Below, one piece after another: positions 1 to 64,000 of a stretch of DNA of 64,000 nucleotides. The number at the start of each line of letters is the position of its first letter. The stretch's first letter is position 1. Source of the DNA: Halomonas sp. M20. Lineage in GTDB: Bacteria; Pseudomonadota; Gammaproteobacteria; Pseudomonadales; Halomonadaceae. The notes beneath the pieces are model-generated. The model was given only the letters and a program-made list of their open reading frames with translations. It made no database searches and was not told the origin of the DNA. The stretch is from NCBI RefSeq assembly GCF_020622265.1, contig NZ_JACNMQ010000004.1, positions 62,001-126,000 of the forward strand, in the 5' to 3' direction. Position numbers and translations under genes: made by a program.

Positions 1-1372
1 CAATGTCCAACGCGTGGCGTAAATTCTTCTCCATTTCAGGTCCCAGCAGCAGACCCAGGATGATCGGTACCAGCGGAATCTCCAGCTTGCGCAGGAAATA
101 GCCCCCTACACCGAAAGCGACCATGAAATAAAGGTCGAACGCGGAATTGCTGATCGAATAGATACCCACGAAGGCCACCATGGTGACAATGGGCAGCAAA
201 TACATCGGCGGCACGGAGAGCAGCTTGACGAAGATACCCACCATGGGAATGTTCAGCAGCAACAACAGGAAATTACCGATTAGAAGCGCCGCAATCACGC
301 CCCAGACGATATCCGCGTTCTGGGTGAACATCAGCGGCCCAGGGGTAATGTTCAACGAGATCAACAGCGCCAGCAGCACCGCCGTGGTACCGCTGCCCGG
401 CACGCCAAGCGTCAACATGGGCACCAGCGCCCCGGACGATGCACCGTTGTTGCCGGCTTCAGGTGCCGCCACCCCGCGGGGGTCGCCCTCGCCAAAGTGT
501 CCTTTCTTGCCCAGTATCTTCTTTTCCAGGGTATAGCTGATGAAGCTGCCCAGGGACGCGCCTGCCCCTGGCAAGACGCCGGCGATGAACCCCAGCACGC
601 CTCCGCGAAAGGAGGTTGGCAGTATGGCTACGATATCCCGCCAGGAGAGCTTGAGCTTGTTGACCATCATGGCCGGCTTGCCGCCCCCGGCGCGCTCCTC
701 GATAAAGAACAATAGTTCGGAAATGGCGAACAGACCGACGATGGCGATGATGAAATCGATGCCTTCATAAAGCTCGAGGATGCCGAAGGTGTAGCGCTGG
801 GTGCCCGTATTGTCGATACCCACGGTGGCAATCATCAGGCCGATGGCCGCCGCCATGATTGTCTTGACCGGGTTCTTGCCGGTAATACCACCCAGGGTGG
901 CAAAGGCCAGCACGAACAGAGCGAAATATTCCGCTGCGCCGAAGGTCAGGGCGAACCTGGCCAGCAGCGGTGCCAGAAGGATCAGACCGATGGTGGCAAT
1001 CAAGCTCCCCATGAAAGAGGCCACGGCGGAAATGGCCAGGGCTTCCGCCGCCTTACCCTTCTGCGCCATCGGGTAGCCATCGAGACAGGTCATCATGGCC
1101 GGCTCATCGCCGGGAATGTTCAGCAGGATCGACGAGATGCGTCCGCCGTACATGGCACCCGCATAGACCGCCGTCAGCATGATGAGAGCGGTATCCGGCT
1201 GCAATCCCAGAGAGAACGCCAAGGGGATCAGAATCGCCACCCCATTGGCGGGTCCCAGACCTGGCAATGCGCCGATTAGGGTGCCGAGAAACGCCCCCAG
1301 CAGCGCGAACATCAGGTTATGCGGCTGCAGCGCGACGCCGAACCCATCGATCAAATAATTGAGGGTTTCCAT
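1..1372 (-). CDS. tctA: Tripartite tricarboxylate transporter large permease TctA (partial, runs off left edge)
   Basis: This is the large, roughly twelve-helix membrane subunit of a TTT (TctABC) transporter, which imports citrate or other carboxylates using the cation gradient. Reading the minus strand from ATG at 1372 gives METLNYLIDGFGVALQP, then GALPGLGPANG near residue 35 and AMYGGRISSILLNIPGDEP near residue 75, which are hallmark TctA sequences. About 457 codons are visible; the usual length is near 500, so only the C-terminus is missing beyond position 1. The start codon shares one base with the tctB stop (TGATG), so translation is probably coupled. The family is certain; the substrate cannot be read from the sequence. 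Confidence 0.95.
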   Translation of the reverse strand, partial: METLNYLIDGFGVALQPHNLMFALLGAFLGTLIGALPGLGPANGVAILIPLAFSLGLQPDTALIMLTAVYAGAMYGGRISSILLNIPGDEPAMMTCLDGYPMAQKGKAAEALAISAVASFMGSLIATIGLILLAPLLARFALTFGAAEYFALFVLAFATLGGITGKNPVKTIMAAAIGLMIATVGIDNTGTQRYTFGILELYEGIDFIIAIVGLFAISELLFFIEERAGGGKPAMMVNKLKLSWRDIVAILPTSFRGGVLGFIAGVLPGAGASLGSFISYTLEKKILGKKGHFGEGDPRGVAAPEAGNNGASSGALVPMLTLGVPGSGTTAVLLALLISLNITPGPLMFTQNADIVWGVIAALLIGNFLLLLLNIPMVGIFVKLLSVPPMYLLPIVTMVAFVGIYSISNSAFDLYFMVAFGVGGYFLRKLEIPLVPIILGLLLGPEMEKNLRHALDI

Positions 1373-1824
1373 CAATTTGTCTCCAGCACGCTTAGCAATC
1401 CCCAGGGCAGCGGCAGATCCAACGCATAGGTGAACAGCAGGAATACCACCACCCCTGCGATGAGTCCGGTGAGATATGCCCGCAGCACTGCCGCCCCCAT
1501 GCGCCAGCACAGGGTGCCCACCGCCAGGGTCGTGGCGATGACGAACCCCAGGGGTTGTAGCAACAGCGTATAGGCGATCAGCACGGCAACGGCAATCACC
1601 AGCTCCAGCCATATGCGACCCGGCGGCCAGGCATTATCCGGGTCCGGCTTCACGATCAGGTAAAGACTGGTCAGCGCCAGCACCGCCGCCAACAGAAATG
1701 GAAACGTTTCGGGGCCGACAGCCTCGGCCCCGCCAAACGGTTCTGGAAACTGAGTGGCGCCCCAGCCGTATGCAACGGCCAGGACGAGCATCAGTATGCC
1801 AAAGACACGATCGTTGAGTGCCAT
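1372..1824 (-). CDS. tctB: Tripartite tricarboxylate transporter small permease TctB
   Basis: This 150-residue protein is the small membrane subunit that pairs with TctA. It has four hydrophobic segments (about residues 8-24, 40-58, 72-100 and 115-137), the expected topology and length for TctB. It contains FGGAEAVGPETFP near residue 30, matching the conserved N-terminal GPxxFP pattern of the family. Its ATG at 1824 overlaps the tctC stop as TAATG, and its own stop overlaps tctA as TGATG, so all three genes form one tightly coupled operon in the order tctC-tctB-tctA. Confidence 0.93.
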   Translation of the reverse strand: MALNDRVFGILMLVLAVAYGWGATQFPEPFGGAEAVGPETFPFLLAAVLALTSLYLIVKPDPDNAWPPGRIWLELVIAVAVLIAYTLLLQPLGFVIATTLAVGTLCWRMGAAVLRAYLTGLIAGVVVFLLFTYALDLPLPWGLLSVLETN

Positions 1825-2810
1825 TATTGAATCAGCCCGATATCCTTGGAGAGGGTTTCGATGTCATCGATCTGCCGCTTGACGAACTCTTCGAATTCAT
1901 CGGCGCTCTTGTGGAAGGGCATCAGACCATTCTGCGTCATGACCTGTTTCCACTCTTCGCTTTCATAAATGGTGTCCATGGCGTCGACCCAATACTGCTT
2001 GGCCTCGTCGGAGATATCCGCCGGCATGTAGAAGCCACGCCAGTTAGGGCCGACCGCATCGATGCCCTGCTCCTTGGCGGTGGGTATGTCGGAGAACTCG
2101 CCCGGCAGACGCTCCTCGGCAAGTACCGCCAGCACGCGTAGATCGCCGGATTCCATGAAGCCTTGGGCTTCGGTGATATCACCTGTGAAGGCGTCCACAT
2201 GACCGCCCACCACCTGGGTCATGGCTTCACCGCCGTTGTTATAGGACAGGTAAGGAATGCGTGGCAGGTTCTCGACCCCGGCATCCTGGGCCGCAATCAA
2301 TACTTTGAGATGGTCCCAGCCGCCCTTGGCGCTGCCGCCGGCGAACTTCACCGCCCGGGGGTCTTGCTTGAGCGCGTCCATCAATGTCGGCAGATCCTGA
2401 TACTCGGAATCCTTGGACACAGCGATGATGCCATAGTCCGCTCCCAGCGCTCCGATCCAGTTGACCATGTCCGCGTCCAAACCCTGGAACTGGCCCTGGG
2501 CCAGACGGGTAGTCGTGGCGGTAGAGGCTGCAACCAGCAGCTGCTCGTCGCCGGCACGCTTGCTCACCGTATGGGCATAGGCGACACCACCACCGGCGCC
2601 GGCCATGTTGATGGTCTGCACGCTGCGCGGTACCAGATCGATTTCCTCGAGTACCTTGCCCACGCTCCGACAGGTAAAGTCCCAGCCGCCACCCGGGTCT
2701 GCAGGCGCCAGGCACTCCACCTTGCCGGAGGGCTCGAAAGCCATGACCATACTGCTACCCAAGGTCAGCGTCACCGCAGCAAGTAGTTTGATGGGTGCTT
2801 TCATCGTCAT
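1824..2810 (-). CDS. tctC: Tripartite tricarboxylate transporter substrate-binding protein TctC
   Basis: This is the periplasmic solute receptor of the TTT system, 328 residues, starting with a clear signal peptide (MTMKAPIKLLAAVTLTLGSS, cleavage probably after VMA near residue 24). The mature part opens with KVECLAPADPGGGWDFTCR, the typical Bug/TctC opening in which PADPGGGWD forms part of the carboxylate-binding loop. The C-terminal half contains VGPNWRGFYMP, also usual for the family. It is the first gene of tctCBA, and a palindrome lies upstream (2895-2912). Bug-family receptors bind diverse carboxylates, so citrate is only a default guess. Confidence 0.94.
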   Translation of the reverse strand: MTMKAPIKLLAAVTLTLGSSMVMAFEPSGKVECLAPADPGGGWDFTCRSVGKVLEEIDLVPRSVQTINMAGAGGGVAYAHTVSKRAGDEQLLVAASTATTTRLAQGQFQGLDADMVNWIGALGADYGIIAVSKDSEYQDLPTLMDALKQDPRAVKFAGGSAKGGWDHLKVLIAAQDAGVENLPRIPYLSYNNGGEAMTQVVGGHVDAFTGDITEAQGFMESGDLRVLAVLAEERLPGEFSDIPTAKEQGIDAVGPNWRGFYMPADISDEAKQYWVDAMDTIYESEEWKQVMTQNGLMPFHKSADEFEEFVKRQIDDIETLSKDIGLIQ

Positions 2811-2894
2811 TGTTGTTTCCCTTTCCTGTGGAGATGGATCAATCGACTCGAAACGAATGGCGAATCGCCGGACTTGCCATTCACCTAGACGTTA

Positions 2895-2912
2895 CCTTAC
2901 AATTCTGTAAGG
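2895..2912. promoter_or_regulatory. Inverted repeat upstream of tctC, candidate operator
   Basis: CCTTACA and TGTAAGG form a perfect 7-bp inverted repeat separated by ATTC. It lies about 85 bp upstream of the tctC start and about 130 bp upstream of the divergent IclR gene. The position fits a site for that IclR regulator or for the response regulator encoded downstream of it; the sequence alone does not decide between them. Confidence 0.45.
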
Positions 2913-3043
2913 AAGAACGCCGTTCCTCTGAATAGAAAGCTAGGCATCTTGAGAGGTGGCGTCAACGTTTATTGGCGTCGCTGCGACCAAAGTAGTGTAT
3001 CGGTGACGGCATCCCCCACTCCTGCACGAGGCACACTGAAAGC

Positions 3044-3658
3044 ATGGCACAAGACCGCGTAGAGGCCGTGGAACGGGCATTGACCATACTCGAAGCATTC
3101 GACTCCTCCATGGAGAGCTTCACGCTTGCCGAACTGGCGAATGCCACGGGCTTCTACAAGAGCACGTTGTTACGCCTGTTGAGCTCACTAGAGCGCTTCG
3201 ATTACGTGCAGCGCGGCAGCGATGGACGCTATCGCCTGGGGTCGACACCATTGCGCCTGGCCCGTCGGCACCTGCCTAGCAGGCAGCTCGAGGTCAGTAT
3301 CCAGCCCGTGCTCGATCGCCTGGCCGGCGTCAGCGGCGAAACCGCCAGCCTGATCGAGATCGACGATGAAAACGCCGAATGCCGCCTGGTAACGACCCCG
3401 GATGCGGCCCTGCATCATGCACTACGTCCCGGGCAGCGCTGGCCTGCGCCCCAGGGCAGCCCTATACTGGATTTCATTGGCGGTGTCATGGTCTGCCAGC
3501 GCTTGACGACAGCGGATTCGGGAACACTCTGGCTCGCCCTCTCCGGGCCACGCGGACGCCTCGACCCCACCACCGCCACCGCGTTATTGAACGAAGCAGT
3601 GTCCAGAGTGGCACAGCGGCCGGAGGCTACTAGCCCGTCAGCGATTGCTGCGCCCTGA
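3044..3658 (+). CDS. IclR-family transcriptional regulator, short form
   Basis: A winged helix-turn-helix domain occupies residues 1-70 (VERALTILEAFDSSMESFTL, then TGFYKSTLLRLLSSLE), as in IclR proteins. The effector-binding domain follows but is compressed. At 204 residues the protein is about 50 shorter than most IclR members, and the missing part lies between PAPQGSPILDF (about residue 140) and VSRVAQRPEA. The reading frame is intact. It is divergent from tctCBA and may control it, and it sits 11 bp before a response regulator on the same strand. The shortened ligand domain could mean altered or lost effector sensing. Confidence 0.85.
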   Translation: MAQDRVEAVERALTILEAFDSSMESFTLAELANATGFYKSTLLRLLSSLERFDYVQRGSDGRYRLGSTPLRLARRHLPSRQLEVSIQPVLDRLAGVSGETASLIEIDDENAECRLVTTPDAALHHALRPGQRWPAPQGSPILDFIGGVMVCQRLTTADSGTLWLALSGPRGRLDPTTATALLNEAVSRVAQRPEATSPSAIAAP

Positions 3659-3669
3659 GCGAGACAGCC

Positions 3670-4332
3670 ATGAAGCTACTCTTGATCGAAGACGACGCAC
3701 TGCTCGCCGAGACGCTGGCCGACGTATTGCGCCTCGAGGGCCATCGCGTCACGACTCTCCAGGATGGTCGCGAGGCTCGTCAGCAACTGTCCCACGCCGA
3801 TCATGGTCAGGACTTGATTCTGCTCGACCTCAACCTGCCGCACTGCAGCGGCTTGGAGGTGCTTGCCGCCCTGCGCCAGTGCGACGCAAAAACGCCGGCG
3901 TTGATCCTTACTGCCCGCGGCGCCATCGAGGATCGCGTGAAGGGGCTCGACCTGGGCGCCGACGACTACCTTGCCAAGCCTTTTGCCCTGGATGAACTGG
4001 AAGCCCGGGTGCGTGCGCTGCTGCGCCGCCAGGCACGCGATGCCAGCTTGCAGATCGGCACGCTGAACTTCGATAGTCTCGCCCAGCGTTTTACGCTTGG
4101 CGGTGAATACCTCAATCTACCGCCCCGAGAGCAGCGCTTGCTCGCCTGCCTGATGCGCCACACCGGCGAGCCGGTGGACAAGGTTCGCTTGGCCTCCGAA
4201 GCCTTTGCCGGCGAATCTCTAGGAGACAACGCCATCGAGGTCTACGTGCATCGCCTGCGGCGCCGATTGGCCAACAGCGATGTCACCTTGCATACCGTAC
4301 GCGGTCTGGGCTATCAGCTGGTGTCATCGTGA
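3670..4332 (+). CDS. OmpR/PhoB-family response regulator, TctD-like
   Basis: This 220-residue cytoplasmic DNA-binding regulator has a receiver domain (residues 1-115) with the acidic pair E7/D8-D9, phospho-acceptor D53 in LILLDLNLP, and K103 in DDYLAKPF. A winged-helix trans_reg_C domain follows (about 125-218, ending VRGLGYQLV). It overlaps the downstream kinase gene by GTGA. The neighbouring tctCBA operon makes it a likely TctD-type activator of tricarboxylate uptake, by analogy with enterobacterial TctD/TctE; this link is inferred from context. Confidence 0.9.
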   Translation: MKLLLIEDDALLAETLADVLRLEGHRVTTLQDGREARQQLSHADHGQDLILLDLNLPHCSGLEVLAALRQCDAKTPALILTARGAIEDRVKGLDLGADDYLAKPFALDELEARVRALLRRQARDASLQIGTLNFDSLAQRFTLGGEYLNLPPREQRLLACLMRHTGEPVDKVRLASEAFAGESLGDNAIEVYVHRLRRRLANSDVTLHTVRGLGYQLVSS

Positions 4333-5729
4333 CAGCCCGAGACAGTCTCTACCGACGTCTTCTGGCCTGGTTGCTATTGCCTTTGCTGGGCCTGGCGGTA
4401 CTGATATTGTGGCAAGCCTATCTGGGCGCCCGGGACACCGCAGACCGCGCCTTCGATCGATTGCTCGAGGCGGCGTCGCTGGCCATCGCCGAACAGGTCA
4501 AGTGGCAGGACGATCGCCTCTGGCTCGACATGCCGCCGGCGGCTCTGGAAATGCTCGCCACGGATGCCGAAGAACGAGTGTTCTACGCCCTCTATGCCGC
4601 GGAGGACGAGTTCGTCACCGGCAACGCTCATCTACCTGCCCTCGAAGGAGACAGCGCTCCCTTACGCTTTGCAGATGTAGGCTGGCAGAACCAGACGCTG
4701 CGACTGGGCATACGCAATGCTCGGCTCGAGGACTGGAACCAGCGTGAGTATTTTGAGGTACGGGTCGCTCACACCCGGGAAGGCCGCGAAAGACTGGCGT
4801 CATCGCTTTTCCATGGCAGCCTTGTCCGCATCGCCCTGTTGGCCCTGCTGGCCACCAGCGTACTGGTACTCGCCATTCGCTTCGCCCTGGCTCCACTCAC
4901 CCGCTTGCGTCGCGCCATTCGCGCCCGAGATCCTCGCACCCTGGCGCCTCTGAAGCTGTCGTTGCCACGGGAACTCGCAGAACTACGCGAGGCACTCAAC
5001 GAACTGCTGTCACGCATGCGCCGCGTGCGTGCCAACCAGGAACGCTTCATTGGCGATGCTTCCCATCAGTTGCGCACCCCCTTGGCAGGCTTATCGGCGC
5101 GAGCCGAACTGGCCCTGCGCCAGGACGACCCGAGCGTATGGCGAGACTCCCTGTGCGCGATGCAGTCAACCAGCAACAGTGCCGCTCGTCTGGCGGTACA
5201 ACTGCTGTCGCTGACCCGGCTCAACAATCCCGAGGCCACCCCGGAACTCAGACCACTGGATCTTAATCAGATTGCGCGCAGGGCAACGCGCAACGCACTC
5301 CCGGCCTGCCAGCGAGCCGGCATCGACCTTGGCGTCGAGGTGCCGGAAAATGCCGTGATCGTTTCGGGAATCGACTGGCAACTGGAAGAAGCTCTGAGCA
5401 ATCTCATCGACAACGCGCGACGATATGGCAGTCAGCATGACGAACGACACCAGGAGGCTCCACGCATCACCGTTCGAGTGCAAACCGCCCCGCCGATACT
5501 CGCGGTCGAGGACAACGGGCCCGGGATCCCGCCTCACCTACACCTGAGGGTGCTGCGTCCCTTTTACAGAGGTCAGCACAGTGACCGGCTATCCAGCGAG
5601 GGGTCGGGCCTGGGTCTGGCCATCGTCGAGGGTATTGCCCGCAGCCACGGCGCGCGCCTGAGTCTTGAAGAGGCTGGTTCGGGGCATGGACTGAATGCGG
5701 TCATACGCTTTCCGGAGACGCCATCATGA
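4329..5729 (+). CDS. Sensor histidine kinase, TctE-like
   Basis: This inner-membrane kinase has 466 residues and starts with GTG overlapping the response regulator stop. Two transmembrane segments (about 11-31 and 167-188) flank a periplasmic sensor of about 135 residues (TctE N-terminal type). The HAMP-like linker is followed by the phospho-acceptor H246 in DASHQLRTPLAGL, then the N box NLIDNARRYG, G1 box DNGPGIP and G2 box GSGLGLAI of the ATP-binding domain. It presumably phosphorylates the response regulator immediately upstream. Its stop overlaps the next gene as ATGA, so regulator, kinase and periplasmic protein should be made together. Confidence 0.9.
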   Translation: MTARDSLYRRLLAWLLLPLLGLAVLILWQAYLGARDTADRAFDRLLEAASLAIAEQVKWQDDRLWLDMPPAALEMLATDAEERVFYALYAAEDEFVTGNAHLPALEGDSAPLRFADVGWQNQTLRLGIRNARLEDWNQREYFEVRVAHTREGRERLASSLFHGSLVRIALLALLATSVLVLAIRFALAPLTRLRRAIRARDPRTLAPLKLSLPRELAELREALNELLSRMRRVRANQERFIGDASHQLRTPLAGLSARAELALRQDDPSVWRDSLCAMQSTSNSAARLAVQLLSLTRLNNPEATPELRPLDLNQIARRATRNALPACQRAGIDLGVEVPENAVIVSGIDWQLEEALSNLIDNARRYGSQHDERHQEAPRITVRVQTAPPILAVEDNGPGIPPHLHLRVLRPFYRGQHSDRLSSEGSGLGLAIVEGIARSHGARLSLEEAGSGHGLNAVIRFPETPS

Positions 5730-6841
5730 ATGTTGGATGGCGAATGGCCCTCTCATGGCTTTGCTTGGTGTTGCTGTCGCAGCCAAGCATGGCGCAGACA
5801 CTGCATTACCCTGCCGAACCAGAACGCGCCAATGCACCTCACCTGCTGATTCATGGCGCCCTGGACCCACCGCTGATCGCACCGGTGCTGGAGGACTTCC
5901 ATCGCCGCCAGCCCCACATCGACCTGACCTATCGCAATCTCACCACCCTCGAGATCCATCGCACCTTCCTGGCCGACGAGGGTGAAAGGAGTGCCGACGT
6001 GGTGATGTCTTCGGCCATGCCCTGGCAGTATCAGCTGGCCAACCACGGCTATGCCCGAGCCCTGGACGGCCAGGCAGCCCGGAATTGGCCTCAGTGGGCG
6101 CGCTGGCGGCGTGAATTGTTCGGCATCACCTTCGAGCCGGTGGTGATCGTTTACCGCAGGGAGCTGGCCGAGCGTTTCGGCAAGATGACCGATCACGGCG
6201 ACCTGCTTCGGCTGCTCGAGAATGAGCGCGACGCCCTGCAAGGTCGTGTAGTGACCTACGATCCGGCACTCAGCGGTGCCGGTTATACCTATGCCGTCGA
6301 GGAGGCTCGCCTATCGCCCCGCTACTGGGAGCTGGTCGCCGCCCTTGGCGGCGTACAGGCCGATCTCGTGGGCACCACCGGCGAAATGCTGAAAGGATTG
6401 GCGTCGGGACGCTATCTCATCGGCTACAATCTGCTCGGCAGCTACGCTCAGGATTTCGTTCAAACGCACCCGGAGCTGGAAATCGTCGTGCCGGACGACT
6501 ATGCGCTGATCATGCAACGGCTGGTATTCCTGTCACGCTCGGCAAACAACCGTGAGCAAGGGCAACGCTTTCTCGACTACCTGCTCAGTGAGGCGGGACA
6601 ACGGGTAATCGGCGAACAAACGCCCTTGGGGGCCGTGCACCCGGCCTTCGAAGGCCCGGGCAGTGCAGCGGCACTACGCGAGCGCCTGGGCGAAGCGTTG
6701 CGGCCGATTCGCCTCGGGCCGGGGTTGCTGGCGACACTCGATCACCTCAAGCGCGAAGCGCTGCTGGACCGATGGGAGCGAGAATTTCAGCGCGCCACGC
6801 CAGGCCCCAATCCCCACGCCTACATGAGAGAACACCCATGA
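5726..6841 (+). CDS. Periplasmic binding protein coupled to the sensor kinase, PgtC-like
   Basis: This 371-residue secreted protein has a signal peptide (hydrophobic stretch at residues 6-20, cleavage near SMAQ). It has a family-1 extracellular solute-binding fold resembling iron/phosphonate receptors and PgtC, with ADVVMSSAMPWQYQLANHGYA near residue 90 and GRYLIGYNLLGSYA near 230. No permease or ATPase gene lies near it. It is joined by ATGA overlap to the histidine kinase, a layout like the PgtB/PgtC phosphoglycerate regulatory pair, in which the binding protein acts in sensing. An accessory ligand sensor is therefore the best reading; an orphan ABC receptor is the alternative. Confidence 0.75.
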   Translation: MNVGWRMALSWLCLVLLSQPSMAQTLHYPAEPERANAPHLLIHGALDPPLIAPVLEDFHRRQPHIDLTYRNLTTLEIHRTFLADEGERSADVVMSSAMPWQYQLANHGYARALDGQAARNWPQWARWRRELFGITFEPVVIVYRRELAERFGKMTDHGDLLRLLENERDALQGRVVTYDPALSGAGYTYAVEEARLSPRYWELVAALGGVQADLVGTTGEMLKGLASGRYLIGYNLLGSYAQDFVQTHPELEIVVPDDYALIMQRLVFLSRSANNREQGQRFLDYLLSEAGQRVIGEQTPLGAVHPAFEGPGSAAALRERLGEALRPIRLGPGLLATLDHLKREALLDRWEREFQRATPGPNPHAYMREHP

Positions 6842-7605
6842 TGCGTCTCGACCAGCTACTCGTCGCCCAAGGGCTAGTGCGTTCGCGCACCCGGGCCCAG
6901 CGCCTGATTCGCAATGGGCGGGTGACGCTGAAAAGCGCTCCTGACAAGGCGTTGACGAAACCCAGCGAAAAGCTTCCGGAAGACACGGGGCTTGTGCTGG
7001 GAGAAGATGAGGAAGAGCGTTATGTCTCCCGTGCCGGCCTGAAACTGGAAGCCCTGCTCACCACTCTGGCATTGCGCCTGGAGGGTAAAAGCGTGCTGGA
7101 CGTAGGCCAATCCACCGGCGGATTTACCGACTGCGCCCTGCACCATGGCGCCGTCCATGTCATCGGCATCGAGGTAGGCCACGATCAACTCGATACCGAA
7201 TTACGCCGCGACCCTCGCGTGACATGCCTCGAAGGGCTCAATGCGAGGGCCATGTCCAATGACCCGCGGCTTCTGGCGGCCATCAAGCAACATGCCCCGC
7301 TCGGGATAGCCGTGGCGGTCATGGATGTTTCGTTTATCTCCCAGACGCTGATCCTACCGGAGCTAGGCCGGATGCTAAACCGAGGCGCCGAACTGCTGTC
7401 TCTGGTCAAGCCGCAGTTCGAGGCCGGTCCAGGCCGAGTAGATACTCGCGGCATCGTCAGGGATAGTGCTAGCTATACACAGGTCGAAGAGCGCATCCGC
7501 GCCTGCTGTGCCGGGCACGATTTTGAGGTACTCAGCTGGCGCGACAGCCCGATTCTCGGTGGCGACGGCAATCGCGAATTCCTGTTGCATGCTCGGCACC
7601 GGTGA
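6838..7605 (+). CDS. tlyA: TlyA-family rRNA (cytidine-2'-O)-methyltransferase
   Basis: The protein has about 255 residues, with an N-terminal S4 RNA-binding domain (MRLDQLLVAQGLVRSRTRAQ) followed by an FtsJ-type methyltransferase domain. The SAM-binding motif reads VLDVGQSTGGFTDC (about residue 85; most homologues have GAS rather than GQS). SLVKPQFEAGPG carries the conserved lysine. Proteins of this family methylate ribose in 16S/23S rRNA, and some are called hemolysins for historical reasons. The ATG at 6838 overlaps the previous stop (ATGA), and a second ATG at 6841 is equally possible. An upstream in-frame ATG at 6772 is unlikely because it lies inside the preceding gene. Confidence 0.88.
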   Translation: MMRLDQLLVAQGLVRSRTRAQRLIRNGRVTLKSAPDKALTKPSEKLPEDTGLVLGEDEEERYVSRAGLKLEALLTTLALRLEGKSVLDVGQSTGGFTDCALHHGAVHVIGIEVGHDQLDTELRRDPRVTCLEGLNARAMSNDPRLLAAIKQHAPLGIAVAVMDVSFISQTLILPELGRMLNRGAELLSLVKPQFEAGPGRVDTRGIVRDSASYTQVEERIRACCAGHDFEVLSWRDSPILGGDGNREFLLHARHR

Positions 7606-7610
7606 TCCCC

Positions 7611-10600
7611 TCACTTATTCAGTGATTCGCCCAGCGTCGTATCTTTCGTCTGGGAGATGACGTTCTTCGCCCGTCCTTCTGCATCGTGCAACCAGACGTC
7701 CATCTGATTAAAGGCAACCCGGATGTCGTTGTCACGAAATAGCGTATCGAGCCGCCGATTGATCTCGTCCGCAGCGAAAAGCCGGTCGAGCAGATCGTTG
7801 ACGAAGATGCGCAATTCGAAGTTGAAGGCCGTCGACCCGTAGCTGGTGCACAGCACCTGAGGCTCCGGGTCCTTGAGCACCCGTTCGTTCTCGGCGGCGG
7901 CCTGCCCCAGCAACCGGTGCACTCTGTCCAGATCGGAACCATGGGCCACGCCGTAGTTGAGCACCACCCGAGTAACATTGTCCGACAGCGTCCAGTTGAT
8001 CAGTTGATCCGTGACGAACGTCTTGTTGGGAATGATGATCTCCTTGCGATCGAAATCCGTCATCGTGGTGGCGCGAATGCGGATGCGGCTGATCGTTCCG
8101 TGCAGATTACCCAGGGTGATGGTGTCGCCGATGCGTATTGGGCGTTCGAAAAGAAGGATGAGCCCCGAGATGAAGTTGGCGAATATTTCCTGAAGACCGA
8201 AACCAAGACCGACACCCAGAGCAGCCACCAACCATTGTAGCTTGCCCCAGGACACTCCGAGCGTTCCCAGCGCCGTAACGATACCGCCCCCAACGATGAT
8301 GTAGGAAAGCAGCGATGTGATCGCATAGGCGCTGCCCTGCTTGAGAGATAGCCGGGACAACACCATCACTTCGAGCAAGCCCGGCAGATTGCGTGCCATG
8401 ACGGAGGTCAGCACCACGGTAATCAGTGCCGTCAGCAGGTCTGCGACGGTAATGGGTGTTTCGCTAAGACTTTCACCTACGCCTTGGGTGATCGACCAGA
8501 TGCCAACATTGTCGAGATAGGCCAGCACCGCCAGCAAATCCGACCACAGAACGTAAAGCACCACAGAAAAACCAAGGAATAATATTAGCTTGGACAGACG
8601 TAAGGACTGCTGATTGACCTGCTCGAGATCCAATGGCGGTTCTTCGACGACCTCGAGCCCACCTTCGGCGCCTTCCTGAACCTGGGCACGGCGGCGCGCC
8701 ACAGCTCGCCGATAAGCCAGGCGCCGCGCGGCTACCGCCAGTCCACGGACCACGGATGCCTCGACCAGAATCCACAAGCCGAATATATACAAACTGGCAA
8801 CGAAGCGATTGACCAACTTCAAGGCGGTGTATTCATAGCCCAACACGATCAGCACCGCCAGAACCAGGGTAGTGCCGGACAGCGCCAGCCCTAACAGCAG
8901 TCGAAACAGCTTGACCCCAAAATAGGGTGTGTGAGCAAGAATGAGTCGTGCCAGCAGCACGCTCATGGCCAACAGACCCGCCAGTACTAAAAATAGGAAA
9001 AGCGGCCGCTCGGCAAGGGTCGGGCCGTCACCCTGAGCCAGGGAGCTGATCAATAACACTGGAATGAGCGCGATGCCCAACCACCAGAGCAGGCTTCGCA
9101 AGCGCGTAGCGTAATCGGCAGGCCAGTGGAAATGACGCACCGCGACACCATCTCGTACGAGGAGACGACGTACCAGCGCGATTGCCGCCCATGCCAGGGA
9201 GAGCTGCAATAGCGCCTCGCCCCAGGCAACGACGACACCTACCCCACCAAGGCTCATGGAGACGCCAATGGCAGCCAATGCCAAAGGCCCCGGGGCAGCG
9301 ATCAGAGTGTTGAGCAGGATGGCCTTGGGGGTATGCATCTGGGTATCGCGCTTGAGCCGCCCTACCTGTTCGTGGAGAGCCAATAGTCGTGCCTTGATAG
9401 GCCGACGCCGTAGCAACAGGCCGATGGAAAGCAGCAGCAATGGCAGTCCCCACAGGCCAGCCGGATGAGGGAGCCGCCAGAAGTGATGGAGCTTCTGCCG
9501 CCAACCTTCTCCACTCACCTGAGCCATCAGTGATTGTGGTAATTGATGCAGCCAGGCCAGATCGAGAGGATGACGACTCGCCACCCAGAAAAGCTGTTCT
9601 TCGATGGTCATGCGCAACGATGCACTGATTTCGAGTAGCTGCTGCTGATTGAGCTGAAGATCGATGGCTGTGGTCAGCAACTCACCGTATTCTCGCTCAA
9701 GTTGATCCACCAGTTCGCTACGCCCCTGATACAGTTTCCTCAATGTATCGATTACCTGGGGCGTCATTTCAGCGCCATTTTCGTCGATTTGCTGACGTGC
9801 AAGTCGTTCCGCATCACGCAACCCATCACGCTGTCGATTCAACTCGAATTGCTTGAGGCGGATATCGGCGATCTGTTCTTGAATACCCTTGACCGCATCG
9901 ACCTGAGGCAAGGAACTGCGCTGCTCCCGCAAAATGCGCGACAACAGTTGACTCCCCCGCACAGCCTCAATCTGCTCTTTCAAGGTGCGTTGTACCTGTC
10001 GTACGCGATCGAGCTGCGTACGCACCGTCACGCCTTCACGCTTGAGTACGTTATAGCGATCGATCACCTGCAACAACTCGAGACTCATCTGGCGATTGCG
10101 CGATCTGGCATCGATCACCACTGCACTGTCATCGGCAAGGGAAGGTTCGTTACCGGACGTCGCTCCCAGCGTATCTGCAAGTTGGTCGCGACGCTTCTGG
10201 TCGAGGATGGCCTGCATCAGAGTGAGATTATCCTCGATTTGATCGATTTCGCGGATAAGCACTTCGCGCCGACGACTGGCCAATTCGAGCAAGCGGGTAT
10301 TCACGGCCAGCTGTCGACGTTTGAGCGCCAACTTATTCTCCGCCAGTGCCAATTCGCTTCGCGCCAACCATGCCTTCGGTGAATTTGCGACACCGCTATA
10401 ATCACTCAGCGTAAGACGCTTTTCCTCGATTTCTTCGAGCGCTTCGGAGATAGTTGCCTGAGCGCGTTCGGGCAACGTCTGGGCGGCGATCAAGCGTGAA
10501 TTGGTCTTGGCTAGATCGTCTTGCAGCGACTGCAGCCGATTCAGGGTATCGGCGACTCGTGTTTCCAGTTCAGAAATGTCGAGAGACTTGAGTGTTTCGG

Positions 10601-10931
10601 TGTCTACCGTTTCACTTGCCATCGTGTCGCGCAGCGAACGCGCAAGGCGCTGCATTTCATCCGGCGCACGAGTGATTTGCTGCTCGAGCTCGTTGCGTTC
10701 CTGACGAATGTTTTCTATGTCCTTCAGCATATCAAGCACGAACTGCAGCGTTTCCATTTCTTCCTGCTGATCGCTATTCGGCTGCTCTATTGCCGTCAGT
10801 GTTTCCAGACTCCGGGAAACTGCATCACGCTCCGGTGGCACCTCCTGGCCCCAGGCCGAAGTCCAAATCGACAACAACGCCAGCACAACCACAATGACTA
10901 TGCGCCACCCTCTTTTCTGCCCCGCTGCCAT
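7611..10931 (-). CDS. mscK: Large mechanosensitive channel, MscK/KefA type
   Basis: This 1106-residue inner-membrane protein begins with a signal sequence (hydrophobic residues 11-28, cleavage near AWGQ). A long periplasmic coiled-coil region (about 35-470, rich in E, Q, R and L heptads) follows, then about eleven transmembrane helices and a C-terminal MscS domain. The MscS core shows GLGFGLQEIFANFISGLI and FERPIRIGDTI, the pore helix and beta-domain signature. It gates under membrane tension to release solutes on osmotic downshock. It converges on tlyA with only five bases between stop codons, leaving no room for an intergenic terminator. Confidence 0.93.
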   Translation of the reverse strand: MAAGQKRGWRIVIVVVLALLSIWTSAWGQEVPPERDAVSRSLETLTAIEQPNSDQQEEMETLQFVLDMLKDIENIRQERNELEQQITRAPDEMQRLARSLRDTMASETVDTETLKSLDISELETRVADTLNRLQSLQDDLAKTNSRLIAAQTLPERAQATISEALEEIEEKRLTLSDYSGVANSPKAWLARSELALAENKLALKRRQLAVNTRLLELASRRREVLIREIDQIEDNLTLMQAILDQKRRDQLADTLGATSGNEPSLADDSAVVIDARSRNRQMSLELLQVIDRYNVLKREGVTVRTQLDRVRQVQRTLKEQIEAVRGSQLLSRILREQRSSLPQVDAVKGIQEQIADIRLKQFELNRQRDGLRDAERLARQQIDENGAEMTPQVIDTLRKLYQGRSELVDQLEREYGELLTTAIDLQLNQQQLLEISASLRMTIEEQLFWVASRHPLDLAWLHQLPQSLMAQVSGEGWRQKLHHFWRLPHPAGLWGLPLLLLSIGLLLRRRPIKARLLALHEQVGRLKRDTQMHTPKAILLNTLIAAPGPLALAAIGVSMSLGGVGVVVAWGEALLQLSLAWAAIALVRRLLVRDGVAVRHFHWPADYATRLRSLLWWLGIALIPVLLISSLAQGDGPTLAERPLFLFLVLAGLLAMSVLLARLILAHTPYFGVKLFRLLLGLALSGTTLVLAVLIVLGYEYTALKLVNRFVASLYIFGLWILVEASVVRGLAVAARRLAYRRAVARRRAQVQEGAEGGLEVVEEPPLDLEQVNQQSLRLSKLILFLGFSVVLYVLWSDLLAVLAYLDNVGIWSITQGVGESLSETPITVADLLTALITVVLTSVMARNLPGLLEVMVLSRLSLKQGSAYAITSLLSYIIVGGGIVTALGTLGVSWGKLQWLVAALGVGLGFGLQEIFANFISGLILLFERPIRIGDTITLGNLHGTISRIRIRATTMTDFDRKEIIIPNKTFVTDQLINWTLSDNVTRVVLNYGVAHGSDLDRVHRLLGQAAAENERVLKDPEPQVLCTSYGSTAFNFELRIFVNDLLDRLFAADEINRRLDTLFRDNDIRVAFNQMDVWLHDAEGRAKNVISQTKDTTLGESLNK

Positions 10932-11088
10932 TATTGATCCTCATTTCCCATGCGAGCGTATCGCATTCTAATTGCTAAAGAATTATCCGAGCGCCATATC
11001 AAGGTGGCAATTACTTCCGCAAAGCGATTGACTTGGCAGAACAGCATGGTAGAAACAGACGCTTGGTGCCGCATACAGGACGCTGATA

Positions 11089-12036
11089 ATGGTTTTGCCC
11101 TCACCGCTGCGTGTGATTGCGCGGTTGCTTTTTTGTTCATTGCTGAGCGTTTCGATTCAAGCGAACGCCCAGCCGAGCACGCAAGAAAATAGTACTTCGG
11201 GTAGCGAGGAGGCAATTGCCAGCACCCTGAAGCAGGCGGATGTTCGCCGTGAACTTGAGCGCGAATCATCGCGCAATCCCTTGGTGCTTAGCGTTTATCG
11301 ACGCAACTATTTATTGCCTTGGTCCTACAGTACCAACCCCAACCAGGAAGATTTCGACTCAATCAGCACCAATGGCAATGCAGACAATTCAGAAGTCAAG
11401 TTTCAGATCAGTCTCAAGGTAAGCGTCCTGAACGACATGTTTGGTGACAATGGCGATCTCTACTTTGCCTATACTCAGCGCAGCTGGTGGCAGGCCTACA
11501 ATGCCAAGGCATCGTCTCCATTCCGCGAAACCAATCACGAGCCCGAAGCGTTCATCAGTTTCGACAATGCCTATTCCTGGTTTGGCTGGACCAACACGCA
11601 AAATCGCGTAGGTTTCGCGCACCAGTCAAACGGGCAATCGCAGCCCTTGTCCCGCAGCTGGAATCGTCTGTATGCGGACTTGCTTTTTCAACGGGGTGAT
11701 TGGGCGATCAGCGTAGTCCCCCACTGGCGCATTCCCGAGTCGGATAAAGACGACGACAACCCGGACCTCGAGAACTATATCGGCTATGCCGACATGACTC
11801 TGGTACATACCTTCGGCGATCAGGAAATATCCCTCATGTTGCGCGGCAATCCAGGCAAGCATCATTACGGCGCGCTGATAGACTATACCTTCCCATTGAT
11901 CGGTAAAGTCCGGGGCCATGTGCAGTACTTCGATGGGTATGGGGAGAGTCTCGTTGATTACGATGAGGACGTACAGCGTTTCGGATTGGGCTTCAGCCTG
12001 AATACTTATCTAGCGGGTATTCCAGGCAATGATTGA
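11089..12036 (+). CDS. pldA: Outer-membrane phospholipase A1 (OMPLA)
   Basis: This 315-residue outer-membrane beta-barrel has a signal peptide (residues 1-27, NAQ end). The catalytic region is FAHQSNGQSQPLSRSWNRLY, placing H178, S180 and N192 at the spacing of the E. coli catalytic triad H142, S144 and N156. The enzyme hydrolyses outer-membrane phospholipids as a calcium-dependent dimer when lipid asymmetry is lost. A stretch of about 50 residues rich in S, E and Q before the barrel is longer than in E. coli. It stands alone, divergent from mscK, with about 60 bp before yqjD. Confidence 0.94.
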   Translation: MVLPSPLRVIARLLFCSLLSVSIQANAQPSTQENSTSGSEEAIASTLKQADVRRELERESSRNPLVLSVYRRNYLLPWSYSTNPNQEDFDSISTNGNADNSEVKFQISLKVSVLNDMFGDNGDLYFAYTQRSWWQAYNAKASSPFRETNHEPEAFISFDNAYSWFGWTNTQNRVGFAHQSNGQSQPLSRSWNRLYADLLFQRGDWAISVVPHWRIPESDKDDDNPDLENYIGYADMTLVHTFGDQEISLMLRGNPGKHHYGALIDYTFPLIGKVRGHVQYFDGYGESLVDYDEDVQRFGLGFSLNTYLAGIPGND

Positions 12037-12096
12037 TAACCAAGGGCATGTTGCTATGATGATAGCCTTATTCACCACTCATGGAAGACTATAGAA

Positions 12097-12453
12097 ATGA
12101 GCATGTTTCCTGTAGGACACCACAGCCGTGAGACGAACTCTCGCGGAGCCAGCACCGAGCAACTTAAAGAAGACCTGCGTCATCTTTCTCAGACCGTGGA
12201 AGAACTGGTCAGTGCAACTGCCGACGATTCGCGAAGCAACGTCAAGGAATTGCGCAGCCGTGCCGAGAAGCGCTTGCGGGAAACACGCACGCGTATCGAA
12301 GCTCGAGGCGAAAAAGCCTATAACGATGCCCGTGACGGCGTGCTCGATAGTGCCGACATGGTCGATCGCTACGTGCATCAGAACCCCTGGACCGGCATTG
12401 GTATCGGTACTGCCGTGGGTGTCGTTATCGGCATGATCGTCGGACGGCGCTAA
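12097..12453 (+). CDS. yqjD: ElaB/YqjD (DUF883) membrane-anchored protein
   Basis: This 118-residue protein has an N-terminal helical, charged region (EDLRHLSQTVEELVSATADD) and a single C-terminal membrane anchor (NPWTGIGIGTAVGVVIGMIV) ending in GRR, exactly the ElaB/YqjD layout. In E. coli such tail-anchored proteins bind ribosomes at the inner membrane in stationary phase. Its stop codon is adjacent to or overlaps the next start (TAATG at 12451-12455), so it forms a coupled operon with yqjE and yqjK. Confidence 0.9.
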   Translation: MSMFPVGHHSRETNSRGASTEQLKEDLRHLSQTVEELVSATADDSRSNVKELRSRAEKRLRETRTRIEARGEKAYNDARDGVLDSADMVDRYVHQNPWTGIGIGTAVGVVIGMIVGRR

Positions 12454-12848
12454 TGTCCAGCGGCAACGGCCCAGCGGAACGCGTGATTCAAGCTGGACGG
12501 CAAATGCTGAGCAGCTTGGTTACTACCGGCGAGACGAGACTGCGTCTCGCCGTAGTCGAACTGGAACTCGAGCGTGACCGCATCCTTACGGTACTGATGC
12601 TTGCAGGCGCCAGCTTGATACTGTTTGCCTTTGGCATTGGCATGCTACTTCTGATGCTGATAGTCGCCTATTGGGAGCAGCATCGTGTTTTGGCGATTGG
12701 TGTCAGCGGCGGCACGCTATTACTCGTGGCTGCCATACTGGCATTCAGTGCCAAGCGTATTGCCAAGCAGCGCAGGCTGATGGAATCGACGCTAAGCAAC
12801 CTGTCTCAAGATCGGCACTATCTGGAGTCTTCGCGTGAGCCATCGTGA
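12453..12848 (+). CDS. yqjE: YqjE-like phage-holin family membrane protein
   Basis: This 131-residue protein has an amphipathic N-terminal helix (about 1-45) and two closely spaced transmembrane helices (about 48-72 and 80-100), as in the YqjE/holin-X family. The function is not established; despite the name it is not a prophage gene here. The start overlaps yqjD and the gene overlaps yqjK by 14 bp, so the three genes keep the conserved yqjDEK order. Confidence 0.87.
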   Translation: MSSGNGPAERVIQAGRQMLSSLVTTGETRLRLAVVELELERDRILTVLMLAGASLILFAFGIGMLLLMLIVAYWEQHRVLAIGVSGGTLLLVAAILAFSAKRIAKQRRLMESTLSNLSQDRHYLESSREPS

Positions 12849-13134
12849 TCGTCTTAAGCGGCGAGAAGAGCTCGAGATCGAGATACTTCAACAACGCATT
12901 GATATGACCATGGCCTTGCGCGATTGGCGAGAAGCAACTGCTCCCATTGATCGTGGATGGCAACGGCTAACTCAATGGCGTACGGCCTTCATTGCATTGG
13001 GCGGCTTTGCTGCAATACGCGGCCTTCGCAAACCTCGTTCTACCGGCAAGCTGATGGGCAGGCTGCTTACCGGCATGATGCTCGTCAATCGAGGCCGGGT
13101 CGCCTATCGCATGTTGCGCAATCGACGCGCTTGA
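12835..13134 (+). CDS. yqjK: YqjK-like protein
   Basis: This basic protein of 99 residues starts with GTG inside the end of yqjE. It carries the pattern RRELEIEILQQRIDM near the N-terminus and a short hydrophobic middle (FIALGGFAAIRGL), matching the YqjK family that accompanies yqjD and yqjE. The C-terminus is arginine-rich (MLRNRRA). The molecular role is unknown. A strong hairpin follows 33 bp downstream. Confidence 0.8.
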   Translation: MSHRDRLKRREELEIEILQQRIDMTMALRDWREATAPIDRGWQRLTQWRTAFIALGGFAAIRGLRKPRSTGKLMGRLLTGMMLVNRGRVAYRMLRNRRA

Positions 13135-13167
13135 GCCTCATCGTCGTTTAGCAAAGCGTGTAAATGA

Positions 13168-13200
13168 AACGCCGGCTTATGCCGGCGTTGTTGTTTCTAT
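13168..13200. terminator. Bidirectional intrinsic terminator between yqjK and egtB
   Basis: AACGCCGGC and GCCGGCGTT form a perfect 9-bp stem with a TTAT loop (13168-13189), followed on the plus strand by a T-rich run (GTTGTTTCTATTTT). It lies between two convergent genes and can serve both. Confidence 0.85.
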
Positions 13201-13202
13201 TT

Positions 13203-14510
13203 TCAAACGTCCTTGGCAAGACGGAATCCCGAGAAAGCCCAGCGGGCATGAGGCGGAAAGAAGTTTCGATAGGTTGCGCGGATATGGGCCTGGGGCGTCG
13301 CGCAGCATCCACCACGCAGCACCATTTGACCCGACATGAACTTGCCGTTGTATTCCCCGAGGCTACCGGGCAGTGGCTTGAATCCCGGGTATGGCCGGTA
13401 GGCACTGCCGGTCCACTCCCAGACATCGCCGAACATCTGCCCGGGTGCATCCTCTGAAACTCCGCCGGCTACCGGGCGCAAGTAATCCTGCTCGATGAAG
13501 TTGCCTTCGGAATTCGCTTCTCGGGCAGCGACTTCCCATTCCGCCTCCGTAGGTAAACGCGCGCCGGCCCAGCAGGCGAAAGCATCGGCCTCATAAAAAC
13601 TGACGTGGCTCACCGGCGCCTGCCAATCCACGGGTACTAGCCCCCCCAAGGTCATGTGGTACCAGCCATCATCTCGCTTTACCCAGTAAAGCGGGGCTTT
13701 CCATCCAGCCTGCTTGACCGTCTGCCAGCCGTCGGATAGCCAATAGTCCGGGTGTTCATAGCCACCGGCCTGCATGAACGCCAGAAATTCAGCGTTCGTC
13801 ACGGGGCGACTGGAAAGTTGAAATGCCTCGACGAACTGGCGGTGGCGCGGCGTTTCATTGTCAAAGGCAAAACCATCTGCGTGGACCTCACGACCGATAT
13901 AGCGCACGTCTGCTGCAAAATCATGCCACCGCAGTGGCTCGGCCTGTTGATCGGAAGCCGGCGACAGGTCGCTGCGATAAACCGGGAAAAGCGGATTCTG
14001 TGACAGGATATGCTTGATATCCATGGCCAATAGTTCCTGATGCTGCTGCTCGTGATTGAGCCCAAGCTCCACTCGGTGGAGGATGTCATTCACATGCTCA
14101 GCCGGTGGATTGCTGAGCAGTTCCACCATGGCATTGTCGATATGGGCACGATAACGGTATACATCATCTACCGTGGGGCGTGATATCAGCCCCCGATGCG
14201 GTCGTGGAAACGGAGTCCCATGAGTTTCATAATAGGAGTTGAAAAGAAAGTCGTAGGCGCTATCGAGGGGGCAATAGGATGCATGAAACGGCGTCAGCAG
14301 GAATGCTTCGAAGAACCAGCTGACATGAGCAATATGCCATTTGGGCGGACTGACATCCGCCATGCTTTGCACCACATAGTCTTCCTTGCACAGCGGCGCG
14401 CATAACGCTTCGGTAGCGGCGCGAACGCGCTGATAACTGCGCAACCACTCCTTGGTATGCTGGATTTCTTCGAAAGCCGAATCGCGCTTTCTTTCCACAA
14501 GTAATGACAT
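13203..14510 (-). CDS. egtB: EgtB-family iron-dependent sulfoxide synthase
   Basis: The protein is 435 residues. An N-terminal DinB-like domain supplies the iron ligands H62 (WHIAHVSWFFE) and the H153/H157 pair (NHEQQHQELL). A C-terminal formylglycine-generating-enzyme/sulfatase-modifying domain follows (about 190-433, ending AFSGFRLAKDV). EgtB proteins join cysteine or gamma-glutamylcysteine to hercynine in ergothioneine synthesis. The methyltransferase partner EgtD is not adjacent, which is unusual. SenA, the selenoneine synthase, has the same architecture, but its partners SenB and SenC are also absent here. The family assignment is firm; the exact substrate is not. Confidence 0.87.
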   Translation of the reverse strand: MSLLVERKRDSAFEEIQHTKEWLRSYQRVRAATEALCAPLCKEDYVVQSMADVSPPKWHIAHVSWFFEAFLLTPFHASYCPLDSAYDFLFNSYYETHGTPFPRPHRGLISRPTVDDVYRYRAHIDNAMVELLSNPPAEHVNDILHRVELGLNHEQQHQELLAMDIKHILSQNPLFPVYRSDLSPASDQQAEPLRWHDFAADVRYIGREVHADGFAFDNETPRHRQFVEAFQLSSRPVTNAEFLAFMQAGGYEHPDYWLSDGWQTVKQAGWKAPLYWVKRDDGWYHMTLGGLVPVDWQAPVSHVSFYEADAFACWAGARLPTEAEWEVAAREANSEGNFIEQDYLRPVAGGVSEDAPGQMFGDVWEWTGSAYRPYPGFKPLPGSLGEYNGKFMSGQMVLRGGCCATPQAHIRATYRNFFPPHARWAFSGFRLAKDV

Positions 14511-14602
14511 ACGGCAACCTCCTGTCGAAAAAATGGCATCCTTGATATGACAATTCAGCGTAGCAGGTCACTGCGCGAGTCCAAGTAGTTCGGGTAACTT
14601 TT

Positions 14603-15784
14603 TTACAACGCCAGGCCGCACGCCACCCCGGACGCCCAGGCCCACTGGAAGTTGTACCCTCCCAGCTCACCGGTAATATCGAGCACCTCACCAATGAAGC
14701 GCAGTTGCGGCAGATCCTTAGCCTCGAAGGTCTTGGAGGAAATGGCCGCTGTATCCACGCCCCCCAGGGTCACTTCTGCGGTACGCCACCCTTCCGTTCC
14801 CGCAGGCTTTAGCCGCCAGGCGTTGAGTCGCTCGCCCCAATATTGCAACTGAGCATTGGACTGCTCCGCCAATAGCCCATCGCTGCCATACCACTCGATC
14901 AATGCCTGAGCCAGGCGCTTGGGCAAATGCTCACCCAGCCAGGTCGAAAGCCGGCGCTTGGGGGTAGCCTTGCGTGCACTGGCCAGCGCACCGAAGGCAT
15001 CGATGTCTGGCAAAAGATCGATCAGCAGTTCATCACCCGGCTGCCAATGGCTCGAGATCTGTAGCATAGCGGGGCCGGAGAGCCCGCGATGGGTAAACAG
15101 CATCGGTGCCCGATAGCCTCCATTACGGCATTTCACGTCCACTTCACAGGACACGCCCGAAAGCGCTGCCGCGCGTGTTTTCCATTGAGAGGTCAGAATA
15201 AACGGCACCAGCGCAGCGCGGGTTTCAGTTACTGCCAGGCCGAATTGGCGGGCGATATCGTAGCCAAAACCCGATGCCCCCATGGTCGGAATCGATAGCC
15301 CGCCGCTGGCAACCACCACCGCGCCGGTATCGATGCCCCCAGCGGACGTTGTCAGACGCATGCCTTCGCCCTTTCGCTCGATGCGCTCGACGGTGGTCTT
15401 TAGATGAATCTCCGCTCCTGCCCAGTCACACTCTGTAAGCAGCATATCGAGAATCGGTTTTGCCGAATCGGCACAGAATAGCTGGCCCGGCGCCTTTTCT
15501 ACCGGCTCGATGCCATGACGTTCGACGAGTTCGACAAAATGCTCCGGGCGATAACGATTGAGGGCCGAAATACAAAAATGGGGATTGTTGGAGAAGAAAT
15601 GGTCCGGCTGCGTATCGAGATTGGTGAAGTTGCAGCGCCCCCCGCCGGACATGAGAATCTTCTTGCCCGGCTTGTTGGCATGATCGATGACCAGCACCCG
15701 TCTCCCGGCATAGCCGGCGGTCAGCGCACACATCAACCCAGCGGCGCCCGCGCCGATTATCACGACATCCGGGTTGGAAATCAT
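14603..15784 (-). CDS. BaiN/YhiN (HI0933)-family FAD-dependent oxidoreductase
   Basis: The 393-residue flavoprotein starts with a dinucleotide-binding fold (VVIIGAGAAGLMCALTAGYA) followed by the family signature KILMSGGGRCNFTN near residue 45. The C-terminus has GEVLDITGELGGYNFQWAWA, the second FAD contact typical of HI0933 proteins. A few members reduce steroid intermediates, but most have no known substrate. It lies 92 bp upstream of egtB on the same strand, which may be co-transcription or chance. Confidence 0.88.
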   Translation of the reverse strand: MISNPDVVIIGAGAAGLMCALTAGYAGRRVLVIDHANKPGKKILMSGGGRCNFTNLDTQPDHFFSNNPHFCISALNRYRPEHFVELVERHGIEPVEKAPGQLFCADSAKPILDMLLTECDWAGAEIHLKTTVERIERKGEGMRLTTSAGGIDTGAVVVASGGLSIPTMGASGFGYDIARQFGLAVTETRAALVPFILTSQWKTRAAALSGVSCEVDVKCRNGGYRAPMLFTHRGLSGPAMLQISSHWQPGDELLIDLLPDIDAFGALASARKATPKRRLSTWLGEHLPKRLAQALIEWYGSDGLLAEQSNAQLQYWGERLNAWRLKPAGTEGWRTAEVTLGGVDTAAISSKTFEAKDLPQLRFIGEVLDITGELGGYNFQWAWASGVACGLAL

Positions 15785-15889
15785 ACAAACAGGCTCCAGA
15801 TACTATTTAATGGATAAAGCCGGTCATTCTACGCTCTGTCTGAAAAATGTCTGCGCTGTTAAAAGACTATCACTTGAGGAGTGACTCTC

Positions 15890-16309
15890 ATGCTCGAACT
15901 GATTGCTGCCCCAGCCTTACACGTTGTTGCCATGCGGGTTTCCGGCTGTATCGACGCCGATGATCTCCAGCGCGGCATCGATGCCATCGAACATACCAAG
16001 AAAAGCCACGATAAGATCAGCTTCTTTGTCGAGGTCGATAATCTACGCTGGATGACCGGTACCGCCCTGATGCGCGACATCGGTTATGGCCTGACCCAGT
16101 TTGGACGCATGCATCGTTTTCATCGCATTGCAGTCGTTTCGGATCAGCAATGGGTGCGTAGCGTTGCAAGCGTCCAGAATCAGCTGTTCTCATCCATCGA
16201 GGTACGGCCATTCAAGAAAGAAGAGAAAGAGACCGCAATGCAATGGGTCTGTGAGTCATCGGAGGCAGATACCTCCGCAGAAAAAGCTGCCTCAACCCAA
16301 CCCGATTAG
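15890..16309 (+). CDS. SpoIIAA-like STAS-domain protein (DUF3478)
   Basis: The protein has about 139 residues, cytoplasmic and without membrane segments. It follows the SpoIIAA-like fold pattern, with a hydrophobic N-terminal strand (LHVVAMRVSG), the stretch ISFFVEVDNLRW and MTGTALMRDIGYGL, and VRPFKKEEKETAMQWV near the C-terminus. I chose ATG at 15890 because GAGGA lies nine bases upstream; a GTG at 15881 would leave no spacing. The function is unknown; members are small lipid-binding-like proteins. Confidence 0.8.
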   Translation: MLELIAAPALHVVAMRVSGCIDADDLQRGIDAIEHTKKSHDKISFFVEVDNLRWMTGTALMRDIGYGLTQFGRMHRFHRIAVVSDQQWVRSVASVQNQLFSSIEVRPFKKEEKETAMQWVCESSEADTSAEKAASTQPD

Positions 16310-16409
16310 GGTGCGCTGGGGCAATCTATTTTCCTGCTGTTTTTTCTCTATCAGCTTGAATTAATCATGCTGAGGCGTTTGAACGCGACGCGATGAGTGC
16401 TTTTTTCTA

Positions 16410-18371
16410 TCAAATATCAACCGCAGCCTTAAGACCATCATAAACCGCCTCTTCGGCGGTGCGGGGGGCAAGGCAATCGCCGATCAGAGTGACTGGCAGG
16501 TCTTGCCAACTATCTTCATCTTCAGGTGAAACGCAGGGAACACTTCCACACGCCAAAACCAGATGATCGACACCATCGATGACCATCGGCTCTCCACCGC
16601 CCGTGTGATAGAGGTAAACCGTATCGTCGTCGACGCCAAAGGCTCGCGCATAGGTTTTTATCTGGACGCCAAGGTTATGCAACCGTGCAGCCGCACCATC
16701 GCGAACATAGCTCTGTAACGACTCGCCCAGGTGCAAGCCATTGATCGCAAGCGTTACCCGCGCGCCGGCTTTAGCCAGCATCTCAGCGAGGCCTACACCA
16801 ATCCAATCACCTTGGCTGTCGTAGACCACCACATGACCACCGGGTAAGTTCTTCGCGTTCAGCAACTCGACGGCCTGACTGACCGGAAGATTGCCCATTC
16901 GCTCTAGGGGAGGCGTGTAGGGCTTGGCACCCGTGGCTATCAGCACTTGCTCATAGCCTTCCTTCAGTAGCTCTTCCGGCGTGACAGTCCGCTGGGTTAG
17001 TACGTCTACTTCACTGCGCTTGAGCTCTTCTTGCAAGTTAGTGATGATTCCTCCGAATTCTGCGCGATGCGGCAATAATTGCGCCAGGTTGGCCTGCCCG
17101 CCCAGACGCGTGCTCGCCTCATAGAGAGTGACTCGATGTCCCCTGGCCGCCGCTATCACCGCGGCCTTCATGCCGGCGGGGCCGCCACCGATCACCGCCA
17201 CGCGCTTGGCATGTTCCGCCATGCCGATTCGGTCATAGTGCAGCTCGCGGCCCGACTCGGGGTACTGAATGCAGGAGATCGGCAGCCCGCGGTGAAAGTG
17301 GCCGATACACGCCTGGTTACAGCCGATGCACGCACGTATGCCATCGGCATCGTTTTGTCTGGCCTTGCTCGGCATCGCCGGATCGCATATCAGCGCCCGC
17401 GTCATACCACACAGATCCGCAGCGCCGGAACGGATCACCGCCTCCGCCTCGTGAGGTTGATTGATACGCCCAGTGAGAATCAGCGGCAGTGACAAGCCAG
17501 CCCGTAGCGCCAAGGCTTCATCCTGAAGATAAGCATTCTTGTAAGACATGGGGGGCACGATATGCACCGACCCTCCCAGAGACGCTGAGGTGCCGGCGAC
17601 AACACTGGCATAATCCAGCTTGCTCTCGAGGTGCTTGAGTGTCTCGATGGCGATCTCCTGTGTCATGCCGTCCTCGTCACGCTCATCGCAGGAGATACGC
17701 AATCCGATAGCCAACTCGTCACCAGCCTGACGACGGATCTCATCGATGATCTCTTCAAGGAAACGCACGCGATTGGCGAAGCTGCCACCGTAATCATCAC
17801 TTCGAGAATTGACCTTGGGATTCAGAAACTGCGCCGGTAGATAGCCATGGCTTGCGAGAATCTCCACCCCCTGGACGCCGGCTTGTTGTATACGCCGGGC
17901 GGCCGCACCAAAGCTCGCAACGATCTCTTTTATGATGTGGCCGCTAAGCGCGCGCGGCATCACATGAAAGCGCTCCTGAGGCGTGCTGGAAGCCGAGTAG
18001 GCAACCGGTTTGAGACCATCGGCGGACTCCATGATCTCGCGTCCCGGGTGAAACAGCTGAGCAAAAAGTACGCTACCATGTTTCTGACAAGCCTCCGCCA
18101 GGCGGCGATATCCTGGAATGCAGCTATCGTCATTGGCCATCAGCAGATGCGAGGTATAGCGCGCGGTTTCATGTACGCCGGAGACTTGCAGCACGATCAA
18201 TCCCGTGCCATGACGAGCGCGCTTCTCAATGTACGCCACCAGCGCATCGTTGACGGTATCGTCTTCCGGCAGGCAGGTATCGTGACCGGTAAAGACAATG
18301 CGATTGGGAATCGTATGCCGACCGATTTGAAACGGCGAAAAAAGAGTCGGAAAGAGTGCTTGAGTGCTCAT
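16410..18371 (-). CDS. Old-yellow-enzyme/FadH-type flavoprotein with 4Fe-4S cluster, possible N-demethylase
   Basis: The 653-residue protein has an FMN TIM barrel (about 8-340), a cysteine motif CIGCNQACIGHFHRGLPISC (C-x2-C-x3-C-x11-C) that binds a 4Fe-4S cluster, and an NAD(P)/FAD module with VAVIGGGPAGMKAAV near residue 390. This is the build of 2,4-dienoyl-CoA reductase, trimethylamine dehydrogenase and the N-methylproline (stachydrine) demethylases. It overlaps the upstream SSS symporter gene by ATGA, so it probably acts on the imported compound. That favours a methylated amino acid or betaine over a fatty acyl-CoA, but this rests on context only. Confidence 0.8.
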   Translation of the reverse strand: MSTQALFPTLFSPFQIGRHTIPNRIVFTGHDTCLPEDDTVNDALVAYIEKRARHGTGLIVLQVSGVHETARYTSHLLMANDDSCIPGYRRLAEACQKHGSVLFAQLFHPGREIMESADGLKPVAYSASSTPQERFHVMPRALSGHIIKEIVASFGAAARRIQQAGVQGVEILASHGYLPAQFLNPKVNSRSDDYGGSFANRVRFLEEIIDEIRRQAGDELAIGLRISCDERDEDGMTQEIAIETLKHLESKLDYASVVAGTSASLGGSVHIVPPMSYKNAYLQDEALALRAGLSLPLILTGRINQPHEAEAVIRSGAADLCGMTRALICDPAMPSKARQNDADGIRACIGCNQACIGHFHRGLPISCIQYPESGRELHYDRIGMAEHAKRVAVIGGGPAGMKAAVIAAARGHRVTLYEASTRLGGQANLAQLLPHRAEFGGIITNLQEELKRSEVDVLTQRTVTPEELLKEGYEQVLIATGAKPYTPPLERMGNLPVSQAVELLNAKNLPGGHVVVYDSQGDWIGVGLAEMLAKAGARVTLAINGLHLGESLQSYVRDGAAARLHNLGVQIKTYARAFGVDDDTVYLYHTGGGEPMVIDGVDHLVLACGSVPCVSPEDEDSWQDLPVTLIGDCLAPRTAEEAVYDGLKAAVDI

Positions 18372-20131
18372 GAATGAGCCTCCGAGTGTCGTGTGGGAAT
18401 GGCGCGAAGGGCTGCCTTGCGACCATAGACCCGCCTCACTTGCCAGTAAGCCAGCAGACCCACGCAGAACACCGAAGTGCCGTAGCCAATCGATAGCAGG
18501 CTCTCGCCGCTGAGCAGACTGAAGTCACGTCCCAGTGCTGCCGCATAGGGAATGGCATAAAAGACGACCAGCAGCCCGGCAATAGCCAATCCGGAAACCA
18601 TCACCACCACTGGCCAGACCAGCGTCTTCTTGACCTCGGCGGGATCGAACTCCTCTTCCGGCGTCCGGCGGATTGCCTCGAAGTAAGCCAGTGCAGCCGT
18701 CGTCGGCTGCGTGAAACGCGAGATCACCAGAATGCATATCAGGTTACTGGCGAAGCCAAGAATGAAAGGATCAAGATAAACAGGTAGCGCCACCATACCC
18801 GCATTGTCGAGAAGCTTGGCGCCGATGTTGATGACAAACCCTACCAGCATGCCGACGAAAGCCGCAGGTGCGCTGATGCGTCGGCTCCAGATGCTCATGA
18901 AGGCCACCGGCCCCCAGGACGAGGCGAACAGGGTGCCGGCGAAATAGGTGATCCACATCACCGCGGGCGGCTGAAAGTAGGCCAGGATCAGGCTGGTCAG
19001 CGCCGCAAAGAACATGATGTAGCGACTCATCCGTAACGTCTTCTGCTCGCTCCAGCGAGTGGACTTGACGATATCGTTCGAGACGCTGAAGCCGATCAGC
19101 GACAGAAAAGTCGAGCACGAGGAGAGCGCGGCAGCCATGATGCCAGATATCAACAAGGTACCGGTAAAGGCCGGCATCATGTTCATCCCCGCCCAAACCA
19201 TGACCCGCTCCGACACCTCGATATCCGGGTTGACGAGATTGACGGCGGCGCCGCTCATCATCAACACCACGTACAGCACCGCGAGTACCAGACCCGAGAT
19301 ACAGGCCGACCGCACCACCACATGCTCGCTTCTGGCCATCAGGTAGCGGCTGGTCTGCCACGGGCTGACCGCCAATACCAAGGACCAGGATACCCCCAGA
19401 ACCAGAGCCCAGATCAGCGCGTCCTTGCCCGATGCCCAGTAGGCGCCCTCTCCGGTCATGCCATGCCAGGCGACGATTCCCGGCTTCGCTTCAGAAGTGG
19501 CGAGTGCCGAGAGCGTGGCATTCCAGCCCCCTTCTTCGCCAAGTAGATACGGAAAGGCAACGATCGAAACTAGGGTAAATAACAAGAACATGATGGTGTC
19601 CGTCAGCACCACACCGCGAGACCCGGAGTAGAGGGTGAACACCATATAGCCTAGCCAGACCATGATCAACGCCACGCCATACGGAATACCGACTACATCC
19701 GAAATCAGGATCGAACCACCCTGAGTCACCGCAAGCAAATAGGCGGTCAAACCGATGACTGTGGTAAAGCCGGCCAACACCTGCATTGCCCGCGAATCGA
19801 AACGCTTGGCAAAGAATTCGGGGATGGTCAATGACTTGCTGCGACGAACGAAACGGCCGAAAAACAGCGCCCCGATCACATAGCCGCTGGTATTGATTGC
19901 GACCAGTGCCAGCATCAAAAACGCATAGCCGTCATAGGCAAAGCCGGTTTCGGCGAGGAAAGCGGTAGTACTGAGAAAGCTCGCGACCAGCGTGCCAACG
20001 ATTAACAGCGTGGGAGCCTTGCGTCCCGCCACGTAGTAGTCGTCGAGCCCCTGCACCTTGCGTCCGGCATAGTTACCTACCAACAGATAGACGGCAATGC
20101 TTACTAATAACCCCCAGAAATAGATATTCAT
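18368..20131 (-). CDS. Sodium:solute symporter (SSS family)
   Basis: This is a multi-pass symporter of about 587 residues with roughly thirteen helices. Typical SSS sequences are visible: LDDYYVAGRKAPTLL near the start, AETGFAYDG, LALVAINTSGYVIGALFFGR, and SCSTFLSLIGFSVSNDI. I place the start at ATG 20131 (MNIYFWGLLV), preceded by AAGGGCG. An in-frame ATG at 20212 adds 27 polar residues without a membrane segment and is less likely. It is coupled by ATGA to the flavoprotein gene and faces the XRE-cupin regulator, so the three genes form a probable uptake, catabolism and control unit. The substrate is unknown. Confidence 0.85.
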   Translation of the reverse strand: MNIYFWGLLVSIAVYLLVGNYAGRKVQGLDDYYVAGRKAPTLLIVGTLVASFLSTTAFLAETGFAYDGYAFLMLALVAINTSGYVIGALFFGRFVRRSKSLTIPEFFAKRFDSRAMQVLAGFTTVIGLTAYLLAVTQGGSILISDVVGIPYGVALIMVWLGYMVFTLYSGSRGVVLTDTIMFLLFTLVSIVAFPYLLGEEGGWNATLSALATSEAKPGIVAWHGMTGEGAYWASGKDALIWALVLGVSWSLVLAVSPWQTSRYLMARSEHVVVRSACISGLVLAVLYVVLMMSGAAVNLVNPDIEVSERVMVWAGMNMMPAFTGTLLISGIMAAALSSCSTFLSLIGFSVSNDIVKSTRWSEQKTLRMSRYIMFFAALTSLILAYFQPPAVMWITYFAGTLFASSWGPVAFMSIWSRRISAPAAFVGMLVGFVINIGAKLLDNAGMVALPVYLDPFILGFASNLICILVISRFTQPTTAALAYFEAIRRTPEEEFDPAEVKKTLVWPVVVMVSGLAIAGLLVVFYAIPYAAALGRDFSLLSGESLLSIGYGTSVFCVGLLAYWQVRRVYGRKAALRAIPTRHSEAHS

Positions 20132-20223
20132 CAGTGCGCCCTTGTAATTGTAATCGGTGCTTGGAATAGGATTTCCACTGAAGTAAAAATTTAGTGTACT
20201 TTTTTCACTCACAGTAATAATAC

Positions 20224-20241
20224 TTTAGGCTAATTCCTAAA
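20224..20241. promoter_or_regulatory. Inverted repeat, candidate XRE-cupin operator
   Basis: TTTAGG and CCTAAA are separated by CTAATT. The site lies between the SSS symporter (about 93 bp away from its start) and the divergent XRE-cupin regulator (60 bp from its start). The arms are short, so confidence is moderate. Confidence 0.4.
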
Positions 20242-20300
20242 CCGGTGATGCAGGCGCTTACTGTGGAACACTATGCATTTCAATTGGATGTGAGGGCCGT

Positions 20301-20870
20301 ATGGCGGGTACGACACATTTGCAGGGCGCCAGAATTCGCAGTCTGCGCAAGCTAAAAGGCATGACGCTGATGCAATTGTCGCAAAAGGTCGGAATATCTC
20401 ATGGATATTTAAGCCAGATCGAGCGCGGTATCAGCCAGCCCTCGATCGGTTCACTGGTGGATATCGCCCAAGCGCTGGGCGTCACCATGCAATGGCTTTT
20501 TTCGGATACGCAAGGCGAACATGATGGGAGTACGCTAAAGAGCGACAAGCTGGTTACCCAGGCGCAACGCGTCAAGATCGAATATCAGGATGGTATCGTC
20601 GATCAGCTGCTGACACCGCGCAGCAACAACCAGTTGGAAGTCATTCACGCGAGCTACCCGCCGGGCACGAGCAGCGAGCCCTATTCACACAAGGGACACG
20701 AAGCAGTACTGGTGTTGAGCGGGAAGATGGAGGTCGTGGTGGCTGGCGAACGTTTCGTACTCGAAGAAGGCGACTGTCTCTCCTTTACCAGCAACGAACC
20801 GCACAGCCATGCCAACCTCTGCGAGGGCTTTTCCACGGCGCTATGGTTCATAACGCCGGCTTCTTTTTAA
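20301..20870 (+). CDS. XRE-family regulator with C-terminal cupin domain
   Basis: The 189-residue protein has a Cro/C1-type helix-turn-helix at residues 9-65 (RIRSLRKLKGMTLMQLSQKV, then GYLSQIERGISQPSI) and a cupin_2 ligand domain at about 110-185 (HKGHEAVLVLSGKMEVVV, GDCLSFTSNEPHSHAN). Such regulators, like PuuR, commonly sense a small metabolite. It is divergent from the SSS-flavoprotein operon and probably controls it, with the 20224-20241 repeat as a plausible binding site. Confidence 0.88.
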   Translation: MAGTTHLQGARIRSLRKLKGMTLMQLSQKVGISHGYLSQIERGISQPSIGSLVDIAQALGVTMQWLFSDTQGEHDGSTLKSDKLVTQAQRVKIEYQDGIVDQLLTPRSNNQLEVIHASYPPGTSSEPYSHKGHEAVLVLSGKMEVVVAGERFVLEEGDCLSFTSNEPHSHANLCEGFSTALWFITPASF

Positions 20871-20898
20871 CACCTTGAACTACCAAGATTCGCTGCAT

Positions 20899-22299
20899 TC
20901 AACAGGCAGGTGGCTCGCCAAGAATATCGTGACCTCTGCCAAGCTTGTTTTCTATCGCTTGGCCAATGACCAGCAGTCTCGCCTCCTGCCAGGGTCCTGC
21001 CAGTAGTTGCATGCCCACCGGCATGCCGGCCGCGTCCTTACCCACGGGCAATGTCAGCCCGCACAGTCCCATGAAGTTGCCCATTACTGTGTTGCGCAGC
21101 GCGTGCATGTTGGCCTTGGCATAGGCCCCTTCAGGCTCCAGGCTTGTTAGCGTCGGCGGTGTGATGGCCACCGTCGGCGTTAGCAGCGCATCGATAGCGG
21201 CCAGGCGCTCGGCAGCGGCGACAGAGAGTAAATCGATGACGTTGCGCCGGCGAACATACTCCCAGGCCGGCATGTCATCGGCAGCCTTGATCCTAGCGGC
21301 CACATTGGGGTCAAGGGCGTCGATCATCTCGGGCATTTCGGTATTGAGAAACGCGGCTAACTCGGCCGCTGCCAGACCACCCTGCTGGAACAGCGCATAG
21401 GCTTCGTCGGTGCCTGGCAGATCGACGGTGACGATGCGGGCGCCGCCAGCCTCGAGTTGGTTGATCGCCTCGCGAACCGCCTCGGCGATCCCTGGACTGC
21501 AGTTGTCCCAGAAGAAGCGTTCTGGGACGCCGAAGGTAAGATCGGCCAGCTCGGGCGTACTCGATCGCTCGGTGCGAACACCGCTCAGCTCATGATCCAA
21601 TGCAGCGAAAGCGAAGGCCAGGTCGTCGACGCTGCGAGCAAGCAACCCTGGCGTGTCCAGGGTGGAAGAAAGCGGCACGATCTGCCGAGTCGGCCAGCGC
21701 CCTCCGGTGGTCTTGAGCCCGGCGACGCCGGTCATGGAAGCTGGAATGCGTACCGAGCCGGCGGTATCGGTGCCCAAGGCCAGACTCGCGGTGCCTCCCA
21801 TCAGTGAGACGCCTGCGCCAGCACTCGAACCACCCGGCGTACGATGGTGGTTCTTATCCCAAGGATTGCGCGGTGTACCCCAGTGCGGATTGGTGCCCAA
21901 CCCGCCAAAGGCGAATTCCACCGTATGTGTCTTGCCCATCACGCTGGGCAACTGGTGTAGCAGAGCTGTCACCATGGGCCCAGCTTGCTCCCAACATTCG
22001 GGCAACCGGCGTGAGGAGCCGGCGTAGGTGGGCAGGCCAGGTACAGCGAAGATATCCTTGATCGAGACCGGCAACCCCATCAAGGGGCCGGTATCGCCGC
22101 CAACGGCCAGCACGCTATCGGTAGCACGGGCAGCTTGCAGCGCGGCCTCCCCGTTCCAGGTGAGGTAAGCATGATCCTGCGCACCGCGAGACGCATAGTG
22201 GGCGACCGCCGACTCAGCAAGCTGAGTCGCACTCAGTGAACCGTTGCGTAGCCTTGCATGTTGCTCACGCAGTGGCAGAAAGATCGGGGAGTCGTACAT
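20899..22299 (-). CDS. Amidase-signature family amidase
   Basis: The 466-residue enzyme has the full Ser-cisSer-Lys triad: K81 in GLPVSIKDIF, S158 in the glycine-serine signature (PGGSSAGAG) and S182 in GTDTAGSVRIP. It hydrolyses a carboxamide to acid and ammonia; the family includes indoleacetamide, allophanate and Glu-tRNA amidases, and nothing here fixes the substrate. It is not gatA, since no gatB or gatC is near. It is the last gene of an operon that begins with an asparaginase and a TRAP transporter, with a 110-bp gap after the M20 hydrolase gene. Confidence 0.86.
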   Translation of the reverse strand: MYDSPIFLPLREQHARLRNGSLSATQLAESAVAHYASRGAQDHAYLTWNGEAALQAARATDSVLAVGGDTGPLMGLPVSIKDIFAVPGLPTYAGSSRRLPECWEQAGPMVTALLHQLPSVMGKTHTVEFAFGGLGTNPHWGTPRNPWDKNHHRTPGGSSAGAGVSLMGGTASLALGTDTAGSVRIPASMTGVAGLKTTGGRWPTRQIVPLSSTLDTPGLLARSVDDLAFAFAALDHELSGVRTERSSTPELADLTFGVPERFFWDNCSPGIAEAVREAINQLEAGGARIVTVDLPGTDEAYALFQQGGLAAAELAAFLNTEMPEMIDALDPNVAARIKAADDMPAWEYVRRRNVIDLLSVAAAERLAAIDALLTPTVAITPPTLTSLEPEGAYAKANMHALRNTVMGNFMGLCGLTLPVGKDAAGMPVGMQLLAGPWQEARLLVIGQAIENKLGRGHDILGEPPAC

Positions 22300-22409
22300 G
22301 GCTGAGTCCAGTCCTTAGCGAATGGCGAATATCGGTTCGATGTCTGCGACGACACCGTGCATGTTGCTAACGGCTTATCTTGACGCAAGAGCAAAATTGC
22401 ATGACGTTC

Positions 22410-23663
22410 TCATCCCAGTAGCGAAGCCGCGGCATCTGCCAACACCCGCGCGGCGACCTCTGCATCCTCGCGCTCTATATGCTCATCCGGATGATGACTA
22501 AGCCCCTGGCGGCAAGGCGTGAACAGCATCGCGGTAGGACAAACATGAGCAAGATGGATGGCGTCATGAAAGGCTCCGGAGACCAACTCCGGTGTGCCAG
22601 GGCAATACCGCCCGGCGCTGTCACGCAGCACGTCGAGCAGATGCTCAGGAAACGCCACCGGCGCCACATGAGAAGTGACCTTGAGTGAGGTGTCGCAGCC
22701 GGCCCACTGCCGTTTAGCCAGGTCATGGAACCTAGCATCAAGGGTATCGAGCACTGACTGAGTCGGATGACGAAGATCGATAGTAAAGGCGGCATGCTGG
22801 GCGATGGTGTTCACCGAGTCGGGCCAGAGAGAAAACTTGCCGATAGTGAAGCGTAGATCGTCGTCCTGTTCCAACACCGTGGCCTTGAGTGCTGACACGA
22901 ACTCATGGGCGCCGTCGAAGGCATCACGACGTACCTGACGCGGCGTGGTGCCGGCATGGTTGGCCTGGCCTTCCACCTCGACCTCGTACCAGTTCACCCC
23001 CTGAATGCCGCTCACCACGCCGATCGGTTTGTTCAGTGCTTCCAGTACCGGGCCCTGCTCGATATGCAGCTCCAGGAAGGTGTGAGGGATGAAAGGCTCG
23101 GGGCGATAGGTAAGTCCATGCTCTTTCAGCAGCTCAAGGCAATCATCAAGGGCGTCACCGAAGCGGATACCGCTGCCGTCGAGGGTGGAGACGATAGCAT
23201 GGTAATCGCGCTGGCCGGCGAACCAGGAGGATCCTGAGGCCCCTGGCGTGAAGCGGGCGCCCTCCTCGTTGGTCCAGGCCACGACTTCCAGCGGACGAAG
23301 ATGATCGATGCCTTGTTCATGAAGTGTCCTGAGCACAGCCAATCCCGCCACCACACCCAGCGCACCATCATGGATACCGGCTTGGGGCTGGCTGTCGAGA
23401 TGACTGCCAACCAACAGCGGCGCCAGCTCAGGGGCCTTTCCTTCTCGACGAATAAAGACATTGCCCATGGCGTCGTAGTAAGCCTGGCACCCCAATGCCC
23501 TCCCCTGTTCGACAAGCCACAAGCGAGCCTGATTATCCTGGTCATCCAACGCCAGCCTTCGGATACCTTTTGGCTGAAGAGCGCCAATACTGGCGAGAGA
23601 CTGCACGTCATTCCAGAAGCGCTGGCCGTCGAGACATTCACCCAAGTGTCTAGATTCGGTCAT
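22410..23663 (-). CDS. M20-family Zn-dependent amidohydrolase (N-carbamoyl-amino-acid hydrolase/allantoate amidohydrolase type)
   Basis: The enzyme is 417 residues. Metal ligands are visible at H88 (LLVGSHLDSQP), D99 (HDGALGVVAG) and E133/E134 (WTNEEGARF), with HIEQGPVLE and GQANHAGTTP in the expected order. This is the signature of the hydantoinase/carbamoylase branch of M20, which includes L-carbamoylases, beta-ureidopropionase and AllC. It lies nine bases after dctM, suggesting that the TRAP system imports its substrate or that of the other two amide hydrolases in the operon. Members are often broad, so the substrate is open. Confidence 0.87.
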   Translation of the reverse strand: MTESRHLGECLDGQRFWNDVQSLASIGALQPKGIRRLALDDQDNQARLWLVEQGRALGCQAYYDAMGNVFIRREGKAPELAPLLVGSHLDSQPQAGIHDGALGVVAGLAVLRTLHEQGIDHLRPLEVVAWTNEEGARFTPGASGSSWFAGQRDYHAIVSTLDGSGIRFGDALDDCLELLKEHGLTYRPEPFIPHTFLELHIEQGPVLEALNKPIGVVSGIQGVNWYEVEVEGQANHAGTTPRQVRRDAFDGAHEFVSALKATVLEQDDDLRFTIGKFSLWPDSVNTIAQHAAFTIDLRHPTQSVLDTLDARFHDLAKRQWAGCDTSLKVTSHVAPVAFPEHLLDVLRDSAGRYCPGTPELVSGAFHDAIHLAHVCPTAMLFTPCRQGLSHHPDEHIEREDAEVAARVLADAAASLLG

Positions 23664-23672
23664 TTACCCTCC

Positions 23673-24950
23673 TCAACGATAGATCAGCGAAGGTAGGTAG
23701 GTGCTGAACCATGGCACATAGGTGATGATCACCAGCGACAGCAGCATCAGTCCAATCAGCGGCAAGCACGCCCTGAATACCTCTTGCAGCGACATCTTCG
23801 AAATCGCCATGGCGACAAACAGGTTAAGTCCTACCGGCGGTGTAATCATGCCCACCGAGAAGTTGATCAGAGTGATGACTCCGAAATGTGTGGAGTCGAC
23901 GCCGACCTGGGCAGCAATCGGTTGTAACAGCGGTGACAAGACGATGATTGCGGAGGCACTATCGAGGAAAAACCCCGCAATGATCATGACTACGTTGAAC
24001 AGAGCCATGACCTGGATGGGATCATCGGTCAATGACAATACCTGGCTGGCCAATTGCGTCGGTGCCCCCGTGATCGCCAGCAACCAGGAAAAGGCCGACG
24101 CGCCGGCCGTGATCAATAACAAGGAGGCCGACATCAAGCCAGCGCTGCTCAATGTGCTGGTCAGGTTTTTAAGATTGATCTTGCGATACACCACCATGCC
24201 GACGAACAAGCCATACACACACGCCACGGCCGCGGACTCCGTGGGAGTAAACACGCCACTATAGATGCCACCCAGCAGAATAAACGGTAGCCCAAGGCCC
24301 CAGGCCGCCGACTTGAAGGCAGCGCCAATCTGATGAAGCGATGGGAAGGGAGCGCGAGCATAGCCCTTGAAGGAGGAAAAGACGATGCAGTAGGCGATCA
24401 GGATCGAAGCAATCAGAATGGCGGGAAGTAGTCCGGCCGCGAACAGCCTGCCGACCGAGGTGCCGGTCACCGACCCATAGATAATCAAGGCGATGCTTGG
24501 CGGTACGATGGGGCCTAGCGTGCCCGCCGTGGCGATTACGCCAATGGCGAAACGCCTGTCATAACCGGCCGCCACCAGCGCCGGGAACATGATACTTCCG
24601 ATCGCCACCACCGTAGCCGGGCTCGAGCCGGAAATGGAGCCGAAAAAGAGGCACGACAATACGGTGGCTGCCGACAAGCCCCCGGGCACCCAGCCGACGA
24701 GGGCCTTGGCGAGCTCGATCAAGCGATCCGACAAACCACCGATTCGCATCAGCTCGGCAGCCAGGATGAAGAAGGGAATGGCCATCAATGAGAAGTTGTT
24801 CATGCCCGAGAACATGCGCATCGGCACGATGATCGGGTCGGTACCCCCGAAGAACTGAATGGCCAGAATCACGGAAAAAGCCAGTGCCGCGAAGATCGGC
24901 AGCCCCAGCAGCAATACCGCAAAGAAGATGGGCAGCAGTGCCGTGATCAT
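23673..24950 (-). CDS. dctM: TRAP transporter large permease DctM
   Basis: This 425-residue inner-membrane subunit has about twelve helices and forms the sodium-driven translocation path of a TRAP transporter. Typical sequences are LMAIPFFILAAELMRIGG near residue 55, FGSISGSSPATVVAIGS near 105 and PPSIALIIYGSVTGTSVG near 150. It follows dctQ after 43 bp and precedes the M20 hydrolase by nine bases. The substrate is an organic acid or amino-acid-like anion judging by the receptor. Confidence 0.93.
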   Translation of the reverse strand: MITALLPIFFAVLLLGLPIFAALAFSVILAIQFFGGTDPIIVPMRMFSGMNNFSLMAIPFFILAAELMRIGGLSDRLIELAKALVGWVPGGLSAATVLSCLFFGSISGSSPATVVAIGSIMFPALVAAGYDRRFAIGVIATAGTLGPIVPPSIALIIYGSVTGTSVGRLFAAGLLPAILIASILIAYCIVFSSFKGYARAPFPSLHQIGAAFKSAAWGLGLPFILLGGIYSGVFTPTESAAVACVYGLFVGMVVYRKINLKNLTSTLSSAGLMSASLLLITAGASAFSWLLAITGAPTQLASQVLSLTDDPIQVMALFNVVMIIAGFFLDSASAIIVLSPLLQPIAAQVGVDSTHFGVITLINFSVGMITPPVGLNLFVAMAISKMSLQEVFRACLPLIGLMLLSLVIITYVPWFSTYLPSLIYR

Positions 24951-24993
24951 GAGATTCCCTCGTTATTGTTGGGTATTTTGTGGCGACTGCTCT

Positions 24994-25515
24994 TCACACC
25001 AGTTTGTCCTTCTCGGCGGCGAGCTCCTCGGCCAGGCTCACAGGCGGTTTTCGCCAGACTTCATGGATGACCCAACAGTAGCGAACGATCAACAGAACCC
25101 CGGACAGACCGATGGGCAGATAGACCCAGGCCATGGGAATGCGTAACGCAGGAGACAACATTCCGCGTTCGAGAGTGCTGAGGAAGAGCCGGAAGCCGAG
25201 ATAGGCCATCGCAATGGCGAAAAGGATACCCAACACCGCTGTCAGGATATGCAACCAGCGATTAACCGAAGGAGGCGCAAAGGCATTGAGCACATCCACC
25301 GAGATGTGAACGCCATGGCGAACCCCCATGCTTGCGCCCACGAAACTCATGCAGACGATGGAGTAGATTACGACCTCTTCGGCCCAGGAAAGTGAGCTGT
25401 TGAAACCGTAACGATAGACGACCTGGAAGGTGGTAATGATGGTCGCTATCGACATGAAGGCGACCATCGCTACGCTTTCCAAGCGATCAAGTAGTTTATT
25501 GAGCGCTTCGAACAT
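24994..25515 (-). CDS. dctQ: TRAP transporter small permease DctQ
   Basis: This 173-residue protein has four membrane helices (about 15-35, 48-66, 88-108 and 130-150), matching DctQ. SLSWAEEVVIYSIVCMSFVG near residue 36 is the usual W-x-E-E region. It starts three bases after the receptor gene, so the two are almost certainly co-transcribed and co-translated. Confidence 0.9.
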   Translation of the reverse strand: MFEALNKLLDRLESVAMVAFMSIATIITTFQVVYRYGFNSSLSWAEEVVIYSIVCMSFVGASMGVRHGVHISVDVLNAFAPPSVNRWLHILTAVLGILFAIAMAYLGFRLFLSTLERGMLSPALRIPMAWVYLPIGLSGVLLIVRYCWVIHEVWRKPPVSLAEELAAEKDKLV

Positions 25516-25518
25516 GGA

Positions 25519-26517
25519 TCAATACTCGATACCGACTACGTCATAGACCTTATGCAGAAGTTCGGGGGTGACGATATCCTTATATTCCTCATGCACCGGC
25601 ATACTGGCCTCGACAAAGGCTTCACGCGCCTCGTCGGTGATCTCGTTGATCGCTATTTCATCCTGGATCTCTTCGAGAATCCTTTTTTCATCCTGCTGCG
25701 TAAGCTCTCGCGCTGTGTCACGTCCGTTATCAAAGGCCTCGATCATCACTTGTTGCAGGTCTTCGGGCAGCGATTCCCACGAACTCTTGTTAACGACCGC
25801 CGCGTAGGCGTGATAGGCATGGCTGGTCAAGGACAGATAGTCCTGCACTTCATAAAAGCGCATGGTGTAGATATTAGCCAGCGGGTTCTCCTGGCCTTCG
25901 ACGACACCTTGCTGTAAACCGTTGTAGACCTCGGTGAAGGCCATCGCCGTGGCATTGGCATCGAGGTTTTCATAGGTCGAGATGATGATGGGTGCCTGCA
26001 TGGTGCGCATCCGAATTGCATCGAGGTCTTCGGGTTTTTCGATCGGGCGGACGTTGTTGCTGATGTGGCGGAAGCCGGCACCCCAGAAGTTAACGCCGTG
26101 CATGTTGTCGTCTTCGAGGGTATCGAGAATTTCACGACCTACCTCGCCGTCCAGCACCTCGACCATGGTGTCGTAATCCGATAGCAAAAAGGGTAGATCG
26201 AGAATCTGCGTACGCGGCTCGAAGTTGCCCAGGGTGGCGGTTGGCGGGATGCCGATATCGACCAATCCCATCTGAATCTGCTCGATGATCTCGACGTCAC
26301 CACCGACCTGAGCAGCCGGTAACACCTCGATGCTGATGCGACCGCCAGATTTCTCCTCGACCTCTTCCTTGAATTTCAACGCCGCCTGCCCATTGGGCGT
26401 TTCCTCGATCAGCACGTGGGCAAAGGTGAAGTTGTATTCAGCTGCCTGTGCCTGGGTCATCCCTAAGGAGACAGCAGCAATAGCAGAGGCCAATGAAAGC
26501 TTGGTGAGAAAATGGTT
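25519..26517 (-). CDS. dctP: TRAP transporter periplasmic receptor DctP
   Basis: The receptor has about 332 residues with a clear signal peptide (MNHFLTKLSLASAIAAVSLG, cleavage at AQA-AEYN). The mature protein contains the DctP pattern GVNFWGAGFRHISN and the arginine-bearing IRMRTMQAPI near residue 170, the residue that normally pairs with a substrate carboxylate. I prefer ATG at 26517, preceded by AAAGGT; an upstream in-frame ATG at 26577 would put twenty polar residues before the signal. The substrate therefore probably carries a carboxylate, such as an amidated or carbamoylated amino acid, in keeping with the operon's hydrolases. Confidence 0.9.
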   Translation of the reverse strand, partial: NHFLTKLSLASAIAAVSLGMTQAQAAEYNFTFAHVLIEETPNGQAALKFKEEVEEKSGGRISIEVLPAAQVGGDVEIIEQIQMGLVDIGIPPTATLGNFEPRTQILDLPFLLSDYDTMVEVLDGEVGREILDTLEDDNMHGVNFWGAGFRHISNNVRPIEKPEDLDAIRMRTMQAPIIISTYENLDANATAMAFTEVYNGLQQGVVEGQENPLANIYTMRFYEVQDYLSLTSHAYHAYAAVVNKSSWESLPEDLQQVMIEAFDNGRDTARELTQQDEKRILEEIQDEIAINEITDEAREAFVEASMPVHEEYKDIVTPELLHKVYDVVGIEY

Positions 26518-26590
26518 CATGTGAAGTACCTTTGTGTCGTTGTAGTTTTCAGGATCATAGCCATTCAAATGTCTCATGGTGTTGCTCGGA

Positions 26591-27589
26591 TCACGGATCG
26601 TTATTCAGCTGTTTCAGTCGGGACGAAATATCCTCATTTGAGTGAGTGGAAAGAAGGACAGCGAGGGACAACCTCGCCTTACGTGCACTGAGATCCCTGA
26701 CAGCAAACGCCCCCTGCGTCTCCAGGCTGGCGAGGCTGCCGGGGAACTCATAACTGCGATGAACCGGCCCTTGATGACAGGCACTTGTTATCAACACGGG
26801 CAGCCCTCTACCGGTGGCCCGACCGATACTCTCAAGCCAGCTGGTGGGCACATGCCCCCTTCCCAGACCTTCAAGCACTAGCCCTTGAGCACCACCATCA
26901 ACAGCAGCGTCGATCAGGTCACTGCTGGCATCCAGGTAGGCCGGCAGAATATCCACCCGTGGCAGACTTTCACCCAAGGCTAGCGTCTTCGCTCTCACGG
27001 GCCTTTGAACCAGGCACGCTCTCAGACCATCGACATAGCCCAGCTTTCCGTAGCCAGGCGACTCGAAGGCGTTCACCTGATAAGTATTCATCTTGCGAAC
27101 GTGTCGTGCGGCATAGATCGATTCGTTGAACACCACCAAGGCGCCCAACCCCTGCATTGCAGGATGGGCAGCCACGATGATGGCATTGGCAATGTTACGA
27201 AAGGCGTCGGTACCTTCTTCATGGGGAGCACGCTGGGAGCCGGTCACGACCAGAGCGCAGTGCTTGAAGGAGAGAGTGATATCAAGGAAATGCGCGGTTT
27301 CCTCAAGGGTATCGGTGCCATGGGTAATGACAATACCGGCAACGTTGGGATCATTGGCTAAGTGCTGGCAAAGCTGCTGAATCTCGATCAAGTCCGCTTG
27401 GGTAATGGCATTGCTAGGCTTTTGCAGGATCGAGCGAACTTCGACCTCTATGTCTGACTCGGGCGGTAGAACGACACGCTCGAACAGTACATCGCCGCTC
27501 AAAGCGCCGGAGATATTAAGACCTGCCTCACTGGTTTTGCTAGCGATCGTACCGCCTGTCGTCAGTAACACGACGTGTTTTCTTGTCAT
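26591..27589 (-). CDS. L-asparaginase/glutaminase family amidohydrolase
   Basis: The 332-residue enzyme has the two threonine motifs of bacterial asparaginases: T14 within LLTTGGTIAS and T92-D93 within VITHGTDTLEETA. It has no signal peptide, so it should be cytoplasmic, unlike periplasmic AnsB. It releases ammonia from asparagine, glutamine or a related amide. It is the first gene of the operon running through the TRAP transporter to two more amide hydrolases, and is divergent from a GntR regulator. Side specificity in such operons often departs from asparagine, so the substrate is uncertain. Confidence 0.86.
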   Translation of the reverse strand: MTRKHVVLLTTGGTIASKTSEAGLNISGALSGDVLFERVVLPPESDIEVEVRSILQKPSNAITQADLIEIQQLCQHLANDPNVAGIVITHGTDTLEETAHFLDITLSFKHCALVVTGSQRAPHEEGTDAFRNIANAIIVAAHPAMQGLGALVVFNESIYAARHVRKMNTYQVNAFESPGYGKLGYVDGLRACLVQRPVRAKTLALGESLPRVDILPAYLDASSDLIDAAVDGGAQGLVLEGLGRGHVPTSWLESIGRATGRGLPVLITSACHQGPVHRSYEFPGSLASLETQGAFAVRDLSARKARLSLAVLLSTHSNEDISSRLKQLNNDP

Positions 27590-27659
27590 TGTCTGGCACC
27601 GTTGTTCTATTCGTTATCGGCGCACCGGTCATTTATTCTACCGAGTGTTTTTAATATGG

Positions 27660-27682
27660 CGTCAGACATCTGATGTCTGACG
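27660..27682. promoter_or_regulatory. Perfect 11-bp inverted repeat, candidate GntR/FCD operator
   Basis: The arms CGTCAGACATC and GATGTCTGACG flank a single T. Each arm contains GTCAGAC or its complement, itself a near-palindrome of the GT-N3-AC type bound by FadR-class GntR proteins, so the site may hold two dimers. It lies 71 bp upstream of the asparaginase start and 154 bp upstream of the divergent GntR gene. Confidence 0.7.
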
Positions 27683-27835
27683 TTTGTTTGATGCTAGACT
27701 CACTTTCTGTTGAGACGCAAGTGTCGTCTGCAATCAAAAGGTCTAATAAGCTTCAACCAAGCCTGCAGACGGCAGGGCTCCGCATGCCAGCAAGCCTCTG
27801 CTCACGTTAAATGATGAATATGCGAGACACTCGAA

Positions 27836-28567
27836 ATGACACTCAAACGCCAACGTGGCATTTCCCCCAAGGAACCAGGACGCTTCGGAGGCTCTATTGA
27901 TCGCAGCTCTATTGCCTTCCAGATTCTGGAGCGTATCAAGACCGCCCTCATTCGCGGCGAGCTCATGCCCGGCGACTACCTGCCTTCGGAAACCGAGTTG
28001 ACTCACAGCCTGGGTATCGGCAAATCAAGCGTGCGAGAAGCGATCAAAATGTTGCAGGCTATCGGCATTGTTGAGGTGCGTCGCGGCCAGGGCACCATCA
28101 TCCGACGCGAACCGGGAGAGCCATTGGTCGATCCCATGGCGTTCGGCATGATCCTGGCGCGGGGCATGACCCGCGACGTGCTGGAGTTTCGACGCATGTT
28201 TGAACCGGCTTACACCCAACAGGCCATGATCAAGGCAACCGCCGATGACCATATCCGGATCCGCCAGAGCCTCGACGACATGGAAGCCGCGATCGTCAAT
28301 GGCGAACAGACCTCACACCACGATATTGCCTTTCACCGGGCTATTCTGCACACCACTCACAACCCGATGACGATTCGTGTCGGAGAAACCTTGCTGCAGC
28401 TGATCGAAGCGGCCCTTGAAACTTCAATGCAGATTTTGCCGGAAACAGCCCTCAAGGATCACAAGGCTATCTACGCGGCATTCAAGATGAACGACATCCC
28501 GGGAGTACACGCGGCGATCGAAGAAAGCGCCAAAAGCTGGGAGACCGACCTCACCTATCGAGACTGA
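27836..28567 (+). CDS. GntR-family regulator, FadR/FCD subfamily
   Basis: The 243-residue protein has a GntR winged helix-turn-helix (about 25-90, ALIRGELMPGDYLPSETELT, then GKSSVREAIKMLQ) and a C-terminal all-helical FCD domain (about 105-235) with metal-ligand positions such as HHDIAFHRAI. FCD regulators usually bind carboxylates. It is divergent from the asparaginase-TRAP-amidase operon and is the likely repressor acting on the 27660-27682 palindrome. Confidence 0.9.
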   Translation: MTLKRQRGISPKEPGRFGGSIDRSSIAFQILERIKTALIRGELMPGDYLPSETELTHSLGIGKSSVREAIKMLQAIGIVEVRRGQGTIIRREPGEPLVDPMAFGMILARGMTRDVLEFRRMFEPAYTQQAMIKATADDHIRIRQSLDDMEAAIVNGEQTSHHDIAFHRAILHTTHNPMTIRVGETLLQLIEAALETSMQILPETALKDHKAIYAAFKMNDIPGVHAAIEESAKSWETDLTYRD

Positions 28568-28771
28568 TTGCGATGAAAAAGTCAGTGCATGGGATGCTGC
28601 ATGAAGCCCTCTACAAGTCGCTTGATGCCGCGGGGGTTCATCGCGCCTTACCGGGAAATCCGTCACCCGACCTGAAACACTTCACTAGTGTTGTGCTTGG
28701 AACTTGAGACCGCCGAGAATGCACGCCAGAATTAAATTTGATTACAAGAGCTTATTACTTCAGATCGGAAA

Positions 28772-28787
28772 TTGTATAATGTATATC
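28772..28787. promoter_or_regulatory. Candidate GntR operator overlapping a -10 box
   Basis: ATTGTATA, three bases, then TATAT. The same pattern with the same spacing recurs at 34946-34961 in the divergent promoter of the hydroxyproline genes. Here it overlaps a TATAAT (28776-28781) about 22 bp upstream of the GntR start codon, which fits autorepression. Confidence 0.5.
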
Positions 28788-28809
28788 TTTAGGTTTCAGA
28801 GTTCATGCT

Positions 28810-29493
28810 ATGCCCCCTTACAAGACACGCGCGCAACTGGTCGCCGATAATCTTCGACACCGCATCCTTAGCGGCGAGTTCAAAGGCGGTACGCAGCTAC
28901 GTCAAGACGCTCTCGCCAGTGACTACGAAGTTAGTCGCATCCCCGTGCGTGAGGCACTACTGACCCTGGAATCTGAAGGATTGGTTGTGTTTCACGCGCA
29001 TCGAGGCGCATTCACGACCGAGCTTTCGGTAGCGATGATTCGTGAGCTTTTTGACTTGCGAGTGCTGCTTGAGACGCATCTTCTCCAACACGCACTGCCC
29101 AACATGACCCTTGAGACGCTGGATAGCGCCGAAGCTATTTTGCTTGAGTACGACGCGGCACTAGATAGTGGCAGTCAGATCGACAACTGGAGCGAGTATA
29201 ATTTCGCCTTTCATAAGACCCTGTATGCTCCGGCTAATCTTCCTGAAGCCATGAATCTGGTTACTCAGCTCAATACCCGCTCCGATCGCTATATTCGCAT
29301 GCAGCTTCTTTACACTCAGGCGATCAAGAAGGCGGAAAGCGAACATCATGCGCTGCTGGAACTTTCCCGCGAGAGTAACGTCGATGAGGCTTGCGCTCTG
29401 CTACGTCAGCATATCCTCGACGCCTGCGAGAGCATCGTCTCACTTTTGGAAAGCCAAGGACGGGTGAAGAAAGAGCGTCCTGAGACCGTTTGA
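28810..29493 (+). CDS. GntR-family regulator (FCD) of the hydroxyproline cluster
   Basis: The 227-residue protein has a helix-turn-helix at about 10-72 (RHRILSGEFKGGTQLRQDAL, then SRIPVREALLTLESEGL) and an FCD domain (about 80-215; FDLRVLLETHLLQHALP, EYNFAFHKTLY). It lies at the edge of the hydroxyproline degradation cluster and shares an operator-like motif with the promoter region of the dehydrogenase and epimerase genes. It is therefore the likely regulator of that pathway. The preceding 242 bp hold only an unconvincing 44-codon frame at 28573. Confidence 0.87.
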   Translation: MPPYKTRAQLVADNLRHRILSGEFKGGTQLRQDALASDYEVSRIPVREALLTLESEGLVVFHAHRGAFTTELSVAMIRELFDLRVLLETHLLQHALPNMTLETLDSAEAILLEYDAALDSGSQIDNWSEYNFAFHKTLYAPANLPEAMNLVTQLNTRSDRYIRMQLLYTQAIKKAESEHHALLELSRESNVDEACALLRQHILDACESIVSLLESQGRVKKERPETV

Positions 29494-29608
29494 CGGCTGA
29501 ATGCTCAATAAACGCCGCTGCTTCCCTCTAAATAACAGCGGCGACATACCTGGTCGGCGGCGGGCTCTTCTGCCTATACTCGATGAGTCCAATCAGCCGG
29601 ATATCAGC

Positions 29609-31102
29609 TCAATTCACATACCAGATTGTCTTGGTCTGCATATATTGATCGAAGGCCTCAAGTCCGTTATCACGACCACCGAATCCCGAGAGCTTGTAGC
29701 CACCAAAGGGCGTGGTGATGTCACCCTCAGCAAAGCCATTGACCGATACCGTGCCCGCGCGAATCCCGCTCGCCATGCGCTGAGCGCGACGCACATCAGA
29801 GGTATAAAGAGACGCGGCCAGGCCATAGACCGTATCGTTGGCCAACGACAATGCCTCCTCTTCGGTCTCGAACGTCGTTACTGCAAGCAGTGGTCCGAAT
29901 ACCTCTTCGCGGAACAGCCGCATCTCGGGGGTCACCAAATCATAGATAGTAGGCTCGACAAACCACCCGCTTCCTTCATCTAGGGTTTGCCCACCAACGA
30001 TTGCCTTGGCGCCTTCTTCCTTCGCAGATTCAATGAAGCCCCGCACTTTCTCGAAGTGGACCTGCTCGACCATCGGTCCGATATGAGTCTCGGGATCGGT
30101 AGGATCCCCCACCTTCCACTTCTTTAGGCCTTCTGCCAACTTGGACAATAGTTCGTCCTTGATACTGCTCTCAACAATTAGCCGAGAGCCGCAACTACAG
30201 TTCTCACCCATATTCCAGAAAGCGGCGTTGAGTATGTCATCGACCACCACGTCGATGTCGTGCAAATCTGCAAACACCACCTGCGGGCTTTTACCTCCAC
30301 ATTCCAATACGATCTCTTTGAGATTGCTGCGCGCGGAGTACTCCAGAAACTTGCGCCCCACTTCTGTGGAGCCGGTAAATGACACTACGTCCACATCGTT
30401 GTGAAGTCCCATGGGCTGGCCAGTATCTTCGCCATATCCCGTCACCACCAACAAGGCGGTCTCGGGTATCCCTGCTTGGTAAGCCAGCTGAGCCATGCGA
30501 TAAGCGCTCATGGAAGTCTGCTCGGCAGGCTTGACGATGACCGAGTTTCCGGCTGCCAGCGCGGGGCCCACTTTCCAAGCAAACATCTGTGCCGGGAAGT
30601 TCCAGGGCAATACGGCACCGACAACACCCATGGGTTCCTTGATGATCAGCCCTACAGCATCACCGCCAGTGGGCGCGACCTTGCCGAATATCTTGTCGAC
30701 TGCCTCGGCATACCAGTGCAAGGTGTTCAGTGTTTCGGGGATATCCGTTTCACGACATTCTGTAATCGGTTTACCGCCATCGATACAGTCCAGCGCAGCA
30801 AGCTCTTCTGCGTGATGCTCAAGCAGTGCGATCCAGCGTTGCATAATCTGCTTGCGCTCAGCCGGTGCAAGCTTCGACCAAACACCGCTATTGAAACCCT
30901 CACGAGCCTGCTTTACAGCGTGATCGATGATTCCCGAATTTCCCTTGGCAACTCTACCGATCTCACTTTTGTCATGCGGGGCCAGGGTAGCGAAGCTGTC
31001 ATTCCGATTCTCGGTCAGCCCCGGGACGAGATGGCCCGCCCAGAGCTTGCCTTCACGTGCCTTGGCAAAAACGTCTTCGACGCTTAATGGCTGCGTGCTC
31101 AT
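29609..31102 (-). CDS. Aldehyde dehydrogenase, probable 2-oxoglutarate semialdehyde dehydrogenase
   Basis: The 497-residue NAD(P)-dependent aldehyde dehydrogenase has catalytic C302 in NMGENCSCGSR and E267 in VLECGGKSPQ, with the cofactor motif FTGSTEVG near residue 242. It resembles the PuuC-type branch. Located at the end of a hydroxyproline operon, it most likely oxidises 2-oxoglutarate semialdehyde to 2-oxoglutarate, the last step of the pathway. The SCG following the catalytic cysteine is slightly unusual. It starts 21 bp after the deaminase gene. Confidence 0.84.
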   Translation of the reverse strand: MSTQPLSVEDVFAKAREGKLWAGHLVPGLTENRNDSFATLAPHDKSEIGRVAKGNSGIIDHAVKQAREGFNSGVWSKLAPAERKQIMQRWIALLEHHAEELAALDCIDGGKPITECRETDIPETLNTLHWYAEAVDKIFGKVAPTGGDAVGLIIKEPMGVVGAVLPWNFPAQMFAWKVGPALAAGNSVIVKPAEQTSMSAYRMAQLAYQAGIPETALLVVTGYGEDTGQPMGLHNDVDVVSFTGSTEVGRKFLEYSARSNLKEIVLECGGKSPQVVFADLHDIDVVVDDILNAAFWNMGENCSCGSRLIVESSIKDELLSKLAEGLKKWKVGDPTDPETHIGPMVEQVHFEKVRGFIESAKEEGAKAIVGGQTLDEGSGWFVEPTIYDLVTPEMRLFREEVFGPLLAVTTFETEEEALSLANDTVYGLAASLYTSDVRRAQRMASGIRAGTVSVNGFAEGDITTPFGGYKLSGFGGRDNGLEAFDQYMQTKTIWYVN

Positions 31103-31123
31103 TCTATCTCTCCTGTCACTGTC

Positions 31124-32002
31124 TCACTGTTGATCGACGCCCTTCAAAGCATCTATAAACACCTGAGCATCGGCGTCACTTACCGGACGTAATGGTGCGC
31201 GAACTGGGCCCACATCGACGCCATGGCGTGCACAGCCCAGCTTGGCCTTCTGGTTGTAGTCACCGCCTTCCATATCCTGAATTGCCGGTAACATGGCGAG
31301 CATGATTGTGCGTACTCGATCCCAATCACCCTGTTCAGCGGCCTTGAGCATTTGCGCCTGCTCGGCCGGGAAAACGTTGGCACCACCGCTGATCCAGGAG
31401 CGAACGCCCCAGAACAGGTAATCGGCGGCCTGATCGTCGGAGCCACACACCACCTGAAAGCCATCATCGGTCAGTTGCATCAATTCAATGGCGCGACTGA
31501 AGTCACCGCTGCTTTCTTTAATACCGATGATCTGCGGCATCTTGGCCAGGCGTCTTACCGTCTCTACTTCAATATTCACTGCCGTGCGCGCAGGAAAGTT
31601 GTAAAGGATAATGGGCAGCTTCGTGTTGGCCGCCACCTCTTCGTAGTGGGCCACGATTTCATCCTGAGTAGGCAGCGCATAGGCGGGCGGTGCCAGCATC
31701 AACACCTGATAATCCAGCTCCTCGGCCTGGCTGGCCCGCACAACAGCTTCAGCGGTTGACAAAGAATTGATCCCGGCGATCGGCAGCGCCCGATCGCCAA
31801 GCGCTTCGCGCACCGTGCGCAGCACGCTGTCACGCTCAGTTTCATTGAGGGCGTAGTATTCACCCGTGGTACCGCAGGCAACGATACCGCCGGCACCGGC
31901 ATCCAAAAATTTACCAACCAGGGTGCGCAAGACATCCAAATCCACACCGCCGTCGGCACCAAAGGGGGTGACGATAGGAACGATAATGCCGTCAAGTTTC
32001 AT
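31124..32002 (-). CDS. DapA/NanA-family enzyme, probable pyrroline-4-hydroxy-2-carboxylate deaminase
   Basis: The 292-residue class-I aldolase-fold enzyme has the family motif GTTGEYYALNETER (44-57), Y134 in ILYNFPART and Schiff-base K162 in IGIKESSGD. DapA itself would normally be isolated among biosynthetic genes. Here the neighbours are an epimerase, a D-amino-acid dehydrogenase and a semialdehyde dehydrogenase, which fits 1-pyrroline-4-hydroxy-2-carboxylate deaminase of trans-4-hydroxyproline catabolism. Function is assigned by context. Confidence 0.82.
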   Translation of the reverse strand: MKLDGIIVPIVTPFGADGGVDLDVLRTLVGKFLDAGAGGIVACGTTGEYYALNETERDSVLRTVREALGDRALPIAGINSLSTAEAVVRASQAEELDYQVLMLAPPAYALPTQDEIVAHYEEVAANTKLPIILYNFPARTAVNIEVETVRRLAKMPQIIGIKESSGDFSRAIELMQLTDDGFQVVCGSDDQAADYLFWGVRSWISGGANVFPAEQAQMLKAAEQGDWDRVRTIMLAMLPAIQDMEGGDYNQKAKLGCARHGVDVGPVRAPLRPVSDADAQVFIDALKGVDQQ

Positions 32003-32045
32003 AATGAATCTCCTTTTGATGAAGTTTCAGAGTAAAAAGGATTGC

Positions 32046-33479
32046 TCACGAGTGAGCCGTTGCCGCAGCCGGAGCATTGAAATGGGGAGACGAGGTACGC
32101 CAGATGGCGATATTGGCGTAGCCATAGACCACTGAAATAACCAGCACTAGCATGTGGTACCAGAGAAACGGCAGATAAGTGAGTGTCGAGACACCAAGCG
32201 TCGTTGCCATGAATACGCCGCCGTCAGTCCAGGGCACCATGGGCGTCGTGATAGTCCCACCTGCCTCAACATTGCGAGACAGCACGCGACGTTCGATCCC
32301 TTGCTTATCGTAGTTTTTCTCGGTGATGGTGCTGCCGGTGATCACGGAGACATAGGCCGCACCACCGAAGAAGTTACCGAAAAACGCACTCAGCATGGTG
32401 GACACAGTGAGACGGCCGGGATTGTTGGCCCAACGCAAGAAGCTATTACTGATGGTTTGCAGTACACCGATACGCTCCATCAGACCACCCAGTCCCAGCG
32501 CGAAGAGGATCAACACAACCACGCTGAGCATCGACTCGATACCGCCCCGGTTGAGCAGGGTATTGAGAAAGTCCACGTCCGATTGCATGGCGTTGCCTAC
32601 ATAGGCGGTTCGCACCGCATCGATCGGCGAAACGTCTTGAGCCAACCAGGCGCAAACGCTTCCCATCAGTGCTCCAAAAGTGATCACTGGAATCGCCGGG
32701 TAACGCTGCGTCAGTAAACCGATGACGATCACCGCCGGCAATAGCAGCCAGCCATTGATGGTGAAGTGACCATTCAGCGCCTCCATGGCCATCTGTGCCC
32801 GCTGGGTATCAACACTTTCACCAACGTAGAAAAAGCCGACCACCAAAAACAGGATCGCCGCGATCAGCGCTGCCGGGCCACTGACCCACAGCATTGAGCG
32901 AATGTGATCAATGAGATTGACGCGGCACAGCGATGCGGTCATGACGGTGGTATCGGAAAGCGGCGACATCTTGTCTCCCACATAGGCGCCGGAGATCACC
33001 GCACCAGCAACCAGTGGCAAAGGAATGCCAAAACTGTGTCCTATACCCATCATGGCCACCCCGGCGGTGCCTGCCGTGCCGAAGGAAGTTCCGGTAGACA
33101 GCGAGGTGACGGCACAGATGACGAAGGCCGCGAACAGGAATACCTGCGGGCTCATCACCGACAAGCCATAGTAGATGATGCTGGGCACGATCCCCCCAGC
33201 GATCCAGGTACCGATCAGCGCGCCGACTGTCGTCAGTACCAATACGGCTTCCATGCCATTATGGATGCCATCGATCAACCCTTGTTGCATCGCCGCGTAG
33301 GAAAACTTCAGCATTAGCCCCAGCCCTATCACCAAAAACCAGGCGGTGAATAGCGCCAACTGTATAGGTAGTTCGAAGACGTTGATGTATAGAAACATGA
33401 TGGCGATGAAGCCCACCATGACTCCTACTACTTCCTTGACGGTCGGCAAGCGTGTCTTTGCAATTTGTTGTTCAGTCAT
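32046..33479 (-). CDS. NhaC-family antiporter, candidate hydroxyproline carrier
   Basis: This 477-residue membrane protein has about twelve helices. The NhaC signature TSLSTGTSFGTAGTAGVAMM is at about 123-142, with YVGDKMSPLSDTTVMTASLC near 170 and GGTITTPMVPWTDGG near 410. NhaC proteins exchange sodium for protons, but relatives such as MleN and some amino-acid carriers couple this to organic substrates. It sits inside the hydroxyproline operon, where every other gene is catabolic and no other permease is present, so substrate transport is a reasonable alternative to plain ion exchange. Confidence 0.85.
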   Translation of the reverse strand: MTEQQIAKTRLPTVKEVVGVMVGFIAIMFLYINVFELPIQLALFTAWFLVIGLGLMLKFSYAAMQQGLIDGIHNGMEAVLVLTTVGALIGTWIAGGIVPSIIYYGLSVMSPQVFLFAAFVICAVTSLSTGTSFGTAGTAGVAMMGIGHSFGIPLPLVAGAVISGAYVGDKMSPLSDTTVMTASLCRVNLIDHIRSMLWVSGPAALIAAILFLVVGFFYVGESVDTQRAQMAMEALNGHFTINGWLLLPAVIVIGLLTQRYPAIPVITFGALMGSVCAWLAQDVSPIDAVRTAYVGNAMQSDVDFLNTLLNRGGIESMLSVVVLILFALGLGGLMERIGVLQTISNSFLRWANNPGRLTVSTMLSAFFGNFFGGAAYVSVITGSTITEKNYDKQGIERRVLSRNVEAGGTITTPMVPWTDGGVFMATTLGVSTLTYLPFLWYHMLVLVISVVYGYANIAIWRTSSPHFNAPAAATAHS

Positions 33480-33579
33480 GAGTTACTCCGCTCGTTTGCA
33501 TTTGTTGTTGTACCGATGCTGTTGTTGCGCGTTGAGTTGTCCGATGACCGTTGGTTTGCCGGTCATCACCGATACGTCA

Positions 33580-34911
33580 TCAGGCAAAACGTAAAAGTCG
33601 GTAAGGCTCAAGCGACGGTAATGCTCGCGCAGTTGGTTTCGAACTGTTGGCTGTACTCCCTTCGTTTAAGAAACTCCCCACAAGACGGGCCGTGACCGCT
33701 GCCTGGGTCAGCCCGAGATGATGATGACCGAAGGCCAGCCAGAGCCGCTTCCCGGGGCCGACTTGATCGATGACTGGCAGAGAGTCCGGCAGCGAAGGCC
33801 GAAATCCCATCCAGGGCGTTGCACCCTTGCTATCCAGCGGACGACGAAACATCCCCTGGGCAAGACGCTCTAGTTGCCAGGCGCGTTCCATGTTGGGTGC
33901 ACGCTTAAGACCGGCGAACTCCACTGTGCCAGCCAAGCGCAATCCCTTCTCCATCGGCGTCATGATGAAACGACGTTCTAGCGAGGTAACCGCCATGGGT
34001 AAGCGATGTGGCTCCCGAGGCAGCATCAGGTGATAGCCACGCTCGGTATCCAGCGGCACCCGCAACCCGCTCAAGGCTGCAACCAACGGTGCTGAATGAG
34101 CGCCGCATGCCACCAGTACTCGGGACGCCGTAACACTGCCCGTGCTGGTTTCCAAATGAACGCCGTCATCACGGACGCGCCCTGTCTTCACGTCGCCCTG
34201 CACAAACCGAGCCCCGTGCTGCTCGGCGGCGCGAGCCAATGCTTCCACGAGTCGATATGGATTTGTCACATGAGCGGTATCCGGGAAGAACAGCGCTCCC
34301 TGTATGGCCTCGGTAAGCTCAGGAGCCGTTGCCAGCACCTTGTCGCGAGGAAAGCGTTCGACCGGGACGCCTTGGGCCTGCATGCGTTTGGCGACGCCCT
34401 CAAGCTCTTCGGCGGTATCCGGCTTTTCGTGCACCAATAGCGAGCCATCTGTTTTGAGCAGTCGGGCCTGGCCAATGTCGTTCAGAAGGCTTTGCCAAGC
34501 GGCAAGACTGGCTTCATTCAAGGTTCGAAGTCCCGCCGTGGCTCGACGTGCGGGTTCGGCGCGCATGTTCCACATAAGGCGCATGAACCAGGGAGCGGCT
34601 TTAGGTAGATAGCGCCAGTCCAATCGTAGCGGCCCCGTTGAATCCATCAGCATGCCTGGAATACGCCACAGCAGTGAGGCATCGGCGACCGGGAAGACCT
34701 GCTCCGTTGCCATATGGCCGGCATTCCCGAACGATGCACCCATGCCCGGTGATTCGCGATCGATGACCAGCACCTTGCGACCCCGCCTGCTTAGTTCAAG
34801 CGCACAAGCGACACCCACAACCCCTGCTCCGATGACGACGATATCGGCATCGGGTACGGCCTCGTCCCTGTTGGTTGAAGATGCAGCAGATGTAGACGTG
34901 CTAGCAGTCAT
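33580..34911 (-). CDS. FAD-dependent D-amino-acid dehydrogenase, probable D-hydroxyproline dehydrogenase
   Basis: The 443-residue DAO-family flavoprotein has the Rossmann motif VVIGAGVVGVACALELSRRG (about 26-45) and a later GASFGNAGHMAT contact; the C-terminus has GHHHLGLTQAAVTARLVG as in DadA. In the pathway, cis-4-hydroxy-D-proline made by the epimerase is oxidised to 1-pyrroline-4-hydroxy-2-carboxylate. It is a single polypeptide, unlike the multi-subunit LhpBEF enzyme of pseudomonads. It is divergent from the epimerase across a 126-bp intergenic region carrying an AT-rich palindrome. Confidence 0.85.
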   Translation of the reverse strand: MTASTSTSAASSTNRDEAVPDADIVVIGAGVVGVACALELSRRGRKVLVIDRESPGMGASFGNAGHMATEQVFPVADASLLWRIPGMLMDSTGPLRLDWRYLPKAAPWFMRLMWNMRAEPARRATAGLRTLNEASLAAWQSLLNDIGQARLLKTDGSLLVHEKPDTAEELEGVAKRMQAQGVPVERFPRDKVLATAPELTEAIQGALFFPDTAHVTNPYRLVEALARAAEQHGARFVQGDVKTGRVRDDGVHLETSTGSVTASRVLVACGAHSAPLVAALSGLRVPLDTERGYHLMLPREPHRLPMAVTSLERRFIMTPMEKGLRLAGTVEFAGLKRAPNMERAWQLERLAQGMFRRPLDSKGATPWMGFRPSLPDSLPVIDQVGPGKRLWLAFGHHHLGLTQAAVTARLVGSFLNEGSTANSSKPTARALPSLEPYRLLRFA

Positions 34912-34944
34912 GGTCGCGCTCCCGTCATCGCTGAAAACAGTATT

Positions 34945-34965
34945 GATTGTATAAAATATATAATC
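34945..34965. promoter_or_regulatory. AT-rich inverted repeat, candidate operator of the hydroxyproline divergon
   Basis: GATTGTATA and TATATAATC flank AAA, and the arms match at eight of nine positions. It is 34 bp upstream of the dehydrogenase start and 73 bp upstream of the epimerase start, and shares ATTGTATA-N3-TATAT with the GntR promoter at 28772. Confidence 0.6.
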
Positions 34966-35037
34966 TACGCTTTCAAGTATTGAAGACGAAGGTCTAATGC
35001 GACAGGGCCATTAATCAAAACAATCGGAGAACCTGCT

Positions 35038-35973
35038 ATGAAACAGATCAAAATCATTGATTCGCATACTGGCGGAGAGCCAACGCGTCTAGTCCTTGAA
35101 GGGTTTCCAGTGCTGGGGAAAGGCAGCATGCGTGAGCGCTTGGATATCTTGCGCAGTGAGCATGATCATTGGCGCAAAGCCTGCATGCTAGAACCTAGGG
35201 GTCATGATGTTCTGGTTGGCGCGCTGCTCTGCGAGCCGGTTACGCCGGAAGCCGCCTGCGGCATCATTTTCTTTAACAACACTGGCTATTTGGGTATGTG
35301 CGGCCATGGCACTATCGGTGTGGTCGCCTCACTAGCGCACTTGGGCCGCATCAACGCAGGCAAGCATCTAATCGATACCCCGGTTGGCCAAGTGGAAGCG
35401 ACGCTACATGACGACGGTGATGTCAGCTTTCGCAATGTCTTGGCGTATCGCTATCGCCAGAGCGTCCCTCTCGACATCCCCGGGCATGGGCGAATTCACG
35501 GTGATATTGCCTGGGGCGGCAACTGGTTCTTCTTGGTCAGTGATCATGGCCAGCGCATCACCTTCGATAATGTCGAGGCATTGACTGAGTACACGTGGCT
35601 TGTGCGTCAAACGCTGGAAGAGAACAACATCACCGGTAAGGACGGCGGAATAATTGATCATATCGAATTATTTGCCGACGACCCGAGCGCCGATAGCCGG
35701 AACTTCGTACTTTGCCCGGGCAAAGAATATGACCGCTCTCCCTGCGGCACCGGCACCTGTGCCAAATTAGCCTGCCTGGCTGGCGACGAAAAGCTAGCGC
35801 CGAAGCAAACCTGGCGTCAGGCGAGTATCACTGGGAGTGTGTTCGAGGCGCATTACGAGATAGTAGACGACGCTATTCGTCCGTACATACGGGGCCGCGC
35901 TTACTTAAGCGCTGATACAACGCTACTCGTAGATGAGAACGATCCTTTTGCCTGGGGAATTACCGCCTCATGA
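35038..35973 (+). CDS. 4-hydroxyproline 2-epimerase (proline racemase family)
   Basis: The 311-residue enzyme has both catalytic cysteines: C88 in [11 protein letters not shown] and C236 in [10 protein letters not shown]. Two cysteines mark racemases/epimerases; the related trans-3-hydroxyproline dehydratases replace the second one with threonine. The positions coincide with those I recall for characterised bacterial hydroxyproline epimerases. It interconverts trans-4-hydroxy-L-proline and cis-4-hydroxy-D-proline, the entry step for the neighbouring dehydrogenase. GGAG lies just before the ATG. Confidence 0.9.
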
Positions 35974-36038
35974 GCTTAGCTGTCTTCGGTGGAATACTCC
36001 TTTAAACCTGACGAACCCCCGGAAAACAAGCAGTGTTA

Positions 36039-37796
36039 TCAGAGTGATAGGGATTGAAAGGCGTTGTAGGCACTGATCACCGTCGCCTCCTGAGCGTTAT
36101 GCGCCTTGACGAAGGCGTTTCCAGACAAGGTCTCATCGGGGTATTCGGTTATCAGCATCAGCGGGGTGAGTTGCTGTGCGTCTTCCATCATCAGGTAGGG
36201 GAAACCATTCAAGACCGGAAACGCCAGGTCGCCGGCATGGGTTTCGAACAGCGCGATCTGGGTGGCGTTGAACTCGACCAGCCCGGGCACCTGGGTCAGG
36301 TCCTGGATCACGGCGTCGATCAATGATCTGGCCGCGCCTTCCCAGCCGGGCTGATAGCGCAGAATGAGGAAGAACCCCTTGGGGATCGTCCACATGTCAA
36401 AACCGCGCGGCACATAGCCGTTCAAGGGGCGCGTCCATTCATGTGCCGGGTAGCCATGCAGATTGATATGCAGCCCGGCACCGCTGACGGCGAGTGCCTG
36501 CTCGCGAATGGCATGCTCGAAATGCCCCCCTAGCGATTGGTTCTGCAAGTCATTGCCGAAGGCGGTATAGCGTGCCGCATGGTGCATATGGCGCGGCTGA
36601 GTAGCCACCAGCCGACCTTGCAGCGCATAACCATCCGGGTTCTCCAGCGGTGAGATCACGAAATGTGCTTGGGACTGACGGCTTAGCTGCCGGGCGGCGC
36701 GCAACGCCCCCACGACGCCGGAGGTTTCGTTGGCGTGCTGGCCGGCGCTGATCATCACGGCGCGATCGCTTCCTTTCCGGTAACGAGCCTCCACCGATCT
36801 GCCTGCCCGGGTGGTCGTTTGCAACACCTGCCCCCCGAGCTCGCCCAACAGCTGGGTGATCTGCTCCTCTCCTACCGCCTGCTGGGCGGTTTCCAGTGTC
36901 ACAGCCGAACGCCGAGGCTGAGTTGTATCCAATGGCCGCAAGCTGACGCTCAAATAGGGAACGTCTCCTTGGGTCAGCACTTCCGGCACAATCTGCCCGG
37001 GCTGACTCCTGCGATCCCCTAGCGCCAAGCCGGCATGGCGCTGGAAATACTCCAGAGTGGAGAAATAAAGCTCCTCGTGCAGCGCCTCGGCGAGGCTCAG
37101 ATATTCATCGTCCCACGCCAACTGGCGGTCGCCGCAGGGCAGATGCACGGTGAAGTTGAGTTCTTCGAAATAAGATGGCGCCGCCTGCCAGCGAGTTGAC
37201 GACAGCGCCGTCATGGCGGCCTGGAACAGCGCTTCGTAATCGGTCTCGATGGCCGTTTCGGTCACCTCACCCTGAGGGGAGATCAGCCTCAGCCAGCCAC
37301 AGGGCGAGTATTGCGTTTCCCCGACATGATCCTGGTGATGACGATTCGGCGCCTCTACCGTATACATTTCTCGGCCACTCGAAGTGCGCTGTACCTGAAT
37401 CCCATAGCGTGCCGGGGTGGCAGAGATGGCTTCGACGCTCTCCCAGCGTAGCGTCACGTCTTGCGGCAGCATGGCCGCAAGCGGGTAGGCTTCCAGTAGG
37501 AAGCGTCGGGGCGAATCTTCCAGTAAAGGATATTCGATCACCAGCGATTGCAGCGACTCCCAGGAGAACTCTTCTAGGAAGAAATGCACCAGAGGCTTGT
37601 AGGCGCTGCGCAGTCGCGCGGAAATCCCGGCAGCCTTGAAAGCCGCCTGCGTGGCCCGGCGCTCGGCCTCATCGTCAAACACCCACGCCTCCAACTGATA
37701 GCCCTGGTACGCCGGCGTGGCGTATTCCTCCAGCAGGACCCGAGTGGTGCGTGAAAAGAAACGTTCGAACAACGTGCCGGTCTTGGGGGAGGTCAT
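36039..37796 (-). CDS. M14-family zinc carboxypeptidase
   Basis: The protein has about 585 residues. The C-terminal peptidase domain has the zinc ligands H354/E357 (SAGQHANETSG) and H447 (INLHGYPAHEW), counted from the chosen start, plus SPLENPDGYAL, the substrate-binding region of M14. The N-terminal 330 residues are family-specific. I place the start at 37796 (MTSPKTGTLF), 10 bp after dppC; an in-frame ATG at 37856 would overlap dppC by 50 bp. There is no signal peptide, so it should act in the cytoplasm on peptides brought in by the ABC transporter encoded just upstream. Confidence 0.82.
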   Translation of the reverse strand: MTSPKTGTLFERFFSRTTRVLLEEYATPAYQGYQLEAWVFDDEAERRATQAAFKAAGISARLRSAYKPLVHFFLEEFSWESLQSLVIEYPLLEDSPRRFLLEAYPLAAMLPQDVTLRWESVEAISATPARYGIQVQRTSSGREMYTVEAPNRHHQDHVGETQYSPCGWLRLISPQGEVTETAIETDYEALFQAAMTALSSTRWQAAPSYFEELNFTVHLPCGDRQLAWDDEYLSLAEALHEELYFSTLEYFQRHAGLALGDRRSQPGQIVPEVLTQGDVPYLSVSLRPLDTTQPRRSAVTLETAQQAVGEEQITQLLGELGGQVLQTTTRAGRSVEARYRKGSDRAVMISAGQHANETSGVVGALRAARQLSRQSQAHFVISPLENPDGYALQGRLVATQPRHMHHAARYTAFGNDLQNQSLGGHFEHAIREQALAVSGAGLHINLHGYPAHEWTRPLNGYVPRGFDMWTIPKGFFLILRYQPGWEGAARSLIDAVIQDLTQVPGLVEFNATQIALFETHAGDLAFPVLNGFPYLMMEDAQQLTPLMLITEYPDETLSGNAFVKAHNAQEATVISAYNAFQSLSL

Positions 37797-37806
37797 GGAT
37801 AAGTGC

Positions 37807-38661
37807 TCATAGCGAAGTACGTCCAGTGGGATCAAGGGCATCGCGCAACCAGTCACCGAGCAAATTCAGTCCCAATACGGTCAATAGTATGGCCAAGCCG
37901 GGAAAGACACTGACCCACCACGCTGTTTGCAGGTAGGTGCGCCCTTCCGCCAGCATGCCGCCCCAACTGGGAATCACCGGGTCCACGCCAAGCCCCAGGA
38001 AGGTCAAGCTGCTTTCCAGGAGGATATTGTTGGCCACATTCAGGGTCATCAGGACGATCACCGGACCAATCAGGTTCGGCAGCAAATGCTGAAACAGGAT
38101 GCGAACATCTTTCACCCCGATGGCTTTCGCGGAGAGAATGAACTCCTGATCCCGTAGCGACAGTACCGACCCCCTGACCAAGCGGGCGTACTGCACCCAC
38201 TGAGAAATGATCAGCAGGATGATCATGTTGGTCAACCCCCCGCCGATCACCGCAATGAAGGTGATCGCCAACAGGATGAAGGGGAGCGCGAGCTGCACAT
38301 CGGCAAAGCGCATCACGATGATATCCAGGAAGCCACCATAGTAACCGGAAACCAGGCCCATAATGGTGCCGATGATCACCGCGCCGAGCGCAGAATACAC
38401 CCCCACCTTGAGTGAAATCTCACCGCCCACGACCACCCGGGCAAGCACGTCTCTGCCGAGTGGGTCTGTGCCCAGTGGATAGCCGGGCTCCACCAGGGGT
38501 GGTGTCAAGCGCAGGGACAAATCGAGCGCCGTGCCGCCGCCGGGAAACAACCAGCCCGAAAAGATCACCGCCAGGCCAATGCCCCCGACAAGCAGGACGC
38601 CCAGGATAAACTCGAGATTCTTGAAGCGTTTCAGCTTGTCGGTCTTGATAGCCGTCGTCAT
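37807..38661 (-). CDS. dppC: Peptide ABC transporter permease DppC
   Basis: This 284-residue inner-membrane permease has six helices and an N-terminal OppC-type segment. HPLGTDPLGRDVLARVVVGG appears as GYPLGTDPLGRDVLAR near residue 60, and the ATPase-docking EAA region SAKAIGVKDVRILFQHLLPN lies near 180. It starts two bases after dppB and is followed closely by the M14 peptidase. Together with DppB it forms the channel of a peptide or nickel-type importer; peptides are favoured by the adjacent peptidase. Confidence 0.92.
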   Translation of the reverse strand: MTTAIKTDKLKRFKNLEFILGVLLVGGIGLAVIFSGWLFPGGGTALDLSLRLTPPLVEPGYPLGTDPLGRDVLARVVVGGEISLKVGVYSALGAVIIGTIMGLVSGYYGGFLDIIVMRFADVQLALPFILLAITFIAVIGGGLTNMIILLIISQWVQYARLVRGSVLSLRDQEFILSAKAIGVKDVRILFQHLLPNLIGPVIVLMTLNVANNILLESSLTFLGLGVDPVIPSWGGMLAEGRTYLQTAWWVSVFPGLAILLTVLGLNLLGDWLRDALDPTGRTSL

Positions 38662-38663
38662 GG

Positions 38664-39587
38664 TTATTCCTTGCGCACTCTGGGGTCGACCAGGCCATAA
38701 GCGATATCAACGATGAGGTTGATGGAGATAATCAATAACGAAAGCACGGTGATGACCCCCTGCAAGACCGGATAATCGCGCGCCGCCACTGCTTCGAAGG
38801 CCAGCGTGCCCAAACCCGGCCAGTTAAATACGCGCTCTACCACGACGATGCCGCCCAGCAGCCCGCCGAATTGCAAGCCGAAATAGGTGATCAACGGGAT
38901 GGAGCAGTTACGAAGGGCATGCTTGTAGAGCACCACCGTGTTGGAGAGACCTTTCGCCCGCGTCACCATGATGTACTGCGAGCGCAGCGTATCCAGCATG
39001 GTGGTACGCACGAGACGCACATTGGTGGCGGTAAGAATGATGCCCATGGTGGCGGCCGGCATGATGAAGCTGGCGAATCCTTCCATGCCGCTGGGTGGCA
39101 ACAGATTGAAGGTGATGGAAAACAGCAGCACCAGCATGATGGCCAGCCAGAAATTGGGGAACGAGAGCCCTACCAGGGAAAAGATTCGGATCATCTGATC
39201 CGGCCATTTCCCGCGGGACACCGCCGCCTTGATTCCCAACGGAATCGACACCGCAATGGAGACGAACAACGAGGCAAACGCCAGCGCGAGAGTCGCAGGC
39301 AGGGCGCGGCCGATCAGATCGCTGACCGGTGTCCCCCCCATGAAACTGCGCCCGAAATCCCCTACCAGCAGGCCGCGCAGGAAATCGAGGTATTGCCCCA
39401 GAAAGGATTGATTCAATCCCAAGGCTTCACGAATCTTTTCCAGATCCGCTTCCGTGATACTGCCTGCCCCCTGCGCCAGCATGACTGCGGGGTCACCGGT
39501 CAAGCGGATCGCAAACGACACAATCAAAGTGACCGCAATCACCACGAAGACGGCTTGCAATATTCGATACAAAAGGAACTTTGCCAC
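38664..39587 (-). CDS. dppB: Peptide ABC transporter permease DppB
   Basis: The 307-residue permease has six helices. The usual DppB start FLLYRILQAVFVVIAVTLIV is present, as are the EAA region VTRAKGLSNTVVLYKHALRN near 220 and the C-terminal DIAYGLVDPRVR. It is separated from the binding-protein gene by a strong hairpin (39612-39641), a common device for making less permease than receptor from one transcript. Confidence 0.92.
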   Translation of the reverse strand: MAKFLLYRILQAVFVVIAVTLIVSFAIRLTGDPAVMLAQGAGSITEADLEKIREALGLNQSFLGQYLDFLRGLLVGDFGRSFMGGTPVSDLIGRALPATLALAFASLFVSIAVSIPLGIKAAVSRGKWPDQMIRIFSLVGLSFPNFWLAIMLVLLFSITFNLLPPSGMEGFASFIMPAATMGIILTATNVRLVRTTMLDTLRSQYIMVTRAKGLSNTVVLYKHALRNCSIPLITYFGLQFGGLLGGIVVVERVFNWPGLGTLAFEAVAARDYPVLQGVITVLSLLIISINLIVDIAYGLVDPRVRKE

Positions 39588-39611
39588 AGTAATCCCTTAT
39601 GATTTGGGCCC

Positions 39612-39641
39612 TGCCCGGCCTCTCTCACAAGAGGCCGGGCA
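39612..39641. terminator. Intercistronic hairpin between dppA and dppB
   Basis: TGCCCGGCCTCT and AGAGGCCGGGCA form a perfect 12-bp stem with a six-base loop. No T-run follows on the minus strand, so it is better read as an mRNA stabiliser or partial attenuator than a full terminator. Confidence 0.7.
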
Positions 39642-39650
39642 GCATCTCGG

Positions 39651-41180
39651 TCAGTCGGCGACATCCACGTCGGTCAGACGCATGCGGTTATCCGGAGCCG
39701 GTTCGAAGTTCTGTACCCGATCACGTACGCCATACAGGGCGTTGATGCTGTAGAGCGGCATTTCCAGGGCACGATCCTGGGTATAGCGGGCGATTGCCTG
39801 CAGCAGTTCCTCACGCTCGTCCTGATCGGTGATGCTGCGCTGGGTCTCAAGCATTTCGTCGAGTTTTTCGTCGCTGTCATAAGGGTTCCAGCGTTCGCCG
39901 GTGTGGTACATCAGGTAAGCAGTGTTGTCGAAATCGAACGTCCAGCCGCCCCATTTCTGCTGGAACATCTCCCCGGTACGTCCCGCCGGGATGATGTCAT
40001 TGAGCAGCACATTGGTTTCGTAGGGCTGAATAGAGGCAGTGATGCCCACACCTTGCAGGTAAGAGGCTACCACCTGGGCAACTTCACCGAAGGTGGCGTC
40101 GTTGCCGCGAACATCGATTTGCACTCTGGTGCCCGACTTGAGGCCGGCTTCATCCAGGAGTTGGCGGGCACGCTGCGGATCGTACGGGATCGGCTCCATC
40201 GCGGGATCATTACCGAAGGACTGGGCGCTCTGGAAACTGGCAATCATCTCGCCCTCCCCGGCCAGGATGGAGTCGATGATAGCCTGGCGATCCACGGCCA
40301 TAATCAAGGCTTTGCGCACTTGCTCATCGGTGGTGATGCCGGACTGGGTGTTGAAGCGCAGAGCCTCCACCGTCGGAGAGGGTACGCTAACGACGCTTGC
40401 CCCGTCGTGGTTATTGATCGTCTTGATCATACCGATGGGAATGGTGGGAGGAATGACAATATCCACGCGCCCCGCCTGCAGTTCCGCCACCGCCGTGGCC
40501 GGCTCGGAAATGAACCGATACGTCACCTCATCGAGCTTCGGCGCACCGCCCCAATGCTCTTCGTACGCTTCCAACTGCACGTTCTCGCGCGGATTATATT
40601 CCACCACCTTGAAGGGTCCGGTACCCACCGGATGCGTATTGAAATAGTCGTCGCCCTGCTCTTTTAGATACTTCGGCGGCACGATCATGGCGCCGTAACC
40701 GGCCAGCTTGGTCAATAGTACCGGGTCCGGTTCATTCAGGTGAAAATCGACCGTGTAGTGGTCGATCACTTCCACCCTTTCGATGGCTGTATAGTTGGAG
40801 CGCTGCGGCCCTTGGGCGCCTTCATCGCCCAGTAGACGTTCGAAGGTAAATTTCACCGCCTCAGCATTGAACGCCTCGCCGTTATGAAAGGTGACGCCTT
40901 CGCGCAGGGTGAAACGAATACGCGTGCCATCGTCGAACTCCTCCCACCGTGTGGCAAGGCCAGGCACCAGTTTCAGGTCGGGGCCACGATAGGTCAGGCC
41001 ATCGAAAACGTTGGTTGCCACCGAGGCCCAGTTGACCAGGAAGGTATCGATCGGATCCCAACTGCCCGGGTCCTGGGGCGAGGCGACAGTCAGAGATCCA
41101 GCCTGCGCGGAAACGGAAAGCGCTACACTCAATGCCGTGCCAGCGATCACACTGTTGAATACGGTCTGCGTTCTTTTCAT
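39651..41180 (-). CDS. dppA: Peptide ABC transporter substrate-binding protein DppA
   Basis: The family-5 periplasmic receptor has about 509 residues. The signal peptide is MKRTQTVFNSVIAGTALSVA, cleaved near AQAGSL. GLATRWEEFDDGTRIRFTLR and VTFHNGEAFNAEAVKFTFER are the characteristic SBP_bac_5 region. I use ATG at 41180, preceded by GAGT; an in-frame ATG at 41297 lies before the signal peptide and is improbable. It is located between the fused ATPase gene and the permeases. Confidence 0.92.
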   Translation of the reverse strand: MKRTQTVFNSVIAGTALSVALSVSAQAGSLTVASPQDPGSWDPIDTFLVNWASVATNVFDGLTYRGPDLKLVPGLATRWEEFDDGTRIRFTLREGVTFHNGEAFNAEAVKFTFERLLGDEGAQGPQRSNYTAIERVEVIDHYTVDFHLNEPDPVLLTKLAGYGAMIVPPKYLKEQGDDYFNTHPVGTGPFKVVEYNPRENVQLEAYEEHWGGAPKLDEVTYRFISEPATAVAELQAGRVDIVIPPTIPIGMIKTINNHDGASVVSVPSPTVEALRFNTQSGITTDEQVRKALIMAVDRQAIIDSILAGEGEMIASFQSAQSFGNDPAMEPIPYDPQRARQLLDEAGLKSGTRVQIDVRGNDATFGEVAQVVASYLQGVGITASIQPYETNVLLNDIIPAGRTGEMFQQKWGGWTFDFDNTAYLMYHTGERWNPYDSDEKLDEMLETQRSITDQDEREELLQAIARYTQDRALEMPLYSINALYGVRDRVQNFEPAPDNRMRLTDVDVAD

Positions 41181-41226
41181 GGGGTGTGACTCCTTTTTTG
41201 TAAAGCGAATCTTGTAAAGAGAGCAC

Positions 41227-43098
41227 TCAGGACGCAAGCCGCGCTGCAGCCGCGCTCTTCTCTTCAGGCTCCTCGATCGCAAAATGACCGGCGCCAACGT
41301 TTACCAGCGGTAGATGAACCGGCTCATCGCCCACCTTGCGAATGGGACTGAGAATATCGCCCTGCATCAATGTGCGCTGCCGCCGCTGGGTTGGGTCGGC
41401 CACCGGCACGGCACTCAATAGCTTTCGGGTGTAAGAGTGGTGGGGAGAATCGAAGACCGCCTGACGCTCGCCTAACTCGACGATCTGCCCAAGGTGCAAT
41501 ACCGCGACGCGATGGCTCATCTTCTCCACCACCGCCATGTCATGGCTAATGAACAGATAGGCCAGGCCTTCCTCTTGCTGCAACTCCATCAACAGATAGA
41601 TGATCTGCGCCTGGATCGAGACATCCAGTGCTGACAATGCCTCATCGGCGATGATCAACTTAGGCTTGGACGCCAAGGCGCGGGCAATACAGATGCGTTG
41701 GCGCTGACCGCCGGAAAATTCATGTGGGTAACGCTCGGCCTGATCGGCACTCAGGCCGACACGCTCCAACAACTGATCGACGCGCTGACGAATCGCCTTG
41801 GCGCCGCGCAACAAGCCATGCGTGCGGATGGGCTCGGCAATCGAGAAACCAGCCGTCTTGCGCGGATCCAGAGAGGCAAACGGATCCTGGAAGATATACT
41901 GAACCTCCTGGCGCAGACGCATCTTCTCCGCCCGCGACATCGAGGCCACCGCTTTGCCACCAAAGCGTATCGTGCCGCTGGTACTCGCCTGCAGCTGCTG
42001 AATCGTGCGACCGATCGTCGACTTGCCCGAGCCCGACTCGCCTACGAGCGCCAGGGTTTCACCGGGAAAGATATTGAAACTGACGTTTTCTACCGCATGC
42101 ACGCGATGGCTGACGCCCCCGAGGACCCCCTTGCGAATGTCGAAACGCGTCACCAGATTTTCCACTTCCACGACGGGGGCTTCATCAGTTCTTGCCGTAT
42201 CCTGCGGCCAGCTTTCGCCGAGGGTGCTTGTCGCGTCGCCATCCAGCACGATCAGCGGAACCATGCGCGGCAAGCTTTCACCCTGCATGCTGCCAAGCTT
42301 GGGCACCGCCGCGAGCAATGTCTGAGTATAGGGATGCCGGGGGCGGGCGAATATCTCTTCTACCGGGGCTTCCTCGACCTTTTGGCCATCACGCATGACC
42401 ACCACCTGGTCAGCCATCTCTGCCACCACGCCCATGTCGTGGGTGATGAAGACGATCGCCATGCCCAGCTCCTGCTGTAGATCGCGCATGATGGTGAGAA
42501 TCTGCGCCTGGATAGTCACATCCAGCGCAGTGGTGGGTTCATCCGCTATTAGCACCTTGGGTTTGCATGCCAGGGCCATGGCGATCATCACCCGTTGTCG
42601 CATGCCGCCGGATAATTGGTGAGGATAACGTTTTAACAAGGCCTCGGCATCGGCCAGGCGCACGAGCTTCAGCAGCTTTACCGCTTCGGTCCGAGCCGAG
42701 ACCTGGGTGTGTTTTTCATGCAACAGCAGCACTTCGGTGATCTGATCGCCGATGGTGTAGACAGGATCCAGAGAGGTCATCGGCTCCTGGAAGATCATGG
42801 CGATATCCTTGCCACGAATCTTGCGCATAGCCTTGTCTGAAAGTTGGGTCAGGTCTTGCGTTTGCGAGCCGTCATTGGCGTCATTGTGAAAGAATATCGA
42901 ACCACCGGTGATCTCGGCGTTCAGGTACTCCACCAGGCGCATAATGGCCAAGGAGGTCATCGATTTTCCAGAACCGGACTCACCGACGACCGCTGTAGTC
43001 TTGCCGGGAAAAACATCGAAACTCAGGTCTTTCACGACACAATTAGAGCCGAAATTCACGCTCAAGGAGTGAACCGATAGTAATGGTGTTGTCGTCAC
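41227..43098 (-). CDS. Fused peptide ABC transporter ATPase (DppD-DppF)
   Basis: This 623-residue protein carries two complete nucleotide-binding domains. The first has Walker [12 protein letters not shown] (about 38), signature LSGGMRQR and Walker [13 protein letters not shown]. The second has Walker [13 protein letters not shown] (about 355), signature FSGGQRQR and Walker [13 protein letters not shown], where the usual PTSALD is changed to ALSALD. Each half has an oligopeptide-type C-terminal extension ([30 protein letters not shown]). It energises the DppABC system as a covalent DppD-DppF heterodimer. It is the first gene of the operon. Confidence 0.92.
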
Positions 43099-43444
43099 AA
43101 GCTGCCATGCCCCCTGTTTGTCTCAGGCTCGTTATTGATTATGCAATTCCAGAATCAAGTCGGGGCACTCTTACTGCCGTCGTTTCATTGCAACAATCTG
43201 ACCCTTTGACGTAAGACCTTCTGAATGAAACGATAGTTATAGAGCATTCGAGCGCGAACTTTATACCACACAGAGAGCTGAATAGCCGCGTATCGAGAAA
43301 TCACTCGCATCCGCCAAGGCGCACTGCCCTGCGGCTGTTCTTCAGCCAGTAAGCTAGATAACCACACGAAAATGCATGTTGTGTTTCATAATTATCTTAA
43401 GGCACCAAGGATAGATATGAAGCTGCTGGGGCGTCACTGCATGC
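43099..43444. other. Intergenic stretch without a recognised gene
   Basis: The 346 bp upstream of the fused ATPase gene contain an open frame of 60 codons on the minus strand (43185-43367, basic product) that I do not recognise and do not call a gene. No clear terminator hairpin or operator palindrome was seen; the dpp promoter is presumably in the left part. Confidence 0.4.
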
Positions 43445-44239
43445 TCATATCTTGATGTCGTAATCAACATACTTGTGCATCAGCGTGTCGTAGGTGCCGT
43501 CGTTCTTGATCTCGCGAAGGGCCTCGTTGAATTGCTCAGCAAGCTCCTTGTCACGTGGCCTGAAGGCGGCAGCAACACCGTAACCGAAATACTCCTTCGG
43601 TTCGCGGATAAGCTCCGAGATGCGCATGACCTGGCTGTCATCCTGATTGATATTGAGACTCGAAATAGCCAGCGGATAGTACATGAAGGCGGTGTCGAGA
43701 CGTCCACTGGCTATATCCAGCGCCAGATCCTCACCGGTCGCGTAGCGTCGCACATCCATCAGATTACCATAGGTATCGGTAATATAGCGATCCCGAATAG
43801 TGCCACGCTGCACACCTACGCTGAGCCCCTTCAGACTGTCGCGATCCTTGGCATTCAAGGTGCTACCCTTGGCAGCCACCCAGACGCTGGGATTGCTGTA
43901 ATAGGGTTCGGAGAACAGCAAACGCTGGCGACGCTCCGGTGTGATGGCCATCGAGGACATGATGACATCGTACTTGCGCGATAATAACCCCGGGATCATG
44001 CCGTCCCAGGCCTGCACGATCCACTCGCAATCGCGTTGAATACGCTTGCAAACCTCATCGCCGAGCTCGATCTCGAAACCGGTCAGCGTGCCGTCCGATA
44101 ATTTGTATTCAAAGGGTTCGAACGGCACATCCACAGCCAGCTTGAGAGGCTCTTGGGCCAGCACTTGGCTAGCTGAGAATAAGCTAATGACCGTTGCAAG
44201 ACCGCCAAGCTTTACGATAAACGAAGTAGTGAATTTCAT
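43445..44239 (-). CDS. Family-3 amino-acid-type periplasmic binding protein, orphan
   Basis: The 264-residue receptor has a signal peptide (cleavage at VLA-QEP). Family-3 features are clear: VPFEPFEYKLSDGTLTGFEI, then DGMIPGLLSRKYDVIMSSMA and ITPERRQRLLFSEPYY, as in lysine/arginine/ornithine and histidine receptors. No permease or ATPase partner is adjacent, so it either works with components elsewhere or has another role. The next gene downstream in the window belongs to a different transporter class, and a broken lldD-like gene lies upstream. Confidence 0.86.
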   Translation of the reverse strand: MKFTTSFIVKLGGLATVISLFSASQVLAQEPLKLAVDVPFEPFEYKLSDGTLTGFEIELGDEVCKRIQRDCEWIVQAWDGMIPGLLSRKYDVIMSSMAITPERRQRLLFSEPYYSNPSVWVAAKGSTLNAKDRDSLKGLSVGVQRGTIRDRYITDTYGNLMDVRRYATGEDLALDIASGRLDTAFMYYPLAISSLNINQDDSQVMRISELIREPKEYFGYGVAAAFRPRDKELAEQFNEALREIKNDGTYDTLMHKYVDYDIKI

Positions 44240-44255
44240 TGAGGCACCCGGCTTG

Positions 44256-44948
44256 TTATTGGAGATAATGTCTTCGTAACAGATTCGTAGTCAAATCCAC
44301 CACACACGTCACGCCAAGCAGCGCCATATTGCGCTCTATTTCCGCGCCAAGCAACGAAACGGCCTTCTCCACACCGGCTTCGCCAGCAATGCTGGCCGCA
44401 TAATTAAAGGGGCGACCAAGAAACACGAAGCTGCCCCCCAACGACAGAGCCTTAAGCACTTGGCTGCCGCGGCGGAAGCTGCCGTCGATCATCACTGGCA
44501 CGGCCCCCTCAATCGCCTCAAGCACCTCGGGCAGCATGGTCAGCGGCGCCACGGTGGCATCGAGCTGACGGCCGCCGTGATTGGAGACTATCAAGCCGTC
44601 TGCGCCCGCGCTTACAGCACGCCGCGCATCCTCAGGGTGCAGGATACCCTTTACCACCAGCACTCCTTTCCATCGCGCCCGAACCCGCTCTAGGGTCGAC
44701 CAATCGAGATGTCGGCGGCCCGAGAAATCCCGGTTGACGTTCTTCGCAAGTACCGGTACGCCGCGAGTCGCGGCGTTATTCTCGAAGTGCGGTACACCAT
44801 GACGCCACAATGTCCGCAGGAAGGTCCCGAATAGCCAGCGCGATCGCACCAGGCCGTCCCAGGCCAGACGCAGGCTGGGACGAAGCGGTGACGAAAAGCC
44901 TGCTCGCCGATGATTTTCGGGGATGGTTACACGACACTGCGATACCAC
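44256..44948 (-). pseudogene. C-terminal fragment of an FMN-dependent L-lactate/2-hydroxyacid dehydrogenase
   Basis: About 230 codons remain, encoding the C-terminal part of an LldD-family enzyme: VLVVKGILHPEDARRAVSAG, then GLIVSNHGGRQLD with the catalytic histidine and arginine, and VMIDGSFRRGSQVLKAL. The N-terminal half of the TIM barrel, normally about 150-190 residues with the active-site tyrosines, is missing. An in-frame TAA lies directly before the GTG at 44948, and neither of the other minus-strand frames upstream resembles the missing part. It is most likely a deletion remnant at the border of a foreign segment. Confidence 0.8.
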
Positions 44949-45203
44949 ACATTAGCCTTAAGGAATGTACCCCCCCGCTTCCTGCGCATGCAGCACTCCA
45001 AAATTGACCTGTCCGCCAGCATGCCTCTACTGGTTTCATCTATGAAGAGGTTTAGTGCGTCTTCCTGCACAAGTCACATATCCTGTTACCACCAACAAAT
45101 AACTTGAATGGCTATAAGGGTAATACTAGGTTACTTAAGATATAGGTCAGCTCACACTATGAGTGATTTTTGATATTCAACACATAACAAAAAGGACAAT
45201 AAA

Positions 45204-47426
45204 ATGACATATCGAATACTTGCGTTGATCATTATATTATTATTTAGTTGTAGCTCAGTATATGCGCAAACTTCTGAAGTTGAGAGCGACCTAGATATTT
45301 TGGGTCTTACGCTTGGAATGTCACCCGCGGAGGTCAAAAAGTCGATGGCCGAGCTTGAGTTCTACCTGAAGTATGACGAGCGCCGTAAACTTGAAAACAC
45401 TGATATAGAATTCACTCACCGTGAAGAATGGGCGGCAGCGAATGATGAAGATAGGAAAATTTCATTTTATTATACTTCATCTCCTGCGGAGTCTCGCGTG
45501 ATAGGCATAGGCTTTATGTCTGGACGTAATTCCAAGTTAAAGCCGGTTGATCAACTCACGGAACCTTTGTTCGGAAGATATGGTATGCCGCAGTACGGCC
45601 CAATTAGTACGGTAGAGGGTAGATTCATTTGGGCTAGAGAATCTAATCCCAAGCAACCACATGGTGAAGCTTATGAGCGTCTTTGCCTAGACAGCTTAAG
45701 TAGAGTCGACCCCAAAATAAGTTCGACTCCACCGGAGGCGTCCAAACATTGTCTAGGTGTATATTTGACTGTAACCGTTAAGACAAGAATGGGAAAGTCC
45801 GGTTTGCTTGCGAAATCGTATGCTTCCAATCTATGGGATTACGGTGAGGTCCGCGCCAATTTGAAATCATTCAGTCAGTACGCAAGTAGAGAGGCCCGGA
45901 AGGCCGAAGAGAAGATGATTAAAAAAGTCGAGGTACCAAAACAGGAAATCTACGATATTGTCTACGAAGGTGAGGTTCAAAATCCCTTGGACAAAGAGAT
46001 ATACCCGGCTATTTTAGCACGGAAACTGGAGGAGCGGCGCCTCACAATTCACGGTCTCGGCTGCTCGTATAGTTTGAAGGAGAGAAAAAGTAGATGGATC
46101 GGAATACGCTTAAATGGCCCCTGTCCTTCGTCCGTCAAACTCTTCATCCGTCACCGCAGCGGCGAAGAGGTCCACCTGAGATCTGCCGGGTGGAACGAGA
46201 ACATGACCGTGGAAGGAGTTCTGAAGTTCAAGGGACGGGCGGATATCCCGTTATACCTTTGTCGGAGTGGAAGTATGATGCGCCACTCGAGCGAATGCCG
46301 GCTTTGGTCGATGGAGTATGCTCCACAGGATCTTCTCACGTCCTACGCGGAGAAAAAAGTCAAGAGAGACGCCGAGCGAAGAGAAGCACGGCTGGCAAAG
46401 GAGCGTGCCGCTACAGCAGCCTACGCGGCCGAACTGGCCGTCTCCGAGAAACGTCGCGCCGAGAAGCGCGCCACGAAGATGGCGAAGCTCAGAAAGACCA
46501 TAATGCCTCGGATTCCAGAGACCAGCGAGTGCGATGAGAGTAAGCTTCCTGACCCCACTTGGTCGCCTGATACGCCCCTCGACTACTCGGCTTTCACCTT
46601 TGTCTGTCGGAAGCCAACCCACATGGACCCTCCCCGCTGGTACTTGGGGCTCGCCTCGACGGATCTTGGCCACGAATTTCGCTTGACTGATAAACGGACT
46701 CGCGCAGGTCAAATAATCGATAACGTCGCGCGCGGTGGATCCATGTATGTCGAGATCAGCGAGATGCTGCAGCTTCTCGGGGATCTCCAGCCAGACAATA
46801 TCGCGCAGCTGACGCTGTTTGATCCCGCATCTAAGCTGAGCAAACTCGACAACGACTACTACTTTCGAGCCGAGATCCGCCGCGTGCGTCCGGGAGCTGA
46901 ACCGCCGCCCAAGCTGGTCTACTTGGCGGGCAATCTCATGGGCGACAAGATGCAGATGTTCGCCTCCGCCGACTGGCTGGGCCTTGAGAGGCAGCTCGAA
47001 GCGGATGCGGAAGCGGCCCTCGCGCCCCTTCAGTCTCTCTTAGGCAATGCTGGGATGGCGTTAGGCGCTGGCGCTCTATATCAAACTCGGTATGCGCGCT
47101 TAATCACCGCCTACGCGATCTTGAGGATGAATATTCATGGGTCGTGTGGCGAAGGGACAGAGCAGGTTGTATGGACCACAACGCATTGGAAGGAATACCG
47201 AAACGGCTACGGTCACTACAGGGGCTCCTCGGCGCCGACCAGCACGAGAGAGGCGTTCCCTGTGCCGGTTGGCTTTCGCGCCCCCTTCAAAAAGGTCGAT
47301 ACGATCAAGGTCGATCGTTCCGAACTTAATAGTCTTGAAAAAGTGGTTCGCCACCTGGACTGCGCTAATCCTGCCCGCCGAGTCGTGGAGCAAAACATGT
47401 TGAGATTCTATCATCACCGGTACTAA
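45204..47426 (+). CDS. Large secreted protein of unknown function in an AT-richer segment
   Basis: The 740-residue protein opens with a signal peptide (LALIIILLFSCSSVYA); LFSC could also be read as a lipobox. The mature part starts with LDILGLTLGMSPAEVKKSM, a pattern seen in assorted uncharacterised envelope proteins. Residues 385-440 form a charged, alanine-rich helix or coiled coil (EKKVKRDAERREARLAKERA). I recognise no catalytic motif. The first 900 bp are AT-richer and use codons unlike the neighbours, whereas the 3' part is GC-richer, suggesting a mosaic origin. AAAAGGAC precedes the ATG. The gene lies between a truncated lldD gene and a transposase remnant. Confidence 0.75.
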   Translation: MTYRILALIIILLFSCSSVYAQTSEVESDLDILGLTLGMSPAEVKKSMAELEFYLKYDERRKLENTDIEFTHREEWAAANDEDRKISFYYTSSPAESRVIGIGFMSGRNSKLKPVDQLTEPLFGRYGMPQYGPISTVEGRFIWARESNPKQPHGEAYERLCLDSLSRVDPKISSTPPEASKHCLGVYLTVTVKTRMGKSGLLAKSYASNLWDYGEVRANLKSFSQYASREARKAEEKMIKKVEVPKQEIYDIVYEGEVQNPLDKEIYPAILARKLEERRLTIHGLGCSYSLKERKSRWIGIRLNGPCPSSVKLFIRHRSGEEVHLRSAGWNENMTVEGVLKFKGRADIPLYLCRSGSMMRHSSECRLWSMEYAPQDLLTSYAEKKVKRDAERREARLAKERAATAAYAAELAVSEKRRAEKRATKMAKLRKTIMPRIPETSECDESKLPDPTWSPDTPLDYSAFTFVCRKPTHMDPPRWYLGLASTDLGHEFRLTDKRTRAGQIIDNVARGGSMYVEISEMLQLLGDLQPDNIAQLTLFDPASKLSKLDNDYYFRAEIRRVRPGAEPPPKLVYLAGNLMGDKMQMFASADWLGLERQLEADAEAALAPLQSLLGNAGMALGAGALYQTRYARLITAYAILRMNIHGSCGEGTEQVVWTTTHWKEYRNGYGHYRGSSAPTSTREAFPVPVGFRAPFKKVDTIKVDRSELNSLEKVVRHLDCANPARRVVEQNMLRFYHHRY

Positions 47427-48205
47427 GCATAAGGGCGGGGCCAGTTTACAGGAGCATGATGGGAAGAAATTCCCGCCCCCGAAGGGCAGGAACAGTGTCA
47501 GTTGCCTGGCAAGAGGTCTACGGGCGTTTTACGCTGTACTGTAGTGCCGTCATCAAGCTGACCAAGCTTATTGGCCTCCTTGGCCTTTCCCTTAGCTTAG
47601 TTCGCCATCAATGTGAGAATCCGCGTCTTGTATGCACATTGCTCGGCATACGCCACGGGTGGCAAATAGTCCAGCGAGCTATGCGGCCTGAAATGGTTGT
47701 AGGGGGTTCTCTATTGACCAATTTCGTATTGCGCATCGGTAAGGCTCAAGAACCATGGCATGTGCCTAAGCATTGCCTTGCGCACCATGCACTGCCGTCT
47801 ATGGCGTGGCCTACCTCAGCAACTCAATCGGCCGAAGTACTGTCAGCGCAATGTCGCAGAGAATCTATCAGTTGGCTAAAGAAAAAACATTGTCTCTGTC
47901 AGCGTTACGGCAAGCCAGCCAATAGCTGCTACGGCGCCATGGTAATGTTGGCCTGTATCGAGCATTGAATGTAGGTCGTTTTTTTCAAACAGAACATCGG
48001 GTGAACAACTGGCTATGTAACTCTTATTATGTTGACAGCAAACGAGAAGGCAGCGGAAAAGGCTTAGCAATCGCTGAATTTTTCTATCTAATTGAAACCT
48101 GCTGGACACAGCTACGTGAGGAAAATTTAACCACATTCGTTTTGCTAGGAAGGATGTTGGGTGGGTAGCAAAAACGCTTGCAATTGATTGAATTGTATAA
48201 CTAAT
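47427..48205. other. Gene-poor stretch with degraded sequence
   Basis: The 779 bp between the unknown secreted protein and tRNA-Ser contain the transposase remnant described separately and otherwise only frames that look random, including a 170-codon plus-strand frame at 47456 that runs antisense to the transposase fragment. Composition shifts to AT-rich after 47970. I see no direct copy of the tRNA-Ser 3' end. Confidence 0.5.
47597..47710 (-). mobile_element. IS3-family transposase (OrfB) C-terminal remnant
   Basis: Reading the minus strand from 47710 to the TAA at 47597-47599 gives TPYNHFRPHSSLDYLPPVAY followed by AEQCAYKTRILTLMAN and stop. YN-x-RPHSSL-x-Y-x-P is the conserved C-terminal end of IS3-type OrfB integrases. 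A TAG at 47711-47713 interrupts the frame immediately upstream, so only about 37 codons survive and the element is inactive. Confidence 0.82.
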
Positions 48206-48293
48206 TGGCGGAGGGGGAGGGATTCGAACCCTCGAAGCCTTTCGACTTACACACTTTCCAGGCGTGCTCCTTCGACCACTCGGACACCCCTCC
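48206..48293 (-). tRNA. tRNA-Ser (GGA)
   Basis: The minus strand folds as a serine tRNA with a long variable arm. The acceptor arm is GGAGGGG with CCCCTCC, the D arm contains GTCCGAGTGG, the anticodon loop is CTGGAAA (anticodon GGA), and the T arm contains GGTTCGAATC. The 3' end is GCCA, so discriminator G73 and CCA are encoded. Its 3' end borders the irregular segment to the left. Confidence 0.95.
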
Positions 48294-48405
48294 GCATTTT
48301 TGATCTTTCAAAGCGTTTGCCGCTCCTCGAGAACGGCGCAAATGGTAGCGAGCTAAGCCCTCGATTGCAAGCCACTTTTTCGCACTCAAGTCGGATTCGA
48401 GCCAA

Positions 48406-48912
48406 TCAGGACTCGGGAAGAACCGCGTAGTCGCCTTCGGCTTCAAGGCATAATGTATCACCAGCATAAAGCCGCTGAATCAAGGCGATGCGCCCTTTAC
48501 CCTTGGTGTCCAGGCGTTCACGAAGCTGCTCAAGCCCATCAGCGACCTTTGGTACACATTCAAGCCGGTAGTCGGTTGTCACCGGGGCGACAAAGCGCTG
48601 ACTGGCGGTAGCCACTACCACGTTCTGAACGCGCCCATGTGTGCGCAGCCATAGCGTCGTCCAGCACCAGCCGATCAGGGTTGTCTGGGCTGCCAGGGAG
48701 CCACCGAAGCCGGTACCCTTGTCATTGAGATTGGGCGCAAGCTGCAGATGCCAGACAAGCGTGTCGCCCTGCCAGGCCATGTCGGTTATACCAAGATGGG
48801 TCACCATGGGAATGGCGTCACCAAGCCAGCGCTGAAAGGTGACCAAATCATCACCCTGCCCTTTTGCAGGCAGCGATAAACGCGGATGCGGCACGCCGAT
48901 CTCACGAGCCAT
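48406..48912 (-). CDS. YiiD C-terminal-type putative thioesterase
   Basis: The 168-residue protein has a hotdog-fold pattern: MVTHLGITDMAWQGDTLVWH, then LAPNLNDKGTGFGGSLAAQT around residue 60-80, with the conserved N-x-x-G-T-x-F-GG of the YiiD_C thioesterase domain. E. coli YiiD has an additional N-terminal acetyltransferase domain that is absent here. It lies two bases after the nitroreductase gene, suggesting co-transcription. The substrate is unknown. Confidence 0.82.
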   Translation of the reverse strand: MAREIGVPHPRLSLPAKGQGDDLVTFQRWLGDAIPMVTHLGITDMAWQGDTLVWHLQLAPNLNDKGTGFGGSLAAQTTLIGWCWTTLWLRTHGRVQNVVVATASQRFVAPVTTDYRLECVPKVADGLEQLRERLDTKGKGRIALIQRLYAGDTLCLEAEGDYAVLPES

Positions 48913-48914
48913 GT

Positions 48915-49475
48915 TCAGGTCCAGCGCTCGACGAAATCAGCCGGGTCGCGCTCGGGGATGCGCTTGTCGCGGCCGCCGGGCTGACCAAGATAGAGAAAGG
49001 CGACGATCTCGTCATGCTCATCGAGTCCCAGGCCTTCCCGCACCGTCAGGTTGAAGGCGAAGTGGCCGGTGCGCCACATGGCGCCGAGTCCTTGCGCTTG
49101 GGCTGCCAGCAGAATGCCATGAGCGGCGCAGCCGGCGGAAAGCACCTGCTCGATGGGCGGCACCTTGGGCAGGTCCGGTACGACCTTGGCGATCACGGCG
49201 ATAATCATGGGTGCACGCAGGGGCTTCTTGCGCGCACCTTCGAGCTTCTTCTCGGGTATATCCGGCTCTTCACGCCGCTCTGCCTCGGCAAAGAGATCCC
49301 CCAGGCGCTCAAGGCCTTCACCGGAAAATTCGATGAAGCGCCAAGGGGTAAGCTGCTTGTGATCCGGCGCCCTCAGCGCAGCCCGGTAAAGCACGTCAAG
49401 CTGTTCGCGATCTGGCACTGGGCCTGTCAGTTTGCCCATCGAGTTGCGCTCTTGCAGCAGCGTCATTGCGTCCAT
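48915..49475 (-). CDS. Nitroreductase-family oxidoreductase, YdjA-like
   Basis: This 186-residue FMN enzyme has the small YdjA/TdsD-type build. RNSMGKLTGPVPDREQLDVL and RAPDHKQLTPWRFIEFSG form the FMN-binding start (residues 10-55), and AAHGILLAAQAQGLGAMWRT lies near 122. It probably reduces nitro or quinone-like compounds with NAD(P)H; the physiological substrate is unknown. The following gene overlaps closely, and 77 bp separate it from queF. Confidence 0.87.
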   Translation of the reverse strand: MDAMTLLQERNSMGKLTGPVPDREQLDVLYRAALRAPDHKQLTPWRFIEFSGEGLERLGDLFAEAERREEPDIPEKKLEGARKKPLRAPMIIAVIAKVVPDLPKVPPIEQVLSAGCAAHGILLAAQAQGLGAMWRTGHFAFNLTVREGLGLDEHDEIVAFLYLGQPGGRDKRIPERDPADFVERWT

Positions 49476-49552
49476 GCAGCTCTCCTGATAATGAACGGAA
49501 TAGTTGGACGAGAACGTTTCTCAGCGTTTAAAAAGAACTCTAACCCAGGCCA

Positions 49553-50371
49553 TCACTGCCGTGCCAGCCGTAATGGCTCCGGCGGACCCTCCCCCGGCGT
49601 GGCTCGCCAGGGGCTGATATCCAGCCCACCCCGGCGGACATAGCGCGCAAGTACCAGCAGTTTCTCCGGGCGTACCCGCGCCATAAAGTCGGTGAAAATA
49701 TGCTCGACGCAGTGCTCGTGAAAATCCTGATGCTGACGATATGAGACCAGATACTTGAGCAGACTTTCACGGTCAATTCTGGGGCCGCGATAGCGGATCA
49801 GCACGCTGCCCCAGTCCGGCTGGCCGGTGACCGGGCAGTTGGACTTGAGCAGGTGCGAGTACAGCGCCTCTTCGACTATCTCGTCACTTGCGATCAATAG
49901 TTCAGGATTGGGCACGTAGTCCTGAATCTCCACCTCGAGATCGTCGATACACTCCCCGGGCAAACGACGCGGCATCAGCGCCTCATCATCGACGTGCAGC
50001 AGCGTGACCTGAACCTCTGCGCCAGCGGCCGAGGATAGATCGCGAACAAGAATCTGGCGTACCGCATTACGGCTGGCAAAGTGGCACTGGTTGAAGCCGT
50101 TGAGGTAGAGCTTCCAGGATTTCGACTCGATCAAATTCGGTGAGCTTGCCGGCAGGCGAAAACGCGCCACGGCGACGATTGGCTTGCCCTTCGGATCGAG
50201 CCAGGAAAGCTCGAAGGCATGCCATTCATCTTCGCCCTCGAAAGGCAGATTCGCCGCATCGATGCCTAGGGGCGCGCGGTTGGCGGCCCGGGGAATGGCA
50301 AACAACAGCGCCGGGTCGTAGCGTTGCGGATACTCGCTCGCGTGTCCTAGTGGTGCATCTTGCAGATTCAT
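49553..50371 (-). CDS. queF: NADPH-dependent 7-cyano-7-deazaguanine reductase QueF
   Basis: The 272-residue enzyme is of the long (E. coli) QueF type. The QueF motif ESKSWKLYLNGFNQ (82-95) and catalytic C179 with D186 in SNCPVTGQPDWGS are present, as is EHCVEHI near 219. It reduces preQ0 to preQ1 in queuosine synthesis. I start at ATG 50371, which overlaps the yadH stop by ATGA; a longer upstream frame encodes no QueF-like sequence. Co-transcription with an ABC exporter is probably incidental, though the overlap makes it tight. Confidence 0.93.
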   Translation of the reverse strand: MNLQDAPLGHASEYPQRYDPALLFAIPRAANRAPLGIDAANLPFEGEDEWHAFELSWLDPKGKPIVAVARFRLPASSPNLIESKSWKLYLNGFNQCHFASRNAVRQILVRDLSSAAGAEVQVTLLHVDDEALMPRRLPGECIDDLEVEIQDYVPNPELLIASDEIVEEALYSHLLKSNCPVTGQPDWGSVLIRYRGPRIDRESLLKYLVSYRQHQDFHEHCVEHIFTDFMARVRPEKLLVLARYVRRGGLDISPWRATPGEGPPEPLRLARQ

Positions 50372-51141
50372 GAACGAATCCCCTTGCCACGCTTGAGCAT
50401 CCACAGGGCGAGCAGGAAGAACCCGACTATGAAGGCGGCAACGGCGACCAGCGCCCCGCCCACGGGAATATCGGAGACGCCGAGAATGCCGTAGCGAAAC
50501 ACATTGACCATATACAGGATCGGGTTGGCCATGGAAACGCCTTGCCAAAACTCCGGTAACATGTCGATGGAGTAGAACACTCCACCCAGATAAGTCAGCG
50601 GCGTCAGCACGAAGATCGGCACGATGGAAATGTCATCGAACTTGTTTGCCATCAAGGCGTTGATGAAACCGCCGATGGCAAACACCGCCGAGGTCATGAG
50701 TACCACGCTCAAGGTCACCAGGGGATGATGAATCGTCACGTCGGTGAAGAAGGAGGCAACGACGGTGACGATCAGCCCTACACCCAATCCGCGGGCCATG
50801 CCACCCAACACGAAGCCGGACAGGATCACCCAATCGGGCATGGGTGAGACCATGAATTCCTCGACGCTGCGCTGGAATTTGTTGGAGAAAAACGACGAGG
50901 CGACATTGGAGTAGCTATTGGTGATCACCGACATCATGATCAGCCCCGGCACGATGTAGGCCATGTAGCTGATGCCATCCATCTCGCCGATACGCGAACC
51001 GATCAGGTTGCCGAAAATGATGAAATACATGGTCATGGTGATGGACGGCGGCAGCAATGTTTGCGGCCAGATGCGCGTAAAACGGCGAATCTCCTTGAAC
51101 ACCAGAGTCCACAGGGAAACCAGAATCTGACGTGCATTCAC
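50368..51141 (-). CDS. yadH: ABC-2-type transporter permease, YadH-like
   Basis: The 257-residue permease has six helices and the ABC-2 pattern IIFGNLIGSRIGEMDGISYM, then FVLTPLTYLGGVFYSIDMLP near 180 and VNVFRYGILG near 220, as in E. coli YadH. It pairs with the ATPase encoded directly upstream, overlapping it by ATGA. The exported substrate is unknown. Confidence 0.9.
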   Translation of the reverse strand: MNARQILVSLWTLVFKEIRRFTRIWPQTLLPPSITMTMYFIIFGNLIGSRIGEMDGISYMAYIVPGLIMMSVITNSYSNVASSFFSNKFQRSVEEFMVSPMPDWVILSGFVLGGMARGLGVGLIVTVVASFFTDVTIHHPLVTLSVVLMTSAVFAIGGFINALMANKFDDISIVPIFVLTPLTYLGGVFYSIDMLPEFWQGVSMANPILYMVNVFRYGILGVSDIPVGGALVAVAAFIVGFFLLALWMLKRGKGIRS

Positions 51142-52100
51142 GATTGCACCTCCGCCTTTGCCGGTTCCCGGGACTTGGCATTGTCGCCCTCCACCATGGA
51201 GACGAACATCTCCTCGAGCCGGTTGGCGCGGTTGCGCATCGAGACCACGTTGATACCTTGAGCGGAGAACTGCTCGAAGGCGTCATTAAGCCGCTGACCT
51301 TTCTTGACCGCCAGGGTCAGCTGAGAGCCCTCGGTTTGTTCCACCTCGAAACCATCGATTCGTGGCGGCTTTTCCACCGGTGCAGCCAGATCGAGAATGA
51401 AGGTTTCCGTGTCGAGTTCGGTCAGCAGACTGCGCACCGTGGTGTTCTTGACGATCTCGCCATTGTTGATGATGGCAATGTTACGGCACAGACTCTCGGC
51501 TTCCTCGAGATAGTGGGTGGTCAGGATGATGGTGGTGTCTTCTTCCTGGTTGATACGCTTCATGTACTCCCACATGCTGCGACGCAGCTCGATGTCCACT
51601 CCAGCGGTAGGCTCATCCAAAATCAGCAAACGCGGACGATGAATCAAGGCGCGGGCAATCATCAAACGGCGCTTCATGCCGCCGGAGAGCATACGCGCCG
51701 GACCGTTGCGCTTGTCCCACAGGCCCAGATCCTTCAGCAGCTGATTGCAGCGCGGCTTGGCCTCTCGCAGCGGCATGCCGTAGTAGCCCGCTTGGGCATG
51801 AATGATGTCCTCGACCTTCTCGAACTGGGAGAAATTGAACTCTTGAGGCACCACGCCCAGGTTGTACTTGGCCTTGGCAAAATCTTTATCGATATCGGTA
51901 CCGTAGATCGACACCTTGCCGGCAGTTTTCTGCACCAGAGAACATACCACCCCCAAGGTGGTGGATTTACCCGCCCCGTTGGGGCCCAGCAAGGCAAAGA
52001 AATCCCCTTGGGGAACATCCAGATCGATGCCTTTCAGGGCAGTGAAACCATTATCGTAGACTTTGGTCAGCCCACGAATAGACAGTGCCGGTTCGGCCAT
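51138..52100 (-). CDS. yadG: ABC transporter ATP-binding protein, YadG-like
   Basis: The ATPase has about 320 residues. Walker A is LLGPNGAGKSTT, the signature LSGGMKRR and Walker B LLILDEPTAGVD, with an H-loop in TTHYLEEAE. A C-terminal extension of about 80 residues is usual for drug/lipid exporter ATPases. I use ATG at 52100 (MAEPALSIRG), preceded by AAGGATTG; an in-frame ATG at 52145 adds 15 residues with no homology to the family. It is followed by yadH and queF and preceded by a marR gene on the same strand. Confidence 0.9.
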   Translation of the reverse strand: MAEPALSIRGLTKVYDNGFTALKGIDLDVPQGDFFALLGPNGAGKSTTLGVVCSLVQKTAGKVSIYGTDIDKDFAKAKYNLGVVPQEFNFSQFEKVEDIIHAQAGYYGMPLREAKPRCNQLLKDLGLWDKRNGPARMLSGGMKRRLMIARALIHRPRLLILDEPTAGVDIELRRSMWEYMKRINQEEDTTIILTTHYLEEAESLCRNIAIINNGEIVKNTTVRSLLTELDTETFILDLAAPVEKPPRIDGFEVEQTEGSQLTLAVKKGQRLNDAFEQFSAQGINVVSMRNRANRLEEMFVSMVEGDNAKSREPAKAEVQS

Positions 52101-52164
52101 GGGCAATCCTTGTCGCAAATTAGTGAATAATGAGTCTGTTAACATCAGGGCATATTGATGAAAT

Positions 52165-52602
52165 TCAAGTTGGCTTCTGGTTCAGCCACCCCGCCAGCTG
52201 GAATTCATCCTGGAGTAAATGCAATTCAGGTTGATGCTGCTTGGCAATTCGCTCCGCGAGCCGGGCCCCTTCTTCCAATAGATGAACTTCTATGCGGCGG
52301 CGATCCCCTTGCCCAGGGCGTCGCTCCACTAACCCAGCTTCTTCGCAGCGGTCGATCAGCGCAACGGTACCATGGTGTTTGGCCTGAAGACGCTCCGCCA
52401 ATTCGCCCACTGTCGCCCATTCTCGGCCTGTAAACCCCCGCAAGTGCAACAGAAGCTGATACTGCAGCGGGGTCAGTCCACTAGCGCGGCACATATCCTC
52501 ACTCTGCCGCAGGAAACAACGCAGGCGATAGCGAAAATGCGAGAGGCGCTCAAAATCGGTTTTAGCCAGTGATATGCGGGACGTGGATTCTGGCGATTCC
52601 AT
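52165..52602 (-). CDS. MarR-family transcriptional regulator
   Basis: The regulator has about 145 residues and the MarR winged-helix layout: FLRQSEDMCRASGLTPLQYQ, then GELAERLQAKHHGTVALIDR as recognition helix and ERRPGQGDRRRIEVHLLEEG as the wing. ATG at 52602 (MESPEST) has GAGAAGG upstream and is favoured over 52647. A perfect palindrome lies 37-57 bp upstream between this gene and the divergent Yip1-family gene. It may control that gene, itself, and through read-through the yadGH exporter 64 bp downstream. Confidence 0.88.
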   Translation of the reverse strand: MESPESTSRISLAKTDFERLSHFRYRLRCFLRQSEDMCRASGLTPLQYQLLLHLRGFTGREWATVGELAERLQAKHHGTVALIDRCEEAGLVERRPGQGDRRRIEVHLLEEGARLAERIAKQHQPELHLLQDEFQLAGWLNQKPT

Positions 52603-52638
52603 CCTTCTCTCCTTGACACTCAGCTTAAGCCAAACTAG

Positions 52639-52659
52639 AAATATCATAATATGATATTT
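52639..52659. promoter_or_regulatory. Perfect 10-bp inverted repeat, MarR operator candidate
   Basis: AAATATCATA and TATGATATTT flank a single A, a fully symmetric AT-rich site of the length MarR dimers bind. It lies 37 bp upstream of marR and 20 bp upstream of the divergent membrane-protein start, so it could repress both. Confidence 0.7.
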
Positions 52660-52679
52660 AATTTCGATCGAGGTGTATC

Positions 52680-53240
52680 ATGACGCCGATATCTCTAATG
52701 CAGCTACCCTTCTCCTCTACCCAGGGCTGGAAAGAGCTTTCCCGGCGCCAACCATCGGTACAATTGCTGGTACTGTGCATTGTGCTGCCGATGTCTCTCA
52801 TTCCACCCCTCATGCTCTACTACGCTGGCACTCATTATGGTGATGCATTCATGTCAGGATTCGCCGATAAACAGTGGCGCTTCATCACGACCATCTTCTT
52901 TCTGGCGGAGCTGTTGACCTTCGCGGTAATGGGCTGGCTAATCTACGAGATCGCCAATACCAGCAAGAACGCTCTTAGCATTCACGATGCCTATATGCTG
53001 GCGGCCCTTGCACCTATTCCGATGTGGCTGTCGGCGTTGGCGCTCTGGGTGCCTAGCCTGGCGTTCAATATCATCGTTGCGCTAATCGCACTAGGTGTTT
53101 CCTGCAGCCTCGTCTACCACGGATTGAAAGGCCTGGCACGCGAACAAGACGAGATGGAAACCATGTCGGCAGCTTATACGATCATGTCTGCAAGCGTATT
53201 GGCCTGGGGATTGCTGATCGCGGTCGCTTGGGCTTATTGA
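52680..53240 (+). CDS. Yip1-family inner-membrane protein
   Basis: The 186-residue protein has about five membrane helices (28-52, 70-92, 105-120, 122-140, 165-183) and the Yip1-type opening PFSSTQGWKELSRRQPSVQL. HDAYMLAALAPIPMWLSALA in the middle matches bacterial Yip1 proteins. The function is unknown. The start is only 20 bp from the MarR palindrome, indicating regulation by the divergent MarR protein. Confidence 0.82.
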   Translation: MTPISLMQLPFSSTQGWKELSRRQPSVQLLVLCIVLPMSLIPPLMLYYAGTHYGDAFMSGFADKQWRFITTIFFLAELLTFAVMGWLIYEIANTSKNALSIHDAYMLAALAPIPMWLSALALWVPSLAFNIIVALIALGVSCSLVYHGLKGLAREQDEMETMSAAYTIMSASVLAWGLLIAVAWAY

Positions 53241-53304
53241 AGCAAAGTGAACCACTCTTTCACCCATCACTTGACCCATATAAGCCATCGTTCTACGCTT
53301 GCGA

Positions 53305-53416
53305 GCATTCCTGGGGGAGTCCAAGCGGACTGAGATTCCGCTGTCAGACGTATGAACATGGCAGCGGTAACCCTTCGAACCTGATCCGGATCATGCCGGC
53401 GAAGGGAAGGAAGTGC
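53305..53416 (+). ncRNA. TPP riboswitch (THI element) upstream of the thiV-like gene
   Basis: The conserved blocks are in order: GGGGGAGTCC with GACTGAGA (53313-53335), then ACCCTTCGAACCTGATC and ATGCCGGCGAAGGGAAG (53368-53409). GCATTCCT and AGGAAGTGC close the P1 stem. The variable P3 region between them includes CCGCTGTCAG. About 77 bp separate it from the Shine-Dalgarno region, with a small hairpin (ACGCC/GGCGT) but no T-run, so control of translation is more likely than transcription termination. Confidence 0.93.
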
Positions 53417-53505
53417 CTCTCTGTCACGCTTCTACCCCAACGCGATTACGCCTTCATCACGGCGTTCGGCATCCTGCCGGACATTTTCACGTAATGGAGA
53501 GAGTA

Positions 53506-54948
53506 ATGCTAACGACTGCTCATGCGCTCTGGTGGCTCATCGCCTTTGCGACACTGTTCGCCCTGCCCGGCATGCTCTACGCCAGGCGCCATCACGAAAG
53601 CCTCGAAGACTTCATCATCGCCCGCAACAGTCAGAGTGCCACTGCCACGGTACTGACCCTGATGGCGTCCACCCTGGGCACCTGGATTCTATTCGGCCCG
53701 GCCCAGGCCGCTACCTGGGGCGGCTTGGCAGCGATCACCGGCTATGCGCTAGGCTCGCTGGCCCCGCGCTTGGTGATGATTCCGCTAGGCCGACGCCTAC
53801 GCGAGTTTTCTCCCGAAGGACACTCGCTGACCGAGTTCGTGATGAGTCGCTACGGCCGTCCCATGTACGCTTTCACCCTGCTCATCATGCTGTTTTATCT
53901 GTTCATTTCCCTGGCTGCCGGCATCACCGCCATCGCCATGATGGTGGAGCTGGTCGCACCGGTGCCGCTATGGGCCACCAGCGTGATCGTGATGAGCGCT
54001 ACCCTGCTTTATACCCTCTACGGCGGACTGCGCGCCTCGATCTTCACCGACAAGGTGCAGATGATCGTGATCCTGCCGCTGCTGTTTGTACTCATCGTCT
54101 TCGGCTGGCAGGCCGCCGGCGGCATCACACCCACCCTCGAAGGGCTTGCAACCAATGCGCCGCAACTTCTGAACATCGCCGATCTGGGAGGGCTAAAGGC
54201 TGGTATCACCTTCTTTCTGGCAGTGCTCTTGACTGGGCTTTTCTATCAGGGCAACTGGCAGCGGGTATATGCCGCGCGGAATAACCGGGCTGTGCGATTG
54301 GGCTTCTTTCTTGGTGGGCTCTTGAGCACGCCGATGATCTTCATGATGGGGCTGTTCGGTCTAGCCTTTGTTGGTTTGGGGTTGCCCGGAGACGGCTCCG
54401 TAGCCCTGTTCAGCGTACTGCTCGATAACGCGCCAGGCTGGTTCGCCATCGGCCTGATCTTTCTGGGACTTGCTCTGGTGATGAGCAGCGCGGACACCAG
54501 CATCAGCGCGGTGTCCAGCATGATCGCCGTGGACGGCGGGCGGCTGATGCCCCGTGCCAGCGACGCTCATCTGATGCGCCTGTCCCGTTGGCTGATGCTG
54601 GCAATCGCGGTTCCCGTCATCTTCGTGGCGGCTCAAGGCTACAGCGTGCTCTACTTGTTCCTGCTGGCGGATCTGTTCTGCTGCGCGGCGGCGTTCCCGG
54701 TCTTCTTCGGGCTGTTCAATCGCCGCTTCAATGGTCGCGCTGCGGTGCTGGCAACCGCTGGTGGCCTGGTTGCAGGGCTCTTCATGTTCCCCGCGCCAGG
54801 CGATGCCCTGAACACCCTGATGGAGTCCTTCCTGCTCGCCACTTTCGTGCCGGTGATCGTGGCCTTGGCCATGCTCGTCCTCCTGCCAGCCAAGGAGCGA
54901 TTTGATTTCGCGATCTTGAAGTCCGGCGTGCGGCGCTTTGAGGGTTAA
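53506..54948 (+). CDS. SSS-family symporter under TPP riboswitch control (ThiV-like)
   Basis: The 480-residue sodium symporter has about thirteen helices. ESLEDFIIARNSQSATATVL near residue 30, STLGTWILFGPAQAATWGGL near 55 and MSSADTSISAVSSMIAVDGG near 340 are SSS features. I choose ATG 53506, since GGAGAGAG lies just upstream; another ATG at 53494 would add four residues. The TPP riboswitch immediately upstream points to uptake of thiamine or a thiamine precursor such as the pyrimidine or thiazole moiety, as proposed for ThiV proteins of the same superfamily. Its stop codon overlaps that of the convergent monooxygenase gene (TTAA). Confidence 0.88.
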   Translation: MLTTAHALWWLIAFATLFALPGMLYARRHHESLEDFIIARNSQSATATVLTLMASTLGTWILFGPAQAATWGGLAAITGYALGSLAPRLVMIPLGRRLREFSPEGHSLTEFVMSRYGRPMYAFTLLIMLFYLFISLAAGITAIAMMVELVAPVPLWATSVIVMSATLLYTLYGGLRASIFTDKVQMIVILPLLFVLIVFGWQAAGGITPTLEGLATNAPQLLNIADLGGLKAGITFFLAVLLTGLFYQGNWQRVYAARNNRAVRLGFFLGGLLSTPMIFMMGLFGLAFVGLGLPGDGSVALFSVLLDNAPGWFAIGLIFLGLALVMSSADTSISAVSSMIAVDGGRLMPRASDAHLMRLSRWLMLAIAVPVIFVAAQGYSVLYLFLLADLFCCAAAFPVFFGLFNRRFNGRAAVLATAGGLVAGLFMFPAPGDALNTLMESFLLATFVPVIVALAMLVLLPAKERFDFAILKSGVRRFEG

Positions 54949-56249
54949 GGGCGCTCGAGCCCGAAATGCCCTCGCAGCGTGGTGGTGTCGTACGCTTCCC
55001 GGAACAGGCCGCGGCGCTGTAGTTCCGGGATGACATGTTCGACGAAATCCTCGATGCCGGAAGGCAGCGACGGCGGCATCAGGTTGAAACCATCCGCGCC
55101 CCCTTCCCCGAACCAGCGTTCCATCTCGTCGGCGATGCTTTCCGGCGTGCCGATCATGGTGCAGTGGCCGCCCCCTGCGGCCAGCCGACCTAAAAGCTCC
55201 CGAAGCGTCGGCTGCTCGGTTTCGATGATGCGCAAGATCGTGGAGTAACGCCCCTGAGGGCCGGTGAACTCGGCAAGCGGCGGCAGTTCCGGCACCGGCG
55301 CGTCCAGTTCCCAACCGCTGCAGTCCTGTTCGATGAACAGCCCCAATTGGCGCAGTGACGCCGCCACCGGCAGGCACTCATCCAGGGCGCGCTGCTTGGC
55401 CTTGGCCTCTTCCATAGTGGAACCCACATAGGTGACGAGACCGGGCAGGATGGGCACCGGAGCACTGCGCCCCGCTGCTTTCACCCGAGCCTTGATGTCC
55501 CGGTAGTAGTCCTGGGCGGTGGGTAGATCGTAGGCGACGGCGTAAATGGCTTCTGCATAGCGGGCGGCGAGATCGCGCCCCTGCTCCGAGGCGCCAGCCT
55601 GTATCAATACCGGATGTCCCTGGGGCGGACGCGAGAGATTCAGCGGCCCATCGACGAGAAAGTGCTCGCCCTGGTGATGGATCTTGCGCACCTTGCCCGG
55701 ATCGGCATAGCGTCCTTTGCGGTCGCGCTCGATGGCGTCGTCCGCCCAGCTATCCCAGAGCGCCAGCACCGCCTGCACGAACTCCTCGGCTCGGGCGTAG
55801 CGCTCGGCGTGAGAAGGCATGGAAACGTAGTTATGATTGCGCGCCTCAACGTCGAACATCGAGGTCACCACGTTCCAGCCCACGCGGCCGCCGGAAATAT
55901 GATCCAGCGATCCTACCAGCCGTGCGGCATGAAACGGCGTATAGAAGGTGCTCGAAATGGTACTGATCAGACCAATGTGCTGGGTCGCCCGACTCATGGC
56001 AGAAAGTGCCGTCAGCGGTTCGAGATGCCAGTGAAAGCCATCCTCCACGCTGCCGGCACTCATGCCATCGGCGAAGAACACCGCGTCCAGCTTGCCTCGC
56101 TCGGCGATCTGGGCGAGGGATTCGTAATAGGCGATATCCGTCAGCCGCTCCGCTGCGGAATCCGGGTGCCGCCAGGCCGCCCGATGATGGCCGCAGCCCA
56201 TGATGAACAGGTTGATGTGCAGTTTTTCGGTCTCGTCGCGCTTTTTCAT
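54945..56249 (-). CDS. SnaA/DszA/NtaA-type flavin-dependent monooxygenase (LLM class), thiamine-regulated
   Basis: The 434-residue luciferase-like enzyme belongs to the NtaA/SnaA/DszA branch: ERGKLDAVFFADGMSAG near 50, STISSTFYTPFHAARLVGSL near 98, GGRVGWNVVTSMFDVEARN near 120 and HPVLIQAGASEQGRDLAARY near 215. Such enzymes use FMNH2 from a separate reductase to oxidise sulfur or nitrogen compounds. It is translationally coupled (TGATG) to the SDR gene behind a TPP riboswitch, so expression should rise when TPP is low. No flavin reductase gene is adjacent. The substrate is unknown; a thiazole or pyrimidine derivative is an inference from regulation. Confidence 0.87.
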   Translation of the reverse strand: MKKRDETEKLHINLFIMGCGHHRAAWRHPDSAAERLTDIAYYESLAQIAERGKLDAVFFADGMSAGSVEDGFHWHLEPLTALSAMSRATQHIGLISTISSTFYTPFHAARLVGSLDHISGGRVGWNVVTSMFDVEARNHNYVSMPSHAERYARAEEFVQAVLALWDSWADDAIERDRKGRYADPGKVRKIHHQGEHFLVDGPLNLSRPPQGHPVLIQAGASEQGRDLAARYAEAIYAVAYDLPTAQDYYRDIKARVKAAGRSAPVPILPGLVTYVGSTMEEAKAKQRALDECLPVAASLRQLGLFIEQDCSGWELDAPVPELPPLAEFTGPQGRYSTILRIIETEQPTLRELLGRLAAGGGHCTMIGTPESIADEMERWFGEGGADGFNLMPPSLPSGIEDFVEHVIPELQRRGLFREAYDTTTLRGHFGLERP

Positions 56250-57025
56250 CAGCCCTTCACCAGTCCGCCGTCCACGATCAGATTCTGGCCGGTAACGGCT
56301 CGCGCCCAGGGCGAGGCGAAGAACAGCGCCGCATCGGCGAACTCTTCTGGCGTGGTGACGCGACGCAGCGGGGTATTTTGCGCGATGAGATCGAACACCG
56401 ATTCCGGCGTGGCGCTGGAGGCATCCGTGGTACGCAAAAGTCCGCCGGAGATCATGTTCACGGTGATGTTGTCCGGACCCAGATCCTGGGACAACGTGCG
56501 GGTCAAGGACAGCAGCGCCGCCTTGCCGGCGGTATAATCGTGATAAGGCACGACCGGGTTCTGAAACAGATTGGTGCCGATATTGAGGATGCGCCCACCG
56601 CCCTGTTCCCGCATGCCGGGCAGTGCTGCTTGAACGGTATTCAGCGCACCGCGATTCACGCCTTCGAGCTGCTGGCTCATCTGCGCCCAGCTGAGGCTAT
56701 CCGCCTGGGGTCTAGCCTCGCCATTGAAGGAGAAACTCGGCAGCGCATTGTTCACCACGGTGGTGATTGGCGCGCCGAAGTGGCTGTGGGCGCTATCGAA
56801 AAGCGTCTTGACTGCTTCTGGATCGGTTACATCCGCCTGAACCGCCAGGGCACGCTCAGGGGCTTCACTGGCCAGCGCGTTTGCAGCCTCGCCGCTGTTC
56901 AGATAGTTGATCACTACTCGCGCACCCTGGCCAAGAAATGCACGCGACAGATGCGCGCCAAGCCCGCGGGCGCCACCGGTGATCAGAACGATCTGAGTAT
57001 CGATTGCAGGAGAGAAATTGGACAT
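56249..57025 (-). CDS. Short-chain dehydrogenase/reductase under TPP riboswitch control
   Basis: The SDR has about 258 residues. The cofactor motif is TGGARGLG (about 16-23), NNA appears as VVNNALPSF, and the active-site Y-x-x-x-K is in YHDYTAGKAALL. The residue 13 positions before the tyrosine, usually serine, is threonine (LNIGTNLF). ATG at 57025 is preceded by GAGGAG; an in-frame ATG at 57046 is less well placed. It is the first gene after a TPP riboswitch and is coupled to the monooxygenase. FabG-like annotation would be misleading, as no fatty-acid gene is near; an alcohol or ketone in thiamine precursor salvage is more consistent. Confidence 0.87.
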   Translation of the reverse strand: MSNFSPAIDTQIVLITGGARGLGAHLSRAFLGQGARVVINYLNSGEAANALASEAPERALAVQADVTDPEAVKTLFDSAHSHFGAPITTVVNNALPSFSFNGEARPQADSLSWAQMSQQLEGVNRGALNTVQAALPGMREQGGGRILNIGTNLFQNPVVPYHDYTAGKAALLSLTRTLSQDLGPDNITVNMISGGLLRTTDASSATPESVFDLIAQNTPLRRVTTPEEFADAALFFASPWARAVTGQNLIVDGGLVKG

Positions 57026-57072
57026 GAAAAAGGCTCCTCGCGGCAATAAAAGGGTGCCGCCATGGAGCCAGC

Positions 57073-57148
57073 TGACATCCCTTCGCCAGCATTAACTGGA
57101 TCAGGTTCAACGGGTATTGTCTCAGCGGCAACGACCGCACCCCGTGTC
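57073..57148 (-). ncRNA. TPP riboswitch (THI element) upstream of the SDR-monooxygenase operon
   Basis: On the minus strand the blocks read ACACGGGGTGCGG, GCTGAGACAATACCCG, TTGAACCTGATCCAGTTAA and TGCTGGCGAAGGGATGTC, a textbook THI element closed by GACA/TGTC as P1. It ends about 48 bp before the SDR start codon, leaving room for a sequestrator of GAGGAG but no visible T-run terminator. Confidence 0.95.
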
Positions 57149-57301
57149 GAACCCACACCATAGCGCATTGTCACGAACCAGAACAGCCGCGACCTTTCAG
57201 GAATGCTCGAGGAAAACCATGACGCTGAAAGGCAACGAAGAACGCGGCAAGTCATGCGTTTGCTGCATAGACGCAAGAAAAGGAAACTGGAGGGATAAAA
57301 G

Positions 57302-57377
57302 TGGCGTCCCATAGGGGGTTCGAACCCCTGTTACCGCCGTGAAAGGGCGGTGTCCTGGACCACTAGACGAATGGGAC
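57302..57377 (-). tRNA. tRNA-Glu (TTC), copy 1
   Basis: The minus strand starts GTCCCATTCGTCTAGTGG, has anticodon loop CTTTCAC (anticodon TTC), T arm GGGGTTCGAACCCC, and ends ATGGGACGCCA with CCA encoded. The 76-nt gene is repeated 212 bp away at 57514. Confidence 0.96.
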
Positions 57378-57401
57378 GTAACGGTAGGAAAGTTGGATAT
57401 T

Positions 57402-57476
57402 TGGAGCGGGAAACGAGATTCGAACTCGCGACCCTCGCCTTGGCAAGGCGATGCTCTACCACTGAGCTATTCCCGC
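57402..57476 (-). tRNA. tRNA-Gly (GCC)
   Basis: The minus strand starts GCGGGAATAGCTCAGTGG, has anticodon loop TTGCCAA (anticodon GCC), and ends TTCCCGCTCCA, with T as discriminator and CCA encoded. It lies between the two tRNA-Glu genes; the three are probably one transcript. Confidence 0.96.
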
Positions 57477-57513
57477 ATTGACTCCAGCTTTTCAAACACC
57501 TGCGAGAAGGAAG

Positions 57514-57589
57514 TGGCGTCCCATAGGGGGTTCGAACCCCTGTTACCGCCGTGAAAGGGCGGTGTCCTGGACCACTAGACGAATGGGAC
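57514..57589 (-). tRNA. tRNA-Glu (TTC), copy 2
   Basis: The sequence is identical to the copy at 57302-57377 as far as I can read, with anticodon TTC and encoded CCA. It is the first gene of the Glu-Gly-Glu cluster in the direction of transcription. Confidence 0.96.
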
Positions 57590-57736
57590 GCAGTGCCTTG
57601 CCTCGTCGAGGTGGCGCGTATATTAATTAGCCCTGTGATGGGTGTCAAGCATCCGCGACTGCAAAAAATGAGAGTGGAAAGTTACCCGCTTCTCGTTGTC
57701 TCATGGCATGCAGGCAAACAGGAAATTGGAGCTTCC

Positions 57737-58138
57737 ATGAGCAACAAGATTCAAAAGAGCGATGAGCAGTGGCGTGAACAACTCACCCCGGAGCAGTATC
57801 ACGTGACTCGCGAGAAAGGCACCGAGCCCCCTTTCAGCGGCGATCATCAGATAGGTGACGAACATGGCATCTATCACTGCGTGTGCTGTGGTGCGGCGCT
57901 ATTCGAGAACGAGCGCAAGTTCGAAGCGGGCTGCGGCTGGCCGAGTTTCGATCGCCCCTTGGCCGAGGCTGCGGTAGACGAACATTACGACGACTCGCAT
58001 GCCATGCGCCGCATCGAGGTGGTGTGTTCGCGCTGCGATGCTCACCTGGGTCATGTCTTTCCGGATGGCCCTAAAGAGACTACCGGGCTGCGCTACTGCA
58101 TCAACTCCGTCTCCCTGGACTTTCATCCTGGCGAATAG
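57737..58138 (+). CDS. msrB: Peptide-methionine (R)-S-oxide reductase MsrB
   Basis: The 133-residue enzyme reduces methionine R-sulfoxide in proteins. Zinc ligands are C48/C51 (HCVCCGAAL) and C97/C100 (VVCSRCDAH), and the catalytic cysteine is C121 in GLRYCINSVSLDF. The start at 57737 has TTGGAGC upstream; a long in-frame extension back to 57551 runs into the tRNA-Glu gene and is not real. Confidence 0.93.
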   Translation: MSNKIQKSDEQWREQLTPEQYHVTREKGTEPPFSGDHQIGDEHGIYHCVCCGAALFENERKFEAGCGWPSFDRPLAEAAVDEHYDDSHAMRRIEVVCSRCDAHLGHVFPDGPKETTGLRYCINSVSLDFHPGE

Positions 58139-58244
58139 CTCCGATGAATAGTTCTGACGAATAGATAGGTAAAATCGGCAATCGAGTTCGGGCGTCAGTC
58201 TGCTAGAATGGCGCCCATTTCGCAGGCAGTAGAAGGGTTCGACG

Positions 58245-59183
58245 ATGCTCGGCTGGTACCCAGGACACATGAACAAGGCGCGCCGCCAAATCAAGGAGGC
58301 GCTGCCGGAAATCGATGTGGTGCTTGAGGTGCTTGATGCCCGCCTGCCCTACTCCAGCGCCAATCCCATGCTCGCCGAACTCACCGAGCACAAGCCGGTA
58401 TTGAAGATTCTATCCAGGGCGGATCTGGCCGATCCTGCGCGTACCGAGCAATGGGTCGCTCACTTCGACGCCCAGGAAGCCACTCGCGCCCTGGCGGTCA
58501 CCACCACCAACGCCCGGGAACTCAAGCGCATTCCCAAACTGTGCCATGAACTGGCCGGCAGGGTGCGTGCGGATCGGGATGTGCGGGTCATGGTCATGGG
58601 CATACCCAACGTGGGTAAATCGACCCTGATCAATGGCCTGGCGGGCCGCAAGATCGCCAAGACCGGCAATGAACCCGCGGTCACCAAGCGTCAGCAGAAG
58701 ATTCGTATAGAAGGCCGCATTGCCCTGACCGATACCCCTGGCGTGCTGTGGCCGAAGATCGAGAATCAGGCCAGCGCCTACCGCCTGGCGGCGAGCGGCG
58801 CGATTCGCGACACCGCCATCGACTATCTCGATGTGGCGATGATCACCGCTGCGGAGCTTGCCAAACGCTACCCGGATGAGCTGACTGCGCGCTTCAAGCT
58901 CAACGAGTTACCGGTTTACGTTCCTGTTTCACAGACCCGCGACGTCGATGCCGACGGCCCGCTCAACCCTGATCTGCTGGCATTAGCGGGCTTCGATGGA
59001 CAGGCCATCGTCAAGGAGATCGCCAGCAAGCGCGGCGGGCTGCGTCCCGGCGGCGAAGTCGATCTGCATCGCGGCGCCGAGGTACTACTGCACGAACTGC
59101 GCGACGGCAAGCTGGGGCGCCTGACCCTGGAAACCCCTGAAGATATTCCTGCATCCGCGCCGGAAGACATGGTGGCGGAATAG
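58245..59183 (+). CDS. ylqF: Ribosome biogenesis GTPase YlqF/RbgA
   Basis: The 312-residue protein is a circularly permuted GTPase. The G4-like SRADL (57-61) comes before the P-loop GIPNVGKSTLINGL (119-132) and G3 DTPGVLWP. The N-terminus WYPGHMNKARRQIKE is the RbgA signature. It acts in late 50S subunit assembly. It stands between msrB and alaA on the same strand with over 95 bp on each side. Confidence 0.92.
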   Translation: MLGWYPGHMNKARRQIKEALPEIDVVLEVLDARLPYSSANPMLAELTEHKPVLKILSRADLADPARTEQWVAHFDAQEATRALAVTTTNARELKRIPKLCHELAGRVRADRDVRVMVMGIPNVGKSTLINGLAGRKIAKTGNEPAVTKRQQKIRIEGRIALTDTPGVLWPKIENQASAYRLAASGAIRDTAIDYLDVAMITAAELAKRYPDELTARFKLNELPVYVPVSQTRDVDADGPLNPDLLALAGFDGQAIVKEIASKRGGLRPGGEVDLHRGAEVLLHELRDGKLGRLTLETPEDIPASAPEDMVAE

Positions 59184-59280
59184 GCTCGCACTCACGGCCT
59201 ATTGAGGCTTTGGCGGCACCGTCGTATCGCGTATGCTGAGCGTGCCTTGCTCATACGTACACGTCGTCAACGGAACCCTC

Positions 59281-60543
59281 ATGTCCATTCAAGACTCTCT
59301 CAGCCCCGCACCTCCTACGCATCCGCCTCTCAGAAAATCCCACAAGCTCGAAAACGTCTGCTACGACATTCGCGGCCCGGTACTCGAACATGCCAAGCAG
59401 CTCGAAGATGAGGGTCAGCGCATTCTCAAGCTGAACATCGGCAACCCTGCGCCGTTCGGCTTCGAAGCGCCGGAAGAGATTCTTCAGGATGTGATGCGCA
59501 ATTTGTCGACGGCACAGGGCTATTGCGATTCCAAGGGCCTCTACTCGGCGCGCAAAGCGATCATGCAGGAGTGCCAGCGCAAGAGTATTCCCGGGGTCAC
59601 CGTCGAGGATATCTACGTTGGCAACGGTGTCTCGGAGCTGATCGTGATGGCTATGCAGGCCCTGCTCAACGACGGCGACGAAGTCTTGATTCCGGCGCCG
59701 GACTACCCGCTCTGGACCGCTGCTGCCAATCTCTCCGGCGGCCGCGCGGTGCATTATCTATGCGATGAGCAGGCGGACTGGGCGCCGGATATTGCCGATA
59801 TTCGCGACAAAGTCACCAGCCATACTCGCGCCCTGGTATTGATCAACCCCAACAACCCCACCGGTGCCGTCTACCCGCCGGAGGTGGTCAAGGAACTCCT
59901 GGCAATCGCCCGGGAGCATCACCTGGTGGTGTTTTCCGATGAGATCTACGACAAGATTCTCTATGACGACGTGGAGCACGTTTCCACCGGCGCACTGGCG
60001 GACGAAGATCAGCTGGTGGTTACCCTCAATGGTTTATCGAAGAGCTACCGCTGTGCCGGCTTTCGCTCCGGCTGGATGATCTTCTCGGGCAACGCTGCCA
60101 AGCATCAGGCCCAGGACTTCATCCAAGGAGTCAACATGCTGGCTTCCATGCGATTATGTGCAAATGTACCGGCCCAGCACGCCATCCAGACAGCTCTTGG
60201 GGGTTATCAGTCCATCAACGATTTGATCCTGCCCGGGGGCCGTCTACGCGCCCAACGGGACATCACCCATGAAAAGCTCAACGCCATTCCCGGGGTGTCC
60301 TGTGTCAAGGCCAAAGGGGCGCTATACGCCTTTCCGAGGCTTGATCCCAAGGTGTTTAACATTCAAGACGACGAAAAGCTGGTGCTCGACCTGCTATTGC
60401 AGGAGAAAATCCTGCTGGTGCAAGGTACCGCCTTCAACTGGCCGAGCCCGGATCATGTGCGCATCGTCACCCTGCCTTGGGCGGATCAGCTCGAGGATGC
60501 GCTGGATCGTTTCGCGCGCTTTCTTTCCCGCTATCGTCAATGA
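59281..60543 (+). CDS. alaA: Pyridoxal-phosphate aminotransferase, AlaA-like
   Basis: The 420-residue class I/II aminotransferase has PLP lysine K254 in NGLSKSYRCAGFRSG, with NPNNPTGAV (189-197) and FSDEIYDKI (219-226). The N-terminal KLENVCYDIRGPVLEHAKQL is typical of E. coli AlaA/YfbQ, which makes alanine from pyruvate with glutamate. ATG at 59281 is chosen; the upstream in-frame start at 59233 is inconsistent with the family N-terminus. Confidence 0.9.
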   Translation: MSIQDSLSPAPPTHPPLRKSHKLENVCYDIRGPVLEHAKQLEDEGQRILKLNIGNPAPFGFEAPEEILQDVMRNLSTAQGYCDSKGLYSARKAIMQECQRKSIPGVTVEDIYVGNGVSELIVMAMQALLNDGDEVLIPAPDYPLWTAAANLSGGRAVHYLCDEQADWAPDIADIRDKVTSHTRALVLINPNNPTGAVYPPEVVKELLAIAREHHLVVFSDEIYDKILYDDVEHVSTGALADEDQLVVTLNGLSKSYRCAGFRSGWMIFSGNAAKHQAQDFIQGVNMLASMRLCANVPAQHAIQTALGGYQSINDLILPGGRLRAQRDITHEKLNAIPGVSCVKAKGALYAFPRLDPKVFNIQDDEKLVLDLLLQEKILLVQGTAFNWPSPDHVRIVTLPWADQLEDALDRFARFLSRYRQ

Positions 60544-60658
60544 GTTCATCGGCCAATACTTGAAACTCGAACCGGCAGGACGCATCTAAACAGCCTAATA
60601 ACGAAAAAAATGTCATGTTTTACACGACCTAATTATTGATAAACGAGGGCAACAATCC

Positions 60659-61561
60659 ATGATGCGCATCATTCTGTTTCTGGCCACCAACCTTGCAGTG
60701 GTGTTGGTGGCCAGTGTCACCCTGCGCCTGCTTGGCGTAGAGCCCTACCTGAACGCCAACGGACTGAACATGAACAGTCTGCTGATATTCTGTTTTGTAT
60801 TCGGCATGGCGGGCTCCCTGGTATCGCTCTTCATCTCCAAATGGATGGCCAAGAAGAGCACTGGCACTCAGGTGATTGGTACACCAAGCAATGAGACGGA
60901 GAAGTGGCTACTCGATACCGTTGGCGAACTGGCCCAGCAGGCCGGCATCAAGATGCCCGAAGTCGGTATCTTCCCGGCCCAGCAATCCAACGCTTTCGCT
61001 ACCGGTTGGAACAAGAACGATGCTTTGGTCGCAGTCTCCGCCGGCTTGCTCAACCGTATGCGCCCGGAAGAAACACGGGCCGTTCTGGCTCATGAGATCG
61101 GCCACGTCGCCAATGGCGACATGGTGACCCTGGCGCTGATCCAGGGCGTGCTCAATACCTTCGTCATGTTCTTCGCACGGGTCGTTGCACAACTGCTGGA
61201 TAGCTTCCTGCGCCGAGATGATAGCGGCGGCGGATTGGGTTTCATGGGCTATTTTGCGGTGGTCATCGTTGCCGAGATCGTCTTTGGCCTGATCGCCTCG
61301 GTGATCGTTGCCTGGTTCTCACGCTTTCGTGAGTATCGCGCCGACGCCGCCGGTGCCAAGTTTGCCGGCAGCGGCGCGATGATCAACGCCCTCGCCCGGC
61401 TCAAGACCGAAAGCGAGATGCCGGATCAAATGCCGGAGACTCTGACCGCCTTTGCCATCACGACCGGCCAGACCCGCAAGATCATGGAGAAGCTGTTCGC
61501 CAGCCATCCGCCGCTGGATGAGCGCATTCGTGCGCTGAAGGAGTCCGCTTACCGGGAGTAA
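60659..61561 (+). CDS. htpX: Membrane zinc protease HtpX
   Basis: The 300-residue M48 metalloprotease has two N-terminal helices (1-22, 40-60), zinc motif H145-E146-x-x-H149 in [14 protein letters not shown], and two more helices at about 155-175 and 190-215. [11 protein letters not shown] supplies the third ligand. It degrades misfolded membrane proteins. ATG codons at 60659 and 60662 are both possible. An intrinsic terminator follows. Confidence 0.95.
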
Positions 61562-61580
61562 GCACACTCTAGCCACTCAG

Positions 61581-61608
61581 CTCCGGCCTTCGTGCCGGAG
61601 TTTTTTTT
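61581..61608 (+). terminator. Intrinsic terminator after htpX
   Basis: CTCCGGC and GCCGGAG form a 7-bp stem with a CTTCGT loop followed by eight T residues, 19 bp after the htpX stop. Confidence 0.95.
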
Positions 61609-61754
61609 GTAAAAAATAAAAACACACGGCGCAAAATAACCGAAACACGATCCCGGACATGTGTTCAATGCTGCAATGCCATTCGACCTTTTATGCATCT
61701 ACTTCTACGGTTACTACTAGAAAGATAAGATAATAAGCAAAAGGAAATTTATAG

Positions 61755-63365
61755 ATGGAAAAGCTTGCTCGGAAACTCCGACTACAGACCGACCCCGTCA
61801 TTTTCTTCGTCTCGGCAGCGATCATGGTGGTGTTTCTTGTCACCTTGCTTCTGATCCCCGACACCATCGAGCAAGCCTTTGGGGCCGGACGCACTTGGAT
61901 CGTCACCAACCTCGGTTGGTTTTTCATCTTTGGCGTCACTTCCTGGGTAATTTTTCTACTCTGGGTGGCAATAAGTCGCTATGGCATGATTCGCCTGGGA
62001 GGCAACGACGCGAAGCCGGACTACGGCAATATTTCCTGGTTTACCATGCTCTTTGCCGGGGGTATCGGCACCGTCTTGATGTTCTGGGGCGTGGCGGAGC
62101 CGATTTCCCACTTCTCCAACCCGCCCCACCCGGACGTAGAACCCTTTACCGTGGCAGCCGCGGACGATGCCATCGGCTTTGCGATCTACCATCTCGGCCT
62201 GCACACCTGGGCAATCTTCACCCTGCCAGGACTGGCCTTCGCCTATTTCATCTATCGCTACGATCTACCCATGCGCTATAGCTCGGTGTTCTATCCACTG
62301 ATCGGCGATCGCATCTACGGGCCGCTAGGAAAAACATTGGACGTCTTTGCCGTTCTCGGCACCCTGTTCGGCGTCGCCGTGTCCGTTGGGCTGGGCACCC
62401 AGCAGATCAATGCCGGCTTGAGTGAACTGTTCGACATTCCCAATGCGGTCATGCCCAAGGTCATCATCATTGCCGTCCTGACCACCGTCGCCGTAGGCTC
62501 CATCGTTGCAGGGCTGGATTCCGGCGTAAAGCTGCTATCCAACATCAACATCGGCATGGCGGTTGGCCTGATGTTTTTCGTGCTGTTTACCGGGTCCACG
62601 GTGTTTCTACTGCGGGCCACCATCGAGACCCTCGGTCTTTATATCTACAACATCGTACCCATGGCCTTCTGGAACGATACCTTGGCCCAGTACACCCACG
62701 AGGAAGGCGGCTGGGGCTGGCAAGGCAACTGGACCGTCTTCTACTGGGCCTGGACCGTCACATGGTCGCCCTTCATCGGCATCTTCGTCGCTCGCATCTC
62801 CCGGGGTCGCACCATTCGCGAGTTCGTTCTCGGCGTTCTCTTTGCGCCTTCTATCTTCACGCTGATCTGGTTCTCGATCTTCGGCTGGTCGGCCATGGAG
62901 ATCGACGGCATCGGCGCGGAGGCCCGTGCCGCGCTTGGCGATCAGGCCGGCGCACTCTCCGCAGCGGTGGCGGACAGCGTGCCCCTGGCGATGTTCGCCT
63001 TCTTCGAGCATTTCCCCTTCGCCACCATCATCAAAGGGCTCGCGGTGGTCATCGTGGCGATATTCTTTGCCACCTCCTCGGATTCGGCCTCTTTGGTAGT
63101 CGACATGCTATGTACCGGCACGCCAGAACCCGGCCCGGTGCATCAACGCCTGTTCTGGGGGATTTCCGAAGGGGTGCTGGCGGCAATGCTGATCGTGCTC
63201 GCCGGCGAAACCGGCTTGCTCGCCCTGCAGCAGGTGATCACCGTCATTGGCTTGCCAATCTTCATTCTGGCATTCGTCATGATGATCGCGTTGTACCGCG
63301 GTTTGACCAGCGAGCATATCAGTAAGGTAACAGTAGGAGAGCCGCCAAGGACGGAGGATTTGTAG
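61755..63365 (+). CDS. BCCT-family betaine/carnitine/choline transporter
   Basis: The 536-residue transporter has twelve helices. The BCCT signature is present as GNWTVFYWAWTVTWSPFIGI followed by FVARISRGRTIREFV (about 312-345), with MFWGVAEPISHF near 110. It imports quaternary ammonium compounds with sodium or protons, as an osmoprotectant or carbon source. AAGGAAA precedes the ATG. No betaine metabolism gene is adjacent in the window. The short C-terminal tail argues against an elaborate osmosensing domain. Confidence 0.92.
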   Translation: MEKLARKLRLQTDPVIFFVSAAIMVVFLVTLLLIPDTIEQAFGAGRTWIVTNLGWFFIFGVTSWVIFLLWVAISRYGMIRLGGNDAKPDYGNISWFTMLFAGGIGTVLMFWGVAEPISHFSNPPHPDVEPFTVAAADDAIGFAIYHLGLHTWAIFTLPGLAFAYFIYRYDLPMRYSSVFYPLIGDRIYGPLGKTLDVFAVLGTLFGVAVSVGLGTQQINAGLSELFDIPNAVMPKVIIIAVLTTVAVGSIVAGLDSGVKLLSNINIGMAVGLMFFVLFTGSTVFLLRATIETLGLYIYNIVPMAFWNDTLAQYTHEEGGWGWQGNWTVFYWAWTVTWSPFIGIFVARISRGRTIREFVLGVLFAPSIFTLIWFSIFGWSAMEIDGIGAEARAALGDQAGALSAAVADSVPLAMFAFFEHFPFATIIKGLAVVIVAIFFATSSDSASLVVDMLCTGTPEPGPVHQRLFWGISEGVLAAMLIVLAGETGLLALQQVITVIGLPIFILAFVMMIALYRGLTSEHISKVTVGEPPRTEDL

Positions 63366-63386
63366 ATCGCTAGCGCTCTTACTCCT

Positions 63387-63429
63387 AGCCCAAGGTACTC
63401 GGCAGCCATGCTCGTTTCCGCCTTGGGCT
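63387..63429. repeat. Inverted repeat after the BCCT gene
   Basis: AGCCCAAGG and CCTTGGGCT are 25 bp apart between two convergent genes. The long loop and lack of a T-run make it a weak terminator candidate. Confidence 0.35.
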
Positions 63430-63457
63430 TAATCGTCGCCGTGTTATTGGCGAATGG

Positions 63458-64000
63458 TCATATTTGGGCGGGTACCGACTCTTTCGCATGCCGGCCCTGC
63501 GCCATCAGCACATAAAGGGATGGCACCACGAACAGAGTGAACAGCGTGCCGATTGCCATGCCGCCGACCAGCACCAAGCCGATGGAGTTTCGCGCTGCGG
63601 CACCGGCGCCGGTTACCAATACCAGCGGGAAATGGCCGGCAATGGTCGCGACACTGGTCATCAACACCGGCCGCAGCCGGATCATCGCCGCCTCGTGTAC
63701 GGCGTCGAGCTTACTGGCGCCCTGTTGCTGTAACTTATTGGCGAATTCGACGATGAGGATGCCGTTCTTGGCGATCAATCCGACCAGGGTGACCATACCG
63801 ACCTGGGCATAGATGTTCATCGTCGTGGTCCAGCCGCTGGTCCAGTATGGCATGTTGGGGTCGGGCATCTTCAGCACGGTAAAGATCAGTGCGCCGAACA
63901 TCGCCAACGGTACCGAGCCGGCCAGGATCACGAAGGGGTCGCGGAACGAATTGAACTGAACAGCCAGCACCAGAAAGATCATCAGTACAGCGAGAGAGAA
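63458..64000 (-). CDS. RND efflux transporter, C-terminal part (runs off right edge)
   Basis: About 180 codons are visible, the C-terminal end of an AcrB/MexF-type inner-membrane pump: SLAVLMIFLVLAVQFNSFRD, then MVTLVGLIAKNGILIVEFAN and RLRPVLMTSVATIAGHFPLV, the helices 10-12 region of HAE-1/HME RND proteins. No second-half catalytic residues can be judged. The frame stays open to position 64000, so the start is outside the window. Confidence 0.93.
   Translation of the reverse strand, partial: FSLAVLMIFLVLAVQFNSFRDPFVILAGSVPLAMFGALIFTVLKMPDPNMPYWTSGWTTTMNIYAQVGMVTLVGLIAKNGILIVEFANKLQQQGASKLDAVHEAAMIRLRPVLMTSVATIAGHFPLVLVTGAGAAARNSIGLVLVGGMAIGTLFTLFVVPSLYVLMAQGRHAKESVPAQI

What the first reader, a model, noticed from the sequence alone, without database searches (positions are those of the whole stretch)
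53305..57148. Convergent module of three genes between two facing TPP riboswitches
Two clear THI elements (53305-53416 plus, 57073-57148 minus) face inward. One leads to an SSS symporter, the other to an SDR and a SnaA/DszA-type flavin monooxygenase. The whole segment therefore appears dedicated to thiamine limitation, yet it contains no classical thi gene. Import of a precursor followed by redox tailoring would be a salvage route not in the standard pathway. Comparative studies have, to my memory, listed a thiamine-regulated SDR and ThiV, but the pairing with an LLM monooxygenase in one closed module is what deserves attention.
Basis: partly seen in the sequence, partly recalled or inferred. 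Interest (0 to 1): 0.85.

Follow-up and report, generated by a model that had tools for sequence, protein, structure and literature searches.

The report
Riboswitch-controlled vitamin B1 precursor salvage cassette
Three neighbouring genes in a Halomonas-like bacterium (a sodium-driven importer, a flavin monooxygenase and a small dehydrogenase) sit behind two genuine vitamin-B1-sensing riboswitches, and because the same enzyme pair recurs behind such riboswitches in very different bacteria it probably rebuilds a vitamin B1 building block by a route that has not been shown by experiment as far as I could find.

Summary
Both TPP riboswitches pass Rfam's cut-off (71.8 and 70.3 bits), and the genes are an SSS symporter, an NtaA/DszA-type FMN monooxygenase (LLM) and a PRK08642-type SDR. 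In the family, 30 of 275 genomes carry all three genes in the convergent order. Among the 80 best named LLM relatives (Gamma-, Beta-, Alphaproteobacteria, Actinobacteria), 73 have the SDR next to it and 79 have a TPP riboswitch in the module. The facing arrangement was seen only in Halomonadaceae: elsewhere the symporter is divergent or not within 6 kb. The LLMs split, fully supported, from seven relatives without riboswitches. In Pseudarthrobacter the pair follows thiM-thiE; in two Alphaproteobacteria the SDR closes thiM-thiE-thiD. ThiC is missing in 28 of 76 distinct carriers examined, while ThiG is nearly always kept (as in ThiC-less non-carriers). Best reading: a TPP-repressed, oxygen-dependent salvage route, most likely for the pyrimidine half (LLM cleaves a 5-CH2-X bond to the aldehyde, SDR reduces it to HMP, SSS imports). 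Thiamine involvement is well supported; substrate and chemistry are inferred. No paper listed in my searches of the held library describes it.

The parts
53303..53424 (+). TPP riboswitch aptamer (THI element) heading the symporter gene
   Evidence: Rfam RF00059, 70.3 bits, cut-off 54.3; found at the same place in 29 of 30 family loci that hold the symporter, own included
53425..53505 (+). leader between aptamer and symporter start; candidate expression platform that hides the GGAGAG ribosome-binding site
   Evidence: fold pairs the AUGGAGAGAG stretch, but z is only -1.65; weak
53506..54948 (+). SSS-family sodium:solute symporter, ThiV-like (480 aa)
   Evidence: PF00474 67.3 bits; PutP and PanF models score far below their cut-offs; relatives at about 41-42% identity over about half the length lie beside TenA-family genes in three haloarchaeal plasmid records (one seen in full)
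54945..56249 (-). NtaA/SnaA/DszA-type FMN-dependent monooxygenase, LLM class (434 aa)
   Evidence: TIGR03860 531 bits; nearest solved chains MoxC, YtnJ and Nitrilotriacetate monooxygenase, E about 2e-91; member of the TPP-associated group
56249..57025 (-). short-chain dehydrogenase/reductase, PRK08642 (NF006393) type (258 aa); its stop overlaps the LLM start
   Evidence: NF006393 425.9 bits, cut-off 292; Y164xxxK168 invariant and T151 at the usual catalytic Ser place in 10 of 10 aligned relatives
57026..57060 (-). candidate expression platform: GGCTCC/GGAGCC hairpin that hides the ribosome-binding site of the SDR (its 5' arm lies at the edge of the Rfam match)
   Evidence: fold z -3.05 over 57015-57154; L041 has GACTCC/GGAGTC, a change on both sides that keeps the pair; not seen in the more distant half of the 14 leaders
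57061..57154 (-). TPP riboswitch aptamer (THI element) heading the SDR-LLM operon
   Evidence: Rfam RF00059, 71.8 bits, cut-off 54.3; found in 30 of 30 family loci with all three genes

Best explanation
The three genes are a thiamine-precursor salvage cassette that is switched on when TPP is scarce. At high TPP the two aptamers fold and shut off the SDR-LLM operon and the symporter, probably by hiding the ribosome-binding sites. When TPP is low, the ThiV-like symporter brings in a pyrimidine-type breakdown product or conjugate of thiamine. The LLM monooxygenase, with FMNH2 from a general flavin reductase, oxidises the carbon between the pyrimidine ring and a departing N or S group, and the product collapses to 4-amino-2-methylpyrimidine-5-carbaldehyde. 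The SDR reduces this aldehyde with NAD(P)H to HMP, which ThiD and ThiE take into thiamine phosphate. Shown by sequence: riboswitches, gene identities, conservation, linkage to thi genes, frequent absence of ThiC. Inferred: regulation in the cell, the substrate, the aldehyde intermediate, the direction of the SDR reaction, the transported molecule. My sub-estimates: thiamine-precursor salvage of some kind about 0.85; pyrimidine rather than thiazole side about 0.65 given that; the cleavage-then-reduction chemistry about 0.6 given both.
For: Riboswitches over cut-off. Nested distribution in the family: SDR in 33, LLM in 31, SSS in 30 of 275 genomes, SSS within LLM within SDR (Fisher for LLM/SSS 2.8e-39, relatedness not corrected). 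TPP within the module in 79 of 80 named loci. One operon TPP>thiM-thiE-SDR-LLM in Pseudarthrobacter. ThiG gene directly downstream of SDR-LLM in Marinobacter ELB17 (L091). SDR as last gene of TPP>thiM-thiE-thiD-SDR in Neorhizobium and Gemmobacter. SDR (296.5 bits, just over the cut-off of 292) as last gene of TPP>thiW-permease-LuxE-LuxC-SDR in Niallia, where LuxE/LuxC would turn an acid into an aldehyde, so an aldehyde reductase is what is missing. ThiC absent in 9 of 31 LLM+ family genomes against 20 of 244 LLM- (p 0.002), and in 28 of 76 distinct LLM+ genomes examined; ThiG found in 79 of 80 searched handles. ThiV of SAR11 is the likely HMP importer behind a TPP riboswitch (PMC11452348, abstract and passages). 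CmoJ, described there as a homologue of YxeK and DszA, cleaves a benzyl C-S bond to benzaldehyde (PMC10863075, abstract and passages), a chemical precedent for a pyrimidinylmethyl substrate.
Against: The window's own genome has ThiC, as do 48 of 76 carriers (one of these, G060, only by weak pieces), so the route is not a strict replacement. The 20 LLM-/ThiC- family genomes also keep ThiG (20 of 20 at E 1e-3, 19 convincingly), so ThiG retention is not special to carriers. SDR next to thiOSGF (L197), ThiG next to the LLM (L091) and ThiW, cited as thiazole-specific (PMC5627462 passage), point to the thiazole side as readily. 66 of 74 carriers searched have TenA, which already converts aminopyrimidine to HMP; no non-carrier control was run for TenA. 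Ten of 12 NF006393 loci in the order of G688 have no TPP element, and neither do two Caballeronia loci, so the SDR family is not thiamine-only. Seven of 80 LLM loci lack an adjacent SDR. I saw no flavin reductase in the window module.
Confidence: 0.4

Rival explanations
1. Thiazole-side salvage: the SDR reduces 4-methylthiazole acetaldehyde to hydroxyethylthiazole (HET), and the LLM frees or repairs the thiazole from an oxidised or side-chain-modified thiamine; the symporter imports that compound.
For: SDR beside thiM (HET kinase) in two Alphaproteobacteria and Pseudarthrobacter; SDR after thiO-thiS-thiG-thiF-like genes in L197; ThiG directly after the LLM in L091; ThiW in the Niallia operon.
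Against: Carriers keep ThiG in 79 of 80 searched handles and lose ThiC more often than non-carriers; the symporter resembles ThiV, taken as an HMP importer.
Confidence: 0.18
2. Damage control: the LLM and SDR break down or repair oxidised or toxic thiamine analogues (oxythiamine, oxothiamine, methoxy-pyrimidines) that compete with the vitamin when it is scarce.
For: A Nudix gene directly follows the LLM in Carnimonas, and Nudix enzymes for oxidised thiamine diphosphates are known (PMC5627462 passage). Flavin monooxygenases of this type often act on unwanted compounds (recalled).
Against: The Nudix gene passes no curated cut-off and matches no thiamine-specific model, and that locus, alone of the 80, has no TPP element. 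Repression by TPP and an importer in front suit acquisition better than detoxification (inference).
Confidence: 0.13
3. Oxygen-dependent new synthesis: LLM and SDR make HMP from a molecule that is not a thiamine fragment, as a partial stand-in for ThiC.
For: ThiC missing in 28 of 76 carriers examined; three ThiC-less carriers also lack TenA while keeping ThiG (G210, G654, G658).
Against: 48 of 76 carriers keep ThiC; an importer accompanies the pair in Gamma- and Betaproteobacteria; HMP itself may simply be imported.
Confidence: 0.08
4. The riboswitches control genes unrelated to thiamine chemistry (for example nitrogen or sulfur scavenging by a generic NtaA-type enzyme).
For: Named members of this enzyme family act on nitrilotriacetate, EDTA, dibenzothiophene compounds and S-alkyl cysteine (molecule names).
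Against: TPP association of one LLM group in 79 of 80 named loci across several phyla, with 0 of 7 fetched outgroup loci positive, and operons shared with thi genes.
Confidence: 0.05

Closest known systems
ThiV (SSS symporter of SAR11; relatives in haloarchaea)
   Same: SSS family, TPP riboswitch upstream, distant relatives beside tenA; SAR11 ThiV is the likely HMP importer
   Different: sequence relation to SAR11 ThiV not tested; here paired with LLM and SDR
CmoJ/YtnJ, YxeK, DszA, NtaA (TIGR03860 FMN monooxygenases)
   Same: family model and nearest solved structures; members cleave C-S or C-N bonds (C-S to an aldehyde for CmoJ; C-N for NtaA recalled)
   Different: split from seven outgroup rows with 100/100 support and with diagnostic residues such as M131, Y236, F328, P331, G333, Y335, G360; TPP control; 45% identity or less to the family's other LLMs and about 48-51% to three plasmid relatives without TPP elements
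TPP-regulated thiM-thiE-thiD salvage operons
   Same: SDR of the same NCBIfam family as last gene
   Different: those two loci show no LLM next to the SDR; the window module lacks the kinases
TenA/YlmB aminopyrimidine salvage
   Same: supplies HMP from thiamine breakdown products, TenA often under TPP control
   Different: hydrolytic, not oxidative (recalled); TenA coexists with the module in 66 of 74 carriers searched

Membership tests
TPP riboswitch (RF00059) | covariance score over gathering cut-off | tested here: met
   71.8 and 70.3 bits against 54.3
TPP riboswitch (RF00059) | TPP binding and control of expression | not testable with these tools
   needs probing or reporter assays; only a candidate platform was seen
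NtaA/SnaA/DszA FMN monooxygenases (TIGR03860) | score over curated cut-off across the full length | tested here: met
   531 bits against 279.7, residues 13-428
NtaA/SnaA/DszA FMN monooxygenases (TIGR03860) | same substrate as a characterised member (NTA, EDTA, DBT sulfone, S-alkyl cysteine) | not testable with these tools
   the separate group and its changed residues suggest another substrate, no more
PRK08642 SDR (NF006393) | score over curated cut-off | tested here: met
   425.9 bits against 292
PRK08642 SDR (NF006393) | 3-oxoacyl-ACP reductase activity, as the model is named | not testable with these tools
   gene context speaks against a fatty-acid role at these loci; the usual catalytic Ser place is Thr in 10 of 10
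ThiV thiamine-precursor symporters | SSS family membership | tested here: met
   PF00474 67.3 bits
ThiV thiamine-precursor symporters | TPP control or neighbourhood of thi genes | tested here: met
   TPP upstream in 29 of 30 family loci; three haloarchaeal relatives beside TenA-family genes
ThiV thiamine-precursor symporters | closer sequence kinship to ThiV than to PutP/PanF; HMP transport | not tested
   no reference ThiV sequence was fetched; PutP and PanF models score well below cut-off
TPP-regulated thiamine salvage operon | contains a kinase or thiaminase of the known pathway | tested here: not met
   no thi gene between the riboswitches; a relative, L127, does contain thiM-thiE

The most novel reading that the evidence does not exclude
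A second, oxygen-dependent route to the thiamine pyrimidine exists in several bacterial phyla: a TPP-riboswitch-controlled group of flavin monooxygenases with its SDR makes HMP from a compound that neither ThiC nor TenA can use, and lets bacteria dispense with ThiC.
Probability: 0.25. Interest if true: 0.88.

Novelty: new variant of a known kind. Interest (0 to 1): 0.7.

Why it matters
Many bacteria cannot make the pyrimidine half of vitamin B1 and live on fragments shed by others. A widespread enzyme pair that turns an unknown fragment into a usable one would add a missing step to the vitamin B1 cycle, would help to explain how ThiC-less Rhodococcus, Kocuria or Halomonas may live, and would correct the uninformative or misleading database names 'LLM class oxidoreductase' and '3-oxoacyl-ACP reductase' for a large set of genes.

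Tried and rejected
Considered and set aside: (a) chance or artefact: rejected by conservation. (b) The convergent arrangement as the functional unit: rejected, it was seen only in Halomonadaceae. (c) A strict replacement for ThiC: rejected, 48 of 76 carriers examined have ThiC. (d) ThiG retention as proof of the pyrimidine side: weakened, because LLM-/ThiC- genomes keep ThiG too. (e) A common third enzyme or flavin reductase downstream of the LLM: ten chosen downstream neighbours gave no common family (DUF4185, Nudix, tRNA synthetase, ThiG, siderophore-interacting-type reductase, another SDR and CitMHS once each, three without a match). (f) A defence role: no PADLOC match for the three proteins. 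(g) The idea that 'order of G688' would sample Bacilli: the fetched loci have GC 0.61-0.75, and the record named Sporosarcina beigongshangi (L164/L208) has GC 0.66-0.67 and sits among Actinobacteria in the tree, so it is not counted here as a member of Bacilli. (h) No structure prediction or fold search was run. (i) The name oarX for a thiamine-regulated SDR is recalled from memory; one search showed no occurrence of it in the 20 papers listed, and the 2002 JBC paper is not held.

Literature searches for prior description: (held open-licence library only, listings mostly cut at 20 or fewer papers; RegPrecise not searchable). PMC3766115, PMC2211319, PMC10881298, PMC10470507, PMC5627462 and PMC6478431 were seen as found passages only: the word 'monooxygenase', asked in all six, occurs in none; 'dehydrogenase', asked in four, occurs in none. 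Supplementary tables were not seen.
Full report
1. Check of the observation. An Rfam scan of the whole window found two TPP riboswitches, at 57154-57061 (minus, 71.8 bits) and 53303-53424 (plus, 70.3 bits), both over the cut-off of 54.3. The genes between them are an SSS symporter (53506-54948, plus), an NtaA/DszA-type FMN monooxygenase of the luciferase-like (LLM) class (54945-56249, minus) and a short-chain dehydrogenase (56249-57025, minus). SDR stop and LLM start overlap as ATGA, LLM and SSS stops overlap by 4 nt.

2. Riboswitch anatomy. The SDR leader folds with z -3.05 and pairs a GGCUCC just after the aptamer with GGAGCC, the ribosome-binding site before the ATG. Among 14 aligned leaders, L041 carries GACTCC/GGAGTC, a change on both sides that keeps the pair. 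Leaders of the more distant half do not show the same arms. The symporter leader also pairs its GGAGAG site, but its fold is not clearly better than shuffles (z -1.65). Control at translation is therefore likely for the SDR operon and only a guess for the symporter. No regulation was measured.

3. The family. A search of 275 genomes of the family found LLM orthologs at 68-100% identity in 31 genomes (own included), then a gap to 45%. The symporter at 67% or more is in 30 genomes, all of them LLM carriers, and the SDR at 69% or more in 33: SSS within LLM within SDR. Fisher's test for LLM and SSS gives 2.8e-39, not corrected for relatedness. In 30 of 31 LLM loci all three genes stand in the convergent order, with 59 of 60 possible TPP aptamers found by a model built here from 20 TPP elements, two of them from the window; the missing one is on the symporter side of L063, which Rfam also does not find at its cut-off. 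Carnimonas (L065, the same as named locus L135) has SDR and LLM without symporter or riboswitch. Two further genomes with the SDR (G199, G244) have TPP>SDR without LLM or symporter nearby (the G244 contig is only 4.9 kb long). The two flanking genes that I tracked are not shared throughout: the upstream gene of the window (UP1) was found in 3 and MsrB in 6 of the 31 loci, own included (fetched stretches were 12.6-19 kb). The cassette is patchy even within the genus: 4 of 14 genomes.

4. Beyond the family. A search of 369 class genomes at E 1e-120 found only the window's own. TPP elements were scored with the model (107 matches; 79 of 80 loci have one). By script 64 of 80 have one within 400 nt upstream of the SDR (or LLM) start; by inspection four more count (L144 and L157, where the script's gap rule missed the SDR; L163, where the aptamer runs up to the LLM; L127, where it heads thiM-thiE-SDR-LLM), giving 68. 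In 11 Achromobacter loci only the divergent symporter has a TPP element; L135 has none. SDR adjacent: 71 by script, 73 with L144 and L157; missing in six Achromobacter loci and L163. The symporter is in 38 of 80 loci, 31 divergent and 7 convergent; the seven are all Halomonadaceae and all among the eight repeats. Of the 31 divergent loci 20 have a TPP element on each side. By script 36 of 38 symporters have their own TPP; L098 is a 37th by inspection (aptamer and gene start overlap); L120 (= L063) has none. Rfam itself confirmed the TPP elements in the subsets checked.

5. Other records. TPP>SDR-LLM also occurs in Pseudochrobactrum algeriensis (69.4 bits), Rhodococcus sp. DMU1 (65.7) and Mesobacillus foraminis (82.0), while three plasmid loci with LLM relatives at 48-51% have none. 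For the SDR, 5 of 7 fetched plasmid loci have a TPP element: Neorhizobium and Gemmobacter as thiM-thiE-thiD-SDR, an unannotated Rhizobium record with the same spacing, Exiguobacterium with the SDR alone, and Niallia taxi with two tandem TPP elements before thiW, a nucleobase-type permease, LuxE-like, LuxC-like and SDR genes (this SDR scores 296.5 bits, just over the 292 cut-off). Two Caballeronia loci have none. In the order of G688, 12 of 149 genomes have an SDR over the NF006393 cut-off; 2 of these 12 loci have a TPP element within the fetched 17-18 kb: L208, which is the named locus L164, and L197, where it heads thiO-thiS-thiG-thiF-like genes and the SDR (gene names from my reading of the ORFs; TPP 63.5 bits by Rfam). 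In Marinobacter ELB17 (L091) a ThiG gene (354.6 bits) follows the LLM after about 100 nt. So the SDR family is often, not always, tied to thiamine.

6. Phylogeny of the LLM. In a maximum-likelihood tree of 58 chosen sequences the 51 from module loci (50 with a TPP element; L065 without) are split from seven relatives without riboswitches (100/100, branch 0.8; the tree is rooted at the midpoint for drawing only). Sixteen positions are fixed or nearly so in the 51 and absent from the seven, among them M131, Y236, Y274, F328, P331, G333, Y335 and G360. Seven outgroup rows are few, three of them (L071, L072, L078) have long branches and two (L069, L070) are near-copies, so the list is a guide only.

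7. Which half of thiamine? ThiC is missing in 9 of 31 LLM+ family genomes and in 20 of 244 LLM- (p 0.002; nine of these 29 genomes were not printed and were identified as the gaps in the list of matches). All nine carriers are at least 99% complete; four of the 20 non-carriers are under 90%. G060, counted as having ThiC, shows only weak pieces. Among 50 of the 80 named genomes 20 lack ThiC (completeness not told). Five genomes are in both sets, judged from equal coordinates and contig lengths, so 28 of 76 distinct carriers examined lack it. ThiG was found in 79 of 80 searched handles, absent only in Pseudochrobactrum kiredjianiae. As a control, the 20 LLM-/ThiC- family genomes also match ThiG (one only weakly), so loss of ThiC with retention of ThiG is common in the family, and the support for the pyrimidine side rests on the excess of ThiC loss in carriers, not corrected for relatedness. 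TenA is present in 66 of 74 carriers (no non-carrier control); G210, G654 and G658 have neither ThiC nor TenA but keep ThiG and the module. Against this, SDR or LLM contexts with thiM, ThiG, thiOSGF and ThiW leave the thiazole side open.

8. Mechanism. The nearest solved relatives are MoxC, YtnJ and Nitrilotriacetate monooxygenase. CmoJ, described as a homologue of YxeK and DszA, cleaves the C-S bond of a benzyl sulfoxide to benzaldehyde, with the aldehyde oxygen from O2 (PMC10863075, abstract and passages). The pyrimidine of thiamine is a benzyl-like group, so the same chemistry would give its 5-aldehyde, and an SDR could reduce it to HMP. The Niallia operon offers a second way to the same kind of aldehyde, from an acid by LuxE and LuxC, again ending in an SDR of this family. 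SAR11 ThiV, a TPP-controlled SSS symporter, is the likely HMP importer (PMC11452348, abstract and passages); Kazanov et al. list thiV among TPP-regulated genes (PMC2211319, passage). The SDR keeps YxxxK, with Thr at the usual Ser place, in 10 of 10 aligned relatives. These are analogies; no substrate has been shown.

9. Novelty. The held open-licence library was searched, and no listed paper describes a TPP-controlled LLM monooxygenase or its pairing with this SDR, judged from titles, abstracts and the passages named; databases such as RegPrecise, supplementary tables and most subscription papers could not be searched, so prior listing is possible. I rate it a new variant of a known kind: a TPP-controlled salvage regulon whose enzymes are unassigned.

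Noticed in passing
L085:1170-6762: Niallia taxi megaplasmid: two tandem TPP riboswitches before thiW, xanthine/uracil-type permease, LuxE-like, LuxC-like and PRK08642-type SDR genes; looks like reduction of a carboxylic acid vitamer to an alcohol.
   Followed up: partly
L197:5768-9832: TPP riboswitch before thiO-thiS-thiG-thiF-like genes with the SDR as last gene in an unnamed high-GC genome.
   Followed up: partly
L091:7411-8211: ThiG gene about 100 nt downstream of SDR-LLM in Marinobacter sp. ELB17, whose genome lacks ThiC.
   Followed up: no
L004:1501-1650: Sub-threshold TPP match (33.6 bits, about 150 nt) upstream of thiM-thiE in the window's own genome; probably a real element with a long extra arm.
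   Followed up: no
L052:2788-3021: HEARO RNA (RF02033, 115.5 bits) near the cassette in one genome of the family.
   Followed up: no
L164 / L208: The record named Sporosarcina beigongshangi has GC 0.66-0.67 here and its LLM sits among Actinobacteria; the name or assembly is doubtful.
   Followed up: partly
L126:3816-5105: The Oligella LLM relative is read in two pieces with an in-frame stop; the gene looks interrupted.
   Followed up: no
window 57305-57589: Three tRNA genes on the minus strand lie just upstream of the SDR-side riboswitch, a possible insertion site for the cassette; not tested.
   Followed up: no
G060 (family genome): ThiC is matched only by two weak pieces (best E 2.6e-29) in a carrier of the cassette, as if ThiC were decaying.
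   Followed up: no
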